Part shown: piece after piece, positions 1-64,000 of the stretch | How positions within the stretch are numbered: the stretch's first letter is position 1 | How the letters are laid out: the number at the start of each line of letters is the position of its first letter | From: Clostridia bacterium | GTDB taxonomy: Bacteria; Bacillota; Clostridia; UMGS1883 | Direction of reading: 5' to 3' | Length of the DNA: 64,000 nucleotides | Assembly: GCA_017472685.1 (NCBI GenBank) | Contig: JAFUOO010000011.1 | Coordinates: 62,001-126,000 of the forward strand | Program-made: the position numbers and the translations under genes | The notes under the pieces: generated by a model | The model's database searches: none | Seen by the model: only the letters and a program-made list of their open reading frames with translations | What the model was told of the DNA's origin: nothing

Positions 1-1001
1 TTGCGGCGGCATTCCCCGGCGCAGTTGTTGACGGTATGGACGGTGTTATTGCTCCCGAATTTCAGCCCTTGGTTGAAACTATAAAGCTCATTTTGTTTGC
101 TGAGGTTGAAGACGAAACCGAAGAAACAACAACCGAGGAGGAAACAACCGAGGAGCCCACAGAAAAGGAAACAGAGCCTGTTACCCAGCCTCCCACAGAG
201 CCTGGAAATGAGGAAACAACTCAGCCTCCCACAGAGCCCGAAAAAGAGGAAACAACACAGCCTCCTACAGAGCCTGAAAATGAGGAAGCTACACAGCCTC
301 CTACAGAGCCTTCCACTCAGCCCGGAAAAGAGCCTGTAACAGGTGGCCCCGGCTTTGAAGACGAGGGTGAGGAGGTTACACAGCCTTCTGATGAAACACC
401 CACAGCTCCCAAGCTTACTTTTACTGACATCAATCAGGCGCCTTGGGCAGAAAAGGCTATATATGCCCTTGTTAATTCCGGCGTTATAAACGGCTACCCC
501 GACAAGACCTTCAAGCCCAATAACCCTGTTACAAGAGCAGAATTTTCAAAGATGATAACGCTTGCCTCCGGCAGATATGTAGAAAAGGACAAGGCAACAT
601 ATGTGAGCAGCTTCTGGGATGTGGCTGCAACGGACTGGCACTATCCTTACGTTTCTGCAGCATTGAAGTTCGGCTTTATTACAGGCAGAAGCGCAACCAT
701 TTTTGACCCCAATTCAAATATTACACGAGGCGATCTGTGTCTTATTGTTTACAGATATATAAAGTCTATCAATCCCGAATTCAAGGCGAAGACTAATGCT
801 GACGGCACTGCAATCACATTTGCAGATGCAGCAAATGTACCTTCATGGGACGTTGAGGCTGTAAACGCATTGTATTCCAACGGCATTGCACCCCTTCGTG
901 ATACTGTTAACAATAAGTTCGAGCCCACGCTTCCTGCAACAAGAGCAGAATGTGCAGTAATTATTTACAATGCAATGAACGCAGCACTTGGACTTAAATA
1001 A
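1..1001 (+). CDS. SLH-domain cell-surface protein, C-terminal part (5' end outside window)
   Basis: The reading frame is open from the left edge (codons begin at base 3), so the start lies upstream. A Thr/Pro/Glu-rich linker built from about four copies of a 12-residue unit (TQPPTEP plus a Glu-rich tail) is followed by three S-layer homology domains, roughly bases 415-560, 600-770 and 820-995, each with the Asp...Trp...Ala and later TRAE/TRGD-type motifs. SLH triplets bind pyruvylated secondary cell-wall polymer, so the protein is probably displayed on the wall with its lost N-terminal region as the functional part. What that part does cannot be told. A strong terminator follows directly. Confidence 0.85.
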   Translation, partial: AAAFPGAVVDGMDGVIAPEFQPLVETIKLILFAEVEDETEETTTEEETTEEPTEKETEPVTQPPTEPGNEETTQPPTEPEKEETTQPPTEPENEEATQPPTEPSTQPGKEPVTGGPGFEDEGEEVTQPSDETPTAPKLTFTDINQAPWAEKAIYALVNSGVINGYPDKTFKPNNPVTRAEFSKMITLASGRYVEKDKATYVSSFWDVAATDWHYPYVSAALKFGFITGRSATIFDPNSNITRGDLCLIVYRYIKSINPEFKAKTNADGTAITFADAANVPSWDVEAVNALYSNGIAPLRDTVNNKFEPTLPATRAECAVIIYNAMNAALGLK

Positions 1002-1013
1002 CTTTCATTTATT

Positions 1014-1046
1014 AAAAAGGAACGCAAATTGCGTTCCTTTTTTTTA
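1014..1046 (+). terminator. Rho-independent terminator of the SLH gene
   Basis: A nine-base-pair stem (GGAACGCAA / TTGCGTTCC) with a one-base centre is followed by eight T residues, 12 bases after the stop codon. Confidence 0.85.
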
Positions 1047-1055
1047 CACAGAAAC

Positions 1056-1086
1056 AAAAAACCGCACCGATTTTCGGTGCGGTTTT
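1056..1086 (-). terminator. Terminator of the small minus-strand gene
   Basis: AACCGCACCGA pairs with TCGGTGCGGTT. On the minus strand it is followed by a T run and lies about 20 bases past the stop of the 1108-1371 gene. Confidence 0.75.
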
Positions 1087-1107
1087 CATTTTAAACTATT
1101 CAACTTA

Positions 1108-1371
1108 TTATTCAGCGTCTTCGGAAGAGCTTCTGCCGTAGAGGTTGAATCTGAAAAGGCGGGATTCGTCTTCAACGTTATCACATTCGATTGTTGCCTG
1201 GCTGAGCTTACCGCCTTCAAGAATGCTCTTGAGACCGATAAGACGGCAGAATGCGGACTGAAGGTTGATTTTGTCACCGTCTTCTGTTGTCATCCATACA
1301 TTGCCTGTGCAGTTGGAAAGCTCCTGAATAAAGCCCTGAAGATCAAGATCATGTACTGTAAATTTTCTCAT
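1108..1371 (-). CDS. Small conserved clostridial protein of unknown function (87 aa)
   Basis: A strong site (GAGGAGG) sits seven bases before the ATG and a terminator follows the stop, so this is a real single-gene unit. The product is short and soluble, with an acidic tail (SSSEDAE). The stretch from about residue 33 (DGDKINLQS) to residue 70 has a spacing loosely like the second half of HPr-type phosphocarrier domains, but no phosphorylatable His motif is present, so that reading is only a guess. Similar small proteins occur in clostridial genomes without assigned function. It is not obviously linked to the HypD gene upstream of it, which is about 115 bases away on the same strand. Confidence 0.6.
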   Translation of the reverse strand: MRKFTVHDLDLQGFIQELSNCTGNVWMTTEDGDKINLQSAFCRLIGLKSILEGGKLSQATIECDNVEDESRLFRFNLYGRSSSEDAE

Positions 1372-1488
1372 AGTTAAAACCTCCTCATAATTGAGAGTTT
1401 GTATTGTGTAGGTTCCCTACACGCACATAGTATACTGAAAAAAACCATTTGTCAACACTATTTATTAAATTTTGTGATTTTGAACAAA

Positions 1489-3858
1489 TCAGGAGAAGGA
1501 TTGCTCTGTTCTGTTGATAATTTCGTCCTGTAATGCCTTGGAAAGGTTACGGAAATGGTCACTGTAGCCTGCAACACGAACAATAAGGTCCTTGTATTCC
1601 TCGGGGTGCTTCTGCGCTTCAATAAGTGTTGCGCGGTCAATAACATTGAACTGAATGTGGTGACCGTCTAAGGCAAAATATGCACGGATTAATGCCGCAA
1701 GGTTTTTGAGTCCGTCTTCACCCTTGAGCACTGCAGGGGTAAACTTCTGGTTTAAAAGAGTTCCGCCTGTCTTGAGGTGGTCCATCTTGGAACAGCTCTT
1801 TATAACAGCTGTGGGGCCGTTGGTATCGGCGCCCTTTTCGGGAGAGATACCTTCGCTCATGGGCTTCTGTGCCTTTCTGCCGTTGGGGAGCGCACCGCAA
1901 ACCTCGCCGAAATAAACATGGCAGGTTGTGGGGAGCATATCGATACGATACTGACCGCCCTTGATTGTGGGTCTGCCTGTGATATAGTCGCAGTAGCTGT
2001 TGAAAACCCTCTTCATAATATCGTCGGCATAGTCATCGTCGTTGCCGTACTTGGGTGTTTTATTACTTACAAGGTTATAAATGCGGTCAAAGCCTTCAAA
2101 GTCAGCCTTAAGAGCATCAACAAGCTCTGCCATTGTAAAGCTTTGCTTGTCAAACACATTGTAGCTGATAGCGGAAAGCGCGTCTGTAATTGTGCCTATG
2201 CCAACGCCCTGGATGTAGTAGGTGTTGTAGCGGGCGCCGCCTGCGTTGTAGTCAACCGCCTTTTCAATACAGTCCTCCATAATAACAGAAAGGAAGGGCA
2301 CAGGCATATACTTTGCATAAATCTTTTCGATAATGTTGTTGCCTGCAATCTTTATGTCAAGGAAGTGGTGCATCTGCTTAAGAAATGCATCGTAAAGCTC
2401 TTCAAAGCTCTTGAAGTCCTCGGGCATGCCTGTCTTGAGACCTATCTGCTTGCCTGTGTAGTTGTCAAAGCCGTTGTTAAGTGTAATCTCAAGCACCTTG
2501 GGGATGTTGAAGTAGCCTGTTAACGCGTAGTTTTCCTTGCCTAAGCAGCCTGTTTCAACACAGCCTGTGGAGCAACCGTGGCGTGCATCCTCAATTGATT
2601 TGCCTGCATTAAGAAGCTCCTGGATAATAGCCTCTGTGTTGTAGAATGCGGGCTGACCCCAACCCTTACGTGAAATTTCACATGCACGGAGCAAAAACTC
2701 ATCGGGTGTTTTTCTCGAAATCTGCACATTACTGGAGGGCTGAAGAAGCTTCATTTCGTCCATTGTGTCGAGAATAATGTAGCTTACGGGGTTAACGCCG
2801 TCCTTGCCGTCCTCGGTGATGCCGCCTGTGTTCATGTTACAGAAGTCTGTATATGTGCCGCTTTCCTTAAGGGTGATACCAACCTTGGGGGGAGCGGGCT
2901 GGTTGTTGAACTTAATCCAGAAGCATTCCAAGAGCTCACGAGCCTTATCGTAGTCAAGTGTGCCTTCCTTCAATTCCTTCTTATAGAAGGGGTAAAGGTG
3001 CTGGTCAAGTCTGCCGGGAGTGAATGCATCCCAGGGGTTAACCTCGCTTGTTACGCCAATATGTACAAACCAGTACATCTGGAGTGCCTGGTGGAAGGTC
3101 TTAGGCGCAAATTCGGGAACAACCTTACAGTTTTCGGAAATAAGAACGAGGTCTGCCTTTCTCTGTGGGTCTGTTTCCTTTTCGGCAAGCCCTTTTGCAT
3201 ATTCGCTGTAACGGCGACCAAAGGCAATAATGCCGTCGCAGGCAATTTTCATTGCTTCAAGCTCTGCTTTTTTATCGTATGCGTTTTCATCGTTGACAAA
3301 GTCAAGGCGGGCAATACGTGCGTCAATATCTTTCTTGAAGTCAGCAAAGCCCTTTTTGTAAATAATGTTGCCTGCACCTGTGTGGCCGGGACCGCGCTGC
3401 TCCATAAATTCTGTGAACATGCCAGCGGCGTAGCAGTCCTTCCATTCCTGTGAGGTGGACTGCATAATCTTGTGGCGGATGGAGCGCTTTTCCCAGTAGG
3501 GAATAACCTTTTCTGCCTGAAGCTTTTTGTCCTCCTCCGTTACGGAGAAGCTTATAAGCTCTCTTGCGTCCATAACCTCCATGTCTTCGATTGTGTGACA
3601 GCACAGCTCGGGGAAGGAGGGTGCACACTGCAAGTTGTGACCCTTTTCGCCTACAATCAATTCGCCTTCGTTTATAACGAGGGTTTTTCTTTCCATATAT
3701 TCCTTAAAAGCCAATGCGCGGAGCACGGGAATGTCCACACTGCCTTCGTACTTCTGATACGCCTCTGTCATAATGACAGCACGCTCAATTGAAAGGGCAG
3801 GGTTTGTGGAAACGCTCATTTCGCGCAGCTTTTTTGTTCTTTCTGTATAACCTCTCAC
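1489..3858 (-). CDS. hypD: trans-4-hydroxy-L-proline dehydratase, glycyl radical enzyme
   Basis: This is a full-length (789 aa) glycyl radical enzyme. The thiyl-radical site is GCVETGC with Cys433 and Glu435, and the glycyl loop is RVAGYSDHF with Gly764. As I remember the sequence, the protein tracks Clostridioides difficile HypD almost end to end, including the N-terminus (ERTKKLRE, SIERAV, MTEAYQKYEGSV) and the C-terminus (LQDEII.RTEQSF), with catalytic positions offset by one. HypD dehydrates trans-4-hydroxyproline to 1-pyrroline-5-carboxylate, which P5C reductase then turns into proline for Stickland-type fermentation. The activase gene lies 26 bases upstream in the same operon. No proC is visible in the window. 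Confidence 0.92.
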   Translation of the reverse strand: MRGYTERTKKLREMSVSTNPALSIERAVIMTEAYQKYEGSVDIPVLRALAFKEYMERKTLVINEGELIVGEKGHNLQCAPSFPELCCHTIEDMEVMDARELISFSVTEEDKKLQAEKVIPYWEKRSIRHKIMQSTSQEWKDCYAAGMFTEFMEQRGPGHTGAGNIIYKKGFADFKKDIDARIARLDFVNDENAYDKKAELEAMKIACDGIIAFGRRYSEYAKGLAEKETDPQRKADLVLISENCKVVPEFAPKTFHQALQMYWFVHIGVTSEVNPWDAFTPGRLDQHLYPFYKKELKEGTLDYDKARELLECFWIKFNNQPAPPKVGITLKESGTYTDFCNMNTGGITEDGKDGVNPVSYIILDTMDEMKLLQPSSNVQISRKTPDEFLLRACEISRKGWGQPAFYNTEAIIQELLNAGKSIEDARHGCSTGCVETGCLGKENYALTGYFNIPKVLEITLNNGFDNYTGKQIGLKTGMPEDFKSFEELYDAFLKQMHHFLDIKIAGNNIIEKIYAKYMPVPFLSVIMEDCIEKAVDYNAGGARYNTYYIQGVGIGTITDALSAISYNVFDKQSFTMAELVDALKADFEGFDRIYNLVSNKTPKYGNDDDYADDIMKRVFNSYCDYITGRPTIKGGQYRIDMLPTTCHVYFGEVCGALPNGRKAQKPMSEGISPEKGADTNGPTAVIKSCSKMDHLKTGGTLLNQKFTPAVLKGEDGLKNLAALIRAYFALDGHHIQFNVIDRATLIEAQKHPEEYKDLIVRVAGYSDHFRNLSKALQDEIINRTEQSFS

Positions 3859-3884
3859 GAATATTCCTCCTTTAATAGGTTTTG

Positions 3885-4790
3885 TCAGCCACCAATTTTA
3901 ATATCGGTGAATAAATATTTTGCAAAAATTCTCTTGATTTCTTCAAGCTTTTCGTCCGACGGGGTGGACATTGAGTTCGAATCGTAATCACGTCCGAGCT
4001 TTGTGTATTTATACTTGCCCATGTCATGATAGGGCAGAATATTTACCTTTTTTATGCCAAATTCGGCAGAGCAGCGGGCTGTTTCTTCAATGTCGGCTAA
4101 ATCTCCATTACAGCCCTCTATAACGGGAAGCCGCAGGTTTACATTTGCACCGATTTTTGAGAGCTTTTCAAGGTTTTCCCATATAAGAGTGTTTTCAACG
4201 CCTGTTATCTCCTTATGAAGGGAGGACGAAAAGGCTTTTATGTCGTATAAAAACAAATCTGTATAGGGCAAAATTTTTTGAAAAACCTCCCACGCAGCAA
4301 AGCCAGAGGTATCCACCGCGGTATGTATGCGCCGTGCCTTGCAGAACTTTAAAAGCCTTGTAAGCATTTCGGGGAACATTAAGCATTCTCCGCCCGAGAA
4401 TGTAACGCCGCCGCCCGATTCGCTGTAGAAGGGAATGTCGCGCTCTAAAACGTCGCAGATTTCGTCAAAGGTAAGAGCCTTGCCCGAAATTTCCCTTGCG
4501 TTGTAGTAGCATTCCTCCGTGCACTTGTGGCAGGAGGTGCATTTATCTGTATCTGTAATTACAGTGTTGTTTTCAATTGTTATTGCACCCTCGGGGCATG
4601 CTACGACACATCTGCCGCAAAGGGTACAGTTTTCGCGGTTGTACATAATTTCCATTGATGCAAGGTGCGTTTCGGGGTTGTGGCACCATTTGCACCTTAA
4701 GGGACAGCCTTTAAAGAAAACCGTTGTTCTTATGCCCGGACCATCCTTTGTGGAAAACCGCTGAAGGTTGGATATAAGTACATTTTCCAT
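3885..4790 (-). CDS. hypE: Glycyl-radical-enzyme activating enzyme (HypD activase)
   Basis: This 301-aa radical SAM activase carries the CxxxCxxC cluster motif at Cys29, Cys33 and Cys36 (GCPLRCKWCHNPE). Two ferredoxin-like [4Fe-4S] motifs follow (NCTLCGRC...CP and KCTSCHKC...C), as in activases of non-PFL glycyl radical enzymes. The GGGVTFSGGECL motif is present. It should use S-adenosylmethionine to abstract hydrogen from Gly764 of the neighbouring HypD. It is the first gene of the operon, transcribed divergently from spoIIGA. The gene symbol follows from pairing with HypD rather than from features unique to HypE. Confidence 0.88.
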   Translation of the reverse strand: MENVLISNLQRFSTKDGPGIRTTVFFKGCPLRCKWCHNPETHLASMEIMYNRENCTLCGRCVVACPEGAITIENNTVITDTDKCTSCHKCTEECYYNAREISGKALTFDEICDVLERDIPFYSESGGGVTFSGGECLMFPEMLTRLLKFCKARRIHTAVDTSGFAAWEVFQKILPYTDLFLYDIKAFSSSLHKEITGVENTLIWENLEKLSKIGANVNLRLPVIEGCNGDLADIEETARCSAEFGIKKVNILPYHDMGKYKYTKLGRDYDSNSMSTPSDEKLEEIKRIFAKYLFTDIKIGG

Positions 4791-4937
4791 AACAATAGCC
4801 TTTACCTTTCCGATTAAACAGCAATTTGCAACTCATTACTATTTATCAGAATAATTCTATATCTTTTTTGGCAGTATGTCAACAAAAAAAGATATGTTTT
4901 ACACCCTCAAGCGACAATATTTTAGCAGTCAAAACTG

Positions 4938-4943
4938 TATAAT
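4938..4943 (+). promoter_or_regulatory. -10 box (TATAAT) upstream of spoIIGA
   Basis: A consensus TATAAT lies about 20 bases before the GTG start of spoIIGA. No good -35 box stands at 17 bases. In Bacillus the spoIIG promoter is sigma-A dependent, has an abnormally long spacer and needs Spo0A. Imperfect 0A-like sequences (TGTCAAC near 4877, GCGACA at 4911) lie upstream but each differs from consensus, so Spo0A control is an inference from family knowledge. Confidence 0.45.
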
Positions 4944-4963
4944 ATAAAAGACGGGGTGATAAA

Positions 4964-5815
4964 GTGATTACTGTTTACATAGATGTGCTGTTCATGGTTA
5001 ATTTTATGATAAATATTCTCATTGTGGAGGGCACGGGCGTAATCCTTGCTGCCGACACAAAATACGCTCGAAGCCTCCTTGCCGCATTGACGGGTGCCGT
5101 GTATGCGGCTTTGGTGTTTTTTATAAAAGCGGAATTTGCCCAGAGCGTTGTAATGAAGCTTTTGCTGTCGGCGGTTATGGTGCTCATTGCCTTTGGCTTC
5201 AAGGGCAGGGTGCATTTTTTGAAAATGTGGGGCAGCTTTTTTGTTGTAAGCTTTATTTTCGGAGGCAGTCTTTTTGCGCTCATGAGTGCAACAGGGCTGG
5301 GAAGCAGCTTGGGCATGATTTACTCAAACGGGGAAATTTACCTTAACCTGCCCTGGAAATGGGTGCTTTTGTCGGCATCGGGGACATATTTTCTTATTTA
5401 TGTTTTTGGAAGAATACGCAAAAAGCGCATTGCCACACAGTCTGTTTCAAGAACGCTCACCATATACACAAACGGTACAAAAACCGAAACAACAGCCATT
5501 ATTGACACGGGCAATTCTCTTTTTGACCCCATAACCGGTGCGCCTGTCATTGTGTGTGAGCGGGGCGAGCTTGAAACAATTGTGCCCCAAGGGGAAGCGC
5601 TCATGGAGAAAATGTGCGAGGCAGGGCTTAAAGTGAGGCTAATACCATTTTCAAGCATAGGTAAAGCTGACGGGCTCATGCCTGCCTTTTTGCCCGATAT
5701 GGTGAAAATAGACGGACGGGAGGCAAAGGGGTGCCTTATAGGTGTAACAGAAAGTCGGCTTTGTAAAGAAAACGAATATCATGCATTGCTCAATCCTGCA
5801 ATGCTGGTTAAATAA
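4964..5815 (+). CDS. spoIIGA: Sporulation sigma-E factor processing peptidase SpoIIGA
   Basis: The 283-aa protein has an N-terminal half with about five hydrophobic membrane segments and a C-terminal aspartyl-protease-like domain with the catalytic motif [11 protein letters not shown] near residue 182. This is the SpoIIGA architecture: the mother-cell protease at the forespore septum that removes the pro-sequence of pro-sigma-E. The GTG start is supported by a GGGGTG site six bases upstream. sigE follows after 13 bases, the gene order known across endospore formers. Confidence 0.92.
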
Positions 5816-5828
5816 AAGGAGACATATC

Positions 5829-6542
5829 ATGAATATAAGAAAACTTATCGGCCAGATTGCAAAAATAAGCTACAGGGAGATAATGGAAACAGTTAAGGGT
5901 GAGGTACACTACATAGGTGGTGCCGAAGCACTGCCCCAGGCTCTTGACAAAAACCAGGAGGCGGAGCTTTTAGAAAAAATTGACACAAAAGAAGCAAAGG
6001 ACACTCTTATTGAACATAACCTGAGGCTTGTGGTGTATATTGCAAAGAAATTTGAAAACACAAATATCTGTATCGAGGATTTAATCAGTATAGGAACAAT
6101 AGGGCTCATAAAGGCTGTGAACACCTTCAAACCCGACAAAAAAATAAAGCTTGCAACCTATGCCTCAAGATGCATTGAAAACGAAATACTTATGTATCTG
6201 CGGAAATACAACGCAAGAAAGAGTGAGGTCAGCTTTGACGAGCCCTTGAATGTGGACTGGGACGGAAACGAGCTTCTTTTGTCAGATGTGCTGGGCACGG
6301 AAAACGATACCGTGGAGGCATCCTTAGAGGAAGCGGCAGAGCTGCAGCTTCTTAAGGGCGCAATGATGCGTCTTAATAAAAGAGAGCGTGAAATCATAAA
6401 CCTCCGCTACGGACTTGAGGGCAGAAAGGAAAAAACCCAGAAGGAGGTTGCTGATATGCTCGGCATAAGCCAGAGCTACATATCGCGCCTTGAAAAAAAG
6501 ATTATGACACGGCTGAAGAAGGATATAGCGAAGAATATATAA
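5829..6542 (+). CDS. sigE: RNA polymerase sporulation sigma-E factor
   Basis: The start chosen is ATG 5829, behind AAAGGAG at 5815-5821. The 237-aa product contains sigma-70 region 2 ([48 protein letters not shown]) and region 4 with a helix-turn-helix ([19 protein letters not shown]). A roughly 20-residue N-terminal extension resembles the pro-peptide removed by SpoIIGA. The position directly after spoIIGA distinguishes it from sigK and sigG. It directs early mother-cell transcription during sporulation. In many relatives sigG follows; here a lipid kinase does. Confidence 0.93.
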
Positions 6543-6616
6543 ATTAATTGAAAATAAAAAGTATATTCACAAAACATTCAAAAAATGGTATTATAGTTGC
6601 AGTAGAAGGTGATTTT

Positions 6617-7501
6617 ATGAAAAAAATAGCTTTTGTCTATAACCCTCATGCAGGGAAGGGCAAAATAGAAAATTGCTTTGTTGACATTGTAAGAGCCTTT
6701 TCAAAAGAGGATTGCGAAATCACACTTATGCCCACAAAAAGGCGCAACCATTGCAGTGAATATATTGCCCATGAGGGGCACAGGTTTGATAAAATTATTA
6801 TAGCAGGCGGTGATGGCACCGTAAACGAGGCATTCAACGCACTTATGACCTTGGAAGAAAGACCCATTTTGGGTTACATACCCATGGGCACCACAAACGA
6901 CTTTGCCGCCTCCTGCAACATTCCCACAGACCCCGCTATGGCTGCAGGCGTGGCAGTGGGTGACTATGTAAGCTGCATTGATGCCGGAAGGTTTAACGAT
7001 AAATACTTTTCCTACGTTGCCGCCTTTGGTGTGCTGACAGATGTTGCCTACGACACCCCTCAGGAAAACAAAAACCTTTTCGGGCGGGCGGCGTACATCG
7101 TAGAGGGCATAAAAAGGCTTGCAAATGTGCGAAGCTATAAAATGAAAATTGAATGCAACGGTGAGGTTATTGAGGACGAATTCATTTTCGGCATGGTTGC
7201 AAATTCAAATTCTGTGGGCGGTATAAAAATAAAAAGCCTGCAGGTGGATTTATGCGACGGGCTTTTTGAGGTGCTGCTGTTTAAGAAAATACAGAAAGCC
7301 TCCGACCTTAATGAAATAATAGCCGACCTTCTGAACAAAAAGACGGATAGCGAGCACTACTATGTGATAAAAACCGATAAGGTTAAGTTTTCATCAACTG
7401 AAAGCATTGCCTGGACCCTTGACGGCGAATACGGCGGAGAGGCGGATGCGACAGAGGTTGAAAATATCCCCCGGGCAATAAAAATTGCTGTTGCCGAATA
7501 A
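6617..7501 (+). CDS. Diacylglycerol/sphingosine-kinase-like lipid kinase (YegS/DgkB family)
   Basis: Start ATG 6617 is preceded by GAAGGTG; an earlier in-frame codon at 6548 has no such site. The 294-aa protein has the DAGK catalytic signature IIAGGDGTVNEAFNAL and PMGTTNDFA about 60 residues later, both typical of YegS/DgkB lipid kinases. It probably phosphorylates a membrane lipid such as diacylglycerol, recycling it to phosphatidic acid. The C-terminal beta-sandwich region (WTLDGE near residue 272) is present, so the gene is full length. It follows sigE by 74 bases; a functional link to sporulation is not shown. Confidence 0.85.
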   Translation: MKKIAFVYNPHAGKGKIENCFVDIVRAFSKEDCEITLMPTKRRNHCSEYIAHEGHRFDKIIIAGGDGTVNEAFNALMTLEERPILGYIPMGTTNDFAASCNIPTDPAMAAGVAVGDYVSCIDAGRFNDKYFSYVAAFGVLTDVAYDTPQENKNLFGRAAYIVEGIKRLANVRSYKMKIECNGEVIEDEFIFGMVANSNSVGGIKIKSLQVDLCDGLFEVLLFKKIQKASDLNEIIADLLNKKTDSEHYYVIKTDKVKFSSTESIAWTLDGEYGGEADATEVENIPRAIKIAVAE

Positions 7502-7544
7502 ATAAAAACGTGGTATTATGTACAAATGAAAGGAATGAGTTAAA

Positions 7545-9425
7545 ATGGCAAAAAAGCAGTTTAAAACCGAGTCAAAGAGAATTCTTGACTTAATGATAAA
7601 CTCCATCTACACGCATAAGGAAATTTTCCTGCGTGAAATAATTTCAAACGCATCCGATGCTATTGACAAGCGTTGCTATGTGGCACTTTCCGAAGGTGCC
7701 CAGGGCTTCGATAGAACAGATTTCAAAATCCGCGTGGAGCTTGATAAAGAAAGACGCACAGTTACCGTTTCCGACAACGGCATCGGCATGACAAAGGAAG
7801 AGCTTGAAGAAAACCTGGGCACAATTGCAAAGAGCGGCTCTTTAAGCTTTAAAGAAAACCTTTCCGAGGAGGAAAAGGCTGAAAAGGAAATTGACATTAT
7901 AGGTCAGTTCGGCGTAGGCTTCTATAGTGCATTCATGGTTGCAGACAAGGTGACAGTTACAACAAAAAGCCTTAAAGACGACCAGGCTCACGTATGGGAG
8001 AGCACAGGCGTTGACGGCTACACAATCCGCGAATGCATAAAGGACGAGGTTGGCACAACAATTGTTATGTACATAAAGCCCAACACAGAGGACGAGGTTT
8101 ATGACGAATTCCTGCGCCCCTACCGCATTAAGGGCATTATCAAAAAGTATTCCGACTATGTGCGCTACCCCATTGTTATGCCTGAGGAAAAAACAATTGA
8201 AGGGTCCGATGCAAAATACTTCGAGGACGAGGTTGTCAACAGCATGGTGCCCATCTGGCAGAGAGGCAAAAGCGAGGTTACCGACGAGGAGTGCAACAGC
8301 TTCTATAAGGAAACCTTCTACGACATGAACGACCCCTGCAAGGTTATAAGGATAAACGCGGAGGGCAGCCTTAACTATAAGGCAATGCTCTTCATCCCCT
8401 CAAAGGCACCCATGACATACTACACCAAGGAATACCAGAAGGGCTTAAGCCTTTACACCTCATCCGTTATGATTATGGAGCGCTGCGAACAGCTTCTGCC
8501 CGAGCACTTCCGCTTTGTAAAGGGTGTTGTTGATTCGGACAATTTGTCCCTTAACATTTCCCGTGAAATATTGCAGCACGACCGTCAACTCAAGCAGATT
8601 GCAAATAACCTCGAAAAGAAAATAAAGAGCGAATTAAAAAAGCTCATGACAAGCGAAAGAGAAAAGTACGAAAGCTTCTTTACTGAGTTCGGTCTGCAGC
8701 TTAAGTACGGCGTTGTGTCCGACTATGGCGTGCATAAGGACCAGCTTTCCGACCTATTGTTGTACTATTCCTCTCTTACGGACTCCCTTGTAAGCTTAGA
8801 GGAATATGTATCCGCTATGCCCGATGGTCAGAAATATATTTACTATGCCCGCGGTGAAAGCGTTAGTAAGATTAACCTGCTTCCCCAGGCAGAAACAGTA
8901 AAGGAAAAGGGCTACGGCATTCTCTACCTTACAGACGATGTTGACGAGTTCGTTGTTAACATCTTAGGCACCTTTATGGAAAAGGAATTCAAAAACATTA
9001 ACGACAAGGACCTTGGGCTTGAAACAGACGAGGAAAAGCAGGAGGCTGAAAAGAAGGAAGAGGAAAACAAGGAGCTCCTTGATTTTGTGAAGGAAGCGTT
9101 AGGCGGCGAGGTTGAGTTTGTGCGTATATCCCACAAGCTTAAGAGCCACAGCGTGTGCCTTACAAGTGAGGGCGAGGTAACACTGGAGATGGAAAAGTAC
9201 TTCAAGAGCCTGCCCGGCGAAAAGGAAAACGCCATTAAGGCAAGACGTGTTTTGGAATTAAACGGCGAGCACCATGCCTTTGAAGCGCTTAAAAAAGCCT
9301 TTGAAACCGACAAGGAAAAGGCAGGCAAGCTTTCCAAAATCCTTTACACACAGGCACTTTTAATTGCGGACATGCCCATTGAAAACGCTGTGGAATTTGC
9401 GCAGCTTGTAAGCGAACTGATGTAA
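7545..9425 (+). CDS. htpG: Molecular chaperone HtpG (Hsp90)
   Basis: The 626-aa product is a full-length bacterial Hsp90. The GHKL ATP-binding motifs are clear: EIISNASDAIDK (with the catalytic Glu), DNGIGM, and GQFGVGFYSAFMV. The middle domain and C-terminal dimerisation domain follow, with a charged insert (EEKQEAEKKEEENKEL) before the latter. It starts at ATG 7545 behind AAAGGAATG. A symmetrical terminator overlaps the end of the gene. No heat-shock operator such as CIRCE was seen upstream. Confidence 0.95.
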   Translation: MAKKQFKTESKRILDLMINSIYTHKEIFLREIISNASDAIDKRCYVALSEGAQGFDRTDFKIRVELDKERRTVTVSDNGIGMTKEELEENLGTIAKSGSLSFKENLSEEEKAEKEIDIIGQFGVGFYSAFMVADKVTVTTKSLKDDQAHVWESTGVDGYTIRECIKDEVGTTIVMYIKPNTEDEVYDEFLRPYRIKGIIKKYSDYVRYPIVMPEEKTIEGSDAKYFEDEVVNSMVPIWQRGKSEVTDEECNSFYKETFYDMNDPCKVIRINAEGSLNYKAMLFIPSKAPMTYYTKEYQKGLSLYTSSVMIMERCEQLLPEHFRFVKGVVDSDNLSLNISREILQHDRQLKQIANNLEKKIKSELKKLMTSEREKYESFFTEFGLQLKYGVVSDYGVHKDQLSDLLLYYSSLTDSLVSLEEYVSAMPDGQKYIYYARGESVSKINLLPQAETVKEKGYGILYLTDDVDEFVVNILGTFMEKEFKNINDKDLGLETDEEKQEAEKKEEENKELLDFVKEALGGEVEFVRISHKLKSHSVCLTSEGEVTLEMEKYFKSLPGEKENAIKARRVLELNGEHHAFEALKKAFETDKEKAGKLSKILYTQALLIADMPIENAVEFAQLVSELM

Positions 9426-9458
9426 AAAAATACCGTTGGGATTTCCCAACGGTATTTT
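9424..9458. terminator. Bidirectional terminator between htpG and the lipoprotein gene
   Basis: ATACCGTTGGGA and TCCCAACGGTAT form a 12-bp stem with a two-base loop, flanked by A and T runs. It can serve both converging genes. Confidence 0.85.
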
Positions 9459-9464
9459 TCTGTT

Positions 9465-10385
9465 TTAATGTTCTGCGTATGTTATAATTGTATCGTATTC
9501 GTACTTTATTGTGAAATCTTCTTCGTTATCCTTGTGGGTGGTTGAGCTTAAAAGCTCGCCGTCGGGATAATATGTAAAATCGGTAATCTCCACAACGCCG
9601 TCCTCGGTAAAAATGTTCTGAATGATGTTGCCGTCTTCTCCGTAGACATCCTCGCTTACCCATGAATCTGAGTTGGCGTCGTCCCAGGTTGTTTTAACCT
9701 TTTGGTTTTTCTCATTATAAAAATATTCAACAACATAATACAGATTAAAGGGTGCGTCATACTCTTTCTTTATGAGATTATTGTTTGCATCGTAGGTAAA
9801 GGTTGTAACATCCGTAGTTGCACCATCCTTATAGGTTTCCTTTACCATGTTGCCGTTTTCGTCATACTCGTATGAATAGGAGCCTTTGTTGCCGCTTCCA
9901 TCGACGCCTTCTTTTTTTACAAGCGTGCCGTTTTCGTCGTATATATAATCCCATGTGATTACATAGCCGTCGGAATTATTTTTTGACTTGACCACAACCC
10001 CGTTTAAATCAAGCTCATATTCGTTGAGAATGTGCTCACCGTCAGATGTAAGCTGTTCTTCCTTAACAATCGTGTCGAAGGCATTGGAGGTAGTTTCGAG
10101 TGTGTATGAAGTGCCGTCGCTACGTGTTGCTGTGGTTTTTTCTGTTATCAGAAAATTTGTGAGAAGGGCTTTTGCGTCGGCAAAAGCCTCAATGTCCTTT
10201 AAAATGCTATAAGCCTTGTCACATTCAGACGAGGCAATTAAACCAACTGCTTCACTGTATTTTTCTTCAACAGATAAGGTGGGCAATTCCGTCTGTTCGG
10301 TAGGGTCTGTAGCAGTGCTTGTGCATGCTGAAAATAAAACTGCAATACAAAGCGTTAAAACGAGTGCAAAAGAAAAATTCCTCAT
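9465..10385 (-). CDS. Secreted lipoprotein with YD-type repeats
   Basis: The start at 10385 (MRNFSFAL) has GGAGGC upstream and begins a lipoprotein signal peptide ending LFSACTS, with the lipidated Cys near residue 20; an upstream extension would bury the signal. The 306-aa protein then has a short helical region (about 45-75) and a C-terminal half of repeated beta units: YEYDENGNMVKE, FTYDANNNLIKKEY, YFYNEKNQKVK and VYGEDGNIIQN. This is the RHS/YD-like pattern. It lies 11 bases after malQ and is probably co-transcribed. The function is not known; surface location is inferred from the signal. Confidence 0.75.
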   Translation of the reverse strand: MRNFSFALVLTLCIAVLFSACTSTATDPTEQTELPTLSVEEKYSEAVGLIASSECDKAYSILKDIEAFADAKALLTNFLITEKTTATRSDGTSYTLETTSNAFDTIVKEEQLTSDGEHILNEYELDLNGVVVKSKNNSDGYVITWDYIYDENGTLVKKEGVDGSGNKGSYSYEYDENGNMVKETYKDGATTDVTTFTYDANNNLIKKEYDAPFNLYYVVEYFYNEKNQKVKTTWDDANSDSWVSEDVYGEDGNIIQNIFTEDGVVEITDFTYYPDGELLSSTTHKDNEEDFTIKYEYDTIITYAEH

Positions 10386-10396
10386 AATGAGCCTCC

Positions 10397-11905
10397 TTAC
10401 ACAAGACTTTGATTTCTGTGGTACATGTTGGACATTTTTCTGAAAAAGTCCTTGTTTACACCATCCAGGCTTTCCTTTGTAATTCTGAAGGACCAGTTGC
10501 CGTCTGCCTTGCCGGGGGTGTTCATCCTTGTGTCTGCACCGAAGCCACACAAGTCCTGCACGGGAACGATTGCAAGAAGAGCGCTTGATTCAAAAAGCGT
10601 TCTTATGATAGTTTGGATACATGGTGCATTATAGCCGCCCATGCCCCAGTCACCCTCAAAGTTGCAGTAGGAGCAGATTCTCTTACGGGACGCGTCGTCT
10701 GCCTCCCAGAGCCAACCGAGGATTGTGTTATTATCGTGTGTGCCTGTGTATGCAACAGTATCCTTGGAGTAGTTATAGGGCATATGTGTGTTGTCCCCGT
10801 CGGAGAGGAATGCGAACTGCATAACGCCCATTCCGGGGAATTTTGTATCCTTTACAAGCTGACGCACATCGTCGTCAATGTCGCCTAAGTCCTCAGCAAT
10901 AATGGGGCTTGTGGGGTATTCCTTTCTGAGTGCATTGAAAAAGTCCATCCCGGGACCCTTTATCCATTCGCCCTTTGTTGCCTTTTCGCCTGCAGGCACA
11001 GACCAGTAAGCAGAGAAAGCTCTGAAATGGTCAATACGTACTGCATCGTAAAGAGAAAATGCGTAGCCCGCTCTCTTTATCCACCATTTGTAGCCATCCT
11101 TTTTCATTGCGTCCCAGTCATAAAGAGGGTTGCCCCAGAGCTGTCCTTCCGCACAGAAATAGTCCGGAGGTACGCCTGCGCAGGCGCGAAGGGCACAGGT
11201 TTCTTCATCTACTGAGAAAATGCTTCTGTTTGCCCACACATCTGCTGAGTCGTGTGCAAGGTAGATGGGCATATCGCCTATAATGGAAACGCCTAAGGCA
11301 TTTACCTTTTCCTTAAGAGAAGCGAACTGCTTGTGAAATTCATACTGCAAAAAGAGTGCAAAGAAATATTCGTCCTTTAATTCTTCCTTTGCCTTTTTGA
11401 GCGCCTTTTCCTCTCGCATTTTTTCGCCCTCGGGCCATTCCCACCAGGGAAGAAGGTCATGATGCTCCTTAAGAGCTGTGAAAAGAGCGTAGTCGTCGAG
11501 CTCCGGGTTCTCGGTTAAAAACCTTTCAAGTACGCTCATACCCTTTTCCTTGAAGCGGTCAAACGCCTTTTTAAAAAGGGGCAGGCGTGTTTCCTTTAAA
11601 AATTTGAAGTCGGCACTGTAGGGCTGAGGCGCAACTGCGCTTTCAAGCTCCTCCTTTGTAAGGAGCTTTTCTTCAAAAAGGATTTCGGGGTCAATAAAGA
11701 AGGGGTTGCCTGCAAAGGCACTGCAGCCTGCATAGGGGGAGTTGTAATCGTCTGTAGGGCAAAGGGGCAACACCTGCCATGCGCGGATATCCATGCTGCG
11801 GAGGAATTGGGCAAATTCAACAGCCTCCTTGCCAAAGGTGCCGATGCCGTATCTGCCGGGGATTGAAGAAATGTGACACAAAACGCCACAGGAACGGTTG
11901 AACAT
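10397..11905 (-). CDS. malQ: 4-alpha-glucanotransferase (amylomaltase)
   Basis: The 502-aa protein is a GH77 glucanotransferase of normal length. Recognisable segments include SCGVLCHISSIPGRYGIG at the N-terminus, GDMPIYLAHDSADVW, AVRIDHFRAFSAYW (catalytic Asp region), IIAEDLGDI (general acid Glu) and AYTGTHDNNT. It moves glucan segments between alpha-1,4-glucans in maltodextrin or glycogen turnover. It is encoded between the DUF554 gene (11 bases upstream) and the lipoprotein gene. No maltose transporter or phosphorylase is nearby. Confidence 0.94.
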   Translation of the reverse strand: MFNRSCGVLCHISSIPGRYGIGTFGKEAVEFAQFLRSMDIRAWQVLPLCPTDDYNSPYAGCSAFAGNPFFIDPEILFEEKLLTKEELESAVAPQPYSADFKFLKETRLPLFKKAFDRFKEKGMSVLERFLTENPELDDYALFTALKEHHDLLPWWEWPEGEKMREEKALKKAKEELKDEYFFALFLQYEFHKQFASLKEKVNALGVSIIGDMPIYLAHDSADVWANRSIFSVDEETCALRACAGVPPDYFCAEGQLWGNPLYDWDAMKKDGYKWWIKRAGYAFSLYDAVRIDHFRAFSAYWSVPAGEKATKGEWIKGPGMDFFNALRKEYPTSPIIAEDLGDIDDDVRQLVKDTKFPGMGVMQFAFLSDGDNTHMPYNYSKDTVAYTGTHDNNTILGWLWEADDASRKRICSYCNFEGDWGMGGYNAPCIQTIIRTLFESSALLAIVPVQDLCGFGADTRMNTPGKADGNWSFRITKESLDGVNKDFFRKMSNMYHRNQSLV

Positions 11906-11916
11906 ATCGTTTCTCC

Positions 11917-12657
11917 TTAAAAGCTAAAAATTGTTTTGATAATATAATAAATAACGGGAATGAAAACCGCAGGGAGCATATTGCCCACCTTGAATTTAGG
12001 CTTGTAAACAAAGTTAAGACCTATTGCCATAATAAGTATATTACCGATAAGACCCATCTGAGATATAACTGTATCGGTGAGGTATGGTGCAACAAGTGAT
12101 GCACAAAGGGTTATGCCGCCCTGATAAATTATAAGCGAAAAACAGCTCATCATTGTGCCTATGCCCAAGGTTGAGGCAAACACAACTGCCATAATTCCGT
12201 CAAGGATGCTCTTTGCGAAAAGGATGTTAGGGTCGTGGGAAATGCCGTCGTTGAGGGAGCCCACGATTGCCATGCTGCCTACACAGAAAAGGAGCGAGGC
12301 AGACACAAAGCCCTCGGCAAAGGTTGAGCCCGAGTCGTTCTTTGTAAGCTTTGCCTGGAAAAACTGACCCAAATCGTCAAGGCGCTTTTCAATGTCAATA
12401 AGTGTGCCGATAAGAGAGCCTATTGCAAGGGACAGTATCATAAGCAGTGTAAATTCCGACGACAGAGTGGCGCCCGATACAAAAATGCTGTTTGTCACAA
12501 CGCCCGATATGCCTATGGTGAAAACTGCTAAGCCAAGTGCACTCATTATGCCCTCGCGGAGCTTATCGTTAATGAGCTTTTTTGCAAAAAGCCCGATAAG
12601 TGAGCCTGCTACAACGGTGAGTACATTTACAATTGTGCCTATACCTGTTATGTACAT
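11917..12657 (-). CDS. DUF554 family membrane protein (YqgA/YdfK-like)
   Basis: The 246-aa product is almost wholly hydrophobic with about seven membrane segments, starting with GTIVNVLTVVAGSLIGLF and a short positive loop (KKLINDKLREG). Its length and the glycine-rich first helix match the DUF554 family, often annotated as possible transporters without proven substrate. It is first in a probable operon with malQ and the lipoprotein gene. A sigma-A-like promoter lies 36-63 bases upstream. Confidence 0.8.
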   Translation of the reverse strand: MYITGIGTIVNVLTVVAGSLIGLFAKKLINDKLREGIMSALGLAVFTIGISGVVTNSIFVSGATLSSEFTLLMILSLAIGSLIGTLIDIEKRLDDLGQFFQAKLTKNDSGSTFAEGFVSASLLFCVGSMAIVGSLNDGISHDPNILFAKSILDGIMAVVFASTLGIGTMMSCFSLIIYQGGITLCASLVAPYLTDTVISQMGLIGNILIMAIGLNFVYKPKFKVGNMLPAVFIPVIYYIIKTIFSF

Positions 12658-12692
12658 AAAAAATCAAGACCTTCCAAAAAAATATTGATATT

Positions 12693-12720
12693 ATTGTAAC
12701 ATAAATTGCCGAAATTTCAA
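12693..12720 (-). promoter_or_regulatory. Sigma-A promoter of the DUF554-malQ operon
   Basis: On the minus strand TTGAAA (12720-12715) and TACAAT (12698-12693) are separated by 16 bases. It faces away from the aroB promoter. Confidence 0.6.
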
Positions 12721-12738
12721 GGTAAATTTGCAAAAAAC

Positions 12739-12767
12739 TTGAAAACATAAAATGTCGGTGCTATAAT
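12739..12767 (+). promoter_or_regulatory. Sigma-A promoter of the aro operon
   Basis: TTGAAA (12739-12744) and TATAAT (12762-12767) have a 17-base spacer, 40 bases before the aroB start codon. Confidence 0.7.
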
Positions 12768-12806
12768 TAATCTAATATACATTTTTTAAAAAAGAAGGTT
12801 TGTGCA

Positions 12807-13850
12807 ATGTTGTCTCTTGATGTGAAAATTCCGAAGAAGGAATATAAAATACATATTGGAAAAAAGCTTTTTGACGAAGCGGACACTCTTCTTAAGGATT
12901 TCTGCTGCGGGAAAAAGGTTTGCATTGTTTCCGACAGCAATGTGTTTCCCCTTTACGGCGAAAAGGTTGAAGCTGCTGTAAAAGGGGCAGGCGGCGATGT
13001 GTTTTCGCTTGTTGTAAAAGCAGGCGAGGAAGCCAAAAGCTTTGAAAACCTTGAATACTTGTGCCGTGAAATTATCCGCCACGATTTTACCCGAAGCGAT
13101 GTTATAATTGCACTTGGCGGCGGTGTTGTAGGTGACCTCACTGCCTTTTGCGCATCTGTTGTGCTCCGCGGCGTGACACTTATACAGCTGCCCACAACCC
13201 TTTTGTCGCAGGTGGACTCCTCCGTTGGCGGGAAAACTGCCGTGAACATTCCCGAGGGCAAAAACCTGGTAGGCACCTTCTATCAGCCCAAAATGGTATT
13301 GATTGATACCGACACACTTAAAACTCTTCCGCCCCGTGAGGTTGCCTGCGGTATGGCAGAGGTTATAAAATACGGTGCTATCCGCGACAAAAAGCTTGCC
13401 GAGGATTTGCTCCGTGGCGATTTTGAAATAGAAAACGTTATTGCCACCTGTTGTCGAATCAAAGCCTCCATCGTTGAAAACGACGAGCACGACAAGGGCG
13501 AAAGAATGCTTCTTAACTTTGGTCACACCTTGGGTCATGCAGTTGAAAACTACACAGGCTACGGCACCTACTCTCACGGTGCTGCTGTGGCAATCGGTAT
13601 GTGCGCAATCACAGAGTGGAGCGAAAAGAGTGGCATAACAGAAAAAGGCACGTATGCTATGATAAAAAAGCTTTGCGAAAAGTACGACCTGCCCACTCAT
13701 ATTGACAATTTAGCGGGTATGACGGGTGCGGCTATGCACGACAAAAAGCGAAGCGGCAGCAAGATAAGCATTGTGCTTGTTAAAAGCATGGGCGACAGCT
13801 ACTACGAAAAGGTAGATGTGGCATTGCTTGAAAGTATAGCAAAGGGATGA
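12807..13850 (+). CDS. aroB: 3-dehydroquinate synthase
   Basis: The 347-aa protein carries the NAD-binding region IIALGGGVVGDLTAFCA, the substrate segment LPTTLLSQVDSSVGGKTAVN, and the metal ligands in NFGHTLGHAVE and SHGAAVAIGM. It converts DAHP to 3-dehydroquinate, the second step of the shikimate pathway. It starts at ATG 12807 behind AGAAGG. It heads a tight operon with aroA, aroC and pheA; aroD, aroE, aroK and the DAHP synthase are not in the window. Confidence 0.95.
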   Translation: MLSLDVKIPKKEYKIHIGKKLFDEADTLLKDFCCGKKVCIVSDSNVFPLYGEKVEAAVKGAGGDVFSLVVKAGEEAKSFENLEYLCREIIRHDFTRSDVIIALGGGVVGDLTAFCASVVLRGVTLIQLPTTLLSQVDSSVGGKTAVNIPEGKNLVGTFYQPKMVLIDTDTLKTLPPREVACGMAEVIKYGAIRDKKLAEDLLRGDFEIENVIATCCRIKASIVENDEHDKGERMLLNFGHTLGHAVENYTGYGTYSHGAAVAIGMCAITEWSEKSGITEKGTYAMIKKLCEKYDLPTHIDNLAGMTGAAMHDKKRSGSKISIVLVKSMGDSYYEKVDVALLESIAKG

Positions 13851-13855
13851 TTTGA

Positions 13856-15043
13856 ATGGATATTAAAATTACACCGTGTGCTTTGCACGGAAACATGGAA
13901 ATACCGCCTTCAAAGAGCTATTCTCACCGAGGGCTCATTGCGGCGTATTTAGGAGGCGGAGAAGCCATAGGCGTAGGCGAAAGCGCCGACACCTGCGCTA
14001 CACGTGAGTGCCTTAGTGCATTAAGCGAAAAAAAGCCCCTTTTTGCCAACGAGTCGGGCTCGACACTCCGCTTTATGATACCTATTGCACTTGCACTTAA
14101 CGGCGAGGTTGAAATTTCAGGCTCGGAAAGGCTTATGGAAAGACCCCTTGACGATTATTTCAAAATATTCGACGAAAAGGGCATTACGTACAAACTTGAA
14201 AACAACACCCTTTACGCAAAGGGCACACTTACAGGCGGCGACTACTTTATAAGAGGCGATGTTTCCAGTCAGTTTATAACGGGGCTTCTGTTTGCACTGC
14301 CCCTTATAAAAGAAAATTCGAGGATTGTCATTACCACAAAGCTTGAAAGCAAGGCGTATGTGGACATGACACTTGATGTTTTAAAAAAGTTCGGTATTGA
14401 AATAACCGCGGAAGAAAATACCTACGTTATAAAGGGCAACCAGAAGTACCAAAGTGAAACCTATACGGTTGAGGGCGATTTTTCCCAGGCGGCGTTTTTC
14501 CTTGCAATGGGCGATGTTAACCTTACGGGGCTTAATAAAGATTCTATTCAGGGCGACAAGGAAATTGTTGAAGTATACCGCCGCATGGGTATGGAGATTG
14601 AAGATACAGAAAATGGCTACAGAACAAACGGCAAGGCACTTAAAAACATTGAGGTGGATGTAAGCCAGATACCCGACTGTGTGCCCGTGCTGGCGTGTGT
14701 TATGGCTGTAAGTGAGGGCGAGGGCAGGATTGTGAATGCCGCACGCCTCAGGATAAAGGAAAGCGACCGACTTGAGGCTATAACAAAGGAGCTTAAAAAC
14801 ATTGGCGCCTCTGTTATTGAGGGTGAGGATTATCTTATCATACAGGGCAAAAAGAGCCTTACAGGCGGTGTGTGCTCATCGCATAATGACCACCGCATCG
14901 CAATGGCACTTGCCACAATTTCACCCTACTGTACAAATGAGGTTATTATAAAAGGCGCGGAAAGCGTAAAAAAGAGTATGCCTGATTTCTGGGAAAGATT
15001 CAGGCAGTTGGGAGGTAAGGCAGATGAGCTCAATCTGGGGTAA
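13856..15043 (+). CDS. aroA: 3-phosphoshikimate 1-carboxyvinyltransferase (EPSP synthase)
   Basis: The 395-aa protein has the family landmarks: PPSKSYSHRG near the N-terminus (substrate-binding Lys/Ser/Arg), ESGSTLRFMIP, GDVSSQFITGLLFALP, RIKESDRLEAI and NDHRIAMALA. It joins shikimate 3-phosphate and phosphoenolpyruvate. It is a little shorter than the common 425-430 residues. It begins five bases after aroB and overlaps aroC by 20 bases, so translation is probably coupled. Confidence 0.95.
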   Translation: MDIKITPCALHGNMEIPPSKSYSHRGLIAAYLGGGEAIGVGESADTCATRECLSALSEKKPLFANESGSTLRFMIPIALALNGEVEISGSERLMERPLDDYFKIFDEKGITYKLENNTLYAKGTLTGGDYFIRGDVSSQFITGLLFALPLIKENSRIVITTKLESKAYVDMTLDVLKKFGIEITAEENTYVIKGNQKYQSETYTVEGDFSQAAFFLAMGDVNLTGLNKDSIQGDKEIVEVYRRMGMEIEDTENGYRTNGKALKNIEVDVSQIPDCVPVLACVMAVSEGEGRIVNAARLRIKESDRLEAITKELKNIGASVIEGEDYLIIQGKKSLTGGVCSSHNDHRIAMALATISPYCTNEVIIKGAESVKKSMPDFWERFRQLGGKADELNLG

Positions 15044-16112
15044 CAATATAAAGCTTTCTGTTTTCGGCGAAAGCCATTCAAGAGGCATAGGCGGTGTTAT
15101 AGACAACCTGCCCCCGGGAATAGAAATTGACATGGAGGAAATTGCCTTCGAGCTTAAAAGACGGCAGACAGGCTCCTCCAGTTTAGCAACAGCGAGAAAA
15201 GAGCCCGACATTCCCGAAATTTTGTCGGGTGTTGTAAACGGCAAAACAACAGGCACACCCCTTGCGTTTGTTATTTACAATCAGGATCAGCATTCCAAGG
15301 ACTACGACAACTTAAAAACCACCGCACGCCCTTCTCATGCGGACTACACAGGCTACCTGCGCTATAAGGGCTTTAACGACCACCGCGGCGGCGGACATTT
15401 TTCGGGCAGACTTACTGCACCCTTGGTTTTTGCAGGTGCCATTGCAAAGTGTGCACTTAAAAAGAAGGGCATATATACAGTATCACGCATTAAAAGTATT
15501 ATGGACATTGAGGATAATCAGTGGGATTTATCCTGTATGAGCATTGATAAGGCAAATGAACTTAAGAACATGATACTGCCTACCGTATCACCCGATGCGG
15601 CAAAGAAAATGGAAGATAGAGTGCTTCAGTTAAAGAGCGAGCTTGACAGCGCAGGCGGCGTTATTGAATGCGCTATCATGAATATGGAAAAGGGCATAGG
15701 CAACCCCATATTCGACGCTTTTGAATCGCGCCTTTCGTCGCTTATTTTCTCCGTGCCCGCAGTCAAGGGGCTGGAATTCGGCGAAGGCTTCAACGTAACA
15801 AAAATGCGCGGCAGTGAAGCTAACGACACTCTTTATACTGACGGTGAAAATATTTACACACGCACAAACCACGACGGCGGTATAAACGGCGGCATAACAA
15901 ACGGCATGCCCATTGTGTTCAGAACGGCAATCAAGCCCACTGCATCCATTTCCCGTGAGCAGGATAGCGTGAATTTTGTGGAAAAAACCAACGAAAAGCT
16001 CACAATCCAAGGCAGACACGATGCCTGCATCGTTGTAAGAGCGGTAAGCGTTATTGATGCCTGTGCCGCACTTTGTGCATTCGACTATCTTGTTGAAGCA
16101 AAAATGTTTTAA
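15024..16112 (+). CDS. aroC: Chorismate synthase
   Basis: The 362-aa enzyme shows GNNIKLSVFGESHSRGIGGV at the N-terminus, then RRQTGSSSLATARKEPD, RPSHADYTGYLRY and GGGHFSGRLTAPLV, the FMN and substrate signatures of chorismate synthase. It forms chorismate from EPSP using reduced FMN. The start lies inside the end of aroA, with GGGAGG from aroA codons acting as ribosome binding site. Confidence 0.95.
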   Translation: MSSIWGNNIKLSVFGESHSRGIGGVIDNLPPGIEIDMEEIAFELKRRQTGSSSLATARKEPDIPEILSGVVNGKTTGTPLAFVIYNQDQHSKDYDNLKTTARPSHADYTGYLRYKGFNDHRGGGHFSGRLTAPLVFAGAIAKCALKKKGIYTVSRIKSIMDIEDNQWDLSCMSIDKANELKNMILPTVSPDAAKKMEDRVLQLKSELDSAGGVIECAIMNMEKGIGNPIFDAFESRLSSLIFSVPAVKGLEFGEGFNVTKMRGSEANDTLYTDGENIYTRTNHDGGINGGITNGMPIVFRTAIKPTASISREQDSVNFVEKTNEKLTIQGRHDACIVVRAVSVIDACAALCAFDYLVEAKMF

Positions 16113-16126
16113 AAAAGGTGAAAAAC

Positions 16127-17224
16127 ATGGAAAATCTTGAATATTACAGAGCAGAAATAGACAAAATAGATACAGAGCTTATTTCTCTTATGGAAAAGAG
16201 AATGGATGTGGCAAAGCATATCGGCACTGTTAAGCTCAAAAACGGTATGCAGGTACTTGACACAGCACGTGAAGAACTTGTTCTCAGAAGCAGAATGGAA
16301 AAGGTAACTGAGAAGGAATACGAGGGCGTTATAGAAGAGTTTTTCATAAAGGTTATGGCTCTTTCACGCTCCGTACAGCAAAAGCTTATCGACTCCTTTG
16401 AAATGAAAAAGGCACTTGTGGGCAGAGCCTGCTATCAGGGTGTTGACGGAGGCTACGGCTCCATTGCCGCATCAAAAATTTTCGACGAAAACATTTACAA
16501 CGTAAAAACCTTTGAAAATGTTATCGAAGAGGTTGAAGCGGGCAACGCTGACTACGGTGTGCTTCCTTTGGAAAACTCCACAACGGGCAGTATAACCGAT
16601 GTTCTGGATATGCTTTGTCAGCACGAGGTTTACATAGTGGGCGAGACGGCCATTAAGGTGGAACACAATCTTTTGGTTGCACCCGGCACAAAGGAAGCTG
16701 ACATTACCGATGTTTATTCCCACGAACAGGGCTTTTTCCAGTGCAAGGAATTCCTCAAGGACAAAAACTGGACCCTTAACAGCGTTGTAAACACCGCCGT
16801 AGGTGCAAAAACCGTGAGCGAAAGCGGTGATAAGACAAAGGCGGCAATTGCTTCAAAGAGAGCGGCAAAGCTCTATAACCTCCAGGTGCTTCACGAAAGC
16901 ATCAATTCGGGTAAGGCTAATGCCACAAGGTTTATTGTTATCTCCAAAAACCCCATTCTCAGCGATGGCGCAACAAAGTCGGCAGTTGTGTTCAGCGTGC
17001 CTCACGTTTCGGGCGCACTTGTGCGTGCATTGGAAATTTTTGCACGCCACAGCGTAAACCTACTCAAGATTGAATCCCGCCCCGTTATTGACCGCATGGG
17101 CGAGTACCGCTTTTTTGCCGAGCTCGAGGGCAATATAAACGATGAGAACATGATAAATGCTGTAAATGAGCTCAAAAAGTACGCCACAAGCTATAAATAC
17201 CTGGGAAACTTTAAAAAAATATGA
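16127..17224 (+). CDS. pheA: Bifunctional chorismate mutase / prephenate dehydratase
   Basis: The ATG at 16127 is preferred to the GTG at 16118 because the latter is part of the ribosome site AAGGTG. The roughly 365-aa protein has an AroQ chorismate mutase domain (first ~90 residues: EIDKIDTELISLMEKRMDVA), a prephenate dehydratase domain (YQGVDGGYGSIAA, PLENSTTGSI, NATRFIVI) and a C-terminal ACT domain containing the regulatory IESRP motif. It makes phenylpyruvate and is probably inhibited by phenylalanine through the ACT domain. The first residues of the dehydratase domain read CYQGVDGGYG rather than the common AxxGxxGSYS. Confidence 0.93.
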   Translation: MENLEYYRAEIDKIDTELISLMEKRMDVAKHIGTVKLKNGMQVLDTAREELVLRSRMEKVTEKEYEGVIEEFFIKVMALSRSVQQKLIDSFEMKKALVGRACYQGVDGGYGSIAASKIFDENIYNVKTFENVIEEVEAGNADYGVLPLENSTTGSITDVLDMLCQHEVYIVGETAIKVEHNLLVAPGTKEADITDVYSHEQGFFQCKEFLKDKNWTLNSVVNTAVGAKTVSESGDKTKAAIASKRAAKLYNLQVLHESINSGKANATRFIVISKNPILSDGATKSAVVFSVPHVSGALVRALEIFARHSVNLLKIESRPVIDRMGEYRFFAELEGNINDENMINAVNELKKYATSYKYLGNFKKI

Positions 17225-17291
17225 ATTATTGAAAAAAAGTATTGCTTTTTAATCTGTTATATGATATTATACCAATTTAAAAAATTTGCGT

Positions 17292-17320
17292 TTGACAAAA
17301 TCGGAAAAATATGCTACAAT
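17292..17320 (+). promoter_or_regulatory. Consensus sigma-A promoter of carD
   Basis: TTGACA (17292-17297) and TACAAT (17315-17320) are separated by 17 bases in an AT-rich gap after pheA. Confidence 0.8.
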
Positions 17321-17361
17321 TTAAACATAGCATGATAAAAGGAGAAGGATGTGAATTTTTT

Positions 17362-17868
17362 ATGTACAGCATAGGCGACAGCATTGTTTACCCTTTGCAC
17401 GGAGCAGGTGTAATCGAAGCTATTGAGGAGCGTGAGGTGTCAGGCCTCATGTACCGTTACTATGCAATGCGCATTCCGTTAGGCGACATGAAAGTTCTCA
17501 TTCCCATTGACGGTGCTGATAAAATAGGCGTAAGAAACCTTATTTCTGCCGCAGAGGCAGATCTGGTTATGGAAGCCTTCAAAACCGTTGAAATAGATGC
17601 AAATCTTAATTGGAATAAGCGTTACCGTGAAAACATGGTAAGGATAAAGAGCGGCAATATTTTTGAGGTTGCGTCTGTTGTGAAAAGTCTCATGATGCGC
17701 GATAAAACAAAGGGGCTTTCCACAGGCGAAAGGAAAATGCTTTCTAATGCAAAGCAAATTCTTATAAGTGAAATTGTAATGAGTAAAAACACCACCTACG
17801 AGGTGGTTGACAAAGCTCTTAAGGACATTGTCGAAGAGCAGATGCTTCAAAAGCCCAAGGCGGAATGA
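17362..17868 (+). CDS. CarD-family transcriptional regulator
   Basis: The start at ATG 17362 is fixed by the promoter just upstream and GGAGAAGG at 17341. The 168-aa product opens with the RNA-polymerase-interacting Tudor-like fold of CarD/CdnL (MYSIGDSIVYPLHGAGVIE, then YYAMRIPLGDMKVLIP) and continues with a helical DNA-binding region. CarD proteins stabilise open promoter complexes at many promoters. It is encoded before ispD, a common arrangement, although a terminator lies between them here. Confidence 0.88.
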   Translation: MYSIGDSIVYPLHGAGVIEAIEEREVSGLMYRYYAMRIPLGDMKVLIPIDGADKIGVRNLISAAEADLVMEAFKTVEIDANLNWNKRYRENMVRIKSGNIFEVASVVKSLMMRDKTKGLSTGERKMLSNAKQILISEIVMSKNTTYEVVDKALKDIVEEQMLQKPKAE

Positions 17869-17900
17869 TTGTCTTTGCGGCGTAGTTGGCATTGTTACCG

Positions 17901-17931
17901 AGTGCGACCGTATGTGCGGTCGCACTTTTTA
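17901..17931 (+). terminator. Terminator after carD
   Basis: AGTGCGACCG and CGGTCGCACT form a 10-bp stem with a six-base loop, followed by a T run. The hairpin lies in the 93-base gap before ispD, so readthrough or a local promoter must feed ispD. Confidence 0.8.
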
Positions 17932-17961
17932 GTTTTATGTTATTGAGGGAGGCAAGGTTGT

Positions 17962-18660
17962 ATGTTGAATAACAAGTTTTTTTCGGCAATTATTTTGTCG
18001 GCAGGTAAATCCCAAAGAATGGGGTATAACAAAATGCTCCTTAATATAGGCAGCAAGAACGTGTTTGAAAGGACTGTTGAAGCCTTTGAAAACTGCGAGG
18101 CTATTGACGAAATCATTATTGCCGCACCTGCAGACAGCATTGAGGAATACGGAGAGCTTGTGAAAAAGAACGGCTACGCAAAGGTTGTGTGGATTGTAGA
18201 GGGCGGAAGCACCCGCCAGGGCAGTGTAAAAAACGCCTTGGAAAAGGTTTCCTCCGACAGCCACTACGTTGCCGTGCATGACGGCGCACGCCCTCTTATT
18301 AAGAGCGAGTCAATTACTCTTGTGGCGCAGGCGGCTATTGATTTTGGCGGCGCGGTTGCATCTGTTTTGAGTGTTGACACCTTAAAAAGTGTGGACGATA
18401 ATGGCATGATAACAGGCACAATTGACCGCGAAAAAACCGTGCAGGTGAGAACTCCGCAGATTTTTAAGAAGGAAATTCTTTTAGAGGCGCACAAAAAGGC
18501 CTTGGAGGACGGCTTTGAGGGCACGGATGAGTGTATGCTGGTGGAAAGATGTAACCACCCCATTAAAACAGTTATAACAGGCAGGGACAACGTTAAGCTT
18601 ACATATCCCGAGGACGTTCTGTACATGACAGAGGTTTTGCGCTCACGTGGCGTGCTTTAA
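17962..18660 (+). CDS. ispD: 2-C-methyl-D-erythritol 4-phosphate cytidylyltransferase
   Basis: The 232-aa enzyme carries the nucleotide-binding motif [11 protein letters not shown] at the N-terminus, [13 protein letters not shown], and VHDGARPLI. It couples CTP to MEP in the non-mevalonate isoprenoid pathway. GGGAGGC precedes the ATG. ispF follows after 25 bases. Confidence 0.94.
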
Positions 18661-18685
18661 AACTCAGAGTGGAAAGGAATTAATT

Positions 18686-19153
18686 ATGAGAATAGGTATA
18701 GGCTGTGACACACATCGCCTTGTAGAGGGCAGAAAGCTTATTTTAGGCGGTATAGAAATTGAACATGACAAGGGGCTCTTAGGTCATTCCGATGCAGACG
18801 CACTGGTGCATGCGGTGATTGATGCTATTTTAGGCGCTGCAGGCTTAGGTGACATAGGAACACTTTTCCCCGACACAGATGCAAAGTATAAGGACATTTC
18901 CTCCTTACTGCTTCTTGAGGAAGCGGGCAGACGGGTGAGGGAAAAGGGCTTTGAAATTGTTAATATCGACACAATAATCATTGCCCAGAAGCCTAAGATG
19001 GCGCCCTATAAAGCACTTATGGCAGAAAAAATGGCAGAGGTTTTAAAGCTTGACCCGTCACAAATTAACGTTAAGGCAAAAACCAACGAAAAGATGGGCT
19101 TTACAGGCAGGGAAGAGGGTATCGAAACCCGCGCAATAGCTCTTCTGAATTAA
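18686..19153 (+). CDS. ispF: 2-C-methyl-D-erythritol 2,4-cyclodiphosphate synthase
   Basis: The 155-aa enzyme starts at ATG 18686 behind GGAAAGGA. It has the metal-binding DTHRL near residue 8, [11 protein letters not shown], and the C-terminal [12 protein letters not shown] that closes the active site. It forms MEcPP from CDP-ME 2-phosphate. ispE, which acts between IspD and IspF, is encoded separately at 59.7-60.5 kb. Confidence 0.95.
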
Positions 19154-19223
19154 CAAATTGTTCATTAATCTTTGGCGAAACGTATATACTGTGCAGATAT
19201 TATTAGGCTAAGGAGGCGATTAT

Positions 19224-21416
19224 ATGAAGCTTAAAAAGATGGTATGTGTCATTGTATTGACCATAATGCTTCTCTCAAGCTTAGGTGTACCTTCAATGGC
19301 ACAGGAGGTAACCGTAAAAATTGACGAGGAAAAGCTTAACTGCACCACACCCGCCCGCATTGAAAACGGCAGCACAATGGTGCCAATGAGAGCCATTTTT
19401 GAAGCTCTGGGAATGAGCGTTGAATGGAATAACGAAGAAAAAAGCGTTACTGCAACCAAGGAGGGCAAGGTAATAAAGCTTGTCATCGGCAAAAAAACCT
19501 TGCAGGTAAACGGAGAAGAAGTGGAATTAAACGTAGCGCCCTTTATTGAAAACGGTAGCACAATGGTGCCCGTAAGAGCGGTGAGCGAAAGTGTTGACGC
19601 CAAGGTTGAATGGAAGGGCGACAAATACACAGTTGAAATCACAACTGCCGAGTATGAGGAAAACAAGGACAAATGGAAGGACAACACAGGTGTAATTGAT
19701 GTTGGCAACATGACTGTTTCCGGAAGCGGTGTGAACGTTGACGGAAACGTTGTTTACATAACTGAGGGCGGCGATTTTTCCCTTAAGGGTGAGAATGACA
19801 ACGTAATGATTCACGTTGACACCAAGTACAAGGTAAAGCTTCGCCTTGAGGGTGTTAAAATGTCAAACCCCTCAAATCCCGTAATTTTCTTTGAAAACAC
19901 AAATAAGTCCTTTATTACTATTTCAAAGGGCACTGAAAACTATATTACAGACGGAGAAGAATACACCGCTCTTGCCAAGGCGGCAATATTCTCCAACGAC
20001 GATATTGAAATAAAGGGCGAAGGCACCCTTTATGTTACAAGCAAGGCACACCATGCTCTTGCAAGTGACGACGATATCAAGATAGAAGAAGGCACACTTT
20101 TGTTAACTGCCGACACAAAGGACGGCATCCATGCCAACAATACCGTAAAAATACTTGGTGGTGACATAACGGTTACTGCAAAGGGTGACGGTATTCAGGC
20201 TGAGGAGGATGTTGTTATCGAAGACGGCAATATAAATGTAACCACTACAGGCGAAGTTGCTGAGTCCTTCGGCAATTGGGGCGGCGGAATGCCTCAGGGT
20301 GGCTTCGGCGGAGGCAGAGGCTGGCGTGATAGAAATAATCAAACAACAGAAGGCGTAACACCTCCCGAAGGTATGACCCGTCCCGAAGGCTTTGTGCCCA
20401 ACGGCGAAATGACAGCACCTGAGGGTATGATGCGCCCCGAGGGCTTTGCGCCCAACGGCGAAATGACTCCTCCTGAAGGCATGACACCTCCCCAAGGCTT
20501 TGAGCCTCCCGAGGGCTTTAATCCCGAAGGCGGCATGATGCAGCCCGAAAATGAAAACACAACAGCCCCCGAAGATGAGGCTACAGCCACAAAGGGCATC
20601 AAGGGTGAAACAAACGTTACAATCACAGGCGGTAATATAGTTGTAAATTCTGCCGACCACGCAATTCACTGTGCAGGCACTCTCAATATAACAGGAGGCG
20701 AGTTAAGCCTTTCCTCGGAAAAGGGTAAGGGTATTTCCGCTCACGGCGATGTTTACGTTGAAAGCGGAAAGATAGACATTTTGAAAGCAACAGAGGGCTT
20801 GGAGAGCAAGGCAAACCTCACCATCAACGGTGGCGAAATCAATATCAAGGGCAGTGATGACGGTATAAACGCAGGCGGTACAGGCGGCAGAGATGTGGCA
20901 AACCGCAACAACAGTGAGGCAACAACCGGTCACGACCTTGTTATCACCGGCGGCACCATTTTTGTGAATGCATCCGGCGACGGGCTTGATGCAAACGGCA
21001 GAATGATTATTGAGGGCGGCAGCATTATTGTTGAGGGCCCCACAAACAGCGGCAACGGTGCACTTGACTCCGGCGGCGTTATAAAGGTTAACGGCGGCAC
21101 AATGATTGCACTGGGTGCATCAGGCATGGCAGAGGTGCCCGATAACGATTCACTTCAGCCCTCCTTCAGGCTGGTTGTGTCCGAAAACATTGCAGCAGGC
21201 AGCAATATTGTTATAAAGAATGCGGCAGGCGAAGTGCTTTACAGCTATACCACTATCAAAACAGGTAACAGCATTGTATTTTCTTCCGATAAGCTGACGG
21301 TGGGTGAAACATACACCGTCACAATAGGCGAAAGCGTACACACAGTTGAGCTGGGCAGCGTGGTGACCAATGTTGGTAACGGTAATGGTTTTGGCTTCGG
21401 CGGACGCAGATGGTAA
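19224..21416 (+). CDS. Secreted stalk-domain protein with parallel beta-helix carbohydrate-binding region
   Basis: The 730-aa protein has a signal peptide (to about residue 27, ending SMAQE) and a copper-amine-oxidase-N-type stalk domain (ENGSTMVPMRAIFEAL and its repeat ENGSTMVPVRAVSES, roughly 40-135). A long right-handed beta-helix follows, built from short units (IKGEGTLYV, IEEGTLLLT, ILGGDITVT, ITGGNIVVN and so on), as in the carbohydrate-binding DUF4353 family. Around residues 372-440 a Pro/Glu/Met-rich insert of repeated PEGM/PEGF and PNGEM units interrupts the helix. It is probably exported and wall- or surface-associated, with unknown ligand. AAGGAGG precedes the ATG and a terminator follows. 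Confidence 0.82.
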   Translation: MKLKKMVCVIVLTIMLLSSLGVPSMAQEVTVKIDEEKLNCTTPARIENGSTMVPMRAIFEALGMSVEWNNEEKSVTATKEGKVIKLVIGKKTLQVNGEEVELNVAPFIENGSTMVPVRAVSESVDAKVEWKGDKYTVEITTAEYEENKDKWKDNTGVIDVGNMTVSGSGVNVDGNVVYITEGGDFSLKGENDNVMIHVDTKYKVKLRLEGVKMSNPSNPVIFFENTNKSFITISKGTENYITDGEEYTALAKAAIFSNDDIEIKGEGTLYVTSKAHHALASDDDIKIEEGTLLLTADTKDGIHANNTVKILGGDITVTAKGDGIQAEEDVVIEDGNINVTTTGEVAESFGNWGGGMPQGGFGGGRGWRDRNNQTTEGVTPPEGMTRPEGFVPNGEMTAPEGMMRPEGFAPNGEMTPPEGMTPPQGFEPPEGFNPEGGMMQPENENTTAPEDEATATKGIKGETNVTITGGNIVVNSADHAIHCAGTLNITGGELSLSSEKGKGISAHGDVYVESGKIDILKATEGLESKANLTINGGEINIKGSDDGINAGGTGGRDVANRNNSEATTGHDLVITGGTIFVNASGDGLDANGRMIIEGGSIIVEGPTNSGNGALDSGGVIKVNGGTMIALGASGMAEVPDNDSLQPSFRLVVSENIAAGSNIVIKNAAGEVLYSYTTIKTGNSIVFSSDKLTVGETYTVTIGESVHTVELGSVVTNVGNGNGFGFGGRRW

Positions 21417-21421
21417 AATAG

Positions 21422-21452
21422 ACGGAGTGTTGTGAAAACAACACTCCGTTTT
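21422..21452 (+). terminator. Terminator after the beta-helix protein
   Basis: ACGGAGTGTTGT and ACAACACTCCGT form a 12-bp stem with a short loop (GAAA), followed by TTTT. Confidence 0.85.
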
Positions 21453-21462
21453 GATGTGTCTG

Positions 21463-21491
21463 TTGAATAGCACCATGAAAAGTGATACAAT
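21463..21491 (+). promoter_or_regulatory. Sigma-A promoter of the degV-type gene
   Basis: TTGAAT (21463-21468) and TACAAT (21486-21491) are separated by 17 bases, 33 bases before the ATG. Confidence 0.65.
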
Positions 21492-21524
21492 TATTTTAAT
21501 AAGAAATTTATGAGGTGAAGCGTT

Positions 21525-22409
21525 ATGAGTAAGTTCCAGTTATCCTGCGAATCCACAGTTGACATGCCTTATTCCTACGTGTCGGGAAGAGACATTACTG
21601 TTGTATTTTATACCTACACCGTGGACGGTGAGGTTTATGTTGACGACATGTGCCGTGACAGTGAGGCACTTCCCAATTTCCACCGTATGCTCAAGGAGGG
21701 CAAAATGCCTTCCACATCACAGATTAATCATTATACTTATCTTGAATATTTCGAAGAGCTTCTCCAGAAGGGCGACGTGCTGCACCTTGCGTTTGGCAGA
21801 GGCATGTCTGCATCTGTTGTAAACGCAATGAATGCTGCCAACGAGCTCAAGGAAAAGTACCCCGACAGAAAGCTTATTGTTGTTGACACCCTTGCAAGTG
21901 CATCGGGCTACGGCATGCTTGTTGACTATGCGGCAGACATGCGTGACAATGGCAGCACCATGGAAGAGATTGAAGCATGGGTACTTGAAAACCGCCTTAA
22001 CGTTCATCATCAGATTTACGCAACAGACCTTTTCCACTTAAAGCGTGGCGGACGAGTTTCGGGTCCTGCGGCAATGCTTGGTACTGTTTTAGGCATCTGC
22101 CCCATTATGCGCCTTAACGCAGAGGGCAGTATTCATGCCTACGGCAAGGTAAGAAGCAAGAAAAAAGCAATTGCGGAAACAGTTAAGGTTATGGAAGAGC
22201 ATGCACAAAACGGCTACGACTATTCGGGCAAGTGCTTTATCTGCCATGCAGACTGTATTGATGATGCAAACACTGTTAAAGCAATGATTGAAGAAAAGTT
22301 CAAGAACGTTGATGTAAAGATTTTTGATATAGGTACAATTATTGCCGCTCACACAGGTCAGGGCACATTGGCTCTGTTCTTCATGGGCGACGATAGATCA
22401 AAACTTTAA
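21525..22409 (+). CDS. DegV family fatty-acid-binding protein
   Basis: The 294-aa protein follows the DegV pattern: an N-terminal ESTVDMPYSY strand-loop, KMPSTSQINHYTYLEYFEEL, then LASASGYGMLV and, late in the chain, IGTIIAAHTGQGTLALFF. DegV/FakB proteins hold a fatty acid and hand it to the FakA kinase. No fakA is nearby, and clostridial genomes hold several DegV paralogues, so the particular lipid cannot be stated. GAGGTG lies before the ATG. The gene is single, with its own promoter and a long inverted repeat over its stop codon. Confidence 0.88.
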   Translation: MSKFQLSCESTVDMPYSYVSGRDITVVFYTYTVDGEVYVDDMCRDSEALPNFHRMLKEGKMPSTSQINHYTYLEYFEELLQKGDVLHLAFGRGMSASVVNAMNAANELKEKYPDRKLIVVDTLASASGYGMLVDYAADMRDNGSTMEEIEAWVLENRLNVHHQIYATDLFHLKRGGRVSGPAAMLGTVLGICPIMRLNAEGSIHAYGKVRSKKKAIAETVKVMEEHAQNGYDYSGKCFICHADCIDDANTVKAMIEEKFKNVDVKIFDIGTIIAAHTGQGTLALFFMGDDRSKL

Positions 22410-22440
22410 AATGCTGAGGTATCGCATTTTAAAGTTTTGA
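22398..22440. repeat. 17-bp perfect inverted repeat over the degV stop codon
   Basis: Bases 22398-22414 and 22424-22440 are exact reverse complements (core AAAACTTTAAAATGC) around a nine-base loop. The stop codon TAA is in the left arm. No T run follows, so it is not a canonical terminator; it may protect the mRNA 3' end or assist the next hairpin. Confidence 0.8.
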
Positions 22441-22470
22441 AGTAATAAGTAATAGGGAATAAGTAAGGAA

Positions 22471-22499
22471 AAGAGCCAATCAGTTAAGATTGGCTCTTT
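22471..22499. terminator. Bidirectional terminator between degV and the MFS gene
   Basis: AAGAGCCAATC and GATTGGCTCTT form an 11-bp stem with a six-base loop and a T run on both strands. It overlaps the last codons of the minus-strand transporter. Confidence 0.85.
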
Positions 22500-23659
22500 T
22501 TTAATGATATAGCTGAGATTATTAATATTAACGGGAAAATTGCGGCGGCAAGAAGACCTGTGTTCAAATTGTCAGCAAAGGCGGACGAAACAAAGCCTGT
22601 AAGGGTGGGCCCTGCGCTGCAGCCTAAATCACCTGCTAAGGCGAGGTAGGCAAACATCAGCGTGCCGCCCTTGGGAAAGTGCTTTGCTGCCATTGAAAAT
22701 ACCCCCGGCCAGAGAATGCCTGCCGACAAGCCGCAAAGGGCACAGCCTATAAGCGAAAGAATGCTGTAGGGGCTCAGCGCCACCGTAATGTACGATACAA
22801 CGCTCAATATGCCGCTTGCAATAAGGCATTTACGCAAGTTGAGAGTATCACCGAACTTTGAATGACCCACACGGGCAATGCCCATCATAAGTGAAAACAT
22901 ACACATGCCCGTAATGTCGCCTATAGCCTTAGGCACACCAAGTGCACTTTCAACAAAATAGGACGCCCACTGGCTCATTGCCTGCTCGCTTGCACCTGCG
23001 CTTATCATAAGGAAAATGAATATAATAAAAGCCCTCTTTGAAAAAAGCTCCTTAAGGCTCATTGCGCTGTTTTCTTCGGTAAGACGGTTAACGGGCACCA
23101 AGGCAAAGAAAACGGCATTAAAAGCGGGCAGAAGAGCCCATATACAGGAAAGCACGTGCCAGCTTTCCTTACCGAAAATGCTTAAAAAGAGGGTTGAAAT
23201 AATTACAACACCCATTGTGCCCCAGCAGTAAAACGAATGAAGCAGGCTCATTACCGATGCCTTGTTGTCCGTAGGGCAGGCTTCGGCAATAGGGCTTATC
23301 AATACCTCAATTATGCCACCGCCCACAGCGTAGATTATTACGGCAAAAAGTATCATGGGGAAAGCGTTTTCCGCCATAAGGGGCAACACGCCCAGCGCTA
23401 TTAATCCTGCCGATGAAAACACATGGGCAATTATAATGCTCTTCTTGTAGCCTATGCGGTCAACAAAAAAGGGTGATATAAAGTCAACCAGGAGCTGAAC
23501 GAGAAAGTTTATTGTGACCAGAAGTGTTATCTGCTCAAGAGGAATGTTTAACTGCTCGTGAAAGATAATAAACAGGAGCGGAGCAAAGTTATTTACCACC
23601 GCCTGCGTTATGTAGCCTAAAAAGCAGGCGTAAAGCGTGTGATTATAACCTATTTTCAT
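22484..23659 (-). CDS. Major facilitator superfamily transporter
   Basis: The 391-aa protein has about twelve hydrophobic segments and an MFS-type loop after segment 2 (DFISPFFVDRIGYKKS). Its ATG overlaps the stop of the acetyltransferase gene by four bases (ATGA), so it is translated as the last gene of the zinc-uptake operon. The substrate cannot be predicted; sugar/fucose-permease-like relatives are common. Whether it shares zinc control or is merely a readthrough passenger is unknown. Confidence 0.82.
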   Translation of the reverse strand: MKIGYNHTLYACFLGYITQAVVNNFAPLLFIIFHEQLNIPLEQITLLVTINFLVQLLVDFISPFFVDRIGYKKSIIIAHVFSSAGLIALGVLPLMAENAFPMILFAVIIYAVGGGIIEVLISPIAEACPTDNKASVMSLLHSFYCWGTMGVVIISTLFLSIFGKESWHVLSCIWALLPAFNAVFFALVPVNRLTEENSAMSLKELFSKRAFIIFIFLMISAGASEQAMSQWASYFVESALGVPKAIGDITGMCMFSLMMGIARVGHSKFGDTLNLRKCLIASGILSVVSYITVALSPYSILSLIGCALCGLSAGILWPGVFSMAAKHFPKGGTLMFAYLALAGDLGCSAGPTLTGFVSSAFADNLNTGLLAAAIFPLILIISAISLKKSQS

Positions 23660-24273
23660 TTCAATTCCTCCGGAATTTTCATATCCTTGAAATAGTACTC
23701 GCGGTCTCTTTCACCGATAGGTCTTACCACGCGGCAAGGATTACCAAAGGCAACAACATTTTCGGGAACGTCGCGTGTTACAATGCTTCCTGCGCCGATA
23801 ACCGTATTGTCACCGATTGTAACACCGGGCAGAATAATGCTTCCTGCGCCTATCCAGCAGCACTTGCCGATTTTTACGGGCGCGTTGAACTGACAGCCCT
23901 TTTCACGCAGGGGAACATATATGGGATGTGCCGCCGTGGCAATGGTTACGTTGGGTCCGAAAAGGGTGTTGTCGCCAACGTAGATATGTGTATCGTCAAC
24001 AGCGGTAAGGTTAAAGTTTGCATAAACATGGTTGCCGAAATGAATGTGCCTGCCGCCCCAGTTTGACCTCAGCGGCGGCTCTATGTAGCAGCCCTCGCCA
24101 AGCTCGGCGAACATTTTCTTTAAAAGCTCCTGTCTCTTTTTCTGCTCCGAGGGGCGTGTCTGATTAAAGTCATATAAAAGCTCAAGACATTCTCTCTGCT
24201 CACCTAAAAATTCACTGCTCTCAAAATAAAGCTCTGTAGAATGTACCTTGCGCTTAAGCTCATTTATATCCAT
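23656..24273 (-). CDS. Sugar O-acetyltransferase of the maltose/galactoside type (left-handed beta-helix)
   Basis: The 205-aa protein has an N-terminal helical acceptor region (about 1-55, Mac-type) and hexapeptide repeats forming a left-handed beta-helix: VYANFNLTAVDDTHIYVG, PNVTIATAAHP, GSIILPGVTIGDNTVIGAGS. The His in TAAHP is the usual catalytic base. It should transfer acetyl from acetyl-CoA to a sugar hydroxyl. It lies four bases after znuB and overlaps the MFS gene. Confidence 0.88.
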   Translation of the reverse strand: MDINELKRKVHSTELYFESSEFLGEQRECLELLYDFNQTRPSEQKKRQELLKKMFAELGEGCYIEPPLRSNWGGRHIHFGNHVYANFNLTAVDDTHIYVGDNTLFGPNVTIATAAHPIYVPLREKGCQFNAPVKIGKCCWIGAGSIILPGVTIGDNTVIGAGSIVTRDVPENVVAFGNPCRVVRPIGERDREYYFKDMKIPEELK

Positions 24274-24277
24274 ATTT

Positions 24278-25096
24278 TTATTCCTTTCTTAATGTGCAAA
24301 GGGTAACCATAACACATACGATAATATTTGCACCTACAATTGATGCGCCTGTGGGCAAGTCAAGATAATAGGAGGTGAAAAGCCCGCAAAGGAAGCATAC
24401 CACCGAAACTATTGCCGATAAGACTACAAGCGAGCGGAAGCTTCTTACCAGACGACGGCTTGTAACTGCAGGGAAGATAATTAAGCTTGAAATTAAAAGC
24501 GTACCCATTATCCTCATGCCGATTACAATTGTGAGTGCCGTTAAAAAGGATATAAGGAACTGATAAAAGTTCACGCTGATGCCGCTTGCCTGGGCAAAGC
24601 TTTCGTCGTAGGTTATAAGGAAAAGACGGTTGTAGAACACAACAAACATTATAAGCACCACAACAACCAGCACAATGCTCAGGTACATGTCGTAGGTGGA
24701 GGAGGCAAGGATTGAACCGAACATGTAGTTGTAAACATCCACGTTAAAGCCCTTTGAAAGGCTTGTGATTATAATGCCTAAGCTGAGGGCACCCGTTGAC
24801 ACCATGCCGATGGCAACATCGCCCTTGCCGCCCTTTCTTGTCAGGCTCATAATAACAAAGGATGCCGCCACAACAACGGGCAGTGTAACAAAAATGTGCT
24901 GAGCAGGGCTTAAGCCCAATGCTACAGCTAAGCTCACCGCACAGAAGGCAACATCTGCCAAGCCGTGACCAATCATGGAGTAGCGCTTTAAAACAAGGAT
25001 AACGCCTAAAAGCGCCGCACAGAAGGATATTGCCGTGCCTGTTACCAGGGCACGTGTCATGAAGGGGTAGGACAAAAGGTTAATCAATTCTGCCAT
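24278..25096 (-). CDS. znuB: Zinc ABC transporter permease (ZnuB/AdcB type)
   Basis: The 272-aa protein has about eight membrane segments in the ABC-3 family pattern (YPFMTRALVTGTAISFCAAL; HGLADVAFCAVSLA; GMRIMGTLLISSLIIFPAVT). It forms the membrane channel for metal import with the ATPase and binding protein encoded just upstream; the start overlaps znuC by 13 bases. Zinc rather than manganese is inferred from the His-rich binding protein and the adjacent Fur-type regulator. Confidence 0.9.
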   Translation of the reverse strand: MAELINLLSYPFMTRALVTGTAISFCAALLGVILVLKRYSMIGHGLADVAFCAVSLAVALGLSPAQHIFVTLPVVVAASFVIMSLTRKGGKGDVAIGMVSTGALSLGIIITSLSKGFNVDVYNYMFGSILASSTYDMYLSIVLVVVVLIMFVVFYNRLFLITYDESFAQASGISVNFYQFLISFLTALTIVIGMRIMGTLLISSLIIFPAVTSRRLVRSFRSLVVLSAIVSVVCFLCGLFTSYYLDLPTGASIVGANIIVCVMVTLCTLRKE

Positions 25097-25761
25097 AAGT
25101 TAGCCCTCCATTCTTCAATTGAGCCCACAAAATCAACGTGGGAATTATTCATAAGCATAACGCGTGAAGCGTACTTGCCTATCGCCTGATAGTCATGCGA
25201 TGCCATTACAATTGTAACGCCCTGCTTGTTAAGGTCGCGATAAAGGCTGTAAAGCTCTTCGCTTATTGAACTGTCAAGCCCTGCGAAGGGCTCGTCAAGA
25301 AGCATGAGGCGGGGGCTTTTGCACAAGGCTCTTGCAAGAAGCGCTCTCTGCTGCTGACCGCCCGAAAGGTTTCCTATGCGTGTGTTGCGGAACTTTTCCA
25401 TGCCTAACTTTACCATGGATTCCTCGGCACGCATTTTATCCTCCTTTGAATAAAAGGGAAGAGTCTTGCCCGACTTCTGTGTGCCCGAGAGAATTATTTC
25501 CCATACAGTTGCGGGGAAGTCCCTGTCTGCTTTGTTTGACTGGGAGAGATATGAAATCTGCTCCTTGGGAAAGTGAATATGCAAGTGTCCGCTCTTTATT
25601 GGGCAAAGCCCTACAATGCCCTTTAAAAGTGTGGACTTACCGCTTCCGTTGGCACCTGCAATGCAGAAATAGTCCCCCTCGTTAACCGTGAAGGAGGCAT
25701 TATCAACGGCGGTTACGTTGCCGTAGTTTATTGTAACTGATGAGGCTGTTAAAATTTCCAT
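25084..25761 (-). CDS. znuC: Zinc ABC transporter ATP-binding protein (ZnuC/AdcC type)
   Basis: The 225-aa ATPase has Walker A GANGSGKST, Q-loop SYLSQS, signature LSGGQQQR, Walker B LMLLDEPFAG and the switch His in VMASHD. It energises zinc import with ZnuB. It begins at the last base of the znuA stop region (overlap of one base), showing tight coupling. Confidence 0.92.
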   Translation of the reverse strand: MEILTASSVTINYGNVTAVDNASFTVNEGDYFCIAGANGSGKSTLLKGIVGLCPIKSGHLHIHFPKEQISYLSQSNKADRDFPATVWEIILSGTQKSGKTLPFYSKEDKMRAEESMVKLGMEKFRNTRIGNLSGGQQQRALLARALCKSPRLMLLDEPFAGLDSSISEELYSLYRDLNKQGVTIVMASHDYQAIGKYASRVMLMNNSHVDFVGSIEEWRANLWQN

Positions 25762-26666
25762 TACAAAAGCCCCTTTCGGATGTTTGATAAGTTTTCGGTC
25801 ATGATTGATATAAAGGTTGCACCCGCCTCGCGCTCCTGGGCACTTGTGTTATGGCACGAGTGCAGAACTAAAACCTCGGCGTTGTTGGCGGAGGCTATTT
25901 CGCGTGCTATCTTAGGGTCGGAAAACTCCTCGCAGAAAATAACCTTTATGTCATTTTCCTTTACATAGTCGGAAAGAGCCGCAATATCCTGCACACTGGG
26001 CTCGGAGTTTGCACTGCAGGAGTCGTATGCAGACTTATATTGTATGTTATATCTTCTTGTGAGATAGCCCACTGCAAACCTGCCCCCGAAGATTAAGTCC
26101 TTTTTTTGTCCTTCGGCAAAAAGGGCGGAGTATTCCTCGTCCAATGCTGTAAGCGCATTTGTAAAGTTCAAAAGGTTTTCGGTAAAATATTCTTCGTTCT
26201 CGGGTGAAAGAAGAATGAGCTCTGCGGCAATTGTTGCGCACATTTTCTTTGCATTGTCAAAGTCAAGCCAGATGTGCGGGTCAAGGGAATGCTCATGCTC
26301 GTGCTCTTCCTCACCATGAGAAAAAAGGTCAATGTTTGAGGAAACATCAAGCACCTTTACATTGCCTCCTACAGAAGAGGCAATGTTGCCTGCCCAGCCC
26401 TCCATCGCATCTCCCGTGTAAATAAAGAGATCGCTCTTAGAGATTTTTGCCATATCCGCAGGGGACGGGTCATAAAGATGACTTTCCTGACCTGCAGGGA
26501 GTAAGAGTGTTACATCCACTTTATCGCCACCTATCTGACGGGCAAAGTCATACTGGGGGAAAAGTGTTGCAGTTATGCGGATTTTACCCTCCGATACATT
26601 TTCTGTGCTGCAGCCAGTGAGGGGCAAAAGCATAAGTATAAGTAATAACGAAATTAGTTTTTTCAT
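25761..26666 (-). CDS. znuA: Zinc ABC transporter substrate-binding lipoprotein (ZnuA/AdcA type)
   Basis: The start at 26666 is preceded by GAGGTG and opens a lipoprotein signal (MKKLISLLLI...LTGCSTE, Cys near residue 19). The 301-aa protein belongs to the cluster A-I metal-binding proteins: AGQESHLYDPSPADM contains the first His ligand, and a His/Glu-rich loop (HGEEEHEHEH) with DPHIWLD follows. That His-rich loop is typical of zinc rather than manganese binders. It starts eight bases after the Fur-type regulator gene. Confidence 0.92.
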   Translation of the reverse strand: MKKLISLLLILMLLPLTGCSTENVSEGKIRITATLFPQYDFARQIGGDKVDVTLLLPAGQESHLYDPSPADMAKISKSDLFIYTGDAMEGWAGNIASSVGGNVKVLDVSSNIDLFSHGEEEHEHEHSLDPHIWLDFDNAKKMCATIAAELILLSPENEEYFTENLLNFTNALTALDEEYSALFAEGQKKDLIFGGRFAVGYLTRRYNIQYKSAYDSCSANSEPSVQDIAALSDYVKENDIKVIFCEEFSDPKIAREIASANNAEVLVLHSCHNTSAQEREAGATFISIMTENLSNIRKGLL

Positions 26667-26674
26667 GGTGCACC

Positions 26675-27079
26675 TCACAGTCCTGCGCAGTTTTTGCACT
26701 TGCCGTAAAACACTGTTTTTGAACAGTCAATTACAAAGCCGTAGCTTTCACGTGCGCTTTTTGCAAAGCTTTCTGCAACCGAGCGGTCAAGATGCTCCAA
26801 TCTTCCGCACATGTCGCACATTAAGTGGTAGTGACCGTGGCAGTCGCCGCCTTCACCTGTGTATTGGTAGTAGGCTGTGTTCTTTTCACCTAAGGTATAT
26901 TTCCTTACCTTGCCAGCCTCCTCCAGCTCGCGGAGATAGCGGTAAACCGTTGCTCTGCCGACCTTTTCGCCCTGCTTGTGTAAAAGGGTGATTACGTCCT
27001 CAGCAGTAACGTGATTGCGGTTGTTTTCTAAAACCTCGGTAATTAATGCTTTTTGTTTTGTGTTATGATGAACAGGCAT
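26675..27079 (-). CDS. zur: Fur-family metalloregulator, probably zinc-responsive (Zur)
   Basis: The start at 27079 has GGAGGC seven bases upstream; a longer frame would cross the promoter. The 134-aa protein has a winged helix (ATVYRYLRELEEAGKV), the metal-site stretch GHYHLMCDMCGRLEHLD, and the two structural-zinc CxxC pairs (CDMC and CKNC). It heads the znuA-znuC-znuB operon, which points to zinc; Fur or PerR identity cannot be excluded from sequence alone. A 7-1-7 inverted repeat beside its own promoter suggests autoregulation. Confidence 0.85.
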   Translation of the reverse strand: MPVHHNTKQKALITEVLENNRNHVTAEDVITLLHKQGEKVGRATVYRYLRELEEAGKVRKYTLGEKNTAYYQYTGEGGDCHGHYHLMCDMCGRLEHLDRSVAESFAKSARESYGFVIDCSKTVFYGKCKNCAGL

Positions 27080-27102
27080 TTTTTCTGCCTCCTTTTTGAA
27101 AT

Positions 27103-27117
27103 TGAAACTAAGTATCA
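27103..27117. promoter_or_regulatory. Candidate Fur-family operator (7-1-7 box)
   Basis: TGAAACT-A-AGTATCA is an inverted repeat with a one-base centre and one mismatch. It fits the Fur-family 7-1-7 layout (TGATAAT-N-ATTATCA) and abuts the -10 box of the zur-znu promoter, so occupancy would block transcription. Confidence 0.6.
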
Positions 27118-27145
27118 GTATACACCTAAAGGGGAAGAAAGTCAA
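27117..27145 (-). promoter_or_regulatory. Sigma-A promoter of the zur-znuACB operon
   Basis: On the minus strand TTGACT (27145-27140) and TATACT (27122-27117) are separated by 17 bases, 38 bases before the zur start. Confidence 0.75.
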
Positions 27146-27164
27146 TAAAAATGCGCCCTTAAAC

Positions 27165-27195
27165 AAAAAAACTCCCCGATTTTCGGAGAGTTTTT
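27165..27195 (-). terminator. Terminator after era
   Basis: On the minus strand ACTCTCCGA and TCGGGGAGT form a stem with one mismatch, followed by a T run. It closes the yqfC-to-era block. Confidence 0.7.
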
Positions 27196-27200
27196 AAAAA

Positions 27201-28100
27201 TTATTCTTCGTTTTCCTGATAGCCGAATTCCTTCAAAAGGAAGTTGGAATTTCGCCAGTCCTCCTTGACCTTTACCCACAACTCAAGGAACACCTTTTTA
27301 TCCAAAAGCTTTTCAATATCACTTCTGGAGTAGGAGCCTATGCGCTTTAACATTTCGCCGCCCTTGCCGATGATAATGCCCTTATGGCTTGCCTTTTCGC
27401 AGAAAATTACCGCGCCGATTTTTGTTAAGGTGTCGCCCTCTTTCATGTACTCAATCTCAACAGCAGTGCCGTGGGGCACCTCCTTGTCAAGAAGACGGAG
27501 CATTTTTTCGCGGATGATTTCTGCAACGATTTCTCTTTCTGTCTGGTCGGTTATCATGTCGTCGGGGTAGTACATGGGTCCTTGGGGCAGAAGCTTTTTG
27601 ATTTCGTCTAAAACTGCATTTATGCCGTCCTTTTTAAGGGCAGAAATGGGGATAATTGAAGCAAATTCGCCAACGGAGGTTGCATCGGCAATGAGAGAGA
27701 GCATGTCCTCCTTGTTTTTGACGGTGTCTGCCTTGTTTATAATGAGAATAACGGGAAATTTCTTATTAAAAAGTCCCTCAAGAATTTCCTTTTCGTTGTT
27801 AAGAAGCTTGCCTGTTGCCTCTGTTACAAAGAGCACCGCATCAACACCATCGACAGCATCGGTCACAACCTTGTTCATGTATTCGCCCAGCTTTGTTCTG
27901 GGGGCATGTACACCGGGTGTGTCCACAAATATTATCTGGCTGTCATCGTCGGTTAAAATGGTAAGTATTTTGTTTCGTGTTGTCTGGGGCTTGTTGGAAA
28001 CAATGGCAATTTTTTCGCCTGTAAGTGCGTTTAAAAGTGTGGATTTGCCCACGTTGGGTCTGCCTACTATTGTTATAAAGCCTGATTTAAAATTATTCAT
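27201..28100 (-). CDS. era: GTPase Era
   Basis: The 299-aa protein has G1 GRPNVGKST, G3 DTPGVHAPR, G4 NKAD and a C-terminal KH domain with IIGKGGEMLKRIGSYSR. Era binds the 3' end of 16S rRNA and helps 30S assembly. It is the last gene of a conserved block (yqfD-phoH-pgpH-ybeY-dgkA-era), although cdd and recO are not present here. Confidence 0.95.
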   Translation of the reverse strand: MNNFKSGFITIVGRPNVGKSTLLNALTGEKIAIVSNKPQTTRNKILTILTDDDSQIIFVDTPGVHAPRTKLGEYMNKVVTDAVDGVDAVLFVTEATGKLLNNEKEILEGLFNKKFPVILIINKADTVKNKEDMLSLIADATSVGEFASIIPISALKKDGINAVLDEIKKLLPQGPMYYPDDMITDQTEREIVAEIIREKMLRLLDKEVPHGTAVEIEYMKEGDTLTKIGAVIFCEKASHKGIIIGKGGEMLKRIGSYSRSDIEKLLDKKVFLELWVKVKEDWRNSNFLLKEFGYQENEE

Positions 28101-28110
28101 GACGTATCTC

Positions 28111-28431
28111 CTATATATTTGTTTCTTTTTTCAGAATATCAACTGTTTTTACCATGCTCTCACGCTGTGCAGGGCTTATGTAGCCTAAACTCAGGAGCGA
28201 GTCAAGATAAAGGTATAGCTTGTCTGCTTCAACTGATGCACTTTTACGGAGCGCAGAAAGCTCTGTTTTTGCCAAAGCAGGGTTTTTCAAGGAATAACAG
28301 CTTTCGCACATTTTGCACAACGCATCAAAAAAACGGGAGGAAATAAGCGTTTCCGCTTTTTCTGTCTGCAGAAAACGGCAGAGATTTGTGCCCTTTTCCA
28401 GAAGATCCAGGGATAGTGATTTTTCGTTCAT
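28111..28431 (-). CDS. Small helical protein of unknown function
   Basis: The 106-aa product sits between dgkA and era with 10- and 15-base gaps and a GGAGGA site, so it is a real operon member. It looks wholly alpha-helical with several Cys residues (ALCKMCESCYSLKN) and leucine-rich C-terminal helices (KLYLYLDSLLSLGYI). The pattern recalls four-helix-bundle proteins of the S23/Avd type, but the match is weak and is offered only as a possibility. In many relatives cytidine deaminase occupies this place. Confidence 0.55.
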   Translation of the reverse strand: MNEKSLSLDLLEKGTNLCRFLQTEKAETLISSRFFDALCKMCESCYSLKNPALAKTELSALRKSASVEADKLYLYLDSLLSLGYISPAQRESMVKTVDILKKETNI

Positions 28432-28446
28432 AAATAGTCCTCCTTG

Positions 28447-28812
28447 TTATTTCAATAATGCTAAGCCATAGGGAACAAAAATGTACAAGCCGATAATTGC
28501 CGAGAGAAGAGCACATATAAGTGCGGCACCTGCACTTATGTCCTTAGCCTTACCTGCAAGAGGATGAAATTCGGGCGAGGCAAGGTCAACTAAAGCTTCT
28601 ATTGCCGAATTCATGCACTCGGCAAAAAGGCAAAGTGCGCAAAGGCTGTACACAACGCACCTTTCCCATTTAAGCAAGGGGAAAACAACTGAGCATATTA
28701 CAACCAATAGAGCCATTACAAGGTCAAAGCGGAAGTTACGCTCCGTTTTTATAACCTCTTTTATGCCCTTTAAGGCATATGTAAAACTTGAAAAAAAGCT
28801 TTTGTTTTTCAT
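28447..28812 (-). CDS. dgkA: Diacylglycerol kinase / undecaprenol kinase (DgkA family)
   Basis: The 121-aa membrane protein shows the DgkA pattern: FTYALKGIKEVIKTERNFR, three membrane helices, and the signature ECMNSAIEALVDLASPEFHPL with the catalytic Glu, followed by AKDISAGAAL. In Gram-positive bacteria this family mostly phosphorylates undecaprenol. It lies one base after ybeY. Confidence 0.92.
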   Translation of the reverse strand: MKNKSFFSSFTYALKGIKEVIKTERNFRFDLVMALLVVICSVVFPLLKWERCVVYSLCALCLFAECMNSAIEALVDLASPEFHPLAGKAKDISAGAALICALLSAIIGLYIFVPYGLALLK

Positions 28813-28813
28813 A

Positions 28814-29308
28814 TCATCGCCTCAGATCCATTTTTTCGGCAATTTCCTTTTCCAGTGCCCGCATAACGGTGGCATCGTCCTCTTCTATATGGTCAAAGCC
28901 CATAAGGTGCAACGCCGAATGAAGTGACAGAAAGCCCACCTCACGGATAAGCGAATGACCGTACTCCTCACTTTGCGCCTTGGCTTTTTCCAGGGAAAGC
29001 ATAATGTCACCTAAAAGAAGAGTGTCGCCGTCGTAGTCGCCCTCGTTTACCAAGGCTTCGCCCTCGGGTGAAAACTCAATAATGGGGAAGGAGAGCACAT
29101 CTGTTTCACGGTCAATCTTGCGATAAAGGGAATTAATTTCCCGTATTTTTTCGTTGTCAGTAATTGTAACGCTCACCTGAACGGGAACATCTGACCATTC
29201 AAGTGTGTCCAGTGTGGTTGCAACAGCTTCTTTTATCACAGCCTCAAGCTCCTCTGTAAAGGGAAGCTTGTCCTGCTCATTTTCAAATATAAAATCAATC
29301 ATTGCCAT
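28814..29308 (-). CDS. ybeY: Endoribonuclease YbeY (16S rRNA maturation)
   Basis: ATG 29308 is chosen because AAGGA lies eight bases upstream. The 164-aa protein has the zinc motif HSALHLMGFDH (H-x3-H-x5-H) and ETDVLSFP. YbeY takes part in 16S 3' end processing and ribosome quality control. It is translated four bases after the pgpH stop. Confidence 0.93.
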   Translation of the reverse strand: MAMIDFIFENEQDKLPFTEELEAVIKEAVATTLDTLEWSDVPVQVSVTITDNEKIREINSLYRKIDRETDVLSFPIIEFSPEGEALVNEGDYDGDTLLLGDIMLSLEKAKAQSEEYGHSLIREVGFLSLHSALHLMGFDHIEEDDATVMRALEKEIAEKMDLRR

Positions 29309-29312
29309 ATAA

Positions 29313-31337
29313 TCAGTCCTTTTTCTCGTTCTGAGGATAAAGAATTCGCTTGTGGAAATACTGGTCAAGTGTTTTTACAAAGGCAGCCTTTACCTTTTCA
29401 AGGTCAGAGAAGGTAAGTGATGTGCCCGACAGCTGACCTTCGGCTATTCTGCCCGAAACAATGTCGTCCACAACCTTTGCTGCATCCACATCGCCCTTTT
29501 CACGCATTGCTCTTACAGCCGCCTCGCAGGCATCCGCAAGCATAATTATTGTTGCTTCCTTGCTTTGCGGAACAGGTCCCTCATAAGTGAAAAGTGCGGG
29601 GTCTACATCGGGATTTTCACTTTTTGCCTTGTAAAGGAAATAAGCTGTGGTTGTAGTTCCGTGGTGCTGAGCGATAATGTCCTTCACTGCGGTGGGCAGG
29701 CGATGCTGCGTGGCAAGTCGCACACCGTCAGTCACATGCTTTAAAATTATTTCTGCACTTTCTTCATAGGGGAGCGTGTCGTGAGGGTTGCCTGCGCCGA
29801 ACTGGTTTTCCTTAAAGTATAAGGGGTTTTCCATTTTGCCGATATCGTGGTAGTATGCACCCACACGTGCTAAAAGGGCATTTGCACCGATAGCCTCTGC
29901 CGCCGCATCCGCCATGTTGGCAACGGTTAAAGAGTGGTGGTAGGAGCCGGGAGCCTTCATGAGCATTTTCTTTAAAAGCTTGTGCTCGGGGTTTGAAAGC
30001 TCGCCTAATTTCATGGGGGTTATAACGTCAAACATTGCTTCCCAGAAGGGGATTGTGCCTATGGTGAGTATGCCTCCGAAGAAGCCGCCCAGAAAGGCGT
30101 ATACAAGTATTATGAAAACATCAAGAATGCTTTTTGATGTATCAATCACTATTGCGCTGTAGGTAACGGCATATGCAAGTGAAGAGAGTGCCGTTGCGCT
30201 TAAAAGATGTGCTCTGCGGCGTACACGGGAGAATATGTATGCCGTTGCCGCGCCTGCAAGGATAAGTGCAAGGGTAACTGAAAAGTCGTTAGTCTGTATG
30301 CCTGCAAGAACAGCTATTATTATGTTTATAACGCAGGAAAGGTTGCTACCTAAAAGCAGTGCCACCAATGCGGGAATGAGCGATATTGGCATAACATACA
30401 GAATGTTTCCGCCGCTTTTTACGCCGAAAAGAATTATGAATGAGCCTGCAATTGTCAGCATGGAGCATATTACGGTGGTTATGGTTGTTGTTGTTGAAAC
30501 CTCTTTTTTGCCTAAGGTTATGTAGTAAAGAATGGCAAGCCCTATTGTGAGCAAAAGGAGGGAAACCACGCTTACCGTGTGGAAAACGTCAATCTGTATG
30601 GCACCCTTTACAAAGCCCAGCTCCTTGAGCATGGCAAGCTGTGCCTCGGTAATGATTTCACCGCGACGGGCTATTACCTGGTTTTTCATGTATGTAACGT
30701 TGGAAACAGCATTGGCTGCAACCTCCTTCTGGCGGAGGGTTTCCTCTGCGCTGTAGGTTTTGTTCACGCTTATTGATCCTTCGCAAAGATCAAGGGCAAT
30801 GAGTAAAACAGCAGCTTTTGTGTTGCCCAGGCTTGAAAAGTCCTTTTCAAACCTTTCCATGCCTTCGTTTTTATCGGTTACGCCCTCTGTCATTATATCT
30901 TTGAGAATGTCGGGCGCATTTTCTGCAACAAAGTCAAAATCACTATCCGATATTTCAAGGGCAGCGGTGTATGCCTTTTGGGAAAGATAGGTTTGATTTT
31001 CAATCGTTGTGCCCTCAGGCGCAGTGGATTCCTCCACGGGCTCTTCGCGCTTGCTGCGTATAAGGGTAAGTGCCTTGATAACGCGGTCAACAGCCAGATC
31101 AACGGAGCTGAAGTCCGTTACGTAAACATCCTCAACAGCTGCTGCAGCCGCTGCCTTTCGTGACTGGGTTGTAACGGTATCGGTAATTGTTCTTGTGGCG
31201 TATATGTCCTCGGGGCACACTCCGCCTACCGAGACATCGTACTGAGTTGACAAGCCCGAGGCAATAACCGTGCCCACGAGAGCCGCAAAGGTCAGCGCAA
31301 TCATAAAAATGCACAGAATTCTCTGTCGTAGTGTCAT
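29313..31337 (-). CDS. pgpH: 7TM-receptor HD-domain phosphodiesterase (PgpH family)
   Basis: The 674-aa protein has an N-terminal signal/anchor helix, an extracellular 7TMR-HDED sensor domain (about 40-250), seven membrane segments (about 255-445) and a cytosolic HD domain with ARVGAYYHDIGKMENP, followed by IAQHHGTT and a late metal-binding Asp (LADACEA). PgpH proteins hydrolyse c-di-AMP to pApA. It sits between phoH and ybeY, as in many Bacillota. Confidence 0.9.
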   Translation of the reverse strand: MTLRQRILCIFMIALTFAALVGTVIASGLSTQYDVSVGGVCPEDIYATRTITDTVTTQSRKAAAAAAVEDVYVTDFSSVDLAVDRVIKALTLIRSKREEPVEESTAPEGTTIENQTYLSQKAYTAALEISDSDFDFVAENAPDILKDIMTEGVTDKNEGMERFEKDFSSLGNTKAAVLLIALDLCEGSISVNKTYSAEETLRQKEVAANAVSNVTYMKNQVIARRGEIITEAQLAMLKELGFVKGAIQIDVFHTVSVVSLLLLTIGLAILYYITLGKKEVSTTTTITTVICSMLTIAGSFIILFGVKSGGNILYVMPISLIPALVALLLGSNLSCVINIIIAVLAGIQTNDFSVTLALILAGAATAYIFSRVRRRAHLLSATALSSLAYAVTYSAIVIDTSKSILDVFIILVYAFLGGFFGGILTIGTIPFWEAMFDVITPMKLGELSNPEHKLLKKMLMKAPGSYHHSLTVANMADAAAEAIGANALLARVGAYYHDIGKMENPLYFKENQFGAGNPHDTLPYEESAEIILKHVTDGVRLATQHRLPTAVKDIIAQHHGTTTTAYFLYKAKSENPDVDPALFTYEGPVPQSKEATIIMLADACEAAVRAMREKGDVDAAKVVDDIVSGRIAEGQLSGTSLTFSDLEKVKAAFVKTLDQYFHKRILYPQNEKKD

Positions 31338-31350
31338 TGTTAAATCTCCT

Positions 31351-32310
31351 TTAGCGTGAGTTTCTTCTTGCTTCGTATTTTTCGTATGCTGCTATAATCT
31401 TCTGAACAAGGGGATGACGTACAATGTCGGAGGCAGAAAGGTGGCAAATTGCCAAGGATTCAATGTCGCGGAGGATTTTAACGGCCTCCTTAAGACCGCT
31501 CCGCTTTCCGTCGGGAAGGTCAATCTGGGTAACATCGCCTGTTATTACACAGCGCGAGCCAAAGCCGATACGTGTTAAAAACATTTTCATCTGCTCGGGT
31601 GTGGTGTTCTGTGCCTCGTCCAGAATGATGAAGGCATCGTCAAGTGTTCTGCCTCGCATGTATGCGAGGGGCGCCACCTCGATTGAGCCGCGCTCAACAT
31701 ACTTCTGGTAGTTTTCAAAGCCCAGCATGTCAGCTAACGCGTCGTAAAGTGGACGAAGGTACGGGTCAACCTTCATCTGCAAATCGCCCGGGAGAAAGCC
31801 CAGCTTTTCGCCTGCTTCAACTGCGGGGCGTGTAAGGATAATGCGGGAAACCTCCTTCTTGCGGAAGGCGTCCACAGCCATGGCTACTGCAAGGTAGGTT
31901 TTGCCCGTACCGGCAGGGCCAATGGCAATAACTACGGTGTTGTTCTTAATTTTGTCAACATAAGCCTGCTGACCCTTTGTCTTGCACTTTACGGGTCTGC
32001 CCTTTGCGCTTATGCAGATGGTGTCGGCGCTTTTAGCGTAATCGGGGCTGAGCCCTGCCAGAGCCATGTCAATTGCATAGCGCACTGCCTGCTCGCTTAC
32101 CTCCTCGCCGTTGCGGTGCAGGGCAAAAAGGTTTTCAAAAACATTGCCCGCTCTTTCGCAGCTTTCGTCGTCGCCCACAATCTTTATAATTTCGCCTCGG
32201 TTTGTTATTTTTACGTTAAATGCCTTTTCCATAAGCTTTATATTGAAATCAAAGCTTCCGAAAACTGCAATGGTTTCGTCAATTGTCTGTGCCTGAATTA
32301 TCTTCTCCAA
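31351..32310 (-). CDS. phoH: PhoH-like ATPase
   Basis: The 319-aa protein has Walker A AIGPAGTGKTYLAVAMAV, Walker B AFIILDEAQNTTPEQMK and RCVITGDVTQIDLP. An N-terminal KH-like region (about 15-70) precedes the ATPase. PhoH2-type proteins are linked to RNA turnover, and the neighbours ybeY and era support a ribosome or RNA role. It overlaps yqfD by 32 bases. Confidence 0.92.
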   Translation of the reverse strand: MEKIIQAQTIDETIAVFGSFDFNIKLMEKAFNVKITNRGEIIKIVGDDESCERAGNVFENLFALHRNGEEVSEQAVRYAIDMALAGLSPDYAKSADTICISAKGRPVKCKTKGQQAYVDKIKNNTVVIAIGPAGTGKTYLAVAMAVDAFRKKEVSRIILTRPAVEAGEKLGFLPGDLQMKVDPYLRPLYDALADMLGFENYQKYVERGSIEVAPLAYMRGRTLDDAFIILDEAQNTTPEQMKMFLTRIGFGSRCVITGDVTQIDLPDGKRSGLKEAVKILRDIESLAICHLSASDIVRHPLVQKIIAAYEKYEARRNSR

Positions 32311-33463
32311 AATTCATCCTCCGCTCTTTGGCGATTGGCTCCTCACACAACGCACGCATTGTAAGGGTAACTTTCTCGCCGTCATCGTTTATAAAAGACT
32401 CGCTGTACACTACGGGAAAGCCCTTAGCTGAAAGTTCTGCAAGAAACTCTTCTTCACATGACTTTTTCATGCTGTCGATATCGTTTTCCTCGTATGTAAC
32501 CAAGACCTCGTGATACTCTGTTTTTGTAAAAGTTGCTCCAAAGGGTGCAAAAGTCCTATTATTCTCTATAATATCATAATTCTCATACAAAATGCTACTG
32601 TTTATGAAAAGTTTTAACCGAAATTTTTCAAAATTTATTGATAATCGTTCAAATTTATTGCCTGTAGGGGTGCGGATTTCGTTTTTGTGGGGAATAACAA
32701 CGCATTTTTCCTCCCACACGTTGCCGTAAACCTCGCCCGAGGCATGTATGTGCTTTTCAGTTTCACTATCCTGTGCCATTACGCCCTCAATCAGAAGCTG
32801 ACCCTTTAATACAGTATCACCTACGCTGACCTTTGCGATACCGTTTTTGGGCATTATTTTTGTTATAACTGCGTCATGGGTCGAGTATACGTTATAAAAA
32901 TCCTCCTCGTTGAAGATTTCGGGAGCAGGGGCACGGTGGGCAAACTTTACAATGGCGCTTGCTCCGCGTATGTCCACCCACAGCCACATAAGGTCGGGGT
33001 TGTCTATAAGGATTTGGTTTTTTACATTCCCGCGGTCAATGGTAAGCTTCAACGCACCCCTTTTAACACCGAGCCTTTCAAGCTCCTTTAAAATGAGCGC
33101 TTCCTCCTCCTTTGTGGCATCGATAATATTTACATGCCATATAAACTGCGTTGACAAAAATAGCAAAAGGAAAATGAGAAAGGGCGTAAGGATTGCCACA
33201 ACGCGGGTTTTGCGCTCGGCTAAAATGACGGGAAGCCCGCCCTGACGGATAGTTTTCAAACTGCCTGTTACCTTTTTGTCGGATAAAAGCAGCCTTCCAC
33301 CCTTTAAACTTACACTAAATTCAACTCGGTCGGGAGACGTGCGCACTATGTCGCGTATGAAGATGCCCTTGGCTGTTGCAATGTTTATTATTCTTTCGCA
33401 GAAGGTGCCTGTTGCCTCCATCCTGCAGTAGCCGAAAAGAAAATCTATAAGCTTAAGCTTCAT
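32279..33463 (-). CDS. yqfD: Sporulation protein YqfD
   Basis: The 394-aa protein has a YqfD-type N-terminus (IDFLFGYCRMEATGTFCERIIN), a single membrane helix near residues 90-108, and an extracytoplasmic region with a short beta domain (VSVGDTVLKGQLLIEG). YqfD is a sigma-E-controlled protein needed for efficient sporulation, with unknown biochemistry. The gene follows yqfC by 11 bases. Confidence 0.88.
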   Translation of the reverse strand: MKLKLIDFLFGYCRMEATGTFCERIINIATAKGIFIRDIVRTSPDRVEFSVSLKGGRLLLSDKKVTGSLKTIRQGGLPVILAERKTRVVAILTPFLIFLLLFLSTQFIWHVNIIDATKEEEALILKELERLGVKRGALKLTIDRGNVKNQILIDNPDLMWLWVDIRGASAIVKFAHRAPAPEIFNEEDFYNVYSTHDAVITKIMPKNGIAKVSVGDTVLKGQLLIEGVMAQDSETEKHIHASGEVYGNVWEEKCVVIPHKNEIRTPTGNKFERLSINFEKFRLKLFINSSILYENYDIIENNRTFAPFGATFTKTEYHEVLVTYEENDIDSMKKSCEEEFLAELSAKGFPVVYSESFINDDGEKVTLTMRALCEEPIAKERRMNFGEDNSGTDN

Positions 33464-33474
33464 GCACTCACCTC

Positions 33475-33759
33475 TTATTCAAAGCTCAGATTGCGTATAT
33501 CGCCTCTTACCGATATGCTTTCGTCGGTCATAAAGGCAAGGCGCAGATTTATTCCGTCTATGCGAACGATGCCGTCGCTGGTGTTGACCCTTACAGTATC
33601 GGGCGAAAAATCCATCAGTGATTTAAAGTTGTCAATCTCCAACGCTGCGGTGCCGTAAAGGGTTATGTTCGGGAGCGCGCCCAACGTTCCCGTGGCAAGG
33701 TCAAGAACGCTCTCAGCTTTTGAAAGCACACTTTTTTTTGATTTTTTGTTTTCCTTCAT
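33475..33759 (-). CDS. yqfC: Sporulation protein YqfC
   Basis: The 94-aa product matches the small YqfC family (LPNITLYGTAALEIDNFKS, VRIDGINLRL). It is the first gene of the yqfC-yqfD-phoH-pgpH-ybeY-dgkA-era block and diverges from the ylbJ-like gene, with only 64 bases between start codons. A GGATG-type site lies upstream. Confidence 0.88.
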   Translation of the reverse strand: MKENKKSKKSVLSKAESVLDLATGTLGALPNITLYGTAALEIDNFKSLMDFSPDTVRVNTSDGIVRIDGINLRLAFMTDESISVRGDIRNLSFE

Positions 33760-33823
33760 AAAATCATCCTTTCGGTATGTACAAATAAACTATACATATA
33801 TTTATTACGGGAGGGGTCAGATT

Positions 33824-34765
33824 ATGTTTATAGCAGTTTTGTTTATTCTCATTCTTTTTCCCGAGGAGGCGCAGATGGGTGCGATAGATGGGCTTAAGGC
33901 TGCCTTTGAAACTGTAACTGTAGCCATACTGCCCTTTGCGGTAGTGTCAAGTGCGCTCATATATTCGGGCTTTGCAAAAAAAATGGGCGATTTTTGTGCC
34001 CCTCTTTTTAAAAGGCTTAAGCTTCATCCCTACGGTGCTACGGCACTTATTACCGGTCTTCTGGGCGGCTACCCTACAGGCTGTAAGATAGCCTGCGAAA
34101 TGTATGGTGAGGGGCTTATTGATAAGGAGGAGTGCGAAAAAATCCTCTCTTACACAAATAACGGCGGGCTTATTTTTGCATTGAACGTGTGCGGAAATGC
34201 AATGTTTCAGGACAAAAGGGCAGGGGTTATAATTTTTATTGCATCGACTGTTTCTGCTCTTTTAGCAGGGCTTATTTTTGCAAGAGGCGATTACAGCGTA
34301 AAGACGGGTGAAAACAAAAAACTGCCCCTCATGGCAGCTTTAGGAAAAAGCATTGCATCAGGTGGCAGTGTGGTGTTGAATATTGTAGCATCCTTCATTG
34401 TTTTTTACGCTGTGGCAAGTGCGCTACGGCTTGATAATGTGCCATTTTTAGAGGGCATTTTTGAAATGACAAAGGGTGTGGCATATGCAGGAAAAATAAA
34501 AAACATTCCCCTTGCAGCCTTCTTTTTTTCCTTGGGCTCTCTGGGCGTTTTTGCCCAGAGTGCGGCTATATGCAGCGAGTATGACATAAGCTTGAAAAAA
34601 TATGTGCAAGGAAAGCTTTTGCAGGCAACAGGGGCGTTTTTGGTTGCATACTTAATTGTAAACCGACCCTTTTTCGGCAAAGAGATAGTTTTGTTTTCCT
34701 TTCTGGCAGTTGTGGGGGTTATATTTTCAATAAAAGCAATAAAAAAGCTCTACGCGAAAGCGTAG
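33824..34765 (+). CDS. YlbJ-like sporulation membrane protein (nucleoside-recognition/Gate domains)
   Basis: ATG 33824 is preceded by GGGAGGGG; earlier codons lie inside yqfC. The 313-aa protein has about eight hydrophobic segments, with the gate-like signature LLGGYPTGCKIACEMYGEG and TNNGGLIFALNVCGNAMF. These are hallmarks of YlbJ/SpoVV, which in Bacillus carries dipicolinic acid across the outer forespore membrane. It is shorter than Bacillus YlbJ (about 400 aa), mostly at the N-terminus. Facing yqfC suggests shared sporulation timing. Confidence 0.8.
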   Translation: MFIAVLFILILFPEEAQMGAIDGLKAAFETVTVAILPFAVVSSALIYSGFAKKMGDFCAPLFKRLKLHPYGATALITGLLGGYPTGCKIACEMYGEGLIDKEECEKILSYTNNGGLIFALNVCGNAMFQDKRAGVIIFIASTVSALLAGLIFARGDYSVKTGENKKLPLMAALGKSIASGGSVVLNIVASFIVFYAVASALRLDNVPFLEGIFEMTKGVAYAGKIKNIPLAAFFFSLGSLGVFAQSAAICSEYDISLKKYVQGKLLQATGAFLVAYLIVNRPFFGKEIVLFSFLAVVGVIFSIKAIKKLYAKA

Positions 34766-34772
34766 AGCTTTT
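34741..34772. terminator. Bidirectional terminator at the end of the ylbJ-like gene
   Basis: AAGCTCTACGC and GCGTAGAGCTT form an 11-bp stem around GAAA with A and T runs outside. The ylbJ-like stop codon lies in the right arm, so its last residues (KLYAKA) are encoded by the terminator. Confidence 0.85.
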
Positions 34773-34778
34773 ACTTGT

Positions 34779-34982
34779 TTATTTGCTTGCTAAGAAATCG
34801 TTGATTTTCTGTACAAGCTCATCGGGGTCAACACCGTGAACAAGAGCCGCCTGCTCTAAGCTTTCGCCACTTGCAGAGGGGCAACCTAAGCAGTGCATGC
34901 CGATTTCAAAAAAGATAGGAGCTGTTTCGGGGTCAATTCTCAAAACATCCATAATGATTGTGTCCTTAGTTACCTGTGCCAT
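34779..34982 (-). CDS. DUF1858 domain protein (small disulfide-redox-like)
   Basis: The 67-aa protein fits the DUF1858 family: TIMDVL-like start, [20 protein letters not shown] with the CxxC pair, then [15 protein letters not shown]. Such domains often accompany hybrid-cluster or other redox proteins and may take part in thiol or metal chemistry. It has GGAGGTG upstream and is separated from the HAD gene by 60 bases. Confidence 0.85.
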
Positions 34983-35042
34983 AATAACACCTCCGTGTAT
35001 AAAAATTGTTTGAAAACATTATATTCATTATTCCCGCAAATG

Positions 35043-36086
35043 TCAAGGTGTAATCATTTCCTTGATTGAGGGAAGAATATATTCTGCTTTTTCCTTTTCA
35101 AAGTAGCCGCGTGCTCTTTCACCTGAAACGCCTGTTAAAACTGCCAGGAAATCGCTTCCCATTTTCTTTGCGGCAAAAAGGTCGCTGCCTGCATCGCCTA
35201 CAACCAGTGCCTTTGAAAGAAGACTCTTGTCATAGTCGCCCGCAACTATCCTTTCGTCGGGATAGCTTGTTCTGTAAAGCGCCTTAAGGAAAATGTAAGG
35301 CTCGGGCTTTGTGAGAAGCACCTTTTTGCCCAAAGAAGCAAAATGCTCCTCGGCATTCATAATGTGTGTATAGGTTGCAATTGCATCACTCTCAAAAAAG
35401 CCTCTTATATCCCAGAGCTTCATTGGGTTTGAAACATCGCGGTCGCTTCTGCCTGTGGCAATCATGAGCTTTTTGCCCTTTTCTTTAAGTGTTTTAAGCA
35501 CTAAAAGAATGTCCTGGAGTTCTATTGCGGGAACCTCGCGCATTTCCATGGAGGGTTTCCCCGGGCAACGGGGCTTTGTGTTGTAAAAAACCTCAAACTC
35601 GTCACTGCCGAAGTACCACTCCTGAAACGAGTCGCGGCACATGTTCCATACAAGCTCATTTCTGCGGCAAACCTCTACGGGAAGGTTAAGATTCTCCGAT
35701 AAAAGACGGGCACATTCCTCATAAAGGTCAAATGCCATAAGGGAGCTACCGTTTATGTAGTGATAAACCTCCTCATAGGAGGAGCATTTCCCCGTGAGCA
35801 TGTATGTGAAAATTATGTAGCCCAAATCCCAGTTGGAATTTACACCCCGCTCCTTTACCAAGGTTATGGTTTTGTCGTTATAAAAAACCTCACTGCGGAT
35901 TTCTTTTACATTATCAAGGGCGGCGATGGGGTCAAAGGGCTTACTGCCGTAGTAATGAGGAGCATTCAACAGCTCGTACACCGTCAGTGCGGCAATGTCC
36001 CAATAATTCTGCTCGCTTGTGATAACGCCGTCCATGTCGAATATGATATATTCGTATTTGTCCAAAAATTGTGCACATTCAGCCAT
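35043..36086 (-). CDS. HAD-superfamily hydrolase with large cap insert
   Basis: The 347-aa protein has HAD motif I FDMDGV (Asp17, Asp19), motif II MIATGRSDRDV, motif III Lys in LTKPEPYIFLKAL and motif IV VVGDAGSDLFAAKKMG. The region from about residue 45 to 190 is an unusually large helical cap. It is probably a phosphatase. Its start overlaps the stop of the HisB-like gene by one base, so it belongs to the same cassette; a histidinol-phosphatase-like or related role is an inference from position only. Confidence 0.82.
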   Translation of the reverse strand: MAECAQFLDKYEYIIFDMDGVITSEQNYWDIAALTVYELLNAPHYYGSKPFDPIAALDNVKEIRSEVFYNDKTITLVKERGVNSNWDLGYIIFTYMLTGKCSSYEEVYHYINGSSLMAFDLYEECARLLSENLNLPVEVCRRNELVWNMCRDSFQEWYFGSDEFEVFYNTKPRCPGKPSMEMREVPAIELQDILLVLKTLKEKGKKLMIATGRSDRDVSNPMKLWDIRGFFESDAIATYTHIMNAEEHFASLGKKVLLTKPEPYIFLKALYRTSYPDERIVAGDYDKSLLSKALVVGDAGSDLFAAKKMGSDFLAVLTGVSGERARGYFEKEKAEYILPSIKEMITP

Positions 36087-36700
36087 CAGATTTCTTCAAC
36101 CTCGAATGTAACCTTGCCTGCAACACCGCTTGTCATGCCCTTGCGGCTTTCGTCAACGGTAAAGGCATTTTTAAGCGCAATACCGAAACTGCGGAAAATT
36201 GCCTCCCAGATGTGGTGTGTGTTTTCACCGCGTGTAAGGTCAATCTGCACTGTGCAGCAAGCGCCCTGGCAGAATGCGTCAAGGAACACCAAAAGCTCCT
36301 CAGAAGCCATGCCCTCAACATTTTCGGGAATGGAAACCGCAGGATAAAAACCGAAAAATGCTCTCTGCTCAAAGCTTATTGTTGTGTGTGCAAGCGCCTC
36401 GTCAATCATACCGAAGCCGTCGCCGAAGCCCATAACACCATCTGTCGTTTCAAGCTTTCTTGCAAAGGCTTTACCAAGCGCCTGCCCCAAATCCTCTGTA
36501 ACAAGGTGAGCAAGGCAGAAATCTGTAAGAGAAACCTCTGCTTCAATATTGAAGCCCGATCTCCACACTGTCTGTTCAATCATGTGATTTAAAAAGGGGA
36601 GAGGCGTCCTTATTTTGCTGCGGTAGTCCTTCTTAACGGGACCGTCAGAAAGAATTACCTGCATTGTGCTTTCTGTGGTTTTACGTGTAACTTTAATCAT
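36086..36700 (-). CDS. HisB-like (imidazoleglycerol-phosphate dehydratase family) protein, diverged
   Basis: The 204-aa protein is clearly of the HisB dehydratase fold: PFLNHMIEQ at 35-43, EDLGQALGKAF at 69-79, MIDEALA, and RGENTHHIWEA at 157-167. Several residues expected for manganese binding are changed. The usual FLDHM is FLNHM, the following RHG is RSG (Ser48), HHTVED is HLVTED (Leu66 for the second His), the GHAY His is Asp, and the NHAG His is lost. The C-terminal HHxxE (162-166) is kept. It may act on another substrate or be inactive. It is flanked by HisD-like and HAD genes. Confidence 0.8.
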   Translation of the reverse strand: MIKVTRKTTESTMQVILSDGPVKKDYRSKIRTPLPFLNHMIEQTVWRSGFNIEAEVSLTDFCLAHLVTEDLGQALGKAFARKLETTDGVMGFGDGFGMIDEALAHTTISFEQRAFFGFYPAVSIPENVEGMASEELLVFLDAFCQGACCTVQIDLTRGENTHHIWEAIFRSFGIALKNAFTVDESRKGMTSGVAGKVTFEVEEI

Positions 36701-36719
36701 TTCTATCTGTCCTTTTGTT

Positions 36720-38012
36720 TTATTTACGTTCCTTTACTGCCAAGCCGTGTGTGTCAAAGCCTTCAACGGTTGCCATCTTGTATGCATAGTCACGCACTCT
36801 TTCAAAGCCCTCACGTGATGCATAGCCTATGGAGGAGCGCTTTAAGAAGTCAAATACGGAAACTGAAGAATATGTCTTTGCAAAGCCGCCTGTGGGTAAA
36901 ATTGCATTAGGTCCTAAAAGGAAGTTGCAAAGTGTTACGGGTGTGTATTCGCCCAGAAGGATTTCGCCGGCATTCTTAATGTCGGGCAGAACATCAAAGG
37001 GCTTATCGCACATAACCTCCATGTGCTCGGGAGCGTAGTCGTTTACAAACTGAACGCTTTCAGCAAGTGAATCTGTAAGGATAACACCACCGTAGCCCTG
37101 CTCAACAGCTTCGATAAAGCTCTTTCTTCTTTCGGAAATCTTTTCCTTCTGTCTTTCGATAATGGGAAGCACCGCATCAACAAGCTCCTTTGAATGTGTA
37201 ACTAAAAGCGCGGAGGAGTCGGGGCCGTGCTCTGCTTCAATCATCCAGTCAAGAGCAACCTTTTCGGGGTCAGCTTTTTCGTCAGCTAAGATAATAACCT
37301 CACTGGGACCTGCGGGCAGACCTGCATCAATCTGCTGCGAGAGCACTCTCTTTGCGGCTGTTGCATAGCTGTTGCCGGGACCGATAATTTTGTGGCACTT
37401 GGGAACAGTTTCTGTGCCGTAGGCTACTGCGGCAACTGCCTGGATGCCGCCCATTTTATAAATTTCTGTAATGCCGATAATTTTTGCAGCTGTTAAAATT
37501 GCATCGTCAACCTCGCCTTTCTGATTGGGAGGTGTGACAACAACAATCTTTTCAACGCCTGCAACCTTTGCGGGCACACCGAGCATAAGTAAAACCGAGG
37601 GGAAGCTGCCCTTGCCGCCGGGCACGTAAAGGCAAACATCAACTATGGGTGTTGTCTTTTCGCCTACCATGAGCCCCTTGTCAACGTTTGTAAACCACAT
37701 TTCCTCGGGGAGCTGCTTTTCGTGAAAGTCGTAAATGTTCTTGTATGCGTATTCAATAGCCTCTCTTGTTTCCTTGTCAAGGCGGTTGTAGGCTGTTTCA
37801 ATTTCCTCTGCTGTCACCTTGATTTTGTCCTGTGTAAGGCTTACGCGGTCGAACTTTTCTGTGTATTTCAAAACAGCGGCATCGCCGAAGTCTCTCACCT
37901 CGTCGGAAATTTCCTTTGCAATTTTCATCTGCTCGGTAATGTCCGTTTCTGCACGCTTCATTATTTTTGTTTTTTCTTCCTGTGTCATTTCAGAAAGCTT
38001 GTAGATATTCAT
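36720..38012 (-). CDS. Histidinol-dehydrogenase-family enzyme, diverged at zinc ligands
   Basis: ATG 38012 is chosen with GGAAGG nine bases upstream. The 430-aa protein aligns along its length to HisD: LYVPGG, AKVAGVEKIVVVTPP, GPGNSYATAAKR, AEHGPDS and APEH (Glu329/His330). Against E. coli HisD (offset three), zinc ligand Gln259 appears as Glu262, His262 is kept, Asp360 appears as Asn363, and His419 is kept as His422. Substrate-contact His367 is Ala370. The acid/amide swap could preserve a metal site, but the substrate probably differs. It heads a cassette with the HisB-like and HAD genes; no other his genes are near. Confidence 0.82.
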   Translation of the reverse strand: MNIYKLSEMTQEEKTKIMKRAETDITEQMKIAKEISDEVRDFGDAAVLKYTEKFDRVSLTQDKIKVTAEEIETAYNRLDKETREAIEYAYKNIYDFHEKQLPEEMWFTNVDKGLMVGEKTTPIVDVCLYVPGGKGSFPSVLLMLGVPAKVAGVEKIVVVTPPNQKGEVDDAILTAAKIIGITEIYKMGGIQAVAAVAYGTETVPKCHKIIGPGNSYATAAKRVLSQQIDAGLPAGPSEVIILADEKADPEKVALDWMIEAEHGPDSSALLVTHSKELVDAVLPIIERQKEKISERRKSFIEAVEQGYGGVILTDSLAESVQFVNDYAPEHMEVMCDKPFDVLPDIKNAGEILLGEYTPVTLCNFLLGPNAILPTGGFAKTYSSVSVFDFLKRSSIGYASREGFERVRDYAYKMATVEGFDTHGLAVKERK

Positions 38013-38187
38013 TGAAATCATCCTTCCAAAATAATTGTTATCCATTATTATAAGCCTAAATTGCGGGATTTGCAATAATTATTTTGCAGAGAAAAATTTT
38101 TGTCGGATTTTGCTCAAAAAAACGGAAAAACAAGAATTATGTAAACCAGTTTTTGATGGTTTTTTCATATGTTGGAAATCCTTCAAC

Positions 38188-38308
38188 TTTCCACACAAAA
38201 GCTACAAAAAATATGTGGAAGTTGTGGAAAAGTCTGTTTAAAACCGCAAAATGCACATTTTGAGCCTGTGGAAAACACAAAACGCTACAATGTGGAAAGT
38301 GTGGAAAA
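38188..38308 (+). repeat. Cluster of TGTGGAA(AA) motifs
   Basis: TGTGGAA occurs in direct orientation at 38214, 38223, 38267, 38291 and 38300, and inverted (TTTCCACA) at 38188. Two pairs are spaced exactly nine bases apart. TGTGGAAAA differs by one base from the DnaA box TGTGGATAA, and TGTGGAA by one base from the Spo0A box TGTCGAA. Confidence 0.85.
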
Positions 38309-38376
38309 CTTTTTGGAGGTTTACATAATTCGCAAAGATGGAAGAACTGCGCAAAATGCGGGAAACACGCCGTTTG

Positions 38377-38383
38377 TGTCGAA
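38377..38383 (+). promoter_or_regulatory. Exact Spo0A-type box (TGTCGAA)
   Basis: TGTCGAA matches the consensus 0A box and lies 12 bases before the rnc -35 element. A 7-mer can occur by chance, so the assignment is tentative. Confidence 0.35.
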
Positions 38384-38394
38384 TTTTAAAAATA

Positions 38395-38423
38395 TTGACC
38401 TTTAGTAAGTTTTGTTATACAAT
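38395..38423 (+). promoter_or_regulatory. Sigma-A promoter of rnc
   Basis: TTGACC (38395-38400) and TACAAT (38418-38423) are separated by 17 bases, 29 bases before the start codon. Confidence 0.7.
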
Positions 38424-38452
38424 ACACTAAGAAGGATGGGAGGCAAAAAAAT

Positions 38453-39133
38453 ATGGATATAAACACTTTTCAGAAAAATCTGGGCTACACCTTTAAAAAT
38501 ACAGAGCTTTTGAAAACAGCCCTGACACACACCTCCTACGCTCACGAGAAAAAGGTTGACAGCTACGAAAGGCTTGAATTTCTCGGCGATGCCATATTGC
38601 AGATGCTTACAAGCAGATATATATACAATAATTACCCCGACTTTCCCGAGGGTAAAATGAGCAGAATGAGGGCAAACATTGTTTGCGAGGCAACCCTTTT
38701 TAAAATTGCCGAAAAGCTCTCCGTGGGTGAGTTTGCCCTTTTAGGCAAGGGCGAGGAGTTAACAGGCGGCAGGTCTCGCCCTTCAATCCTTGCGGATATG
38801 GTGGAGGCAATTCTTGCGGCAATATATCTTGACGGCGGCATTGATAAGGCTCAGGAGGTTATCTTTGACGCATACGGTCACATTATCGAAGCGGCGGCAA
38901 AGGGCAAGCTTAATTCGGACTATAAAACAGAGCTTCAGGAAGAGCTGCAGAGGGCAGGCAGTGTGAATATTGAGTATTGCCTTGTGAGAGAGGAAGGCCC
39001 TGCCCATAACAAGCTCTTTACAATGGCGGTTGCACTTAACGGCAAAATCCTCGGTACAGGCGAGGGCAGAACAAAGCAGGAGGCTCAGCAGATGGCTGCA
39101 AAGAACGCCTTAGAGGTGCGAAAAAATGGCTAA
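38453..39133 (+). CDS. rnc: Ribonuclease III
   Basis: The 226-aa protein has the RNase III signature ERLEFLGDAILQM with the catalytic acids, ADMVEAILAAIYLDGG, and a C-terminal double-stranded-RNA-binding domain (DYKTELQEELQ ... EGRTKQEAQQMAAKNAL). It processes rRNA and structured mRNAs. GGGAGG lies upstream. The end overlaps the following radical SAM gene by eight bases. Confidence 0.95.
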   Translation: MDINTFQKNLGYTFKNTELLKTALTHTSYAHEKKVDSYERLEFLGDAILQMLTSRYIYNNYPDFPEGKMSRMRANIVCEATLFKIAEKLSVGEFALLGKGEELTGGRSRPSILADMVEAILAAIYLDGGIDKAQEVIFDAYGHIIEAAAKGKLNSDYKTELQEELQRAGSVNIEYCLVREEGPAHNKLFTMAVALNGKILGTGEGRTKQEAQQMAAKNALEVRKNG

Positions 39134-40091
39134 CATTCCGATTTTTATACCACATGCGGGCTGCAAAAACGACTGCGCCTTCTGTAACCAGAAGTCCATC
39201 ACGGGGCAGCTTGTGCCCCCCACAATGGCGGAAAGTGCAAAAATTATAGAAGAAATCCTTCAATCCTTAACGTGAAGCGGGCACACAATTGCCTTTTTCG
39301 GCGGCAGCTTTACAGGGATAGGAATTTCCCTCATGTGCGAATACCTGACCCTTGCCGAAAAATACGTTGACAATAAAAAGATTACGGGCATCCGCCTTTC
39401 CACACGACCTGACTATATAACAGAGGAAATTTTGGACATTTTGGGAAAATACAGTGTAACAAATATTGAGCTTGGCGCACAAAGCCTTGATGGTGAGGTG
39501 CTTAAACGGGCAAACCGCGGGCACAGCGTATTTGATGTTGAAAATGCGGCACGTCTTATAAACGCGCGGGGCATAACCTTGGGGCTTCAGATGATGATAG
39601 GTCTGCCAAAGGATAATTACGAAAAAAGCATTAAAACGGCAAAAAGGTTTGTGGAGCTTGGCGCAAAGGAGACGCGCATTTATCCTACGGTTGTGCTTAA
39701 AGGAACCCGCCTTGCAAAAATGCTTGAAGAGGGAGACTATGTTCCCGAGGCTTTTGAACAAATTATTGACACTGCTGCGGACTGCTTCAGCATATTTTTC
39801 GAAAACGGCGTAAAGGTTTTGAGGATAGGGCTGCAGAATTCAAAAGAGCTTAAGGAAAACGCAGTAGGCGGCTTTTACCACGAGGCACTGGGCGAGAAGG
39901 TTTACTCTCGCGTAATAAGACGCAATGCCCAAAGGGCAGGCGAGGGAACAATTTCCTACAACAGCCGCTTTTTAAGTAAGGTAACAGGGCAGAAAAAGGA
40001 AAATATGCCCTATTTTGAAAATTTTACACTTTGCCCCGATGATAGCCTTACAGGCGTTACGGTCAACGGAAAATATGTGTTGACAATTTAA
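39126..40091 (+). pseudogene. Radical SAM protein (Elp3/HemN-like) interrupted by in-frame TGA
   Basis: Translation from ATG 39126 gives a radical SAM start, FIPHAGCKNDCAFCNQKS, with CxxxxCxxC-type cluster cysteines. An in-frame TGA at 39273-39275 (codon 50) interrupts it, and the same frame then continues unbroken: IAFFGGSFTGIGISLM, IRLSTRPDYITEEIL, IELGAQSLD and the C-terminal domain to 40091. Reading through would give 321 sense codons plus the TGA codon, close to the family norm of about 350, and no shift of frame is needed. A nonsense mutation, sequence error or recoding are all possible. The 5' fragment keeps the cluster motif, and the 3' part alone has a possible start at ATG 39333. 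Confidence 0.75.
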
Positions 40092-40141
40092 GCGTAAAAG
40101 GATAAAATAAATAGGATAATTTATATAAGGAGTTGATCAGT

Positions 40142-42079
40142 ATGGTAATTAAAGTAACATTACGTGATGACGTACGCGAGTTTGAAGCGCCCATCACCTA
40201 CATGGACATTGCGAAAAGCATTTCCGAAGGATTGGCAAGGAATGTGCTCTGCGCCACCAAAGACGGAGAAACGGTAGGTTTGTACGAAACCCTTACCACT
40301 GATGCAACCGTTGAATTTAAGGGCTTTGACACACCCGAAGGCAAAAACACACTTCGCCACAGCGCAAGCCATGTGCTCGCTCAGGCAGTTAAGAGAATTT
40401 TTCCCGAAGCAAAGCTGGCTATAGGTCCGGCTATTGAAAACGGTTTTTATTATGACTTTGACCTGGACAAGGGCTTTTCTCCAGACGACTTGGCAAAAAT
40501 CGAAGCTGAAATGAAGAAGATTGTTAAGGAAAACCTTCCCATTGTACGCTTTGAATTGCCCAGAGACGAAGCATTGAAGCTTATGGAAGAAGCAAACGAG
40601 CCCTATAAGGTTGAATTAATTAACGATTTGCCCGAGGACGCGGTTATTTCCTTCTACAAGCAGGGCGACTTTACAGACCTTTGCGCAGGCCCTCATGTAC
40701 CCAGTACAGGTGCTGTAAAGGCATTTAAGATAACCAGTACTGCAGGTGCTTATTGGCGCGGCAGCGAAAAGAACAAGATGCTTACACGTATCTATGCTAC
40801 AGCTTTCACAAAGAAGGCTGACATGGAAGAATATTTAGCACAGGTTGAAGAGGCAAAGAAGCGTGACCATAACAAGCTGGGCAGAGAGCTGGAGCTTTTC
40901 ACAACCTGCGAAGCCATCGGTCAGGGTCTTCCCATTATGCTTCCCAAGGGTGCTGTTATGCTTCAGACACTCCAGAGATTTGTTGAAGACGAAGAGACAC
41001 GCCGCGGCTGGCTCAGAACAAAAACTCCCTTCATGGCAAAGAGCGATTTGTACAAGATTTCAGGTCACTGGGACCATTACAAGGACGGCATGTTCGTTCT
41101 CGGCGACGAAGAAAAGGACAAGGAGGTTTTTGCCCTCCGTCCCATGACATGCCCCTTCCAGTATCAGGCATATCTCAACCGTGCACGCTCCTACCGTGAT
41201 TTGCCCCTCCGCTACGGCGAAACAAGTACGCTTTTCCGTAACGAAGCAAGTGGCGAAATGCATGGCTTAATCCGTGTAAGGCAGTTTACAATTTCCGAAG
41301 GTCACTTAATGTGTACTCCCGAGCAGCTTGCTGACGAATTCAAGAGCAGTCTTGAACTGGCAATTTATATGCTTAAAACTCTCGGTCTTTACGAGGATGT
41401 ATCCTACCGCTTTAGTCAGTGGGACCCTGCTGACCGTGAAAAATATATCGGCACAGACGAACAGTGGGCAGAAGCTCAGGGCATGATGAAGGAAATTCTT
41501 GATAATCTCGAAATTCCCTATGTTATAGGTATCGGCGAAGCGGCTTTCTACGGCCCCAAGCTTGACATTCAGATCAAGAACGTTCACGGTAAGGAAGATA
41601 CACTCATAACTCTTCAGATTGACCAGATGCTTGCTGAAAAGTTCGACATGGTTTACACAGATGCTGACGGCACAAAGAAGCACCCCTACATTATCCACCG
41701 TACAAGCATCGGTTGCTACGAAAGAACACTTGCTCTTCTTATTGAAAAGTACGCAGGTGCGTTCCCCACATGGCTTGCTCCCGTACAGGTTAAGCTTCTT
41801 CCCATTGGTGAAGGTCACCGCGAATACTGCCGTGAACTCAATACACGTCTTATCAACATGGGCATCCGTAGTGAGGTTGACGACAGAAGTGAAAAGATCG
41901 GCTACAAGATCCGCGAAGCACAGCTTGAAAAGGTGCCTTACATGCTCGTTGTGGGCGATAAGGAAATGGAAGATGGTGCAGTGGCTGTACGTAGCCGTAA
42001 GGACGGCGACAAGGGCAGCATGAAGGTTAACGACTTCATTCTTGCACTTATGGACGAAATCGCAAACAAGACACGCTAA
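40142..42079 (+). CDS. thrS: Threonine--tRNA ligase
   Basis: ATG 40142 has AAGGAG nine bases upstream. The 645-aa enzyme has an N-terminal TGS domain (about 1-62), the editing/SAD domain with HSASHVLAQAVKRIFPEA, and the class II core (motif 2 TSTLFRNEASGEMHGLIRVR; motif 3 near HRTSIGCYERTLALLIEKY), then the anticodon-binding domain. No T-box leader fits in the short gap upstream. Confidence 0.96.
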   Translation: MVIKVTLRDDVREFEAPITYMDIAKSISEGLARNVLCATKDGETVGLYETLTTDATVEFKGFDTPEGKNTLRHSASHVLAQAVKRIFPEAKLAIGPAIENGFYYDFDLDKGFSPDDLAKIEAEMKKIVKENLPIVRFELPRDEALKLMEEANEPYKVELINDLPEDAVISFYKQGDFTDLCAGPHVPSTGAVKAFKITSTAGAYWRGSEKNKMLTRIYATAFTKKADMEEYLAQVEEAKKRDHNKLGRELELFTTCEAIGQGLPIMLPKGAVMLQTLQRFVEDEETRRGWLRTKTPFMAKSDLYKISGHWDHYKDGMFVLGDEEKDKEVFALRPMTCPFQYQAYLNRARSYRDLPLRYGETSTLFRNEASGEMHGLIRVRQFTISEGHLMCTPEQLADEFKSSLELAIYMLKTLGLYEDVSYRFSQWDPADREKYIGTDEQWAEAQGMMKEILDNLEIPYVIGIGEAAFYGPKLDIQIKNVHGKEDTLITLQIDQMLAEKFDMVYTDADGTKKHPYIIHRTSIGCYERTLALLIEKYAGAFPTWLAPVQVKLLPIGEGHREYCRELNTRLINMGIRSEVDDRSEKIGYKIREAQLEKVPYMLVVGDKEMEDGAVAVRSRKDGDKGSMKVNDFILALMDEIANKTR

Positions 42080-42087
42080 ATAATGTA

Positions 42088-42133
42088 TAAAAACCTCCGT
42101 GGCGGTAAAAAATACTGCCAAAGGAGGTTTTTT
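42088..42133 (+). terminator. Terminator-like hairpin after thrS that contains the sleB ribosome binding site
   Basis: AAAACCTCC pairs with GGAGGTTTT and encloses an inner stem GGCGGTA/TACTGCC, followed by a T run. The right arm includes AAGGAGG at 42121-42127, the Shine-Dalgarno site of sleB. Confidence 0.75.
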
Positions 42134-42136
42134 GTT

Positions 42137-42790
42137 TTGAAAAAAATATTGTCTTTTGTTATAGCAAGTACATTGATTTTATCAAGCGCGCTGTTTTACA
42201 ATTTAAAAACGACGGACGCGCTGTCGCGCCTGGGCTCAACGGGCAGCGAGGTTACAAAAATCCAGACCAGGCTCAAAAACTGGGGCTACTACAAGGGAAG
42301 TGTTGACGGCAAGTACGGCACACAGACCCAAAAAGCTGTTAAGGAATTCCAAAGGAAAAACGGCCTCACTGCCGACGGCATTGCAGGCAGTGCAACGCTG
42401 AGTGCAATGGGCATTTCCTCGTCAAGTTCAACGGCGTCAAATAACGATGTGTACCTTCTTGCGAGAGCTATTAACGGCGAGGCGCGCGGTGAGCCCTATG
42501 CAGGACAGGTTGCAGTTGGCGCCGTTATTTTAAATCGGGTAAAGCACCCCTCCTTTCCCAATACGGTTGCAGGGGTCATTTATCAGCCCGGGGCATTTAC
42601 TGCAGTTGACGACGGGCAGATTGATGCGGCAATGACCTCCTCCTGTGAGCGTGCCGCCCGTGATGCCTTAAACGGCTGGGACCCTACAGGCGGTGCCATA
42701 TATTACTATAACCCTGTTACAGCCACAAATAAATGGATACGCTCACGACCCATTATATTGACGATTGGGAAGCACGTTTTTTGCAGTTAA
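42137..42790 (+). CDS. sleB: Spore cortex-lytic enzyme SleB family
   Basis: The TTG at 42137 is taken as start because AAGGAGG lies nine bases upstream and it opens a signal peptide (KKILSFVIASTLILSSALF). The 217-aa protein has a peptidoglycan-binding domain (LGSTGSEVTKIQTRLKNWGY ... FQRKNGLTADGIAG, about 35-90) and the SleB/CwlJ hydrolase domain (AINGEARGEPYAGQVAVGAV, catalytic Glu in GEARGE). It degrades spore cortex during germination. YpeB, the usual partner, is not visible. Confidence 0.9.
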   Translation: MKKILSFVIASTLILSSALFYNLKTTDALSRLGSTGSEVTKIQTRLKNWGYYKGSVDGKYGTQTQKAVKEFQRKNGLTADGIAGSATLSAMGISSSSSTASNNDVYLLARAINGEARGEPYAGQVAVGAVILNRVKHPSFPNTVAGVIYQPGAFTAVDDGQIDAAMTSSCERAARDALNGWDPTGGAIYYYNPVTATNKWIRSRPIILTIGKHVFCS

Positions 42791-42817
42791 GGTGCTCAGC
42801 ATCTTAACTGCAAAAAA
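42777..42817. repeat. 15-bp inverted repeat over the sleB stop
   Basis: TTTTTTGCAGTTAAG (42777-42791) and CTTAACTGCAAAAAA (42803-42817) are exact complements with an 11-base loop. It may act as a 3' end hairpin; on the plus strand an A run, not a T run, follows. Confidence 0.75.
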
Positions 42818-42854
42818 ATGAATAATGAATGATGAAGAATGAACAATTAAGGTA

Positions 42855-42877
42855 GAAATTTCGCCGGGCGGAATTTC
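42855..42877. repeat. Hairpin directly upstream of the DUF1292 promoter
   Basis: GAAATTTCGC and GCGGAATTTC form a 10-bp stem with one G-T pair and a three-base loop (CGG), ending one base before the -35 box. Confidence 0.6.
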
Positions 42878-42878
42878 C

Positions 42879-42907
42879 TTGACAATCCGTTTGCCTTTAT
42901 ATATAAT
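42879..42907 (+). promoter_or_regulatory. Perfect-consensus sigma-A promoter
   Basis: TTGACA (42879-42884) and TATAAT (42902-42907) are separated by exactly 17 bases, 35 bases before the DUF1292 gene. Confidence 0.9.
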
Positions 42908-42923
42908 TGTGATATCACAATTA
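42904..42923. promoter_or_regulatory. 20-bp perfect palindrome overlapping the -10 box
   Basis: The palindrome has core TTGTGATATCACAA and extends to 20 bases with no mismatch. It covers the end of the -10 box and the likely transcription start, the classical position for a repressor operator. The regulator is unknown. Confidence 0.7.
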
Positions 42924-42941
42924 ATTAAAGGAGTTTTACAA

Positions 42942-43241
42942 ATGGCAGATATCAACAACAATGAAGATATGAACATGGAAGAATACGAGGTAGAGATGGT
43001 TTCTCTCTTTGACGAGGACGGCGACGAAATCCAGCTTGAGCTTTTAGATGTTATCGAATACGAGGGTGACAGCTACGCAGTTATGCTTCCTCCCGATGAC
43101 AACGAGGTGGTTATCATGCTTCTTGAAGAGCTTAATGACGAGGAAGATGTTTACGCTCCCGTTGAAGATGACGAAACACTCACAGCTGTGTTTGAAGCAT
43201 TCAAGGAAAAGTATAAGGACGAATTTAACTTTGAAGACTAA
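42942..43241 (+). CDS. DUF1292 family protein (YrzB-like)
   Basis: ATG 42942 lies behind AAAGGAG. The 99-aa protein is strongly acidic and follows the DUF1292 pattern: VSLFDEDGDEIQLELLDVIEY, YAVMLPPDDN, VVIMLLEE. Members often lie beside yrrK and yrzL; here the gene stands alone with its own promoter, palindrome and terminator. The function is unknown. Confidence 0.85.
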   Translation: MADINNNEDMNMEEYEVEMVSLFDEDGDEIQLELLDVIEYEGDSYAVMLPPDDNEVVIMLLEELNDEEDVYAPVEDDETLTAVFEAFKEKYKDEFNFED

Positions 43242-43266
43242 AAAAAGCACCTACGGGTGCTTTTTT
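43241..43266 (+). terminator. Terminator after the DUF1292 gene
   Basis: AAAAAAGCACC and GGGTGCTTTTTT form a stem with a three-base loop and T run, beginning in the stop codon. Confidence 0.85.
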
Positions 43267-43270
43267 ATCT

Positions 43271-43427
43271 TCAAAATAGTGCAGATGCGGTGGAGTCCGA
43301 AGCAAAGCGAGGCGAACGACACCCATGCGAAAACTGCCCACGATTGGCGAGCTGTAGCGATGACAGAGTGGGAGCAGTTGACCGCGTGCAGAACGAAGGA
43401 AGGGATTTGCCAATGGCAAATCCCTTC
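43271..43427. other. GC-rich non-coding stretch ending in a strong hairpin
   Basis: Bases 43285-43400 are clearly richer in G and C than the flanks and show no credible gene on either strand. They include segments of similar composition (GCAAAGCGAGGCGAACG, GAGCTGTAGCGATGAC). The stretch ends in GAAGGGATTTGCC paired with GGCAAATCCCTTC at 43399-43427 (13 bp, three-base loop). It may be a structured RNA or a dispersed intergenic repeat. Confidence 0.5.
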
Positions 43428-43433
43428 TTATGT

Positions 43434-44219
43434 TTATTTATATAATGCAAGGTCTGTGAGGGCGAGTTTAGGATAGCCTGCATTCGGGGAATTAATTGTT
43501 ACTTTAATTGACAATTGGTTTACTCCGGATGTATCTATATCAAAAGAATGAGGCATGGATGCAGTTACGGCTGTAGCTTTATACAGAAGTTTGCCATCTC
43601 CATAGAAAAGAACATAAGATGTATCACTGGCGGAATCGTCTTCAGGCTTCCATACATTTATGTCATATTTTTTAGGAATAACAATTTTACCCTTCAGTGT
43701 ATCATACTGACTATTCAACGGATAAGAAATAATTATATTAGCTGCATCGTCATCGTCTTCAATTTGCTCAAACTGCCCAGTATATACAGAAAACAAAATC
43801 CCGTTTGTATATACGTTGTTATTGTGATCTGTTACGGTGCCGTTAATAATAGCAAAATCACTCCATATGCTGGCTTCTCTATAATCATTATACTGAATTT
43901 TATGAAGATAATTATCAGGTTTTGTTTCGTCCTTTTTACCTATATACACACTTGCGGTTGCACCGTCCCATTCAACTTCCTTGCCGAAAGCTGATGCAAC
44001 TGCACGCACGGGAAGGTATGTTGTACCGTTCATAATAAAGGGTTCAACGGTATTTCCTACCGCATCCTTTGGTACAATTTCCGCACCGTCAATAAAAATT
44101 TTAATGTTGTTGTAGAAAACTTCGACGTTCTCGCTTATTTCCTTTGCACCTGCAATGCCGCCTATGCTCATAACACCAATAAGCAATCCTGCGACAAATC
44201 CTTGCAATCGCTTTTTCAT
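43434..44219 (-). CDS. Secreted protein with a copper-amine-oxidase-N stalk domain
   Basis: The start at 44219 has GGAGGTAG upstream and begins a signal peptide (KKRLQGFVAGLLIGVMSIG ... AGAKE, about 25 residues). A stalk domain follows (IFIDGAEIVPKDAVGNTVE, FIMNGTTYLPVRAVASAFGK, about 38-90), then a C-terminal beta-rich region ending near VNQLSIKVTIN, which resembles an NPCBM-type or similar carbohydrate-binding fold. The last part is inferred from its pattern only. It is divergent from an XRE regulator with repeated motifs between them. Confidence 0.72.
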   Translation of the reverse strand: MKKRLQGFVAGLLIGVMSIGGIAGAKEISENVEVFYNNIKIFIDGAEIVPKDAVGNTVEPFIMNGTTYLPVRAVASAFGKEVEWDGATASVYIGKKDETKPDNYLHKIQYNDYREASIWSDFAIINGTVTDHNNNVYTNGILFSVYTGQFEQIEDDDDAANIIISYPLNSQYDTLKGKIVIPKKYDINVWKPEDDSASDTSYVLFYGDGKLLYKATAVTASMPHSFDIDTSGVNQLSIKVTINSPNAGYPKLALTDLALYK

Positions 44220-44284
44220 AAAACTACCTCCTGAAATTGAATTTGTGCTACACAGTTTGAGTTTAGCATAGAAAAAATAAAAAA

Positions 44285-44316
44285 TCAACTCAATTGAGGT
44301 AATTATTTCAACTCAA
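44285..44316. promoter_or_regulatory. Repeated TCAACTCAA motifs between the stalk gene and the XRE gene
   Basis: TCAACTCAA occurs at 44285-44293 and 44308-44316, 23 bases (about two helical turns) apart; the first overlaps the palindrome CTCAATTGAG (44289-44298). It is a plausible binding site for the divergent regulator. Confidence 0.45.
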
Positions 44317-44360
44317 AAGGGGTAGAGTATTATTATCTTCTACAGTTGGCGGTGGTAATA

Positions 44361-44603
44361 TTGAACATAGGTGAAGCGGTTAAATTAAGGATAATTGAGC
44401 TATGCAAGGATAAAGAAATAACCGTAAACAAGCTTGCTACAATAAGCGGGCTTACACAGTCTACTTTAAGCAATATTATAAGCGGAAGAAATAACAGCAC
44501 TACCATATCTACCATAAAGAAAATATGTGACGGATTGGAAATAAATATTGAAGATTTTTTTCATTCGGATTTATTTAAAAACCTTGAGCAGGAAATAAAA
44601 TAG
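44361..44603 (+). CDS. XRE-family helix-turn-helix regulator
   Basis: The 80-aa protein (TTG at 44361, preceded by GGTGG; a TTG at 44346 would add five residues) is a single Cro/C1-type domain: AVKLRIIELCKDKEITVNKL, TISGLTQSTLSNIISGRN, then ISTIKKICDGLEINIEDFF. Such small regulators often repress their own or a neighbouring gene; the divergent stalk-domain gene is the obvious candidate. The start codon is uncertain. Confidence 0.82.
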   Translation: MNIGEAVKLRIIELCKDKEITVNKLATISGLTQSTLSNIISGRNNSTTISTIKKICDGLEINIEDFFHSDLFKNLEQEIK

Positions 44604-44636
44604 CAACCGTTTATGGCTAAACGGTTGCTATTTTTT
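44601..44636. terminator. Bidirectional terminator between the XRE gene and rnmV
   Basis: TAGCAACCGTTTA and TAAACGGTTGCTA form a 13-bp stem with loop TGGC and a T run. It includes the XRE stop codon and the end of rnmV. Confidence 0.85.
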
Positions 44637-45201
44637 CGCAGAATTCAAAAAATTCTTCTCTTGTATAAGCAGAATTTAAAATTTCTAAAAGTGAGTTTGC
44701 ACTCAAGCGCGAGGGGAGGGACAGCTCTTTTATAAGAGCCTGGCGAAGAAGGCTGCTGCCTTCCTGACCCGAAAGCCCCAATGAATACAAATCAGCCTTG
44801 GTAATTGGTGGCCCTTTGGGCTCTGTGCACGTTGCCTCCGCTTCCTTTAAAAGAAGAGCCAAGGTTTCCTCATCAATACCTTCAACACCCAATAAGCCTT
44901 CCTTTGAGGGCTTGTCCTTGCGTTTTTCCTTGCCCTTAATGTCGGGAATGTAAATGTTTTTAATATATTCCTGAGGGATAAAGCTTTTCAAATGACTTCT
45001 TATGACAAAGCCTGCACGGTCAGAGTCAGTTAAAATAATAAGCCCCTGCCTTTGGGCAAGGGCTTTTAAAAATTCTCTCTTGTCTTTGTCACGAAAGATG
45101 CGAAAGCCGTCGGTTGTAATAATCAAGGCATCGCACACCTTGCTAAGCTGCATTTTATCGTATTTACCCTCAACAATGACAGCTTCTTTTATTTTAATCA
45201 T
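44617..45201 (-). CDS. rnmV: Ribonuclease M5
   Basis: The 194-aa protein has the TOPRIM motifs EAVIVEGKYDKMQLSKV and LIILTDSDRAGFVIRSHL, then a C-terminal region (DUF4093) as in RNase M5, which matures 5S rRNA with ribosomal protein L18. It overlaps hpf by four bases. Its usual neighbours ksgA and tatD are absent. Confidence 0.88.
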   Translation of the reverse strand: MIKIKEAVIVEGKYDKMQLSKVCDALIITTDGFRIFRDKDKREFLKALAQRQGLIILTDSDRAGFVIRSHLKSFIPQEYIKNIYIPDIKGKEKRKDKPSKEGLLGVEGIDEETLALLLKEAEATCTEPKGPPITKADLYSLGLSGQEGSSLLRQALIKELSLPSRLSANSLLEILNSAYTREEFFEFCEKIATV

Positions 45202-45722
45202 AATCTCGTTTCGATAAGACCGTAATTACCGTCCTTTCTCTTGTACACAATATCGGTGGAATCTGTTTCCGCATTAAGGAAAATGAAAAATTCATGTCCT
45301 AAAAGATTCATTTGAAGTATAGCTTCCTCAGCGCTCATGGGCTTTAAGGAGTATGTCTTTGTGCGGATAATATTAAATTCCTTTTCCTCTTCAACGGGAG
45401 CTTCTTCAACTACGGGAGCTAAAGCTTCACGGCGTAAATTCTTTTCAAGCCTTGTTTTGTTGCGTCTTATCTGGCGGTCAATGGCAACCTCTGCTCTGTC
45501 AACCGCATCGAGAATATCTTCATTGCGCTCTTCAGCACGGTACACAAGACCGTTTGCAAAAATTGTTACTTCAACTATTTTATCGTTTTTCTGAGAGGAA
45601 ACTGTAACAGTTGCCTCTGCGTCATCACTGAAAAATTTAGCGAGCTTACCAATTTTCTTTTCAATCATGCCCTTGTCGATTTCGTTAACGAATGTCTTTC
45701 TTGTTGTGATAGTAATCTTCAT
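45198..45722 (-). CDS. hpf: Ribosome hibernation-promoting factor, long form
   Basis: The 174-aa protein has the N-terminal RaiA/HPF domain (about 1-100) with IEKKIGKLAKFF and RAEVAIDRQIRRNKTRLEK, a variable acidic linker (EEAPVEEEKE), and the C-terminal dimerisation domain (KTYSLKPMSAEEAILQMNLLGHEFFIF). It dimerises ribosomes in stationary phase. A sigma-A promoter lies 50-78 bases upstream and a short hairpin (AAGAAAG/CTTTCTT, 45746-45764) is in the leader. Confidence 0.93.
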   Translation of the reverse strand: MKITITTRKTFVNEIDKGMIEKKIGKLAKFFSDDAEATVTVSSQKNDKIVEVTIFANGLVYRAEERNEDILDAVDRAEVAIDRQIRRNKTRLEKNLRREALAPVVEEAPVEEEKEFNIIRTKTYSLKPMSAEEAILQMNLLGHEFFIFLNAETDSTDIVYKRKDGNYGLIETRL

Positions 45723-45771
45723 ACAGTAGCCTCCTTGTGTCTTTTAAGAAAGATTGACTTTCTTTGTGTAT

Positions 45772-45800
45772 ATTATACAATCATTTGGGCTTGTACGCAA
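45772..45800 (-). promoter_or_regulatory. Sigma-A promoter of hpf-rnmV
   Basis: On the minus strand TTGCGT (45800-45795) and TATAAT (45777-45772) are separated by 17 bases. Confidence 0.7.
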
Positions 45801-45954
45801 TAGTTTGTTGTGAAATTTAACAAAAATGAAATATATTAACAAATTGCAAATAAGATAATTGTCATACAAAGAAACAAGAAAATTATATTTACAAAAAACA
45901 GGGCTTGTGTTAATATTAAATTTAGGAGATTATAACTCTGAAAGGATGGAGAAC

Positions 45955-48075
45955 ATGAAAAAGCGTATAATTGCAGCTGTGCTCATGAGCATTATGGCAA
46001 TTGCCCTTTTATCGGGCTGTGCCAACAGCGACGAAGCAGAAACAGGTGCCGTTGTTGATACCATTTACATCGGTCACCACTATATTCCCGAAATTGACCC
46101 TACATATATCGACCCTATTACAGGTGAGCCCGGTATGGCTCCCGACAAGAGAATTGCATCACTCAATGCTCTTGCAACCGTTAAGGAGGAGCTGGGCGTT
46201 GACGTTAAGTGGAAGGCATGGATAAACGGCGCCACACGTGACTGTCTGCAGACAGTTCTTGCAGGCGACCCCTTTGCCCACATGGCAGTTTTGTCAGGCT
46301 CTGCTCAGGCTACTGTTCTTACACAGAACGTATTGCAGCCTCTTGACCCTTATCTTGACGTGTTTGAGCATCCCGACGCAGAATGGATTGTTATGCCCGA
46401 GGTGTTCGGTCATCACTACTTCATGGAGCGTGACCTTATCTACGTTACTGACTGGCCAATGGTTTTCAACATAAACCTTATTGAAGCTGTTCCCGAGCTT
46501 AAGGACGAAAACGGCGACACAATCTTCCCTTATGATTTGTACCGTGAGGGCAAGTGGACCTGGAGCGTGTTTGAAGATTATTTAGGCAAAATCCAGCGCT
46601 ATTACTCCGGCAAGAAGGGCGCCGCAGGTAACGAAATTGTGCCCTTTAACACAAACTATGTTTACGCAATACAGATGGCGCTCCACTCCAACGGCGCAGC
46701 TATTTATGACGGTAACGCATTAAACGTTGACACCCCCGAGGCTATTGAGGCGGCTGAGCATCTTGACTCGCTCATAACAAAGGGTCTTGTAAGCTGCAGC
46801 TCGGCAGTTTTCGGTCAGACAGCTGCTAACGGCGGTACAGGTATTGACGGCTACTTCCGTAACAGTGAATCTGTATTTACACATATGGCAAGATGGAGAA
46901 TGGGCGGTGCAAGTAATGTGCTTGCAGGCAGAGGCGAAAGTATGGGTATGATTTTCTGGCCTCGTCCTGACGATGTTCCTTTCACAGGTGAAGAATACGT
47001 TGAGGGTGCTTCTCAGTACCGCATCTGTAAGCCTGCATGTGACGCCATAGGTCTTCTCCGTGGCTTTGGCTTTGAGGAAAGCAAGCTTGCTGTTCAGGCA
47101 TACGTGCTTTACACAGAAGAGCTCTATAAGAACATGGGCAGAACAGAAACAATTGCCCAGTATCGCGAAACAATGGCTCCCAGTGAGGCAATTGTGTTCG
47201 GTATCGATATTTTCCATCCCGAGGTTGGTGACGATAACCTTAAGGTTTTCGAAATGATAGGCGCCTTAACAGCTAACGAATTCAGCGAAAACATGGGTGT
47301 TATGGGTACATATGCTGTTGACATTTTCGGCAACAGCGTTTACGGCGTAGGCGGCTCGCCCAAGTATGCGGCGGCTGTCAAGGCAAAGAAAGCAACTCTT
47401 TACAACCGTATTGACACAATCGGTACATCCCTTAAGGCAACAGATGCTCTTGATGCTGTTGCACCTTCTGTACAGCTTGCAAACGCAAACATGCCCATTG
47501 TATTTCCTGCAGGCACCGATGCCTCGGCAATTGACTGGGCTGAATATTTCACCGCAAGCGATAACGTTGACGGCACATACGACCTGAAGACAGAAAACGG
47601 CAAGCTTCTTGTGAAGCCTAACCCCGCAATTGAAGAGGCTGAAGAGGGCGAAGAGATTGAGGCTCTGGACTTTGAAGAGGGAAGAATGAAGGTTGATGTT
47701 TCCCTTGTTGATTTCAACACCACAGGCGCGTATACAGACGGCATGGTAGTAACTCTTACTGACTCCTACAACAACACAATTGAAAGAAAATTCTCTGTTT
47801 ATATTTACGACGAAAACAACCAGACACCGCCCACACTTGTTTTAAAGAGCGAGTTTGGCGCACTTGCAAAGGAAGTGGACACAGGCAGTGTTAACTGGTT
47901 TAACCACTTCTGCGAAAAGGCAGAGGACGTTAACGGCGTTGACCTCAAGAGCTTTGTATCTGCTGATGTGAGCGAGCTCGATGTAACAATCCCGGGCACA
48001 TATCCTGTTACAATTTACGTTGAAGATTTTGTGGGCAACAGAAGCGAACAAAAGATTGATGTTGTAATTGAATAA
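45955..48075 (+). CDS. Extracellular solute-binding lipoprotein with C-terminal Ig-like domains
   Basis: ATG 45955 is chosen (AAAGGATGG upstream). The 706-aa protein begins with a lipoprotein signal (KKRIIAAVLMSIMAIALLSGC, Cys near residue 22). Residues about 35-500 resemble a family 1 solute-binding protein (LQTVLAGDPFAHMAVL, LDPYLDVFEH, WTWSVFEDYLGKI). Two Ig-like/DUF5011-type domains follow (about 510-620 and 625-705; APSVQLAN, GTYPVTIYVEDFVGNRSEQK). No permease or ATPase gene lies nearby, so it is an orphan; it may use a distant permease or act as a surface glycan binder. Confidence 0.78.
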   Translation: MKKRIIAAVLMSIMAIALLSGCANSDEAETGAVVDTIYIGHHYIPEIDPTYIDPITGEPGMAPDKRIASLNALATVKEELGVDVKWKAWINGATRDCLQTVLAGDPFAHMAVLSGSAQATVLTQNVLQPLDPYLDVFEHPDAEWIVMPEVFGHHYFMERDLIYVTDWPMVFNINLIEAVPELKDENGDTIFPYDLYREGKWTWSVFEDYLGKIQRYYSGKKGAAGNEIVPFNTNYVYAIQMALHSNGAAIYDGNALNVDTPEAIEAAEHLDSLITKGLVSCSSAVFGQTAANGGTGIDGYFRNSESVFTHMARWRMGGASNVLAGRGESMGMIFWPRPDDVPFTGEEYVEGASQYRICKPACDAIGLLRGFGFEESKLAVQAYVLYTEELYKNMGRTETIAQYRETMAPSEAIVFGIDIFHPEVGDDNLKVFEMIGALTANEFSENMGVMGTYAVDIFGNSVYGVGGSPKYAAAVKAKKATLYNRIDTIGTSLKATDALDAVAPSVQLANANMPIVFPAGTDASAIDWAEYFTASDNVDGTYDLKTENGKLLVKPNPAIEEAEEGEEIEALDFEEGRMKVDVSLVDFNTTGAYTDGMVVTLTDSYNNTIERKFSVYIYDENNQTPPTLVLKSEFGALAKEVDTGSVNWFNHFCEKAEDVNGVDLKSFVSADVSELDVTIPGTYPVTIYVEDFVGNRSEQKIDVVIE

Positions 48076-48080
48076 TAGCA

Positions 48081-48113
48081 TAATAAAAACCACTGCAGCT
48101 GCAGTGGTTTTTA

Positions 48114-48116
<3 letters not shown>
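48081..48116. terminator. 36-bp perfect palindrome acting as bidirectional terminator
   Basis: The 36 bases are an exact palindrome (core AAACCACTGCAGCTGCAGTGG) with A and T runs at the outer ends. It lies between the converging solute-binding and ABC exporter genes and includes the latter's stop codon. Confidence 0.8.
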
Positions 48117-51817
<3,701 letters not shown>

Positions 51818-52456
51818 TTAAATTTCCACCATATCGTTTGTATAGATTGATTTTCTGAGATATTCGCAGTCGCCCGAATTATAGCTTTCGATATACTTAT
51901 TCATGGCTTTTATAACAACATCGGGCTTTAAGTTTGCCTGACTGCCCGCTGAAAGGAGCATAGTCATGTATCCGTCTTCTATTTTAATATCTGTAATATC
52001 GCCTCTTATATCCGTGTCTTTTATACCGCTTTTTGTCTTTTTAGGTACAATCATGCTTCCAAGATTAAGAAAGGCATCAAGCTGTGATTGGGTAGGCATG
52101 TTGCAGTAAACGTTATAAAGGCAGTAGGAAAGGTGCTTGACATCGGGCTTGCCCTCTTTAACCTCAATAACCTCCAAGCCTTCGGGCATAACAGTGCTGA
52201 AACGCTCTAAAAGCTCATCTGTACTGATACTTTCCGTTACGGAGAAAAGCATTATTTCACATTCACTTTCGTAAAATACGGACAAGGGAAGTGCAAAGGA
52301 AATCTTGGGATGAGGGTTGAAGCCCTCGGAATATGCAATGGGAATACCGCCGCGGCGGAAAACGCGGTTGAACACCCTTACCATGTCCAGATGGGAAATG
52401 TATTTTGCTCTGCCAAACTTTTTGTAGCGGGCATAAAAATGATTATTTTGTAACAC
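51818..52456 (-). CDS. TIGR03936/DUF2344 radical-SAM-linked protein
   Basis: The GTG at 52456 is chosen because GGAGG lies eight bases upstream; it overlaps the preceding gene by 14 bases. The 212-aa protein has the DUF2344 pattern: YKKFGRAKYISHLDMVRVFNR, IPIAYSEGFNPHPKISFALP. This family is almost always encoded beside, or fused to, the B12-binding radical SAM protein of the TIGR03960 type, as here. The role is thought to be in RNA or ribosome modification, but no reaction is established. Confidence 0.86.
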   Translation of the reverse strand: MLQNNHFYARYKKFGRAKYISHLDMVRVFNRVFRRGGIPIAYSEGFNPHPKISFALPLSVFYESECEIMLFSVTESISTDELLERFSTVMPEGLEVIEVKEGKPDVKHLSYCLYNVYCNMPTQSQLDAFLNLGSMIVPKKTKSGIKDTDIRGDITDIKIEDGYMTMLLSAGSQANLKPDVVIKAMNKYIESYNSGDCEYLRKSIYTNDMVEI

Positions 52457-54281
52457 TGCATTTTCCTCCTTCACAAAGGGTATTGGCACCGCAAGCGGAG
52501 CACTTTTCACGGCAGTTGGGAGTTGTGGCGGCTTCCTTTGCCTTTTCGTTTTCTCTCTTTAAAAATTCCCGTGTTACACCGATATTGACAAAATCCCAGG
52601 GAAAAAGGTCGGCGTAGTCTCGCTCTCTCACGTAAAAGTCGGGGTTTACATCGGCATTTTTAAATGCCTCGTTCCACTTTTCAATGTCAAAGGTTTCGTT
52701 CCAGGAGTCAAACTTACAGCCAAGCTTGTGAGCTTCGATAAGAACTCTGTTCAATCTTCTGTCGCCGCGGGCAAATATGCCCTCTAATACGCTTACATCG
52801 CTTTCGTGATAGCTGTATTTTACATGGCGGTTTGTGATGGCGTTCTTTAAAAGCTGCTGCTTGCGCCTTAATTCTTCACGTGTGTTCTGCATAGCCCATT
52901 CAAAGGGGGTAAAGGGCTTGGGCACAAAGCTTGAAACGCCTATATTTACACTGGGAGGGCGCTTTTTGTTTTTGCTCACCTTATAATACTCCTCAACAAC
53001 CTTATGAGCAAGGTCGGCAATGCCTAAAATATCCTCGTCGGTTTCATAGGGGAGACCTATCATAAAGTAAAGCTTGATGGTTGTCCATCCACCTTCAAAG
53101 GCAAGGCGTGCACTGCGGAGTAAATCCTCCTCGGTTACGTTTTTGTTTATAACGTCGCGCATTCTTTGTGTGCCTGCTTCGGGCGCAAAGGTAAGACCGC
53201 TCTTACGTACCTTCTGCACCTTTTCCATTAAATCAAGTGAGAAGTTGTCCACTCTTAAGGAGGGGAGCGAAAGCCCGATTTTTTCCTTTTCGGTTACCTT
53301 TAAAAGCTCCTCGGCAAGCTGGGGAAATTCTGTATAGTCACTTGTGGAAAGCGAGCACAGACTGAGCTCCTCGTAGCCTGTGGAGTTAATCAGTTTTATT
53401 GCATCGTTTGTTAATGTTTTATAGCTCTTTTCACGCACGGGGCGATAAATCATGCCTGCCTGGCAGAAGCGGCAGCCGCGTATACAGCCACGGAACACCT
53501 CAATTGAGATGCGGTCGTGAACAATGTTTGTATAGGGCACTATGAACTTGTCCGGGAAGGAAACACTGTCAAGCTCCTTTATAATGCGCTTTGTAACCTT
53601 TGCGGGTGCCTCGGGGCAGTTGGGTGTAAAGGACTTAATTGTGTTATCCTCATTGTACTCAACATCATAAAGGCAGGGCACATATATACCCTCAATTTTT
53701 GCAATCTTTTTTAAGTAATCAATTCTTTTGCCACCCTCATTTTTCCACTCAATGTAGGCATCCATGAGCTCGTTTATAACCTCTTCACCTTCGCCCATTG
53801 TAAAAAAGTCACAAATTTCAGCTAAGGGCTCGGGGTTATATGCACAGGGACCGCCCGCGTTTATGAAGGGGTCGCCCTCTTTACGTTCGCTTGCAAGAAG
53901 GGGGATACCTGCTAAGTCGAGCATATTTAAAATGTTTGTATAGCACATTTCGTACTGAAGTGTGAAGCCCAAAAAGTCAAAATGGCGCACACTTTCACGG
54001 CTCTCTAAGGCAAAGAGGGGAGTATTTGTTCTCCTCATTTCCTCTTCCATGTCAATCCAGGGGGCAAAAACTCTTTCACACCAGGTGTCATTGCGCTCGT
54101 TTAAAACGTGGTAAAGTATTTTTATGCCAAGATGGCTCATGCCAACCTCATATGTGTCGGGAAAACAGAAGCCGTAGCGGATTTTAACAGTGTCGGGATT
54201 TTTCACAACGCTGTTTAACTCACCGCCGGTGTATGCACTGGGCTTCTGTACGTTTTTCAATATGTTGTCTATATTAAGCAT
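52443..54281 (-). CDS. TIGR03960 family radical SAM protein with B12-binding-like domain
   Basis: ATG 54281 is preceded by AAAGGA. The 612-aa protein has an N-terminal cobalamin-binding-like region (about 35-185; GMSHLGIKILYHVLNER, GFTLQYEMCYTNILNML), the radical SAM cluster motif FRGCIRGCRFCQAGMIYRPV (CxxxCxxC), and a Cys-rich C-terminus (CREKCSACGANTLCEGGKC) that may bind an additional metal. It pairs with the DUF2344 protein downstream. In other genomes the pair lies beside rng and rplU; here it precedes ligA. Confidence 0.88.
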   Translation of the reverse strand: MLNIDNILKNVQKPSAYTGGELNSVVKNPDTVKIRYGFCFPDTYEVGMSHLGIKILYHVLNERNDTWCERVFAPWIDMEEEMRRTNTPLFALESRESVRHFDFLGFTLQYEMCYTNILNMLDLAGIPLLASERKEGDPFINAGGPCAYNPEPLAEICDFFTMGEGEEVINELMDAYIEWKNEGGKRIDYLKKIAKIEGIYVPCLYDVEYNEDNTIKSFTPNCPEAPAKVTKRIIKELDSVSFPDKFIVPYTNIVHDRISIEVFRGCIRGCRFCQAGMIYRPVREKSYKTLTNDAIKLINSTGYEELSLCSLSTSDYTEFPQLAEELLKVTEKEKIGLSLPSLRVDNFSLDLMEKVQKVRKSGLTFAPEAGTQRMRDVINKNVTEEDLLRSARLAFEGGWTTIKLYFMIGLPYETDEDILGIADLAHKVVEEYYKVSKNKKRPPSVNIGVSSFVPKPFTPFEWAMQNTREELRRKQQLLKNAITNRHVKYSYHESDVSVLEGIFARGDRRLNRVLIEAHKLGCKFDSWNETFDIEKWNEAFKNADVNPDFYVRERDYADLFPWDFVNIGVTREFLKRENEKAKEAATTPNCREKCSACGANTLCEGGKCSVTK

Positions 54282-54354
54282 ATAAGTCATTCCTTTCGCC
54301 ATATTTTCACAGAATATATTATATCTTTTTTCTCAGCTCTTTTCAATAAAAACA

Positions 54355-54906
54355 TTACATTTTACCCTTGAAATATCCGATAATTCTGGCAGAAACAGTT
54401 TTCTCCATACGGTTTTTCTCGCCAATGAGCAGTAAAAGGGTAAGAAGCAAAGGCAGTATGAGTGGCAGGCGCTGCTTAAGAGAGAAAAAGGTGATGCCGA
54501 AGATAAAAAGCAGCGAAACAAAAAACGCATATTTCCCGAATATGCAGTTAACAAGAGCCCCTCCGTCAAGAGGGGCTACGGGCATAAGGTTAAAAAGGGC
54601 AAGTGCAAGGTTTTCCTCGGGATATATGCCAAGTAAAAACATGATAAGATTAAAAAGCGGACCTGCAAGAAGGATTAGAATACTGTGCTTTTTGTCGGGA
54701 ATGGATGAAAGGCTCAGCATACAGCCCCAGGGCAGAAGCTTAAGAGAGGCAACCTTTTCCTTAAGCATAAGGCTCACCATGCAGTGCGAAAGCTCATGAC
54801 AAAATATGAATACATACAGCGTGAAGAAGCGATTTCTGTACATAGTAAGCCCCATAAGTATAAAGACGGGGATTGTCAGCGGGTGGATATAAAGCTTATG
54901 TTTCAA
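54355..54906 (-). CDS. Site-2-type membrane metalloprotease, SpoIVFB-like
   Basis: The TTG at 54906 is favoured by GGAG eight bases upstream; starts further up lie beyond the site. The 183-aa protein has about five membrane segments, the zinc motif HELSH in IFCHELSHCMVSLM, and the second-ligand motif FNLMPVAPLDGGALV. These are the M50 features of SpoIVFB, which cleaves pro-sigma-K in the mother cell. It lacks the CBS domain of Bacillus SpoIVFB, as many clostridial forms do, and no spoIVFA is adjacent. Confidence 0.82.
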   Translation of the reverse strand: MKHKLYIHPLTIPVFILMGLTMYRNRFFTLYVFIFCHELSHCMVSLMLKEKVASLKLLPWGCMLSLSSIPDKKHSILILLAGPLFNLIMFLLGIYPEENLALALFNLMPVAPLDGGALVNCIFGKYAFFVSLLFIFGITFFSLKQRLPLILPLLLTLLLLIGEKNRMEKTVSARIIGYFKGKM

Positions 54907-54937
54907 AAAACTCACTCCAAAAACGTATATTATTCTA

Positions 54938-54966
54938 TTGAAATTTATTGGCAAATATGATATACT
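54938..54966 (+). promoter_or_regulatory. Sigma-A promoter of the CopZ-like gene
   Basis: TTGAAA (54938-54943) and TATACT (54961-54966) are separated by 17 bases. Confidence 0.65.
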
Positions 54967-54994
54967 GGGCTAAATTAATTGGGGCGGTGATAAT

Positions 54995-55222
54995 ATGAAG
55001 AAGATTGTTTATATTGAAGGCATGATGTGCGAGGGCTGTGCAAAAAGCATGAAGGAAGCCTTTGAAAAGATGGTGGGCGTGGACTCGTGTAAGATTGACC
55101 TTAAGAAAAAGTGCGCCGTAGTAAAGCTTCAGGGCAATGTTATCGACACTGCTCTTTCCGACTGTGTTGAGCGTACAGGCTTCAAGTGCGTAGACATAAA
55201 GGTTAAAAAGGGCTTATTCTGA
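54995..55222 (+). CDS. Heavy-metal-associated (HMA) domain protein, CopZ-like
   Basis: The 75-aa protein is a single HMA domain: VYIEGMMCEGCAKSMKEAF with the metal-binding Cys pair near residues 12 and 15, then the ferredoxin-like strands (VDSCKIDLKKKCAVVKL). The usual GMTCxxC has Met in place of Thr. It may bind copper(I) or another soft metal as a chaperone. No copper ATPase or CsoR gene is nearby. The next gene, a secreted papain-like protein, starts 29 bases later and may be co-transcribed. Confidence 0.85.
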   Translation: MKKIVYIEGMMCEGCAKSMKEAFEKMVGVDSCKIDLKKKCAVVKLQGNVIDTALSDCVERTGFKCVDIKVKKGLF

Positions 55223-55251
55223 TACAGTAAGTTATAAGGGAGCGTAAGGAT

Positions 55252-57012
55252 ATGATTAAAAAAGTTATTTTAGCTGTTTTGGTCTGTATCTTTGCGCTCC
55301 CTTTTTCTGTTTGCGCAAAGTATTATAATTCGCAGGAAATTTACACTGATGCCTTTCCGCCCGTAAGGGACCAGGGCGGGTACAGCGATTGCTGGAGCTA
55401 TGCGGCAATCGGCGCCTTAGCCCATTCCATGGCAGTTAACGACAATGCCGACTTCTCGCGGGAGGACGCCCTTTTTTCCGAGGGGCATATGACAGCTGCG
55501 ATAAATACTACAGAGGACAGGCTCCTTGGAAAATACACACGCTCTCATAGTGAAGGCGGCAACCGTGCAGGGGCAGTTGCCTACCTTGCCCGAAGTAGGT
55601 TTTCGGGCCCCGTTCTGTATAAGGACTATTGCGACGAGGAATACGAAATGTATTTGTCGGGCGTAGTGAGCTACAGAATGCTTAATATTGAAAAAAAGCA
55701 GGCAACCCTTACAAAGGCACAGTTTCTTACCGACAAGGGTGAGGGCAGCAGCTATGCAAGCTACGATAAAGAAACAAAAACCCTCGTTTACGGAAAAAAC
55801 AAAGAGGTTATAAACAAAATAAAAAATGCCGTAAGGCTTTACGGCGGGGTAGCTGTTTCATATTATGCCTATGAGCGCGACCAAAAAACCTACTATAATC
55901 CCGAAACCGCGGCATACTGCGTTCCCTGGGAGCACTATATCCGCAAAAAAACACCAGACGGAAACGCAGTATTGTTCTCAAATAATACATATCGTTTTGA
56001 ACGCGCAACAAACCATGCCGTTGTGATTGTTGGCTGGGACGATGATTATTCCTACAAAAACTTTAAAGATGCCCCCGTATCCTTCGATGGGGAGAGCTAC
56101 ACCTATGAAAACGGCGCATGGATTGTAAAGGGCAGCTGGGGTGAGGACTTCGGTGATAACGGATACGAGTATATATCCTACATGGAGCCTACCATAGGTC
56201 AGTACGCCACAAGCTATGATATGGAATACACCCAAAATTACAGCATGGTTACACACACCGAAAAAGGGCTCATGGGAAGCGTGCGCTTTCCGTCAGTAGG
56301 CTACGGCGTATGTGCGGCAAACCGCTTTGAAAAAGAAGGGCTTATAAACGCTGTGGGCATTTATGTGTGCCACGAAAATGCCTCGGTACAGCTTCTTATT
56401 GACACCGCGCCTGAGGAAGAATTGAAAAGGCTCACTAAAGAGCAGTTTGATAAAAATGCACTCACACTTATTGACATGGAAACAGGCAACGAGGCAAAAT
56501 CTTTAAGCTTTGAAAACCCCGGCTATTATCTTTTAAGGCTTAAAACACCCGTGAAAGCCTCGGGCAGGTTTGACATTTATGCAAAATATACGGTGAGTGA
56601 AAAAAGTGACCTCGTTCTTCCCTCGGGAAGCAACCTTGGTACAGATGAGGCATTTGTGCCCAAGGTGAGCTATTGGGCGCACATAACGGGCAACGGTCAT
56701 GTGCACGAGTGGACGGGCATTGACACCAACTGGTGTATATCCGTTTTTACAACCGATGCAGATTTTGAAAAGGTCAAGGTGCAAAAGGGTGCCGACAGCG
56801 TAAAGCTTAAGCTTTACCGCTATAACGAAAACGCTGAGGGCACGGTTATAGCTGTGTTTTATAAAAACGGAGAGGTTGTTGAAAGAAAATGCCTTGCACC
56901 ATGGTTTGACCAATACGGCTATTGGGAAACCGAACTTGAGACAGATGCAGATTGTGTAAAAGCGATTGTGTGGCAGAAAAATAAAAAAATGTCCTTAGGA
57001 GAGCCCTCCTAA
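55252..57012 (+). CDS. Secreted papain-like (C1) protein with lectin-like domain
   Basis: The 586-aa protein has a signal peptide (to about residue 22, FSVCAK) and a C1-type catalytic domain: PVRDQGGYSDCWSYAAIGAL with Cys47, and TNHAVVIVGWDDDYS with His255. The third landmark reads IVKGSWGEDFGDNGY, with Gly294 where papain-type enzymes have the orienting Asn (KNSWG). A lectin-like region follows (about 325-490), then a short C-terminal beta domain. It resembles surface C1 proteins of gut Clostridia. Activity may be lowered or altered by the missing Asn. The last codons (MSLGEPS) are encoded by the terminator. Confidence 0.84.
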   Translation: MIKKVILAVLVCIFALPFSVCAKYYNSQEIYTDAFPPVRDQGGYSDCWSYAAIGALAHSMAVNDNADFSREDALFSEGHMTAAINTTEDRLLGKYTRSHSEGGNRAGAVAYLARSRFSGPVLYKDYCDEEYEMYLSGVVSYRMLNIEKKQATLTKAQFLTDKGEGSSYASYDKETKTLVYGKNKEVINKIKNAVRLYGGVAVSYYAYERDQKTYYNPETAAYCVPWEHYIRKKTPDGNAVLFSNNTYRFERATNHAVVIVGWDDDYSYKNFKDAPVSFDGESYTYENGAWIVKGSWGEDFGDNGYEYISYMEPTIGQYATSYDMEYTQNYSMVTHTEKGLMGSVRFPSVGYGVCAANRFEKEGLINAVGIYVCHENASVQLLIDTAPEEELKRLTKEQFDKNALTLIDMETGNEAKSLSFENPGYYLLRLKTPVKASGRFDIYAKYTVSEKSDLVLPSGSNLGTDEAFVPKVSYWAHITGNGHVHEWTGIDTNWCISVFTTDADFEKVKVQKGADSVKLKLYRYNENAEGTVIAVFYKNGEVVERKCLAPWFDQYGYWETELETDADCVKAIVWQKNKKMSLGEPS

Positions 57013-57024
57013 GGACATTTTTTT
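56983..57024. terminator. Bidirectional terminator between the C1 protein and heparinase-like genes
   Basis: AAAAATGTCCTTAGGA and TCCTAAGGACATTTTT form a 16-bp stem with a six-base loop and long A/T runs. Confidence 0.88.
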
Positions 57025-59663
57025 TATTGCTGTGGTGCAACGGCGTATACATAATCGGAGTATAACGTAAAGGGGATCGTTTCGCCGTTTAAAAGCACGT
57101 GTGTTGTTTTGGGTGCATAAATTTTAATTGCTTCGTCGCGCTTTGTGCTTGCACGAAGTGAACTTGATTCCATTTCTATAATGCCCGAGGAAATGTGAAT
57201 GTACAAATCCTTTATGGGTGTGGGGCTGTCGATCATATCAGTGGAATTTATGCAAAGCTTTTTTCCACCGGAAATAAATATTCTGCCATTAATAAGAAGT
57301 GCCATATCACCGTCAAACTCGCAATCCAGAAATCTGCCCGGGGCAGTATTTTGTGTGTAGAAAACACAGCGGTCGCTTTCAATGTCAAACACAGCACTGG
57401 AGGAGGACAAATCCTCCGGGGTGGTGCTGTAGGCTGAAACGCGCTTGGCATCCTTCTTAAAGGGCAGCAGCAACGTTGTCATGGAAACGGACTGCCCATA
57501 CTTTGTAAAGGTTGTCATGTGGCTCTGCTCTGCCATGCCGTATCCGCGGGAGAAAATGTCGTCATTGATGCTTGCTGTGTCAGCATCGGGGCACACAAGG
57601 GTTATGTTGCCCTCGTCAAAGGCTGTGCTTACGTGATTATTGTAGTCGCACACGGGGTTAGCGTGGGGCATAAAGTGCCAGTTCTGGTTAAACTGCAATG
57701 CAGGTGTGTCGGTTGAAACGTAGTCGGAAACTATCGAGAAGCCCTCGTTTTTCAGAAAGAGCAGACTTCTCTTATGCGTTGCAGCAATATCCTTATAGGG
57801 CTTTGCCTCGCTTACGGCAAAGTCAAACCGTGGGCTTGACACGAAGCGTGTGATTTTCGCATCGCTTTGTGAATGGGGCACACACTTGCAGTTTTCTATT
57901 TCCACCGTGTTGTGCGCCTTTGCACTCTTGAGATGAGCAGAAATTTCGCTTTGGGAATAGCCGTAACGACCCGTATCCGTAAGGAGCGGACGGTTGTGGG
58001 CAAAGAGTATAACACTTGCTATATCATCGTGGGCGTGCCCGTCAAAGGGGTTTGAATGCATGGCAACATACATGCCCTTTTCCCCATCAAAGCTGTTACG
58101 CATAATAACACTGCCCGAGTAGGGGTAGTAAACGCTCATTGGAACAGTGCTGTCGTCTTTTCCGCCCGCTATAGCCTTGAACTTTTTTGTGGGGAACATT
58201 TCACCCACAGCCTTAAGGTATTCAACTTTGCTCTGGTAGTTGGAGTCACCCACGTTTGTGTCGTAAAAGTTGGGGTAAATCAAATCAAGGGATGCGTCAA
58301 ATGCCTTTTCAATCCTGCTGCGCATAAAAGCACTGTAGGGGTCGTTGTTTATATGCGCAGATTTAATTGCCGAGGTAAACAAATCCGTGCACCAAAAGGA
58401 GTAGGCAAGCCCTGCCTCGCGGAAGGAAAAGTCAGGCGAGTACATCTTGTCAAACAAGCTGTTCAGTACATCGCGGGTCTGGTGCTTCCATTTTTCGTGC
58501 TCCTTTAATTCTGGCAGAAAGTCAATAGCCTTACTAAGCCCGCTTGTGCGCACAACAGCCCAGTTGCTCCAACCCAAATCGGGGTTTTCACAAAGGTGCT
58601 TCATGTCGCGGTACATAATGTGGAGTATGGACACAAGGTAATCGGGTGTCATAACGGGGGTATCTATAAGTGCATTTAAAACGGTGGTGAAGTTGGAAAG
58701 GCGTTCGCCTGTTTCCAGCACGCGGTTAAAGCCACCCTCCTTTTTCTTTGAAAAGGCATCCATAAGGAACAAAAGCCTTTCGCCGTAAATTGCATTTTTT
58801 TCAACGTCGGAAAGATACTGGTGCGCCATGGGTCGGGCAAACCAGAAACGGCAGGTAACGTTTAAATACTCGCTGTCGCTTCCCTCGGGTGAGGTCCATT
58901 CGGGGCCTGTGGGCGAGTTTTCCCAGGAATATACATTGCCCTTTACGCTGTTCCAGGTAAGGCTTTTGTCCCAGGAATGGTCGCTTATGCGGAAGAACAA
59001 AAGCTCCTTGGTTTTGCCCTTGGGAATAGAAATACGCGCAGAAAAGCGTGCCGACACAATTTCCGAAAAGTCAATTGCTGAAAAGTCAAAGCCCATGTAA
59101 ACTCTGCCTGTGTTTACGCCGAATGCGGAGTCTACGCTGTCGCTTTCCTCACATATTTCGTAAATGTCCTCGTCGCTGAGTGGCTCCGAGGGGCTTTTTG
59201 TGGAAATGTATGCGTATTTTGAGGGGGCAACCTTAATTTCCGCTCCATCCTTTGTGCCTAAAATAACATGAGGCGGGAAAATTGACGAGGGCGAATAAAA
59301 AAGTGCCCCCTCCTTTTCCTTCTGCCTGCTCATTATCATGAAGGATACTTCCTTCTGCAAAAAGGGCATTATATCAAGACTTGAATAGTCATCCGTGGGC
59401 GCAAGAAACAACGAGGAAAGATAACAATCTGCCTCGTTGGGACCCGAAAGAATGTTGTGCCTTGATATGTAGGCTAAGGGAAAATTTTTGTCCTTTTCGC
59501 CTATAGGCTCTGCCGAGGAAAGGTAATTTGCCTTTCTTTCAATAAAATATTTTAGCAGCTCTTTTTTTGCACTGTTATAATCACGGCAGTACACATAGTA
59601 ATTGACCTTGTCCATCTTAGGGTGTGACAGGTTGAAAATTTTGAAAAATTCTGAAATCTGCAT
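57024..59663 (-). CDS. Heparinase II/III-like protein with inserted beta-sandwich domain
   Basis: The 879-aa protein lacks a signal peptide. Residues about 1-120 are helical; about 145-285 form a beta-rich domain (FSARISIPKGKTKELLFF, HSWDKSLTWNSVKG) like a DNRLRE/CBM-type module. An alpha/alpha toroid follows (about 290-490), then the heparinase II/III-like C-terminal domain with SNPFDGHAHDDIASVILFAH and LLTDTGRYGYS (about 545-860). Related enzymes are polysaccharide lyases acting on uronic-acid polymers; whether this cytosolic form is a lyase is unproven. It follows ispE by 17 bases, probably as an operon passenger. Confidence 0.76.
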   Translation of the reverse strand: MQISEFFKIFNLSHPKMDKVNYYVYCRDYNSAKKELLKYFIERKANYLSSAEPIGEKDKNFPLAYISRHNILSGPNEADCYLSSLFLAPTDDYSSLDIMPFLQKEVSFMIMSRQKEKEGALFYSPSSIFPPHVILGTKDGAEIKVAPSKYAYISTKSPSEPLSDEDIYEICEESDSVDSAFGVNTGRVYMGFDFSAIDFSEIVSARFSARISIPKGKTKELLFFRISDHSWDKSLTWNSVKGNVYSWENSPTGPEWTSPEGSDSEYLNVTCRFWFARPMAHQYLSDVEKNAIYGERLLFLMDAFSKKKEGGFNRVLETGERLSNFTTVLNALIDTPVMTPDYLVSILHIMYRDMKHLCENPDLGWSNWAVVRTSGLSKAIDFLPELKEHEKWKHQTRDVLNSLFDKMYSPDFSFREAGLAYSFWCTDLFTSAIKSAHINNDPYSAFMRSRIEKAFDASLDLIYPNFYDTNVGDSNYQSKVEYLKAVGEMFPTKKFKAIAGGKDDSTVPMSVYYPYSGSVIMRNSFDGEKGMYVAMHSNPFDGHAHDDIASVILFAHNRPLLTDTGRYGYSQSEISAHLKSAKAHNTVEIENCKCVPHSQSDAKITRFVSSPRFDFAVSEAKPYKDIAATHKRSLLFLKNEGFSIVSDYVSTDTPALQFNQNWHFMPHANPVCDYNNHVSTAFDEGNITLVCPDADTASINDDIFSRGYGMAEQSHMTTFTKYGQSVSMTTLLLPFKKDAKRVSAYSTTPEDLSSSSAVFDIESDRCVFYTQNTAPGRFLDCEFDGDMALLINGRIFISGGKKLCINSTDMIDSPTPIKDLYIHISSGIIEMESSSLRASTKRDEAIKIYAPKTTHVLLNGETIPFTLYSDYVYAVAPQQ

Positions 59664-59680
59664 ATAAAACCAATGCGCTC

Positions 59681-60550
59681 CTATCGTTTGTTAGAGAAGT
59701 TTATTCCACGGCAGATGTATGCCGTTTTGTATTTTTTCCATAAAATGTCCTTGGCATTCTGCGCTTTTTCCTCGTCGTCAAAAATGCCAAAAACTGTGGG
59801 CCCGCTGCCCGACATCTGGGAGCCTATTGCCCCTAATGCACGCAAATCGTCCTTAACGGCGGAAAGCACGGGATAGTGTGCTATGCTCACGTCCTCAAGC
59901 ACGTTGCCCATGTTTGCACACATTTCGTACAAATCGCCATTTTCTAAAGCCTCAATAAGCTTGTCCGTAGGCGGATGCACAATATCCGGGCAGGCGTCAA
60001 TATTGTCGTAAACCCATTTTGTTGAAATGGAGAAGGAGGGCTTTACAAGCACAATGTGACATTTGGGAAGGGGCGGAAGGGGCGAAAGCTTTTCACCAAT
60101 GCCTTCTGCAAGGCGTGTGCCGCCTATTATACAGTAGGGCACATCTGCACCCAGGGCTGTTCCCAGTTCGCAGAGCCTTCTGGTGGAAAGACGGGCGTCG
60201 TAAAGACGGTTGAGCCCTGTCAAAACGGCGGCGGCATTGCTTGAGCCGCCTGCTAAGCCTGCACCTACGGGAATGTGCTTTTTAAGATATATTTTTACGC
60301 CACCCTTAATGCCTGTTTCATTAAAGAACGCCTCTGCGGCACGGTATGCAAGGTTGTCGGGTCCTGTGGGCAGAAAACGGAGCGAGCACTCCAATTCGAT
60401 GCCCTCGTCGGTTTTTGTGAGCTCAACGCTGTCATAAAGCGACACCGTCTGCATAACCATTTTAACCTCGTGGTAGCCATTGGGGAGCGTGCCTAAAACA
60501 TCCAACGAAAGATTAATTTTTGCGAAAGCCTTTACTGTAAGATTATCCAT
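59681..60550 (-). CDS. ispE: 4-diphosphocytidyl-2-C-methyl-D-erythritol kinase
   Basis: The 289-aa GHMP kinase has AFAKINLSLDVLGTLPNGYH at the N-terminus, the ATP motif PVGAGLAGGSSNAAAVL, and late MSGSGPTVFGIF. It phosphorylates CDP-ME in the MEP pathway, between the IspD and IspF steps encoded at 18-19 kb. It diverges from ylxM-ffh. Confidence 0.94.
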   Translation of the reverse strand: MDNLTVKAFAKINLSLDVLGTLPNGYHEVKMVMQTVSLYDSVELTKTDEGIELECSLRFLPTGPDNLAYRAAEAFFNETGIKGGVKIYLKKHIPVGAGLAGGSSNAAAVLTGLNRLYDARLSTRRLCELGTALGADVPYCIIGGTRLAEGIGEKLSPLPPLPKCHIVLVKPSFSISTKWVYDNIDACPDIVHPPTDKLIEALENGDLYEMCANMGNVLEDVSIAHYPVLSAVKDDLRALGAIGSQMSGSGPTVFGIFDDEEKAQNAKDILWKKYKTAYICRGINFSNKR

Positions 60551-60640
60551 AATTCACACAGCCTCTCTTAACTTTAATATATTAATTATATCAAAATATC
60601 AGCTTGAATGCAACAAGTGAAAAAATTTGTGAAAAAAGTA

Positions 60641-60669
60641 TTGACATAGGGGATAAAATCGTGTAGAAT
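60641..60669 (+). promoter_or_regulatory. Sigma-A promoter of ylxM-ffh
   Basis: TTGACA (60641-60646) and TAGAAT (60664-60669) are separated by 17 bases. A small stem (GTAAAGT/ACTTTAC, 60679-60698) lies at the start of the leader. Confidence 0.75.
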
Positions 60670-60712
60670 AGCAAAGGTGTAAAGTTAAATGACTTTACAA
60701 GGAGCGTCAGTT

Positions 60713-61060
60713 ATGGAAAAAAATCTGAAATACAGTGCTCTGCTATCTATATACGGTGCACTTTTAACGGAAAAACAGCTTTCAACAATGGAATATTATT
60801 ACGATGATGACCTTTCCCTTGGCGAAATTGCCGAAAACACAGGCATCAGCCGTCAGGGCGTGAGGGATTTTATCAAGCGCGCAGAGGAAATGCTTGACTT
60901 TTATGAGGAAAAGCTCGGGCTGCAGGCAAAAATGCGTTACATTGACGGCATTGAAAAGGCGGCAGTTAAAATAAAGGAAAGCACACAGTCCACCATGCTT
61001 AACAAAAAGGTTGAAAAGCTTACAGACGACATAATTGACATGGCGCATAAACTCAGATAA
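60713..61060 (+). CDS. ylxM: YlxM-family helix-turn-helix protein of the SRP operon
   Basis: ATG 60713 has AAGGAG eight bases upstream. The 115-aa protein has a sigma-region-4-like HTH (SLGEIAENTGISRQGVRDFIKRAEE) after ALLTEKQLSTMEYYYDDDL. YlxM is typically encoded just before ffh and stimulates or modulates the SRP GTPase cycle in the few species examined. ffh begins 16 bases later. Confidence 0.9.
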   Translation: MEKNLKYSALLSIYGALLTEKQLSTMEYYYDDDLSLGEIAENTGISRQGVRDFIKRAEEMLDFYEEKLGLQAKMRYIDGIEKAAVKIKESTQSTMLNKKVEKLTDDIIDMAHKLR

Positions 61061-61076
61061 AGATAGGAGAAACAAA

Positions 61077-62402
61077 ATGGCTTTTGAGTCCCTCGGCGAA
61101 AAACTGCAGAATACGTTTAAAAAGCTTACGGGCAAGGGCAAGGTTTCCGAAAAAGATTTGAAGGATGCCATGCGCGAGGTCAGACTGGCACTTTTAGAAG
61201 CCGACGTCAGCTTCAAGGTTGTTAAGGAGTTTGAAAAGAAGGTTTTCGAAAAGGCTGTAGGCAGTCAGGTGCTGGAAAGTCTTACTCCCGGTCAACAGAT
61301 TATAAAAATCGTGCGCGACGAGCTCACAGAACTTATGGGTGGCAATCAGTCCAAGCTCACCGTTTCACCTAAAGCTCCTACAGTTTACATGATGGTTGGT
61401 CTGCAGGGTGCAGGTAAAACAACAACCACCGCAAAGCTTGGCGCACTTTTGAAAAAGAACGGCAAGAGACCACTTCTGGTAGGCTGTGACATGTACCGTC
61501 CCGCAGCTATCAAGCAGCTTGAGGTTGTAGGCAGCCAGGTAGGCTGTGACGTATACGCAGATTATGACGAAAAAAGTCCCGTTAATATTGCCAAAAAGGC
61601 AGTTGCAACGTGCGATTTATCCAAGTATGACACAATTATTCTGGATACAGCAGGTCGTCTCCATATAGATGAAGCTCTTATGGGCGAGCTTGTTGACATA
61701 AAAAATGAAACACACCCGGCAGAAATTCTGCTTGTCATTGATGCAATGGCAGGTCAGGACGCGGTAAACGTGGCTGAAAGCTTTAATGAACAGCTCGGCA
61801 TTGATGCAATTGTTCTCACAAAGCTCGACGGCGACACACGTGGCGGTGCGGCACTGAGTGTTAAGGCGGTAACAGGCAAACCCATTAAGTTTGCAGGTAT
61901 GGGCGAAAAGCTTACTGACCTTGAGCCCTTCTACCCCGACCGAATGGCGTCCCGTATTCTTGGCATGGGCGATGTTCTGAGCCTTATTGATAAAGCACAG
62001 GCGGCTATTGATGAGAAAAAGGCGATTGAGCTTGAGAAAAAAATCAAGGAGCAGAGCTTTGACCTTAACGACTATCTCGACCAGCTCGAGCAGATGAAGA
62101 ACATGGGTCCCTTGGAAAATATGCTTAAGCTTCTTCCCGGTGTTGATTCAAAGGCGCTTAAAAATGCTAAGGTGGACGAAAAGAAGATGGCACATATTGA
62201 AGCTATCATCAAGTCCATGACAAATAAGGAACGCGAAAAACCCGAAATCATCAACCACAGCCGCAAGATGCGCATTGCAAAGGGCAGCGGCACAGAGGTT
62301 TCGGAGGTTAACCAGCTTTTAAAGCAGTTTGAGCAGATGCGGAAGATGATGAAAATGTTCTCTGACCCCAAAAAGCTCAAGAAAATGAAATTCCCGTTTT
62401 AA
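61077..62402 (+). CDS. ffh: Signal recognition particle protein Ffh
   Basis: ATG 61077 is behind AGGAGA. The 441-aa GTPase has an N domain (DLKDAMREVRLALLEADV), G domain with GLQGAGKTTTTAKLGALLK, DTAGRL, TKLDGDTRGGAAL, and a Met-rich M domain (about 295-441) with RKMRIAKGSGT. It binds signal peptides and SRP RNA to target proteins to the membrane. The SRP RNA gene was not found in the window. Confidence 0.96.
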   Translation: MAFESLGEKLQNTFKKLTGKGKVSEKDLKDAMREVRLALLEADVSFKVVKEFEKKVFEKAVGSQVLESLTPGQQIIKIVRDELTELMGGNQSKLTVSPKAPTVYMMVGLQGAGKTTTTAKLGALLKKNGKRPLLVGCDMYRPAAIKQLEVVGSQVGCDVYADYDEKSPVNIAKKAVATCDLSKYDTIILDTAGRLHIDEALMGELVDIKNETHPAEILLVIDAMAGQDAVNVAESFNEQLGIDAIVLTKLDGDTRGGAALSVKAVTGKPIKFAGMGEKLTDLEPFYPDRMASRILGMGDVLSLIDKAQAAIDEKKAIELEKKIKEQSFDLNDYLDQLEQMKNMGPLENMLKLLPGVDSKALKNAKVDEKKMAHIEAIIKSMTNKEREKPEIINHSRKMRIAKGSGTEVSEVNQLLKQFEQMRKMMKMFSDPKKLKKMKFPF

Positions 62403-62456
62403 ATTAGGGTAATCCCCGATTTACTATAAAAAATTTATTTTAAGAGGTGTATTAAA

Positions 62457-62702
62457 ATGGCAGTAAAAATCAGACTCAGAAGAATGGGTGCTAAGAAGGC
62501 TCCTTTCTACCGTGTAGTAGTTGCAGATTCTCGTTATCCCCGTGATGGCAGATTCATCGAAGAAGTAGGTACTTACAATCCTATGACAGAACCCTCCACA
62601 TTCACAGTTGACGCTGACAAGGTTAAGCAGTGGATGGCTAAGGGTGCTCAGCCCACAGATACAGTTAAGGTTCTCCTTAAGAAAAAAGGAATTATCGGTT
62701 AA
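62457..62702 (+). CDS. rpsP: 30S ribosomal protein S16
   Basis: The 81-aa protein has the S16 signature [24 protein letters not shown] split over residues 3-26 and [18 protein letters not shown] lies upstream. It is co-transcribed with ffh and khpA, as in most Bacillota. Confidence 0.97.
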
Positions 62703-62727
62703 TTCCCTGTCGAAAGGATTAAAGAAA

Positions 62728-62961
62728 ATGAAAGAACTTTTAAAGGTTATAGTTCTTCCCTTGGTAGATAACCCCATGGATGTTGAAATTACAGAAACTG
62801 AAAAGGAAGACGGCGAAATCCTTCTTTCCTTGAAGGTTGCATCCGGCGATATGGGTAAGGTTATCGGTCGTCAGGGCAGAATTGCAAAGGCTATCAGAAC
62901 AGTTATGAAGGCCGCTGCAAACAAGGACGGCAAAAAGGTTGCCGTTGAAATCGTAGAATAA
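62728..62961 (+). CDS. khpA: KH-domain RNA-binding protein KhpA
   Basis: The 77-aa protein is a single KH domain with the GxxG loop in GKVIGRQGRIAKAIRTVM. KhpA pairs with KhpB/EloR and influences RNA and cell elongation. In relatives rimM, trmD and rplS follow; here a terminator and non-coding sequence do, so the usual operon is cut after khpA. Confidence 0.94.
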   Translation: MKELLKVIVLPLVDNPMDVEITETEKEDGEILLSLKVASGDMGKVIGRQGRIAKAIRTVMKAAANKDGKKVAVEIVE

Positions 62962-62970
62962 TGCGAAACG

Positions 62971-63002
62971 AAAAGCACACAACGCGAGTTGTGTGCTTTT
63001 TT
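62971..63002 (+). terminator. Terminator after khpA
   Basis: AAGCACACAAC and GTTGTGTGCTT form an 11-bp stem around GCGA, followed by a T run. Confidence 0.9.
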
Positions 63003-63022
63003 GTGTGCAATTGTGCATATAA

Positions 63023-63238
63023 CGAGAAACGGCAGGCTCTCTTCCAAAAACCTGCTGTAGAAATCATAGTAAAATCGGATTTTATTCCTATACGGTGCCA
63101 ATATTTGAGCAATATGTAATTGCAGAATATATTAATAGCGGTGATTTTGAAAAACATATAAATAGGGTCGGAAGAAAGCATCGTCAAAAAATTAAAACAA
63201 AAATAATTAAATTACCTATTGACAAGGTAGGCAAATAG
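63023..63238 (+). pseudogene. Remnant of a MocR/PdxR-type (GntR plus aminotransferase) regulator
   Basis: The frame open from 63023 to the TAG at 63236 has no good start. From about 63095 it reads VPIFEQYVIAEYINSGDFEK followed by HINRVGRKHRQKIK, which resembles the segment near the C-terminal third of MocR regulators (LEQLALAEFI.SGEFERHINRMR). The rest of such a protein (over 400 residues) is missing upstream and the expected end downstream is replaced. It looks like a decayed fragment left beside the metQ locus. The homology is from memory and the match is short. Confidence 0.5.
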
Positions 63239-63247
63239 TGCTACAAT
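63219..63247 (+). promoter_or_regulatory. Consensus sigma-A promoter of the metQ leader
   Basis: TTGACA (63219-63224) and TACAAT (63242-63247) are separated by exactly 17 bases. The -35 box is flanked by ACCTA (63214-63218) and TAGG (63228-63231). Confidence 0.85.
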
Positions 63248-63254
63248 ACAACCA

Positions 63255-63269
63255 ACCTAAGAAGTAGGT
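63255..63269. promoter_or_regulatory. Inverted repeat ACCTA-N5-TAGGT at the transcription start
   Basis: ACCTA (63255-63259) and TAGGT (63265-63269) are inverted around five bases, just downstream of the -10 box. Half-sites of the same type (ACCTA, TAGG) flank the -35 box. The layout suggests a repressor; Rrf2-type cysteine regulators such as CymR are candidates from knowledge of sulfur genes, not from a demonstrated match. Confidence 0.5.
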
Positions 63270-63295
63270 AATAAATGAGAAGGGGGAACATTGTT

Positions 63296-63406
63296 ATGAT
63301 AAAGTTTTATACGGCTATTGATATGATGGGAATGTGTTGCGCATGGTGTATGTGTACGTTTTCTTTGCGCCCGTGTCTGATATGTTCTCCGTCGTCGCAT
63401 CATTGA
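63296..63406 (+). CDS. Cys/Met-rich 36-codon leader ORF upstream of metQ
   Basis: A GAAGGGGGAA site ends seven bases before ATG 63296. The 36-residue product begins MIKFYTAIDMMGMCCAWCMC and ends PCLICSPSSHH; it contains six Cys and five Met, with MMGMCCAWCMC in codons 10-20. It lies between a strong promoter and a methionine-transporter-type gene. A stable hairpin starts 20 bases after its stop. This is what a ribosome-mediated attenuator or arrest peptide sensing cysteine and/or methionine would look like. It could instead be a small metal-binding peptide. No family is recognised. Confidence 0.6.
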   Translation: MIKFYTAIDMMGMCCAWCMCTFSLRPCLICSPSSHH

Positions 63407-63425
63407 ATGCGAAATAACGCTTTTA

Positions 63426-63456
63426 AACCGGGAGACTTTATCGGAGTTTCCCGGTT
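63426..63456 (+). promoter_or_regulatory. Strong hairpin between the leader ORF and metQ (candidate attenuator)
   Basis: Bases 63426-63438 pair with 63444-63456 (13 bp, two G-U pairs, loop TATCG; core AACCGGGA/TCCCGGTT). The tract after it (ATTAATTTAAA) is rich in T and A but not a clean T run, so it may be a weak or conditional terminator. Confidence 0.6.
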
Positions 63457-63481
63457 ATTAATTTAAAAAGAAGGTGCAGAT

Positions 63482-63538
63482 ATGAAATTTTATTTCGAAG
63501 AGCTTGTAAGAGCGAACTTTCGATTTGGACGAATGTGA
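63482..63538 (+). CDS. Second mini-ORF (18 codons) upstream of metQ
   Basis: AAGAAGGTG ends six bases before ATG 63482. The 18-residue product starts MKFYFEELVRANFRFGRM, sharing the K-F-Y opening with the first leader ORF but with no Cys. Its stop lies 57 bases before the metQ ATG. Good ribosome binding site and position argue for translation; the peptide itself is not recognised. Confidence 0.45.
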   Translation: MKFYFEELVRANFRFGRM

Positions 63539-63595
63539 CAGTAAAATCCTGAGTACATAAACTATTGAATATAACAGTGAAGGAGATTTACTATC

Positions 63596-64000
63596 ATGAA
63601 AAAATTAACATCAATTATACTTATTTTGATACTTACACTTTCCCTGGCGTTTTCTCTTACAGGATGCAGTAATGATTCTAATTCAATCACAATTGCTATT
63701 CCCAATGATACAACTAACGAGGCAAGAGCATTGCTTCTGCTTGAAGATTTAGGTTATATCAAACTCAAAGACGGTGCAGGTATTGCTGCCACAATTCTTG
63801 ACATTGAAGAAAATCCTCATAATATTGAATTCAAAGAAGTAGAAGCAGCGCAACTTCCGAACATTCTTCAAGATGTGGATTATGCAGTAATCAACTCAAA
63901 TTATGCTATTGACGCAGGACTTAATCCTACAAAGGATTCTCTCGGAATCGAAGGCTCGGCGTCAGCCTACGGCAATATTCTCGTTGCAAAGAAAGGTAAT
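63596..64000 (+). CDS. metQ: MetQ/NlpA-type methionine-binding lipoprotein (3' end outside window)
   Basis: GAAGGAG precedes ATG 63596. The 135 codons present give a lipoprotein signal peptide ending LTGCSND (Cys near residue 24) and the NlpA/MetQ fold start: IAIPNDTTNEARALLLLED, GAGIAATILDIEENPHNI, and DYAVINSNYAIDAGLNP. These are characteristic of methionine ABC transporter binding proteins. MetI and MetN genes would be expected beyond the window. Specificity for L- or D-methionine or a related sulfur compound cannot be told. Confidence 0.88.
   Translation, partial: MKKLTSIILILILTLSLAFSLTGCSNDSNSITIAIPNDTTNEARALLLLEDLGYIKLKDGAGIAATILDIEENPHNIEFKEVEAAQLPNILQDVDYAVINSNYAIDAGLNPTKDSLGIEGSASAYGNILVAKKGN

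Follow-up and report, generated by a model that had tools for sequence, protein, structure and literature searches.

What do three enzymes that resemble members of the histidine pathway make, when residues that should bind their metals and substrates have been exchanged? Histidine synthesis is usually presented as a single, unvarying pathway shared by bacteria, archaea, fungi and plants. In the window, by which is meant the whole 64,000-nucleotide stretch of Clostridia bacterium DNA analysed here, lies a cassette of HisD-like, HisB-like and HAD genes. The original prediction, made from the sequence alone, described this trio as overlapping or closely spaced and suspected a pathway other than histidine synthesis. 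The arrangement is as described, with the open reading frames at 35043-38012 on the minus strand:

36720..38012, minus strand: HisD', a HisD-family four-electron NAD dehydrogenase of 430 aa; Pfam PF00815 (Histidinol_dh), 507 bits.
36086..36700, minus strand: HisB', an IGPD-fold dehydratase of 204 aa; Pfam PF00475 (IGPD), 107 bits.
35043..36086, minus strand: HAD-superfamily phosphatase of 347 aa, a putative imidazoleglycerol-phosphate phosphatase; weak Pfam HAD matches only.

The hisB' and HAD genes share one base, and hisD' and hisB' are 19 bases apart. HisD' passes TIGR00069 with 476 bits against a cut-off of 244, although such a pass is not diagnostic, as HisD paralogs from other contexts pass too. 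HisB' falls under the cut-offs of all 13 NCBIfam HisB models that it matches (at best 106 bits against 189). The same trio is present in Monoglobus pectinilyticus, where the annotation for HisB' reads 'hypothetical protein'. The M. pectinilyticus molecule NZ_OY725736.1 (locus L003), a 518-kb 'plasmid 12', carries the housekeeping genes sigH, pta, proB and dusB and looks like a piece of chromosome with the wrong label. Three DnaA-box-like TTTTCCACA sites lie on the same strand between hisD' and rnc in the window (38223-38308). The whole window holds six such sites against 1.7 expected, which is above chance, and comparable clusters of TTTTCCACA or TTATCCACA stand upstream of hisD' in three relatives (L073, L074 and L086).

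The changes in HisD' are uniform. An alignment of 78 divergent HisDs from cassettes with 30 canonical HisDs of related Clostridia, read in E. coli numbering, shows Q259 replaced by Glu, D360 by Asn and H367 by Ala in every one of the 78 and in none of the 30. The counterparts in the window protein are Glu259, Asn363 and Ala370; the original prediction saw all three exchanges and placed the last two correctly, but numbered the first Glu262, a position that holds a retained histidine. The full zinc ligand set of Q259, H262, D360 and H419 is therefore not found in HisD', which keeps H262 and H419 together with E414. The catalytic pair Glu326/His327 is retained in 78/78; the roles of this pair and of the zinc ligands are described in PMC5585171. 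Retention of Glu414 was considered as proof of an imidazole substrate and dropped, because other HisD paralogs retain it too. The G-R-Y-A/S-H motif of HpsN, which contains a Zn/sulfonate-binding His, reads GKGSF in HisD'. In the tree of the family HisD' forms a single clade (support 99), whose sister (support 100) consists of plasmid HisD-like proteins of Klebsiella, Pantoea and rhizobia. HisD-like genes with the Glu/Asn/Ala signature are found at five such loci (L004, L005, L195, L196 and L199), on plasmids of Klebsiella, Pantoea, Phyllobacterium and Sinorhizobium. All of these proteins are annotated histidinol dehydrogenase and are encoded in uncharacterised catabolic clusters, some of which include an alpha-hydroxy-acid oxidase; a HisC-like transaminase stands beside one.

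HisB' has been altered at both its metal and its phosphate sites. In Arabidopsis IGPD, Mn1 is held by H47, H74, H169 and E173 and Mn2 by H73, E77, H145 and H170 (PMC4509728). Across 85 aligned HisB' sequences H74 is lost without exception, to Val, Leu or Ile (Leu66 in the window protein), and at the position of H145 66 sequences have His, 16 have Gln and 3 have another residue (Gln152 in the window protein). The other ligands, H47, H73, E77, H169, H170 and E173, are invariant, but the full di-Mn set is not found. R99, S199 and K201, which grip the phosphate of imidazoleglycerol phosphate (IGP) in the closed IGPD complex (PMC4509728), have become Gly in 83/85, Gly in 85/85 and Ala in 84/85, respectively, while H55 and K177 are Arg in 85/85. 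R121 is thus the sole residue kept from the phosphate site formed by R99, K177, R121, S199 and K201. HisB' has Arg47, Arg113 and Arg170 and retains the acid-base Glu, with Arg47 standing in for the phosphate-binding H55. The loss of the ligand at Leu66 and the retention of the C-terminal HHxxE had both been read correctly at the outset, but Ser48, counted then among the lost ligands, is not a ligand position, and the replaced residue is its neighbour Arg47. The AlphaFold model of HisB' (pLDDT 93) matches IGPD structures, for example 4mu4 with a TM-score of 0.83, and HisB' forms one clade in its tree (support 100).

Pseudogene decay is ruled out by the invariance of these changes across relatives, and HisD' and HisB' are, as the alignments present them, a constrained, functional family. 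Since the swaps are invariant, the catalytic residues are kept and the trio stays together in most of 85 loci, both are likely to be working enzymes with altered substrates, as the original prediction proposed for the HisD-like protein.

The suspicion of a non-histidine pathway is not supported. A search of the window's genome (89% complete) for a second, canonical hisD or hisB found neither; it has a single hisD and a single hisB, both of the divergent type, so that one half of the case against a non-histidine role, that these are the only copies, stands. The remark that other his genes are missing fits the window but not the genome, where hisZ-hisG-hisH-hisF and hisA-hisIE lie elsewhere, and thus IGP can be made. 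No HisC was found in this genome at the cut-off, the best TIGR01141 match being 139 bits against 277, and the class I aminotransferases inspected there are of the aspartate and diaminopimelate type.

The same pattern extends to relatives. Scores for hisB in 60 related genomes are bimodal, 98-119 bits for the divergent and 194-232 bits for the canonical type: 19 genomes have the divergent type only, beside a divergent hisD, 35 have the canonical type only and none has both. HisC (TIGR01141) is over or at its cut-off in 34 of the 35 canonical genomes (one, G028, scores 276.1 against a cut-off of 276.55) and in none of the 19 divergent ones. The association gives a Fisher p of ~1e-13, uncorrected for kinship, and as the genomes are related these counts are not independent events. 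A single family (f1) contains both canonical and divergent states, so one ending of the lower pathway has been exchanged for the other. Among 84,980 species genomes scanned, 181 HisB' relatives came up, of which 80 were kept; where named, these belong to Bacillota or to unclassified Clostridia-like genomes. HisD' adjoins HisB' in 83/85 loci. Ructibacterium gallinarum DSM 107454 and Petroclostridium sp. X23 are among the isolates with the divergent cassette. The complete genome of the latter has the divergent hisB only, and the single HisC-like gene in it that passes the cut-off adjoins a gene for DAHP synthase, a neighbour that makes it probably an aromatic aminotransferase. This complete genome, together with 12 divergent relatives whose genomes are 91% complete or more, rules out assembly gaps as the source of the missing hisC, hisB and hisD. 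That the cassette replaces hisB, hisC and hisD is strongly supported.

Could the cassette nevertheless have nothing to do with histidine, and serve a polyol or amino-sugar pathway in auxotrophs that happen to retain the upper his genes? HisD-family paralogs with the same signature do occur in catabolic clusters on proteobacterial plasmids, and no regulation shared with histidine has been seen: no Rfam riboswitch or leader (T-box, His-leader) matched at threshold in the window or in the divergent loci scanned, and no HisR-like palindrome was evident in the loci scanned. Such control was accordingly dropped as a link to histidine. Physical linkage was also rejected as a tie, as other his genes lie near the cassette in 1/85 loci (L155, with hisZG-hisA-hisIE ~3 kb downstream), which is about chance level by our own estimate. 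An unrelated role is improbable all the same. The divergent hisB and the canonical one exclude each other strictly across the 60 relatives, hisG is found in 16 of the 19 divergent genomes, and a dead-end pathway to IGP would hardly persist so consistently. In the window's genome the cassette supplies the only hisD and hisB beside a whole upper pathway. At L155 a single 551-aa frame (14663-16318) matches both HisZ and HisG, an apparent HisZ-HisG fusion, and in another relative (G042) the hisG match likewise lies inside a 552-aa frame.

In the standard pathway the HisC step comes mid-route and acts on a phosphorylated ketone. If HisC is missing here, while HisB and HisD are altered at just those parts that see the amino group and the phosphate, the most economical explanation is a shift of amination to the end of the route. 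The change of substrate most likely falls within histidine synthesis, towards imidazole intermediates that are neither aminated nor phosphorylated. We lean towards the cassette being a replacement for hisB-hisC-hisN-hisD, the lower part of histidine synthesis, with the amino group added last. The fuller proposal is evenly poised: many Clostridia would have a second natural ending to histidine synthesis, in which neofunctionalised HisD- and HisB-fold enzymes work without HisC and IGP first loses its phosphate, then is oxidised to imidazolylglycerate and dehydrated to imidazolepyruvate, with transamination as the final step. The link to histidine, all of the substrates and the sequence of steps are our inference from residues and genome content.

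The route would run as follows. The usual upper pathway would deliver IGP, from which the HAD enzyme would strip the phosphate to give imidazoleglycerol. This compound has a 2-hydroxyl in place of the 2-amino group of histidinol, plus a 3-hydroxyl. HisD', with two NAD+, would oxidise the terminal CH2OH to a carboxylate, giving 2,3-dihydroxy-3-(imidazol-4-yl)propanoate (imidazolylglycerate) by the chemistry of HisD, but on a substrate with a 2-hydroxyl where histidinol bears its amino group. HisB' would then dehydrate the vicinal diol of imidazolylglycerate by the IGPD mechanism to imidazolepyruvate, and the arginine-rich site made up of Arg47, Arg113 and Arg170 seems positioned to bind a carboxylate in the place of the phosphate. 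A general aspartate or aromatic aminotransferase could convert imidazolepyruvate to L-histidine, and with this as the final step HisC would not be needed. No description of such a route was found in the open-access papers searched. That HisD-like proteins of plasmid catabolic clusters, some of them encoding an alpha-hydroxy-acid oxidase, bear the Glu/Asn/Ala signature was counted in favour of the route. HpsN (DHPS 3-dehydrogenase; PMC11382572), a HisD-fold enzyme, oxidises a primary alcohol with a 2-hydroxyl to the corresponding acid. Since it handles this substrate with the canonical Gln/Asp ligands, the Glu/Asn swap would not be strictly required for a 2-hydroxy substrate.

The enzymes might also act in another order. 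HisB' could take its usual first step, from IGP to imidazoleacetol phosphate, after which the HAD enzyme would give imidazoleacetol, HisD' would give imidazolepyruvate and a general aminotransferase would again finish. This leaves HisB on its normal substrate and explains the missing HisC, and some anion binding may be left, as R121 is kept and H55 and K177 are now Arg. However, 83-85 of the 85 sequences have Gly, Gly and Ala in place of the three phosphate holders (PMC4509728), and we regard this order as unlikely. Loss of R99, S199 and K201 favours an order in which the HAD phosphatase would act first.

A more conservative explanation keeps the ordinary chemistry and has only the enzymes diverge: HisB' would form imidazoleacetol phosphate, an unrelated aminotransferase would do the work of HisC, the HAD enzyme would be the histidinol-phosphate phosphatase and HisD' would oxidise histidinol. 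Phosphatases in this pathway are frequently exchanged, and HisC too may diverge (PMC5764234, PMC7311316), and class I aminotransferases are present. We think this rather unlikely, as it leaves unexplained both the joint change of three enzymes and the invariant alteration of the amino-liganding zinc site and the phosphate site. Nor does the cassette bring an aminotransferase: in the cassette loci no gene for one travels with it.

The HAD phosphatase, the proposed first enzyme of the rerouted ending, is not a universal member of the trio. Its catalytic motifs DxD, T, K and GDxxxD are intact, with D17, D19, T211, K260, D298 and D302 invariant in 22 sequences, and its AlphaFold model has a pLDDT of 95.7. 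The gene is in or near the cassette at 70/85 loci and absent nearby at 15/85, and no copy was found anywhere in six of eight genomes searched among those without an adjacent one. Because the HAD is wholly absent from these six, the phosphatase would seem to be replaceable, and on this gene content another phosphatase must presumably act at the loci that lack it. In 62/85 loci (for example at L120, 10656-11207, and L165, 11683-12234) the cassette has a fourth gene, for a beta subunit of the class I fumarase type (PF05683). This Fe-S hydro-lyase subunit was rejected as a histidine enzyme and is probably part of an ordinary fumarase. Where it lies in the cassette, the genomes searched encode a single alpha and a single beta subunit at separate places. 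In the window's genome the two subunits are adjacent on another contig (C15), an ordinary pair away from the cassette, and genome G004 has neither.

In many gut Clostridia, Monoglobus among them, the second half of histidine synthesis appears to run differently, through a changed dehydratase and a changed dehydrogenase and without an aminotransferase reserved for the pathway. If this is true of such common organisms, predictions of auxotrophy would change, since genomes with the cassette look as though they lack hisC and hisB. Two textbook families of metalloenzymes would each gain a new specificity, and a natural case would be at hand of a pathway re-ordered through altered metal and phosphate sites. 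On this reading the cassette would belong to a variant of the known histidine pathway.

Each member of the cassette can be compared with known systems. The HAD enzyme has its nearest solved structure in the uncharacterised 1qyi of S. aureus, a HAD phosphatase that shares its motifs and its whole-length fold; 1qyi is without an assigned function, and the Pfam HAD matches are weak. HisB' has the fold of canonical HisB/IGPD (PF00475), its acid-base Glu and six of its metal ligands, but differs in the lost H74, the variable H145, the replaced phosphate site and its NCBIfam scores. HisD' has the fold of canonical HisD (EC 1.1.1.23, TIGR00069), the Glu326/His327 pair, the zinc ligands H262 and H419, and E414, but is only 36-41% identical to those compared individually, carries Q259E, D360N and H367A and forms a clade of its own. 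It is closer to the plasmid HisD-like dehydrogenases of its sister clade, with 47-49% identity and the identical Glu/Asn/Ala signature, although their neighbours are ABC transporters and other dehydrogenases, with no HisB' or HAD listed alongside. HpsN has the Gln/Asp ligands and a sulfonate-binding His motif (PMC11382572), both of which HisD' lacks, but its four-electron oxidation of a primary alcohol beside a secondary hydroxyl, carried out on a HisD fold, is the closest precedent for the reaction proposed for HisD'.
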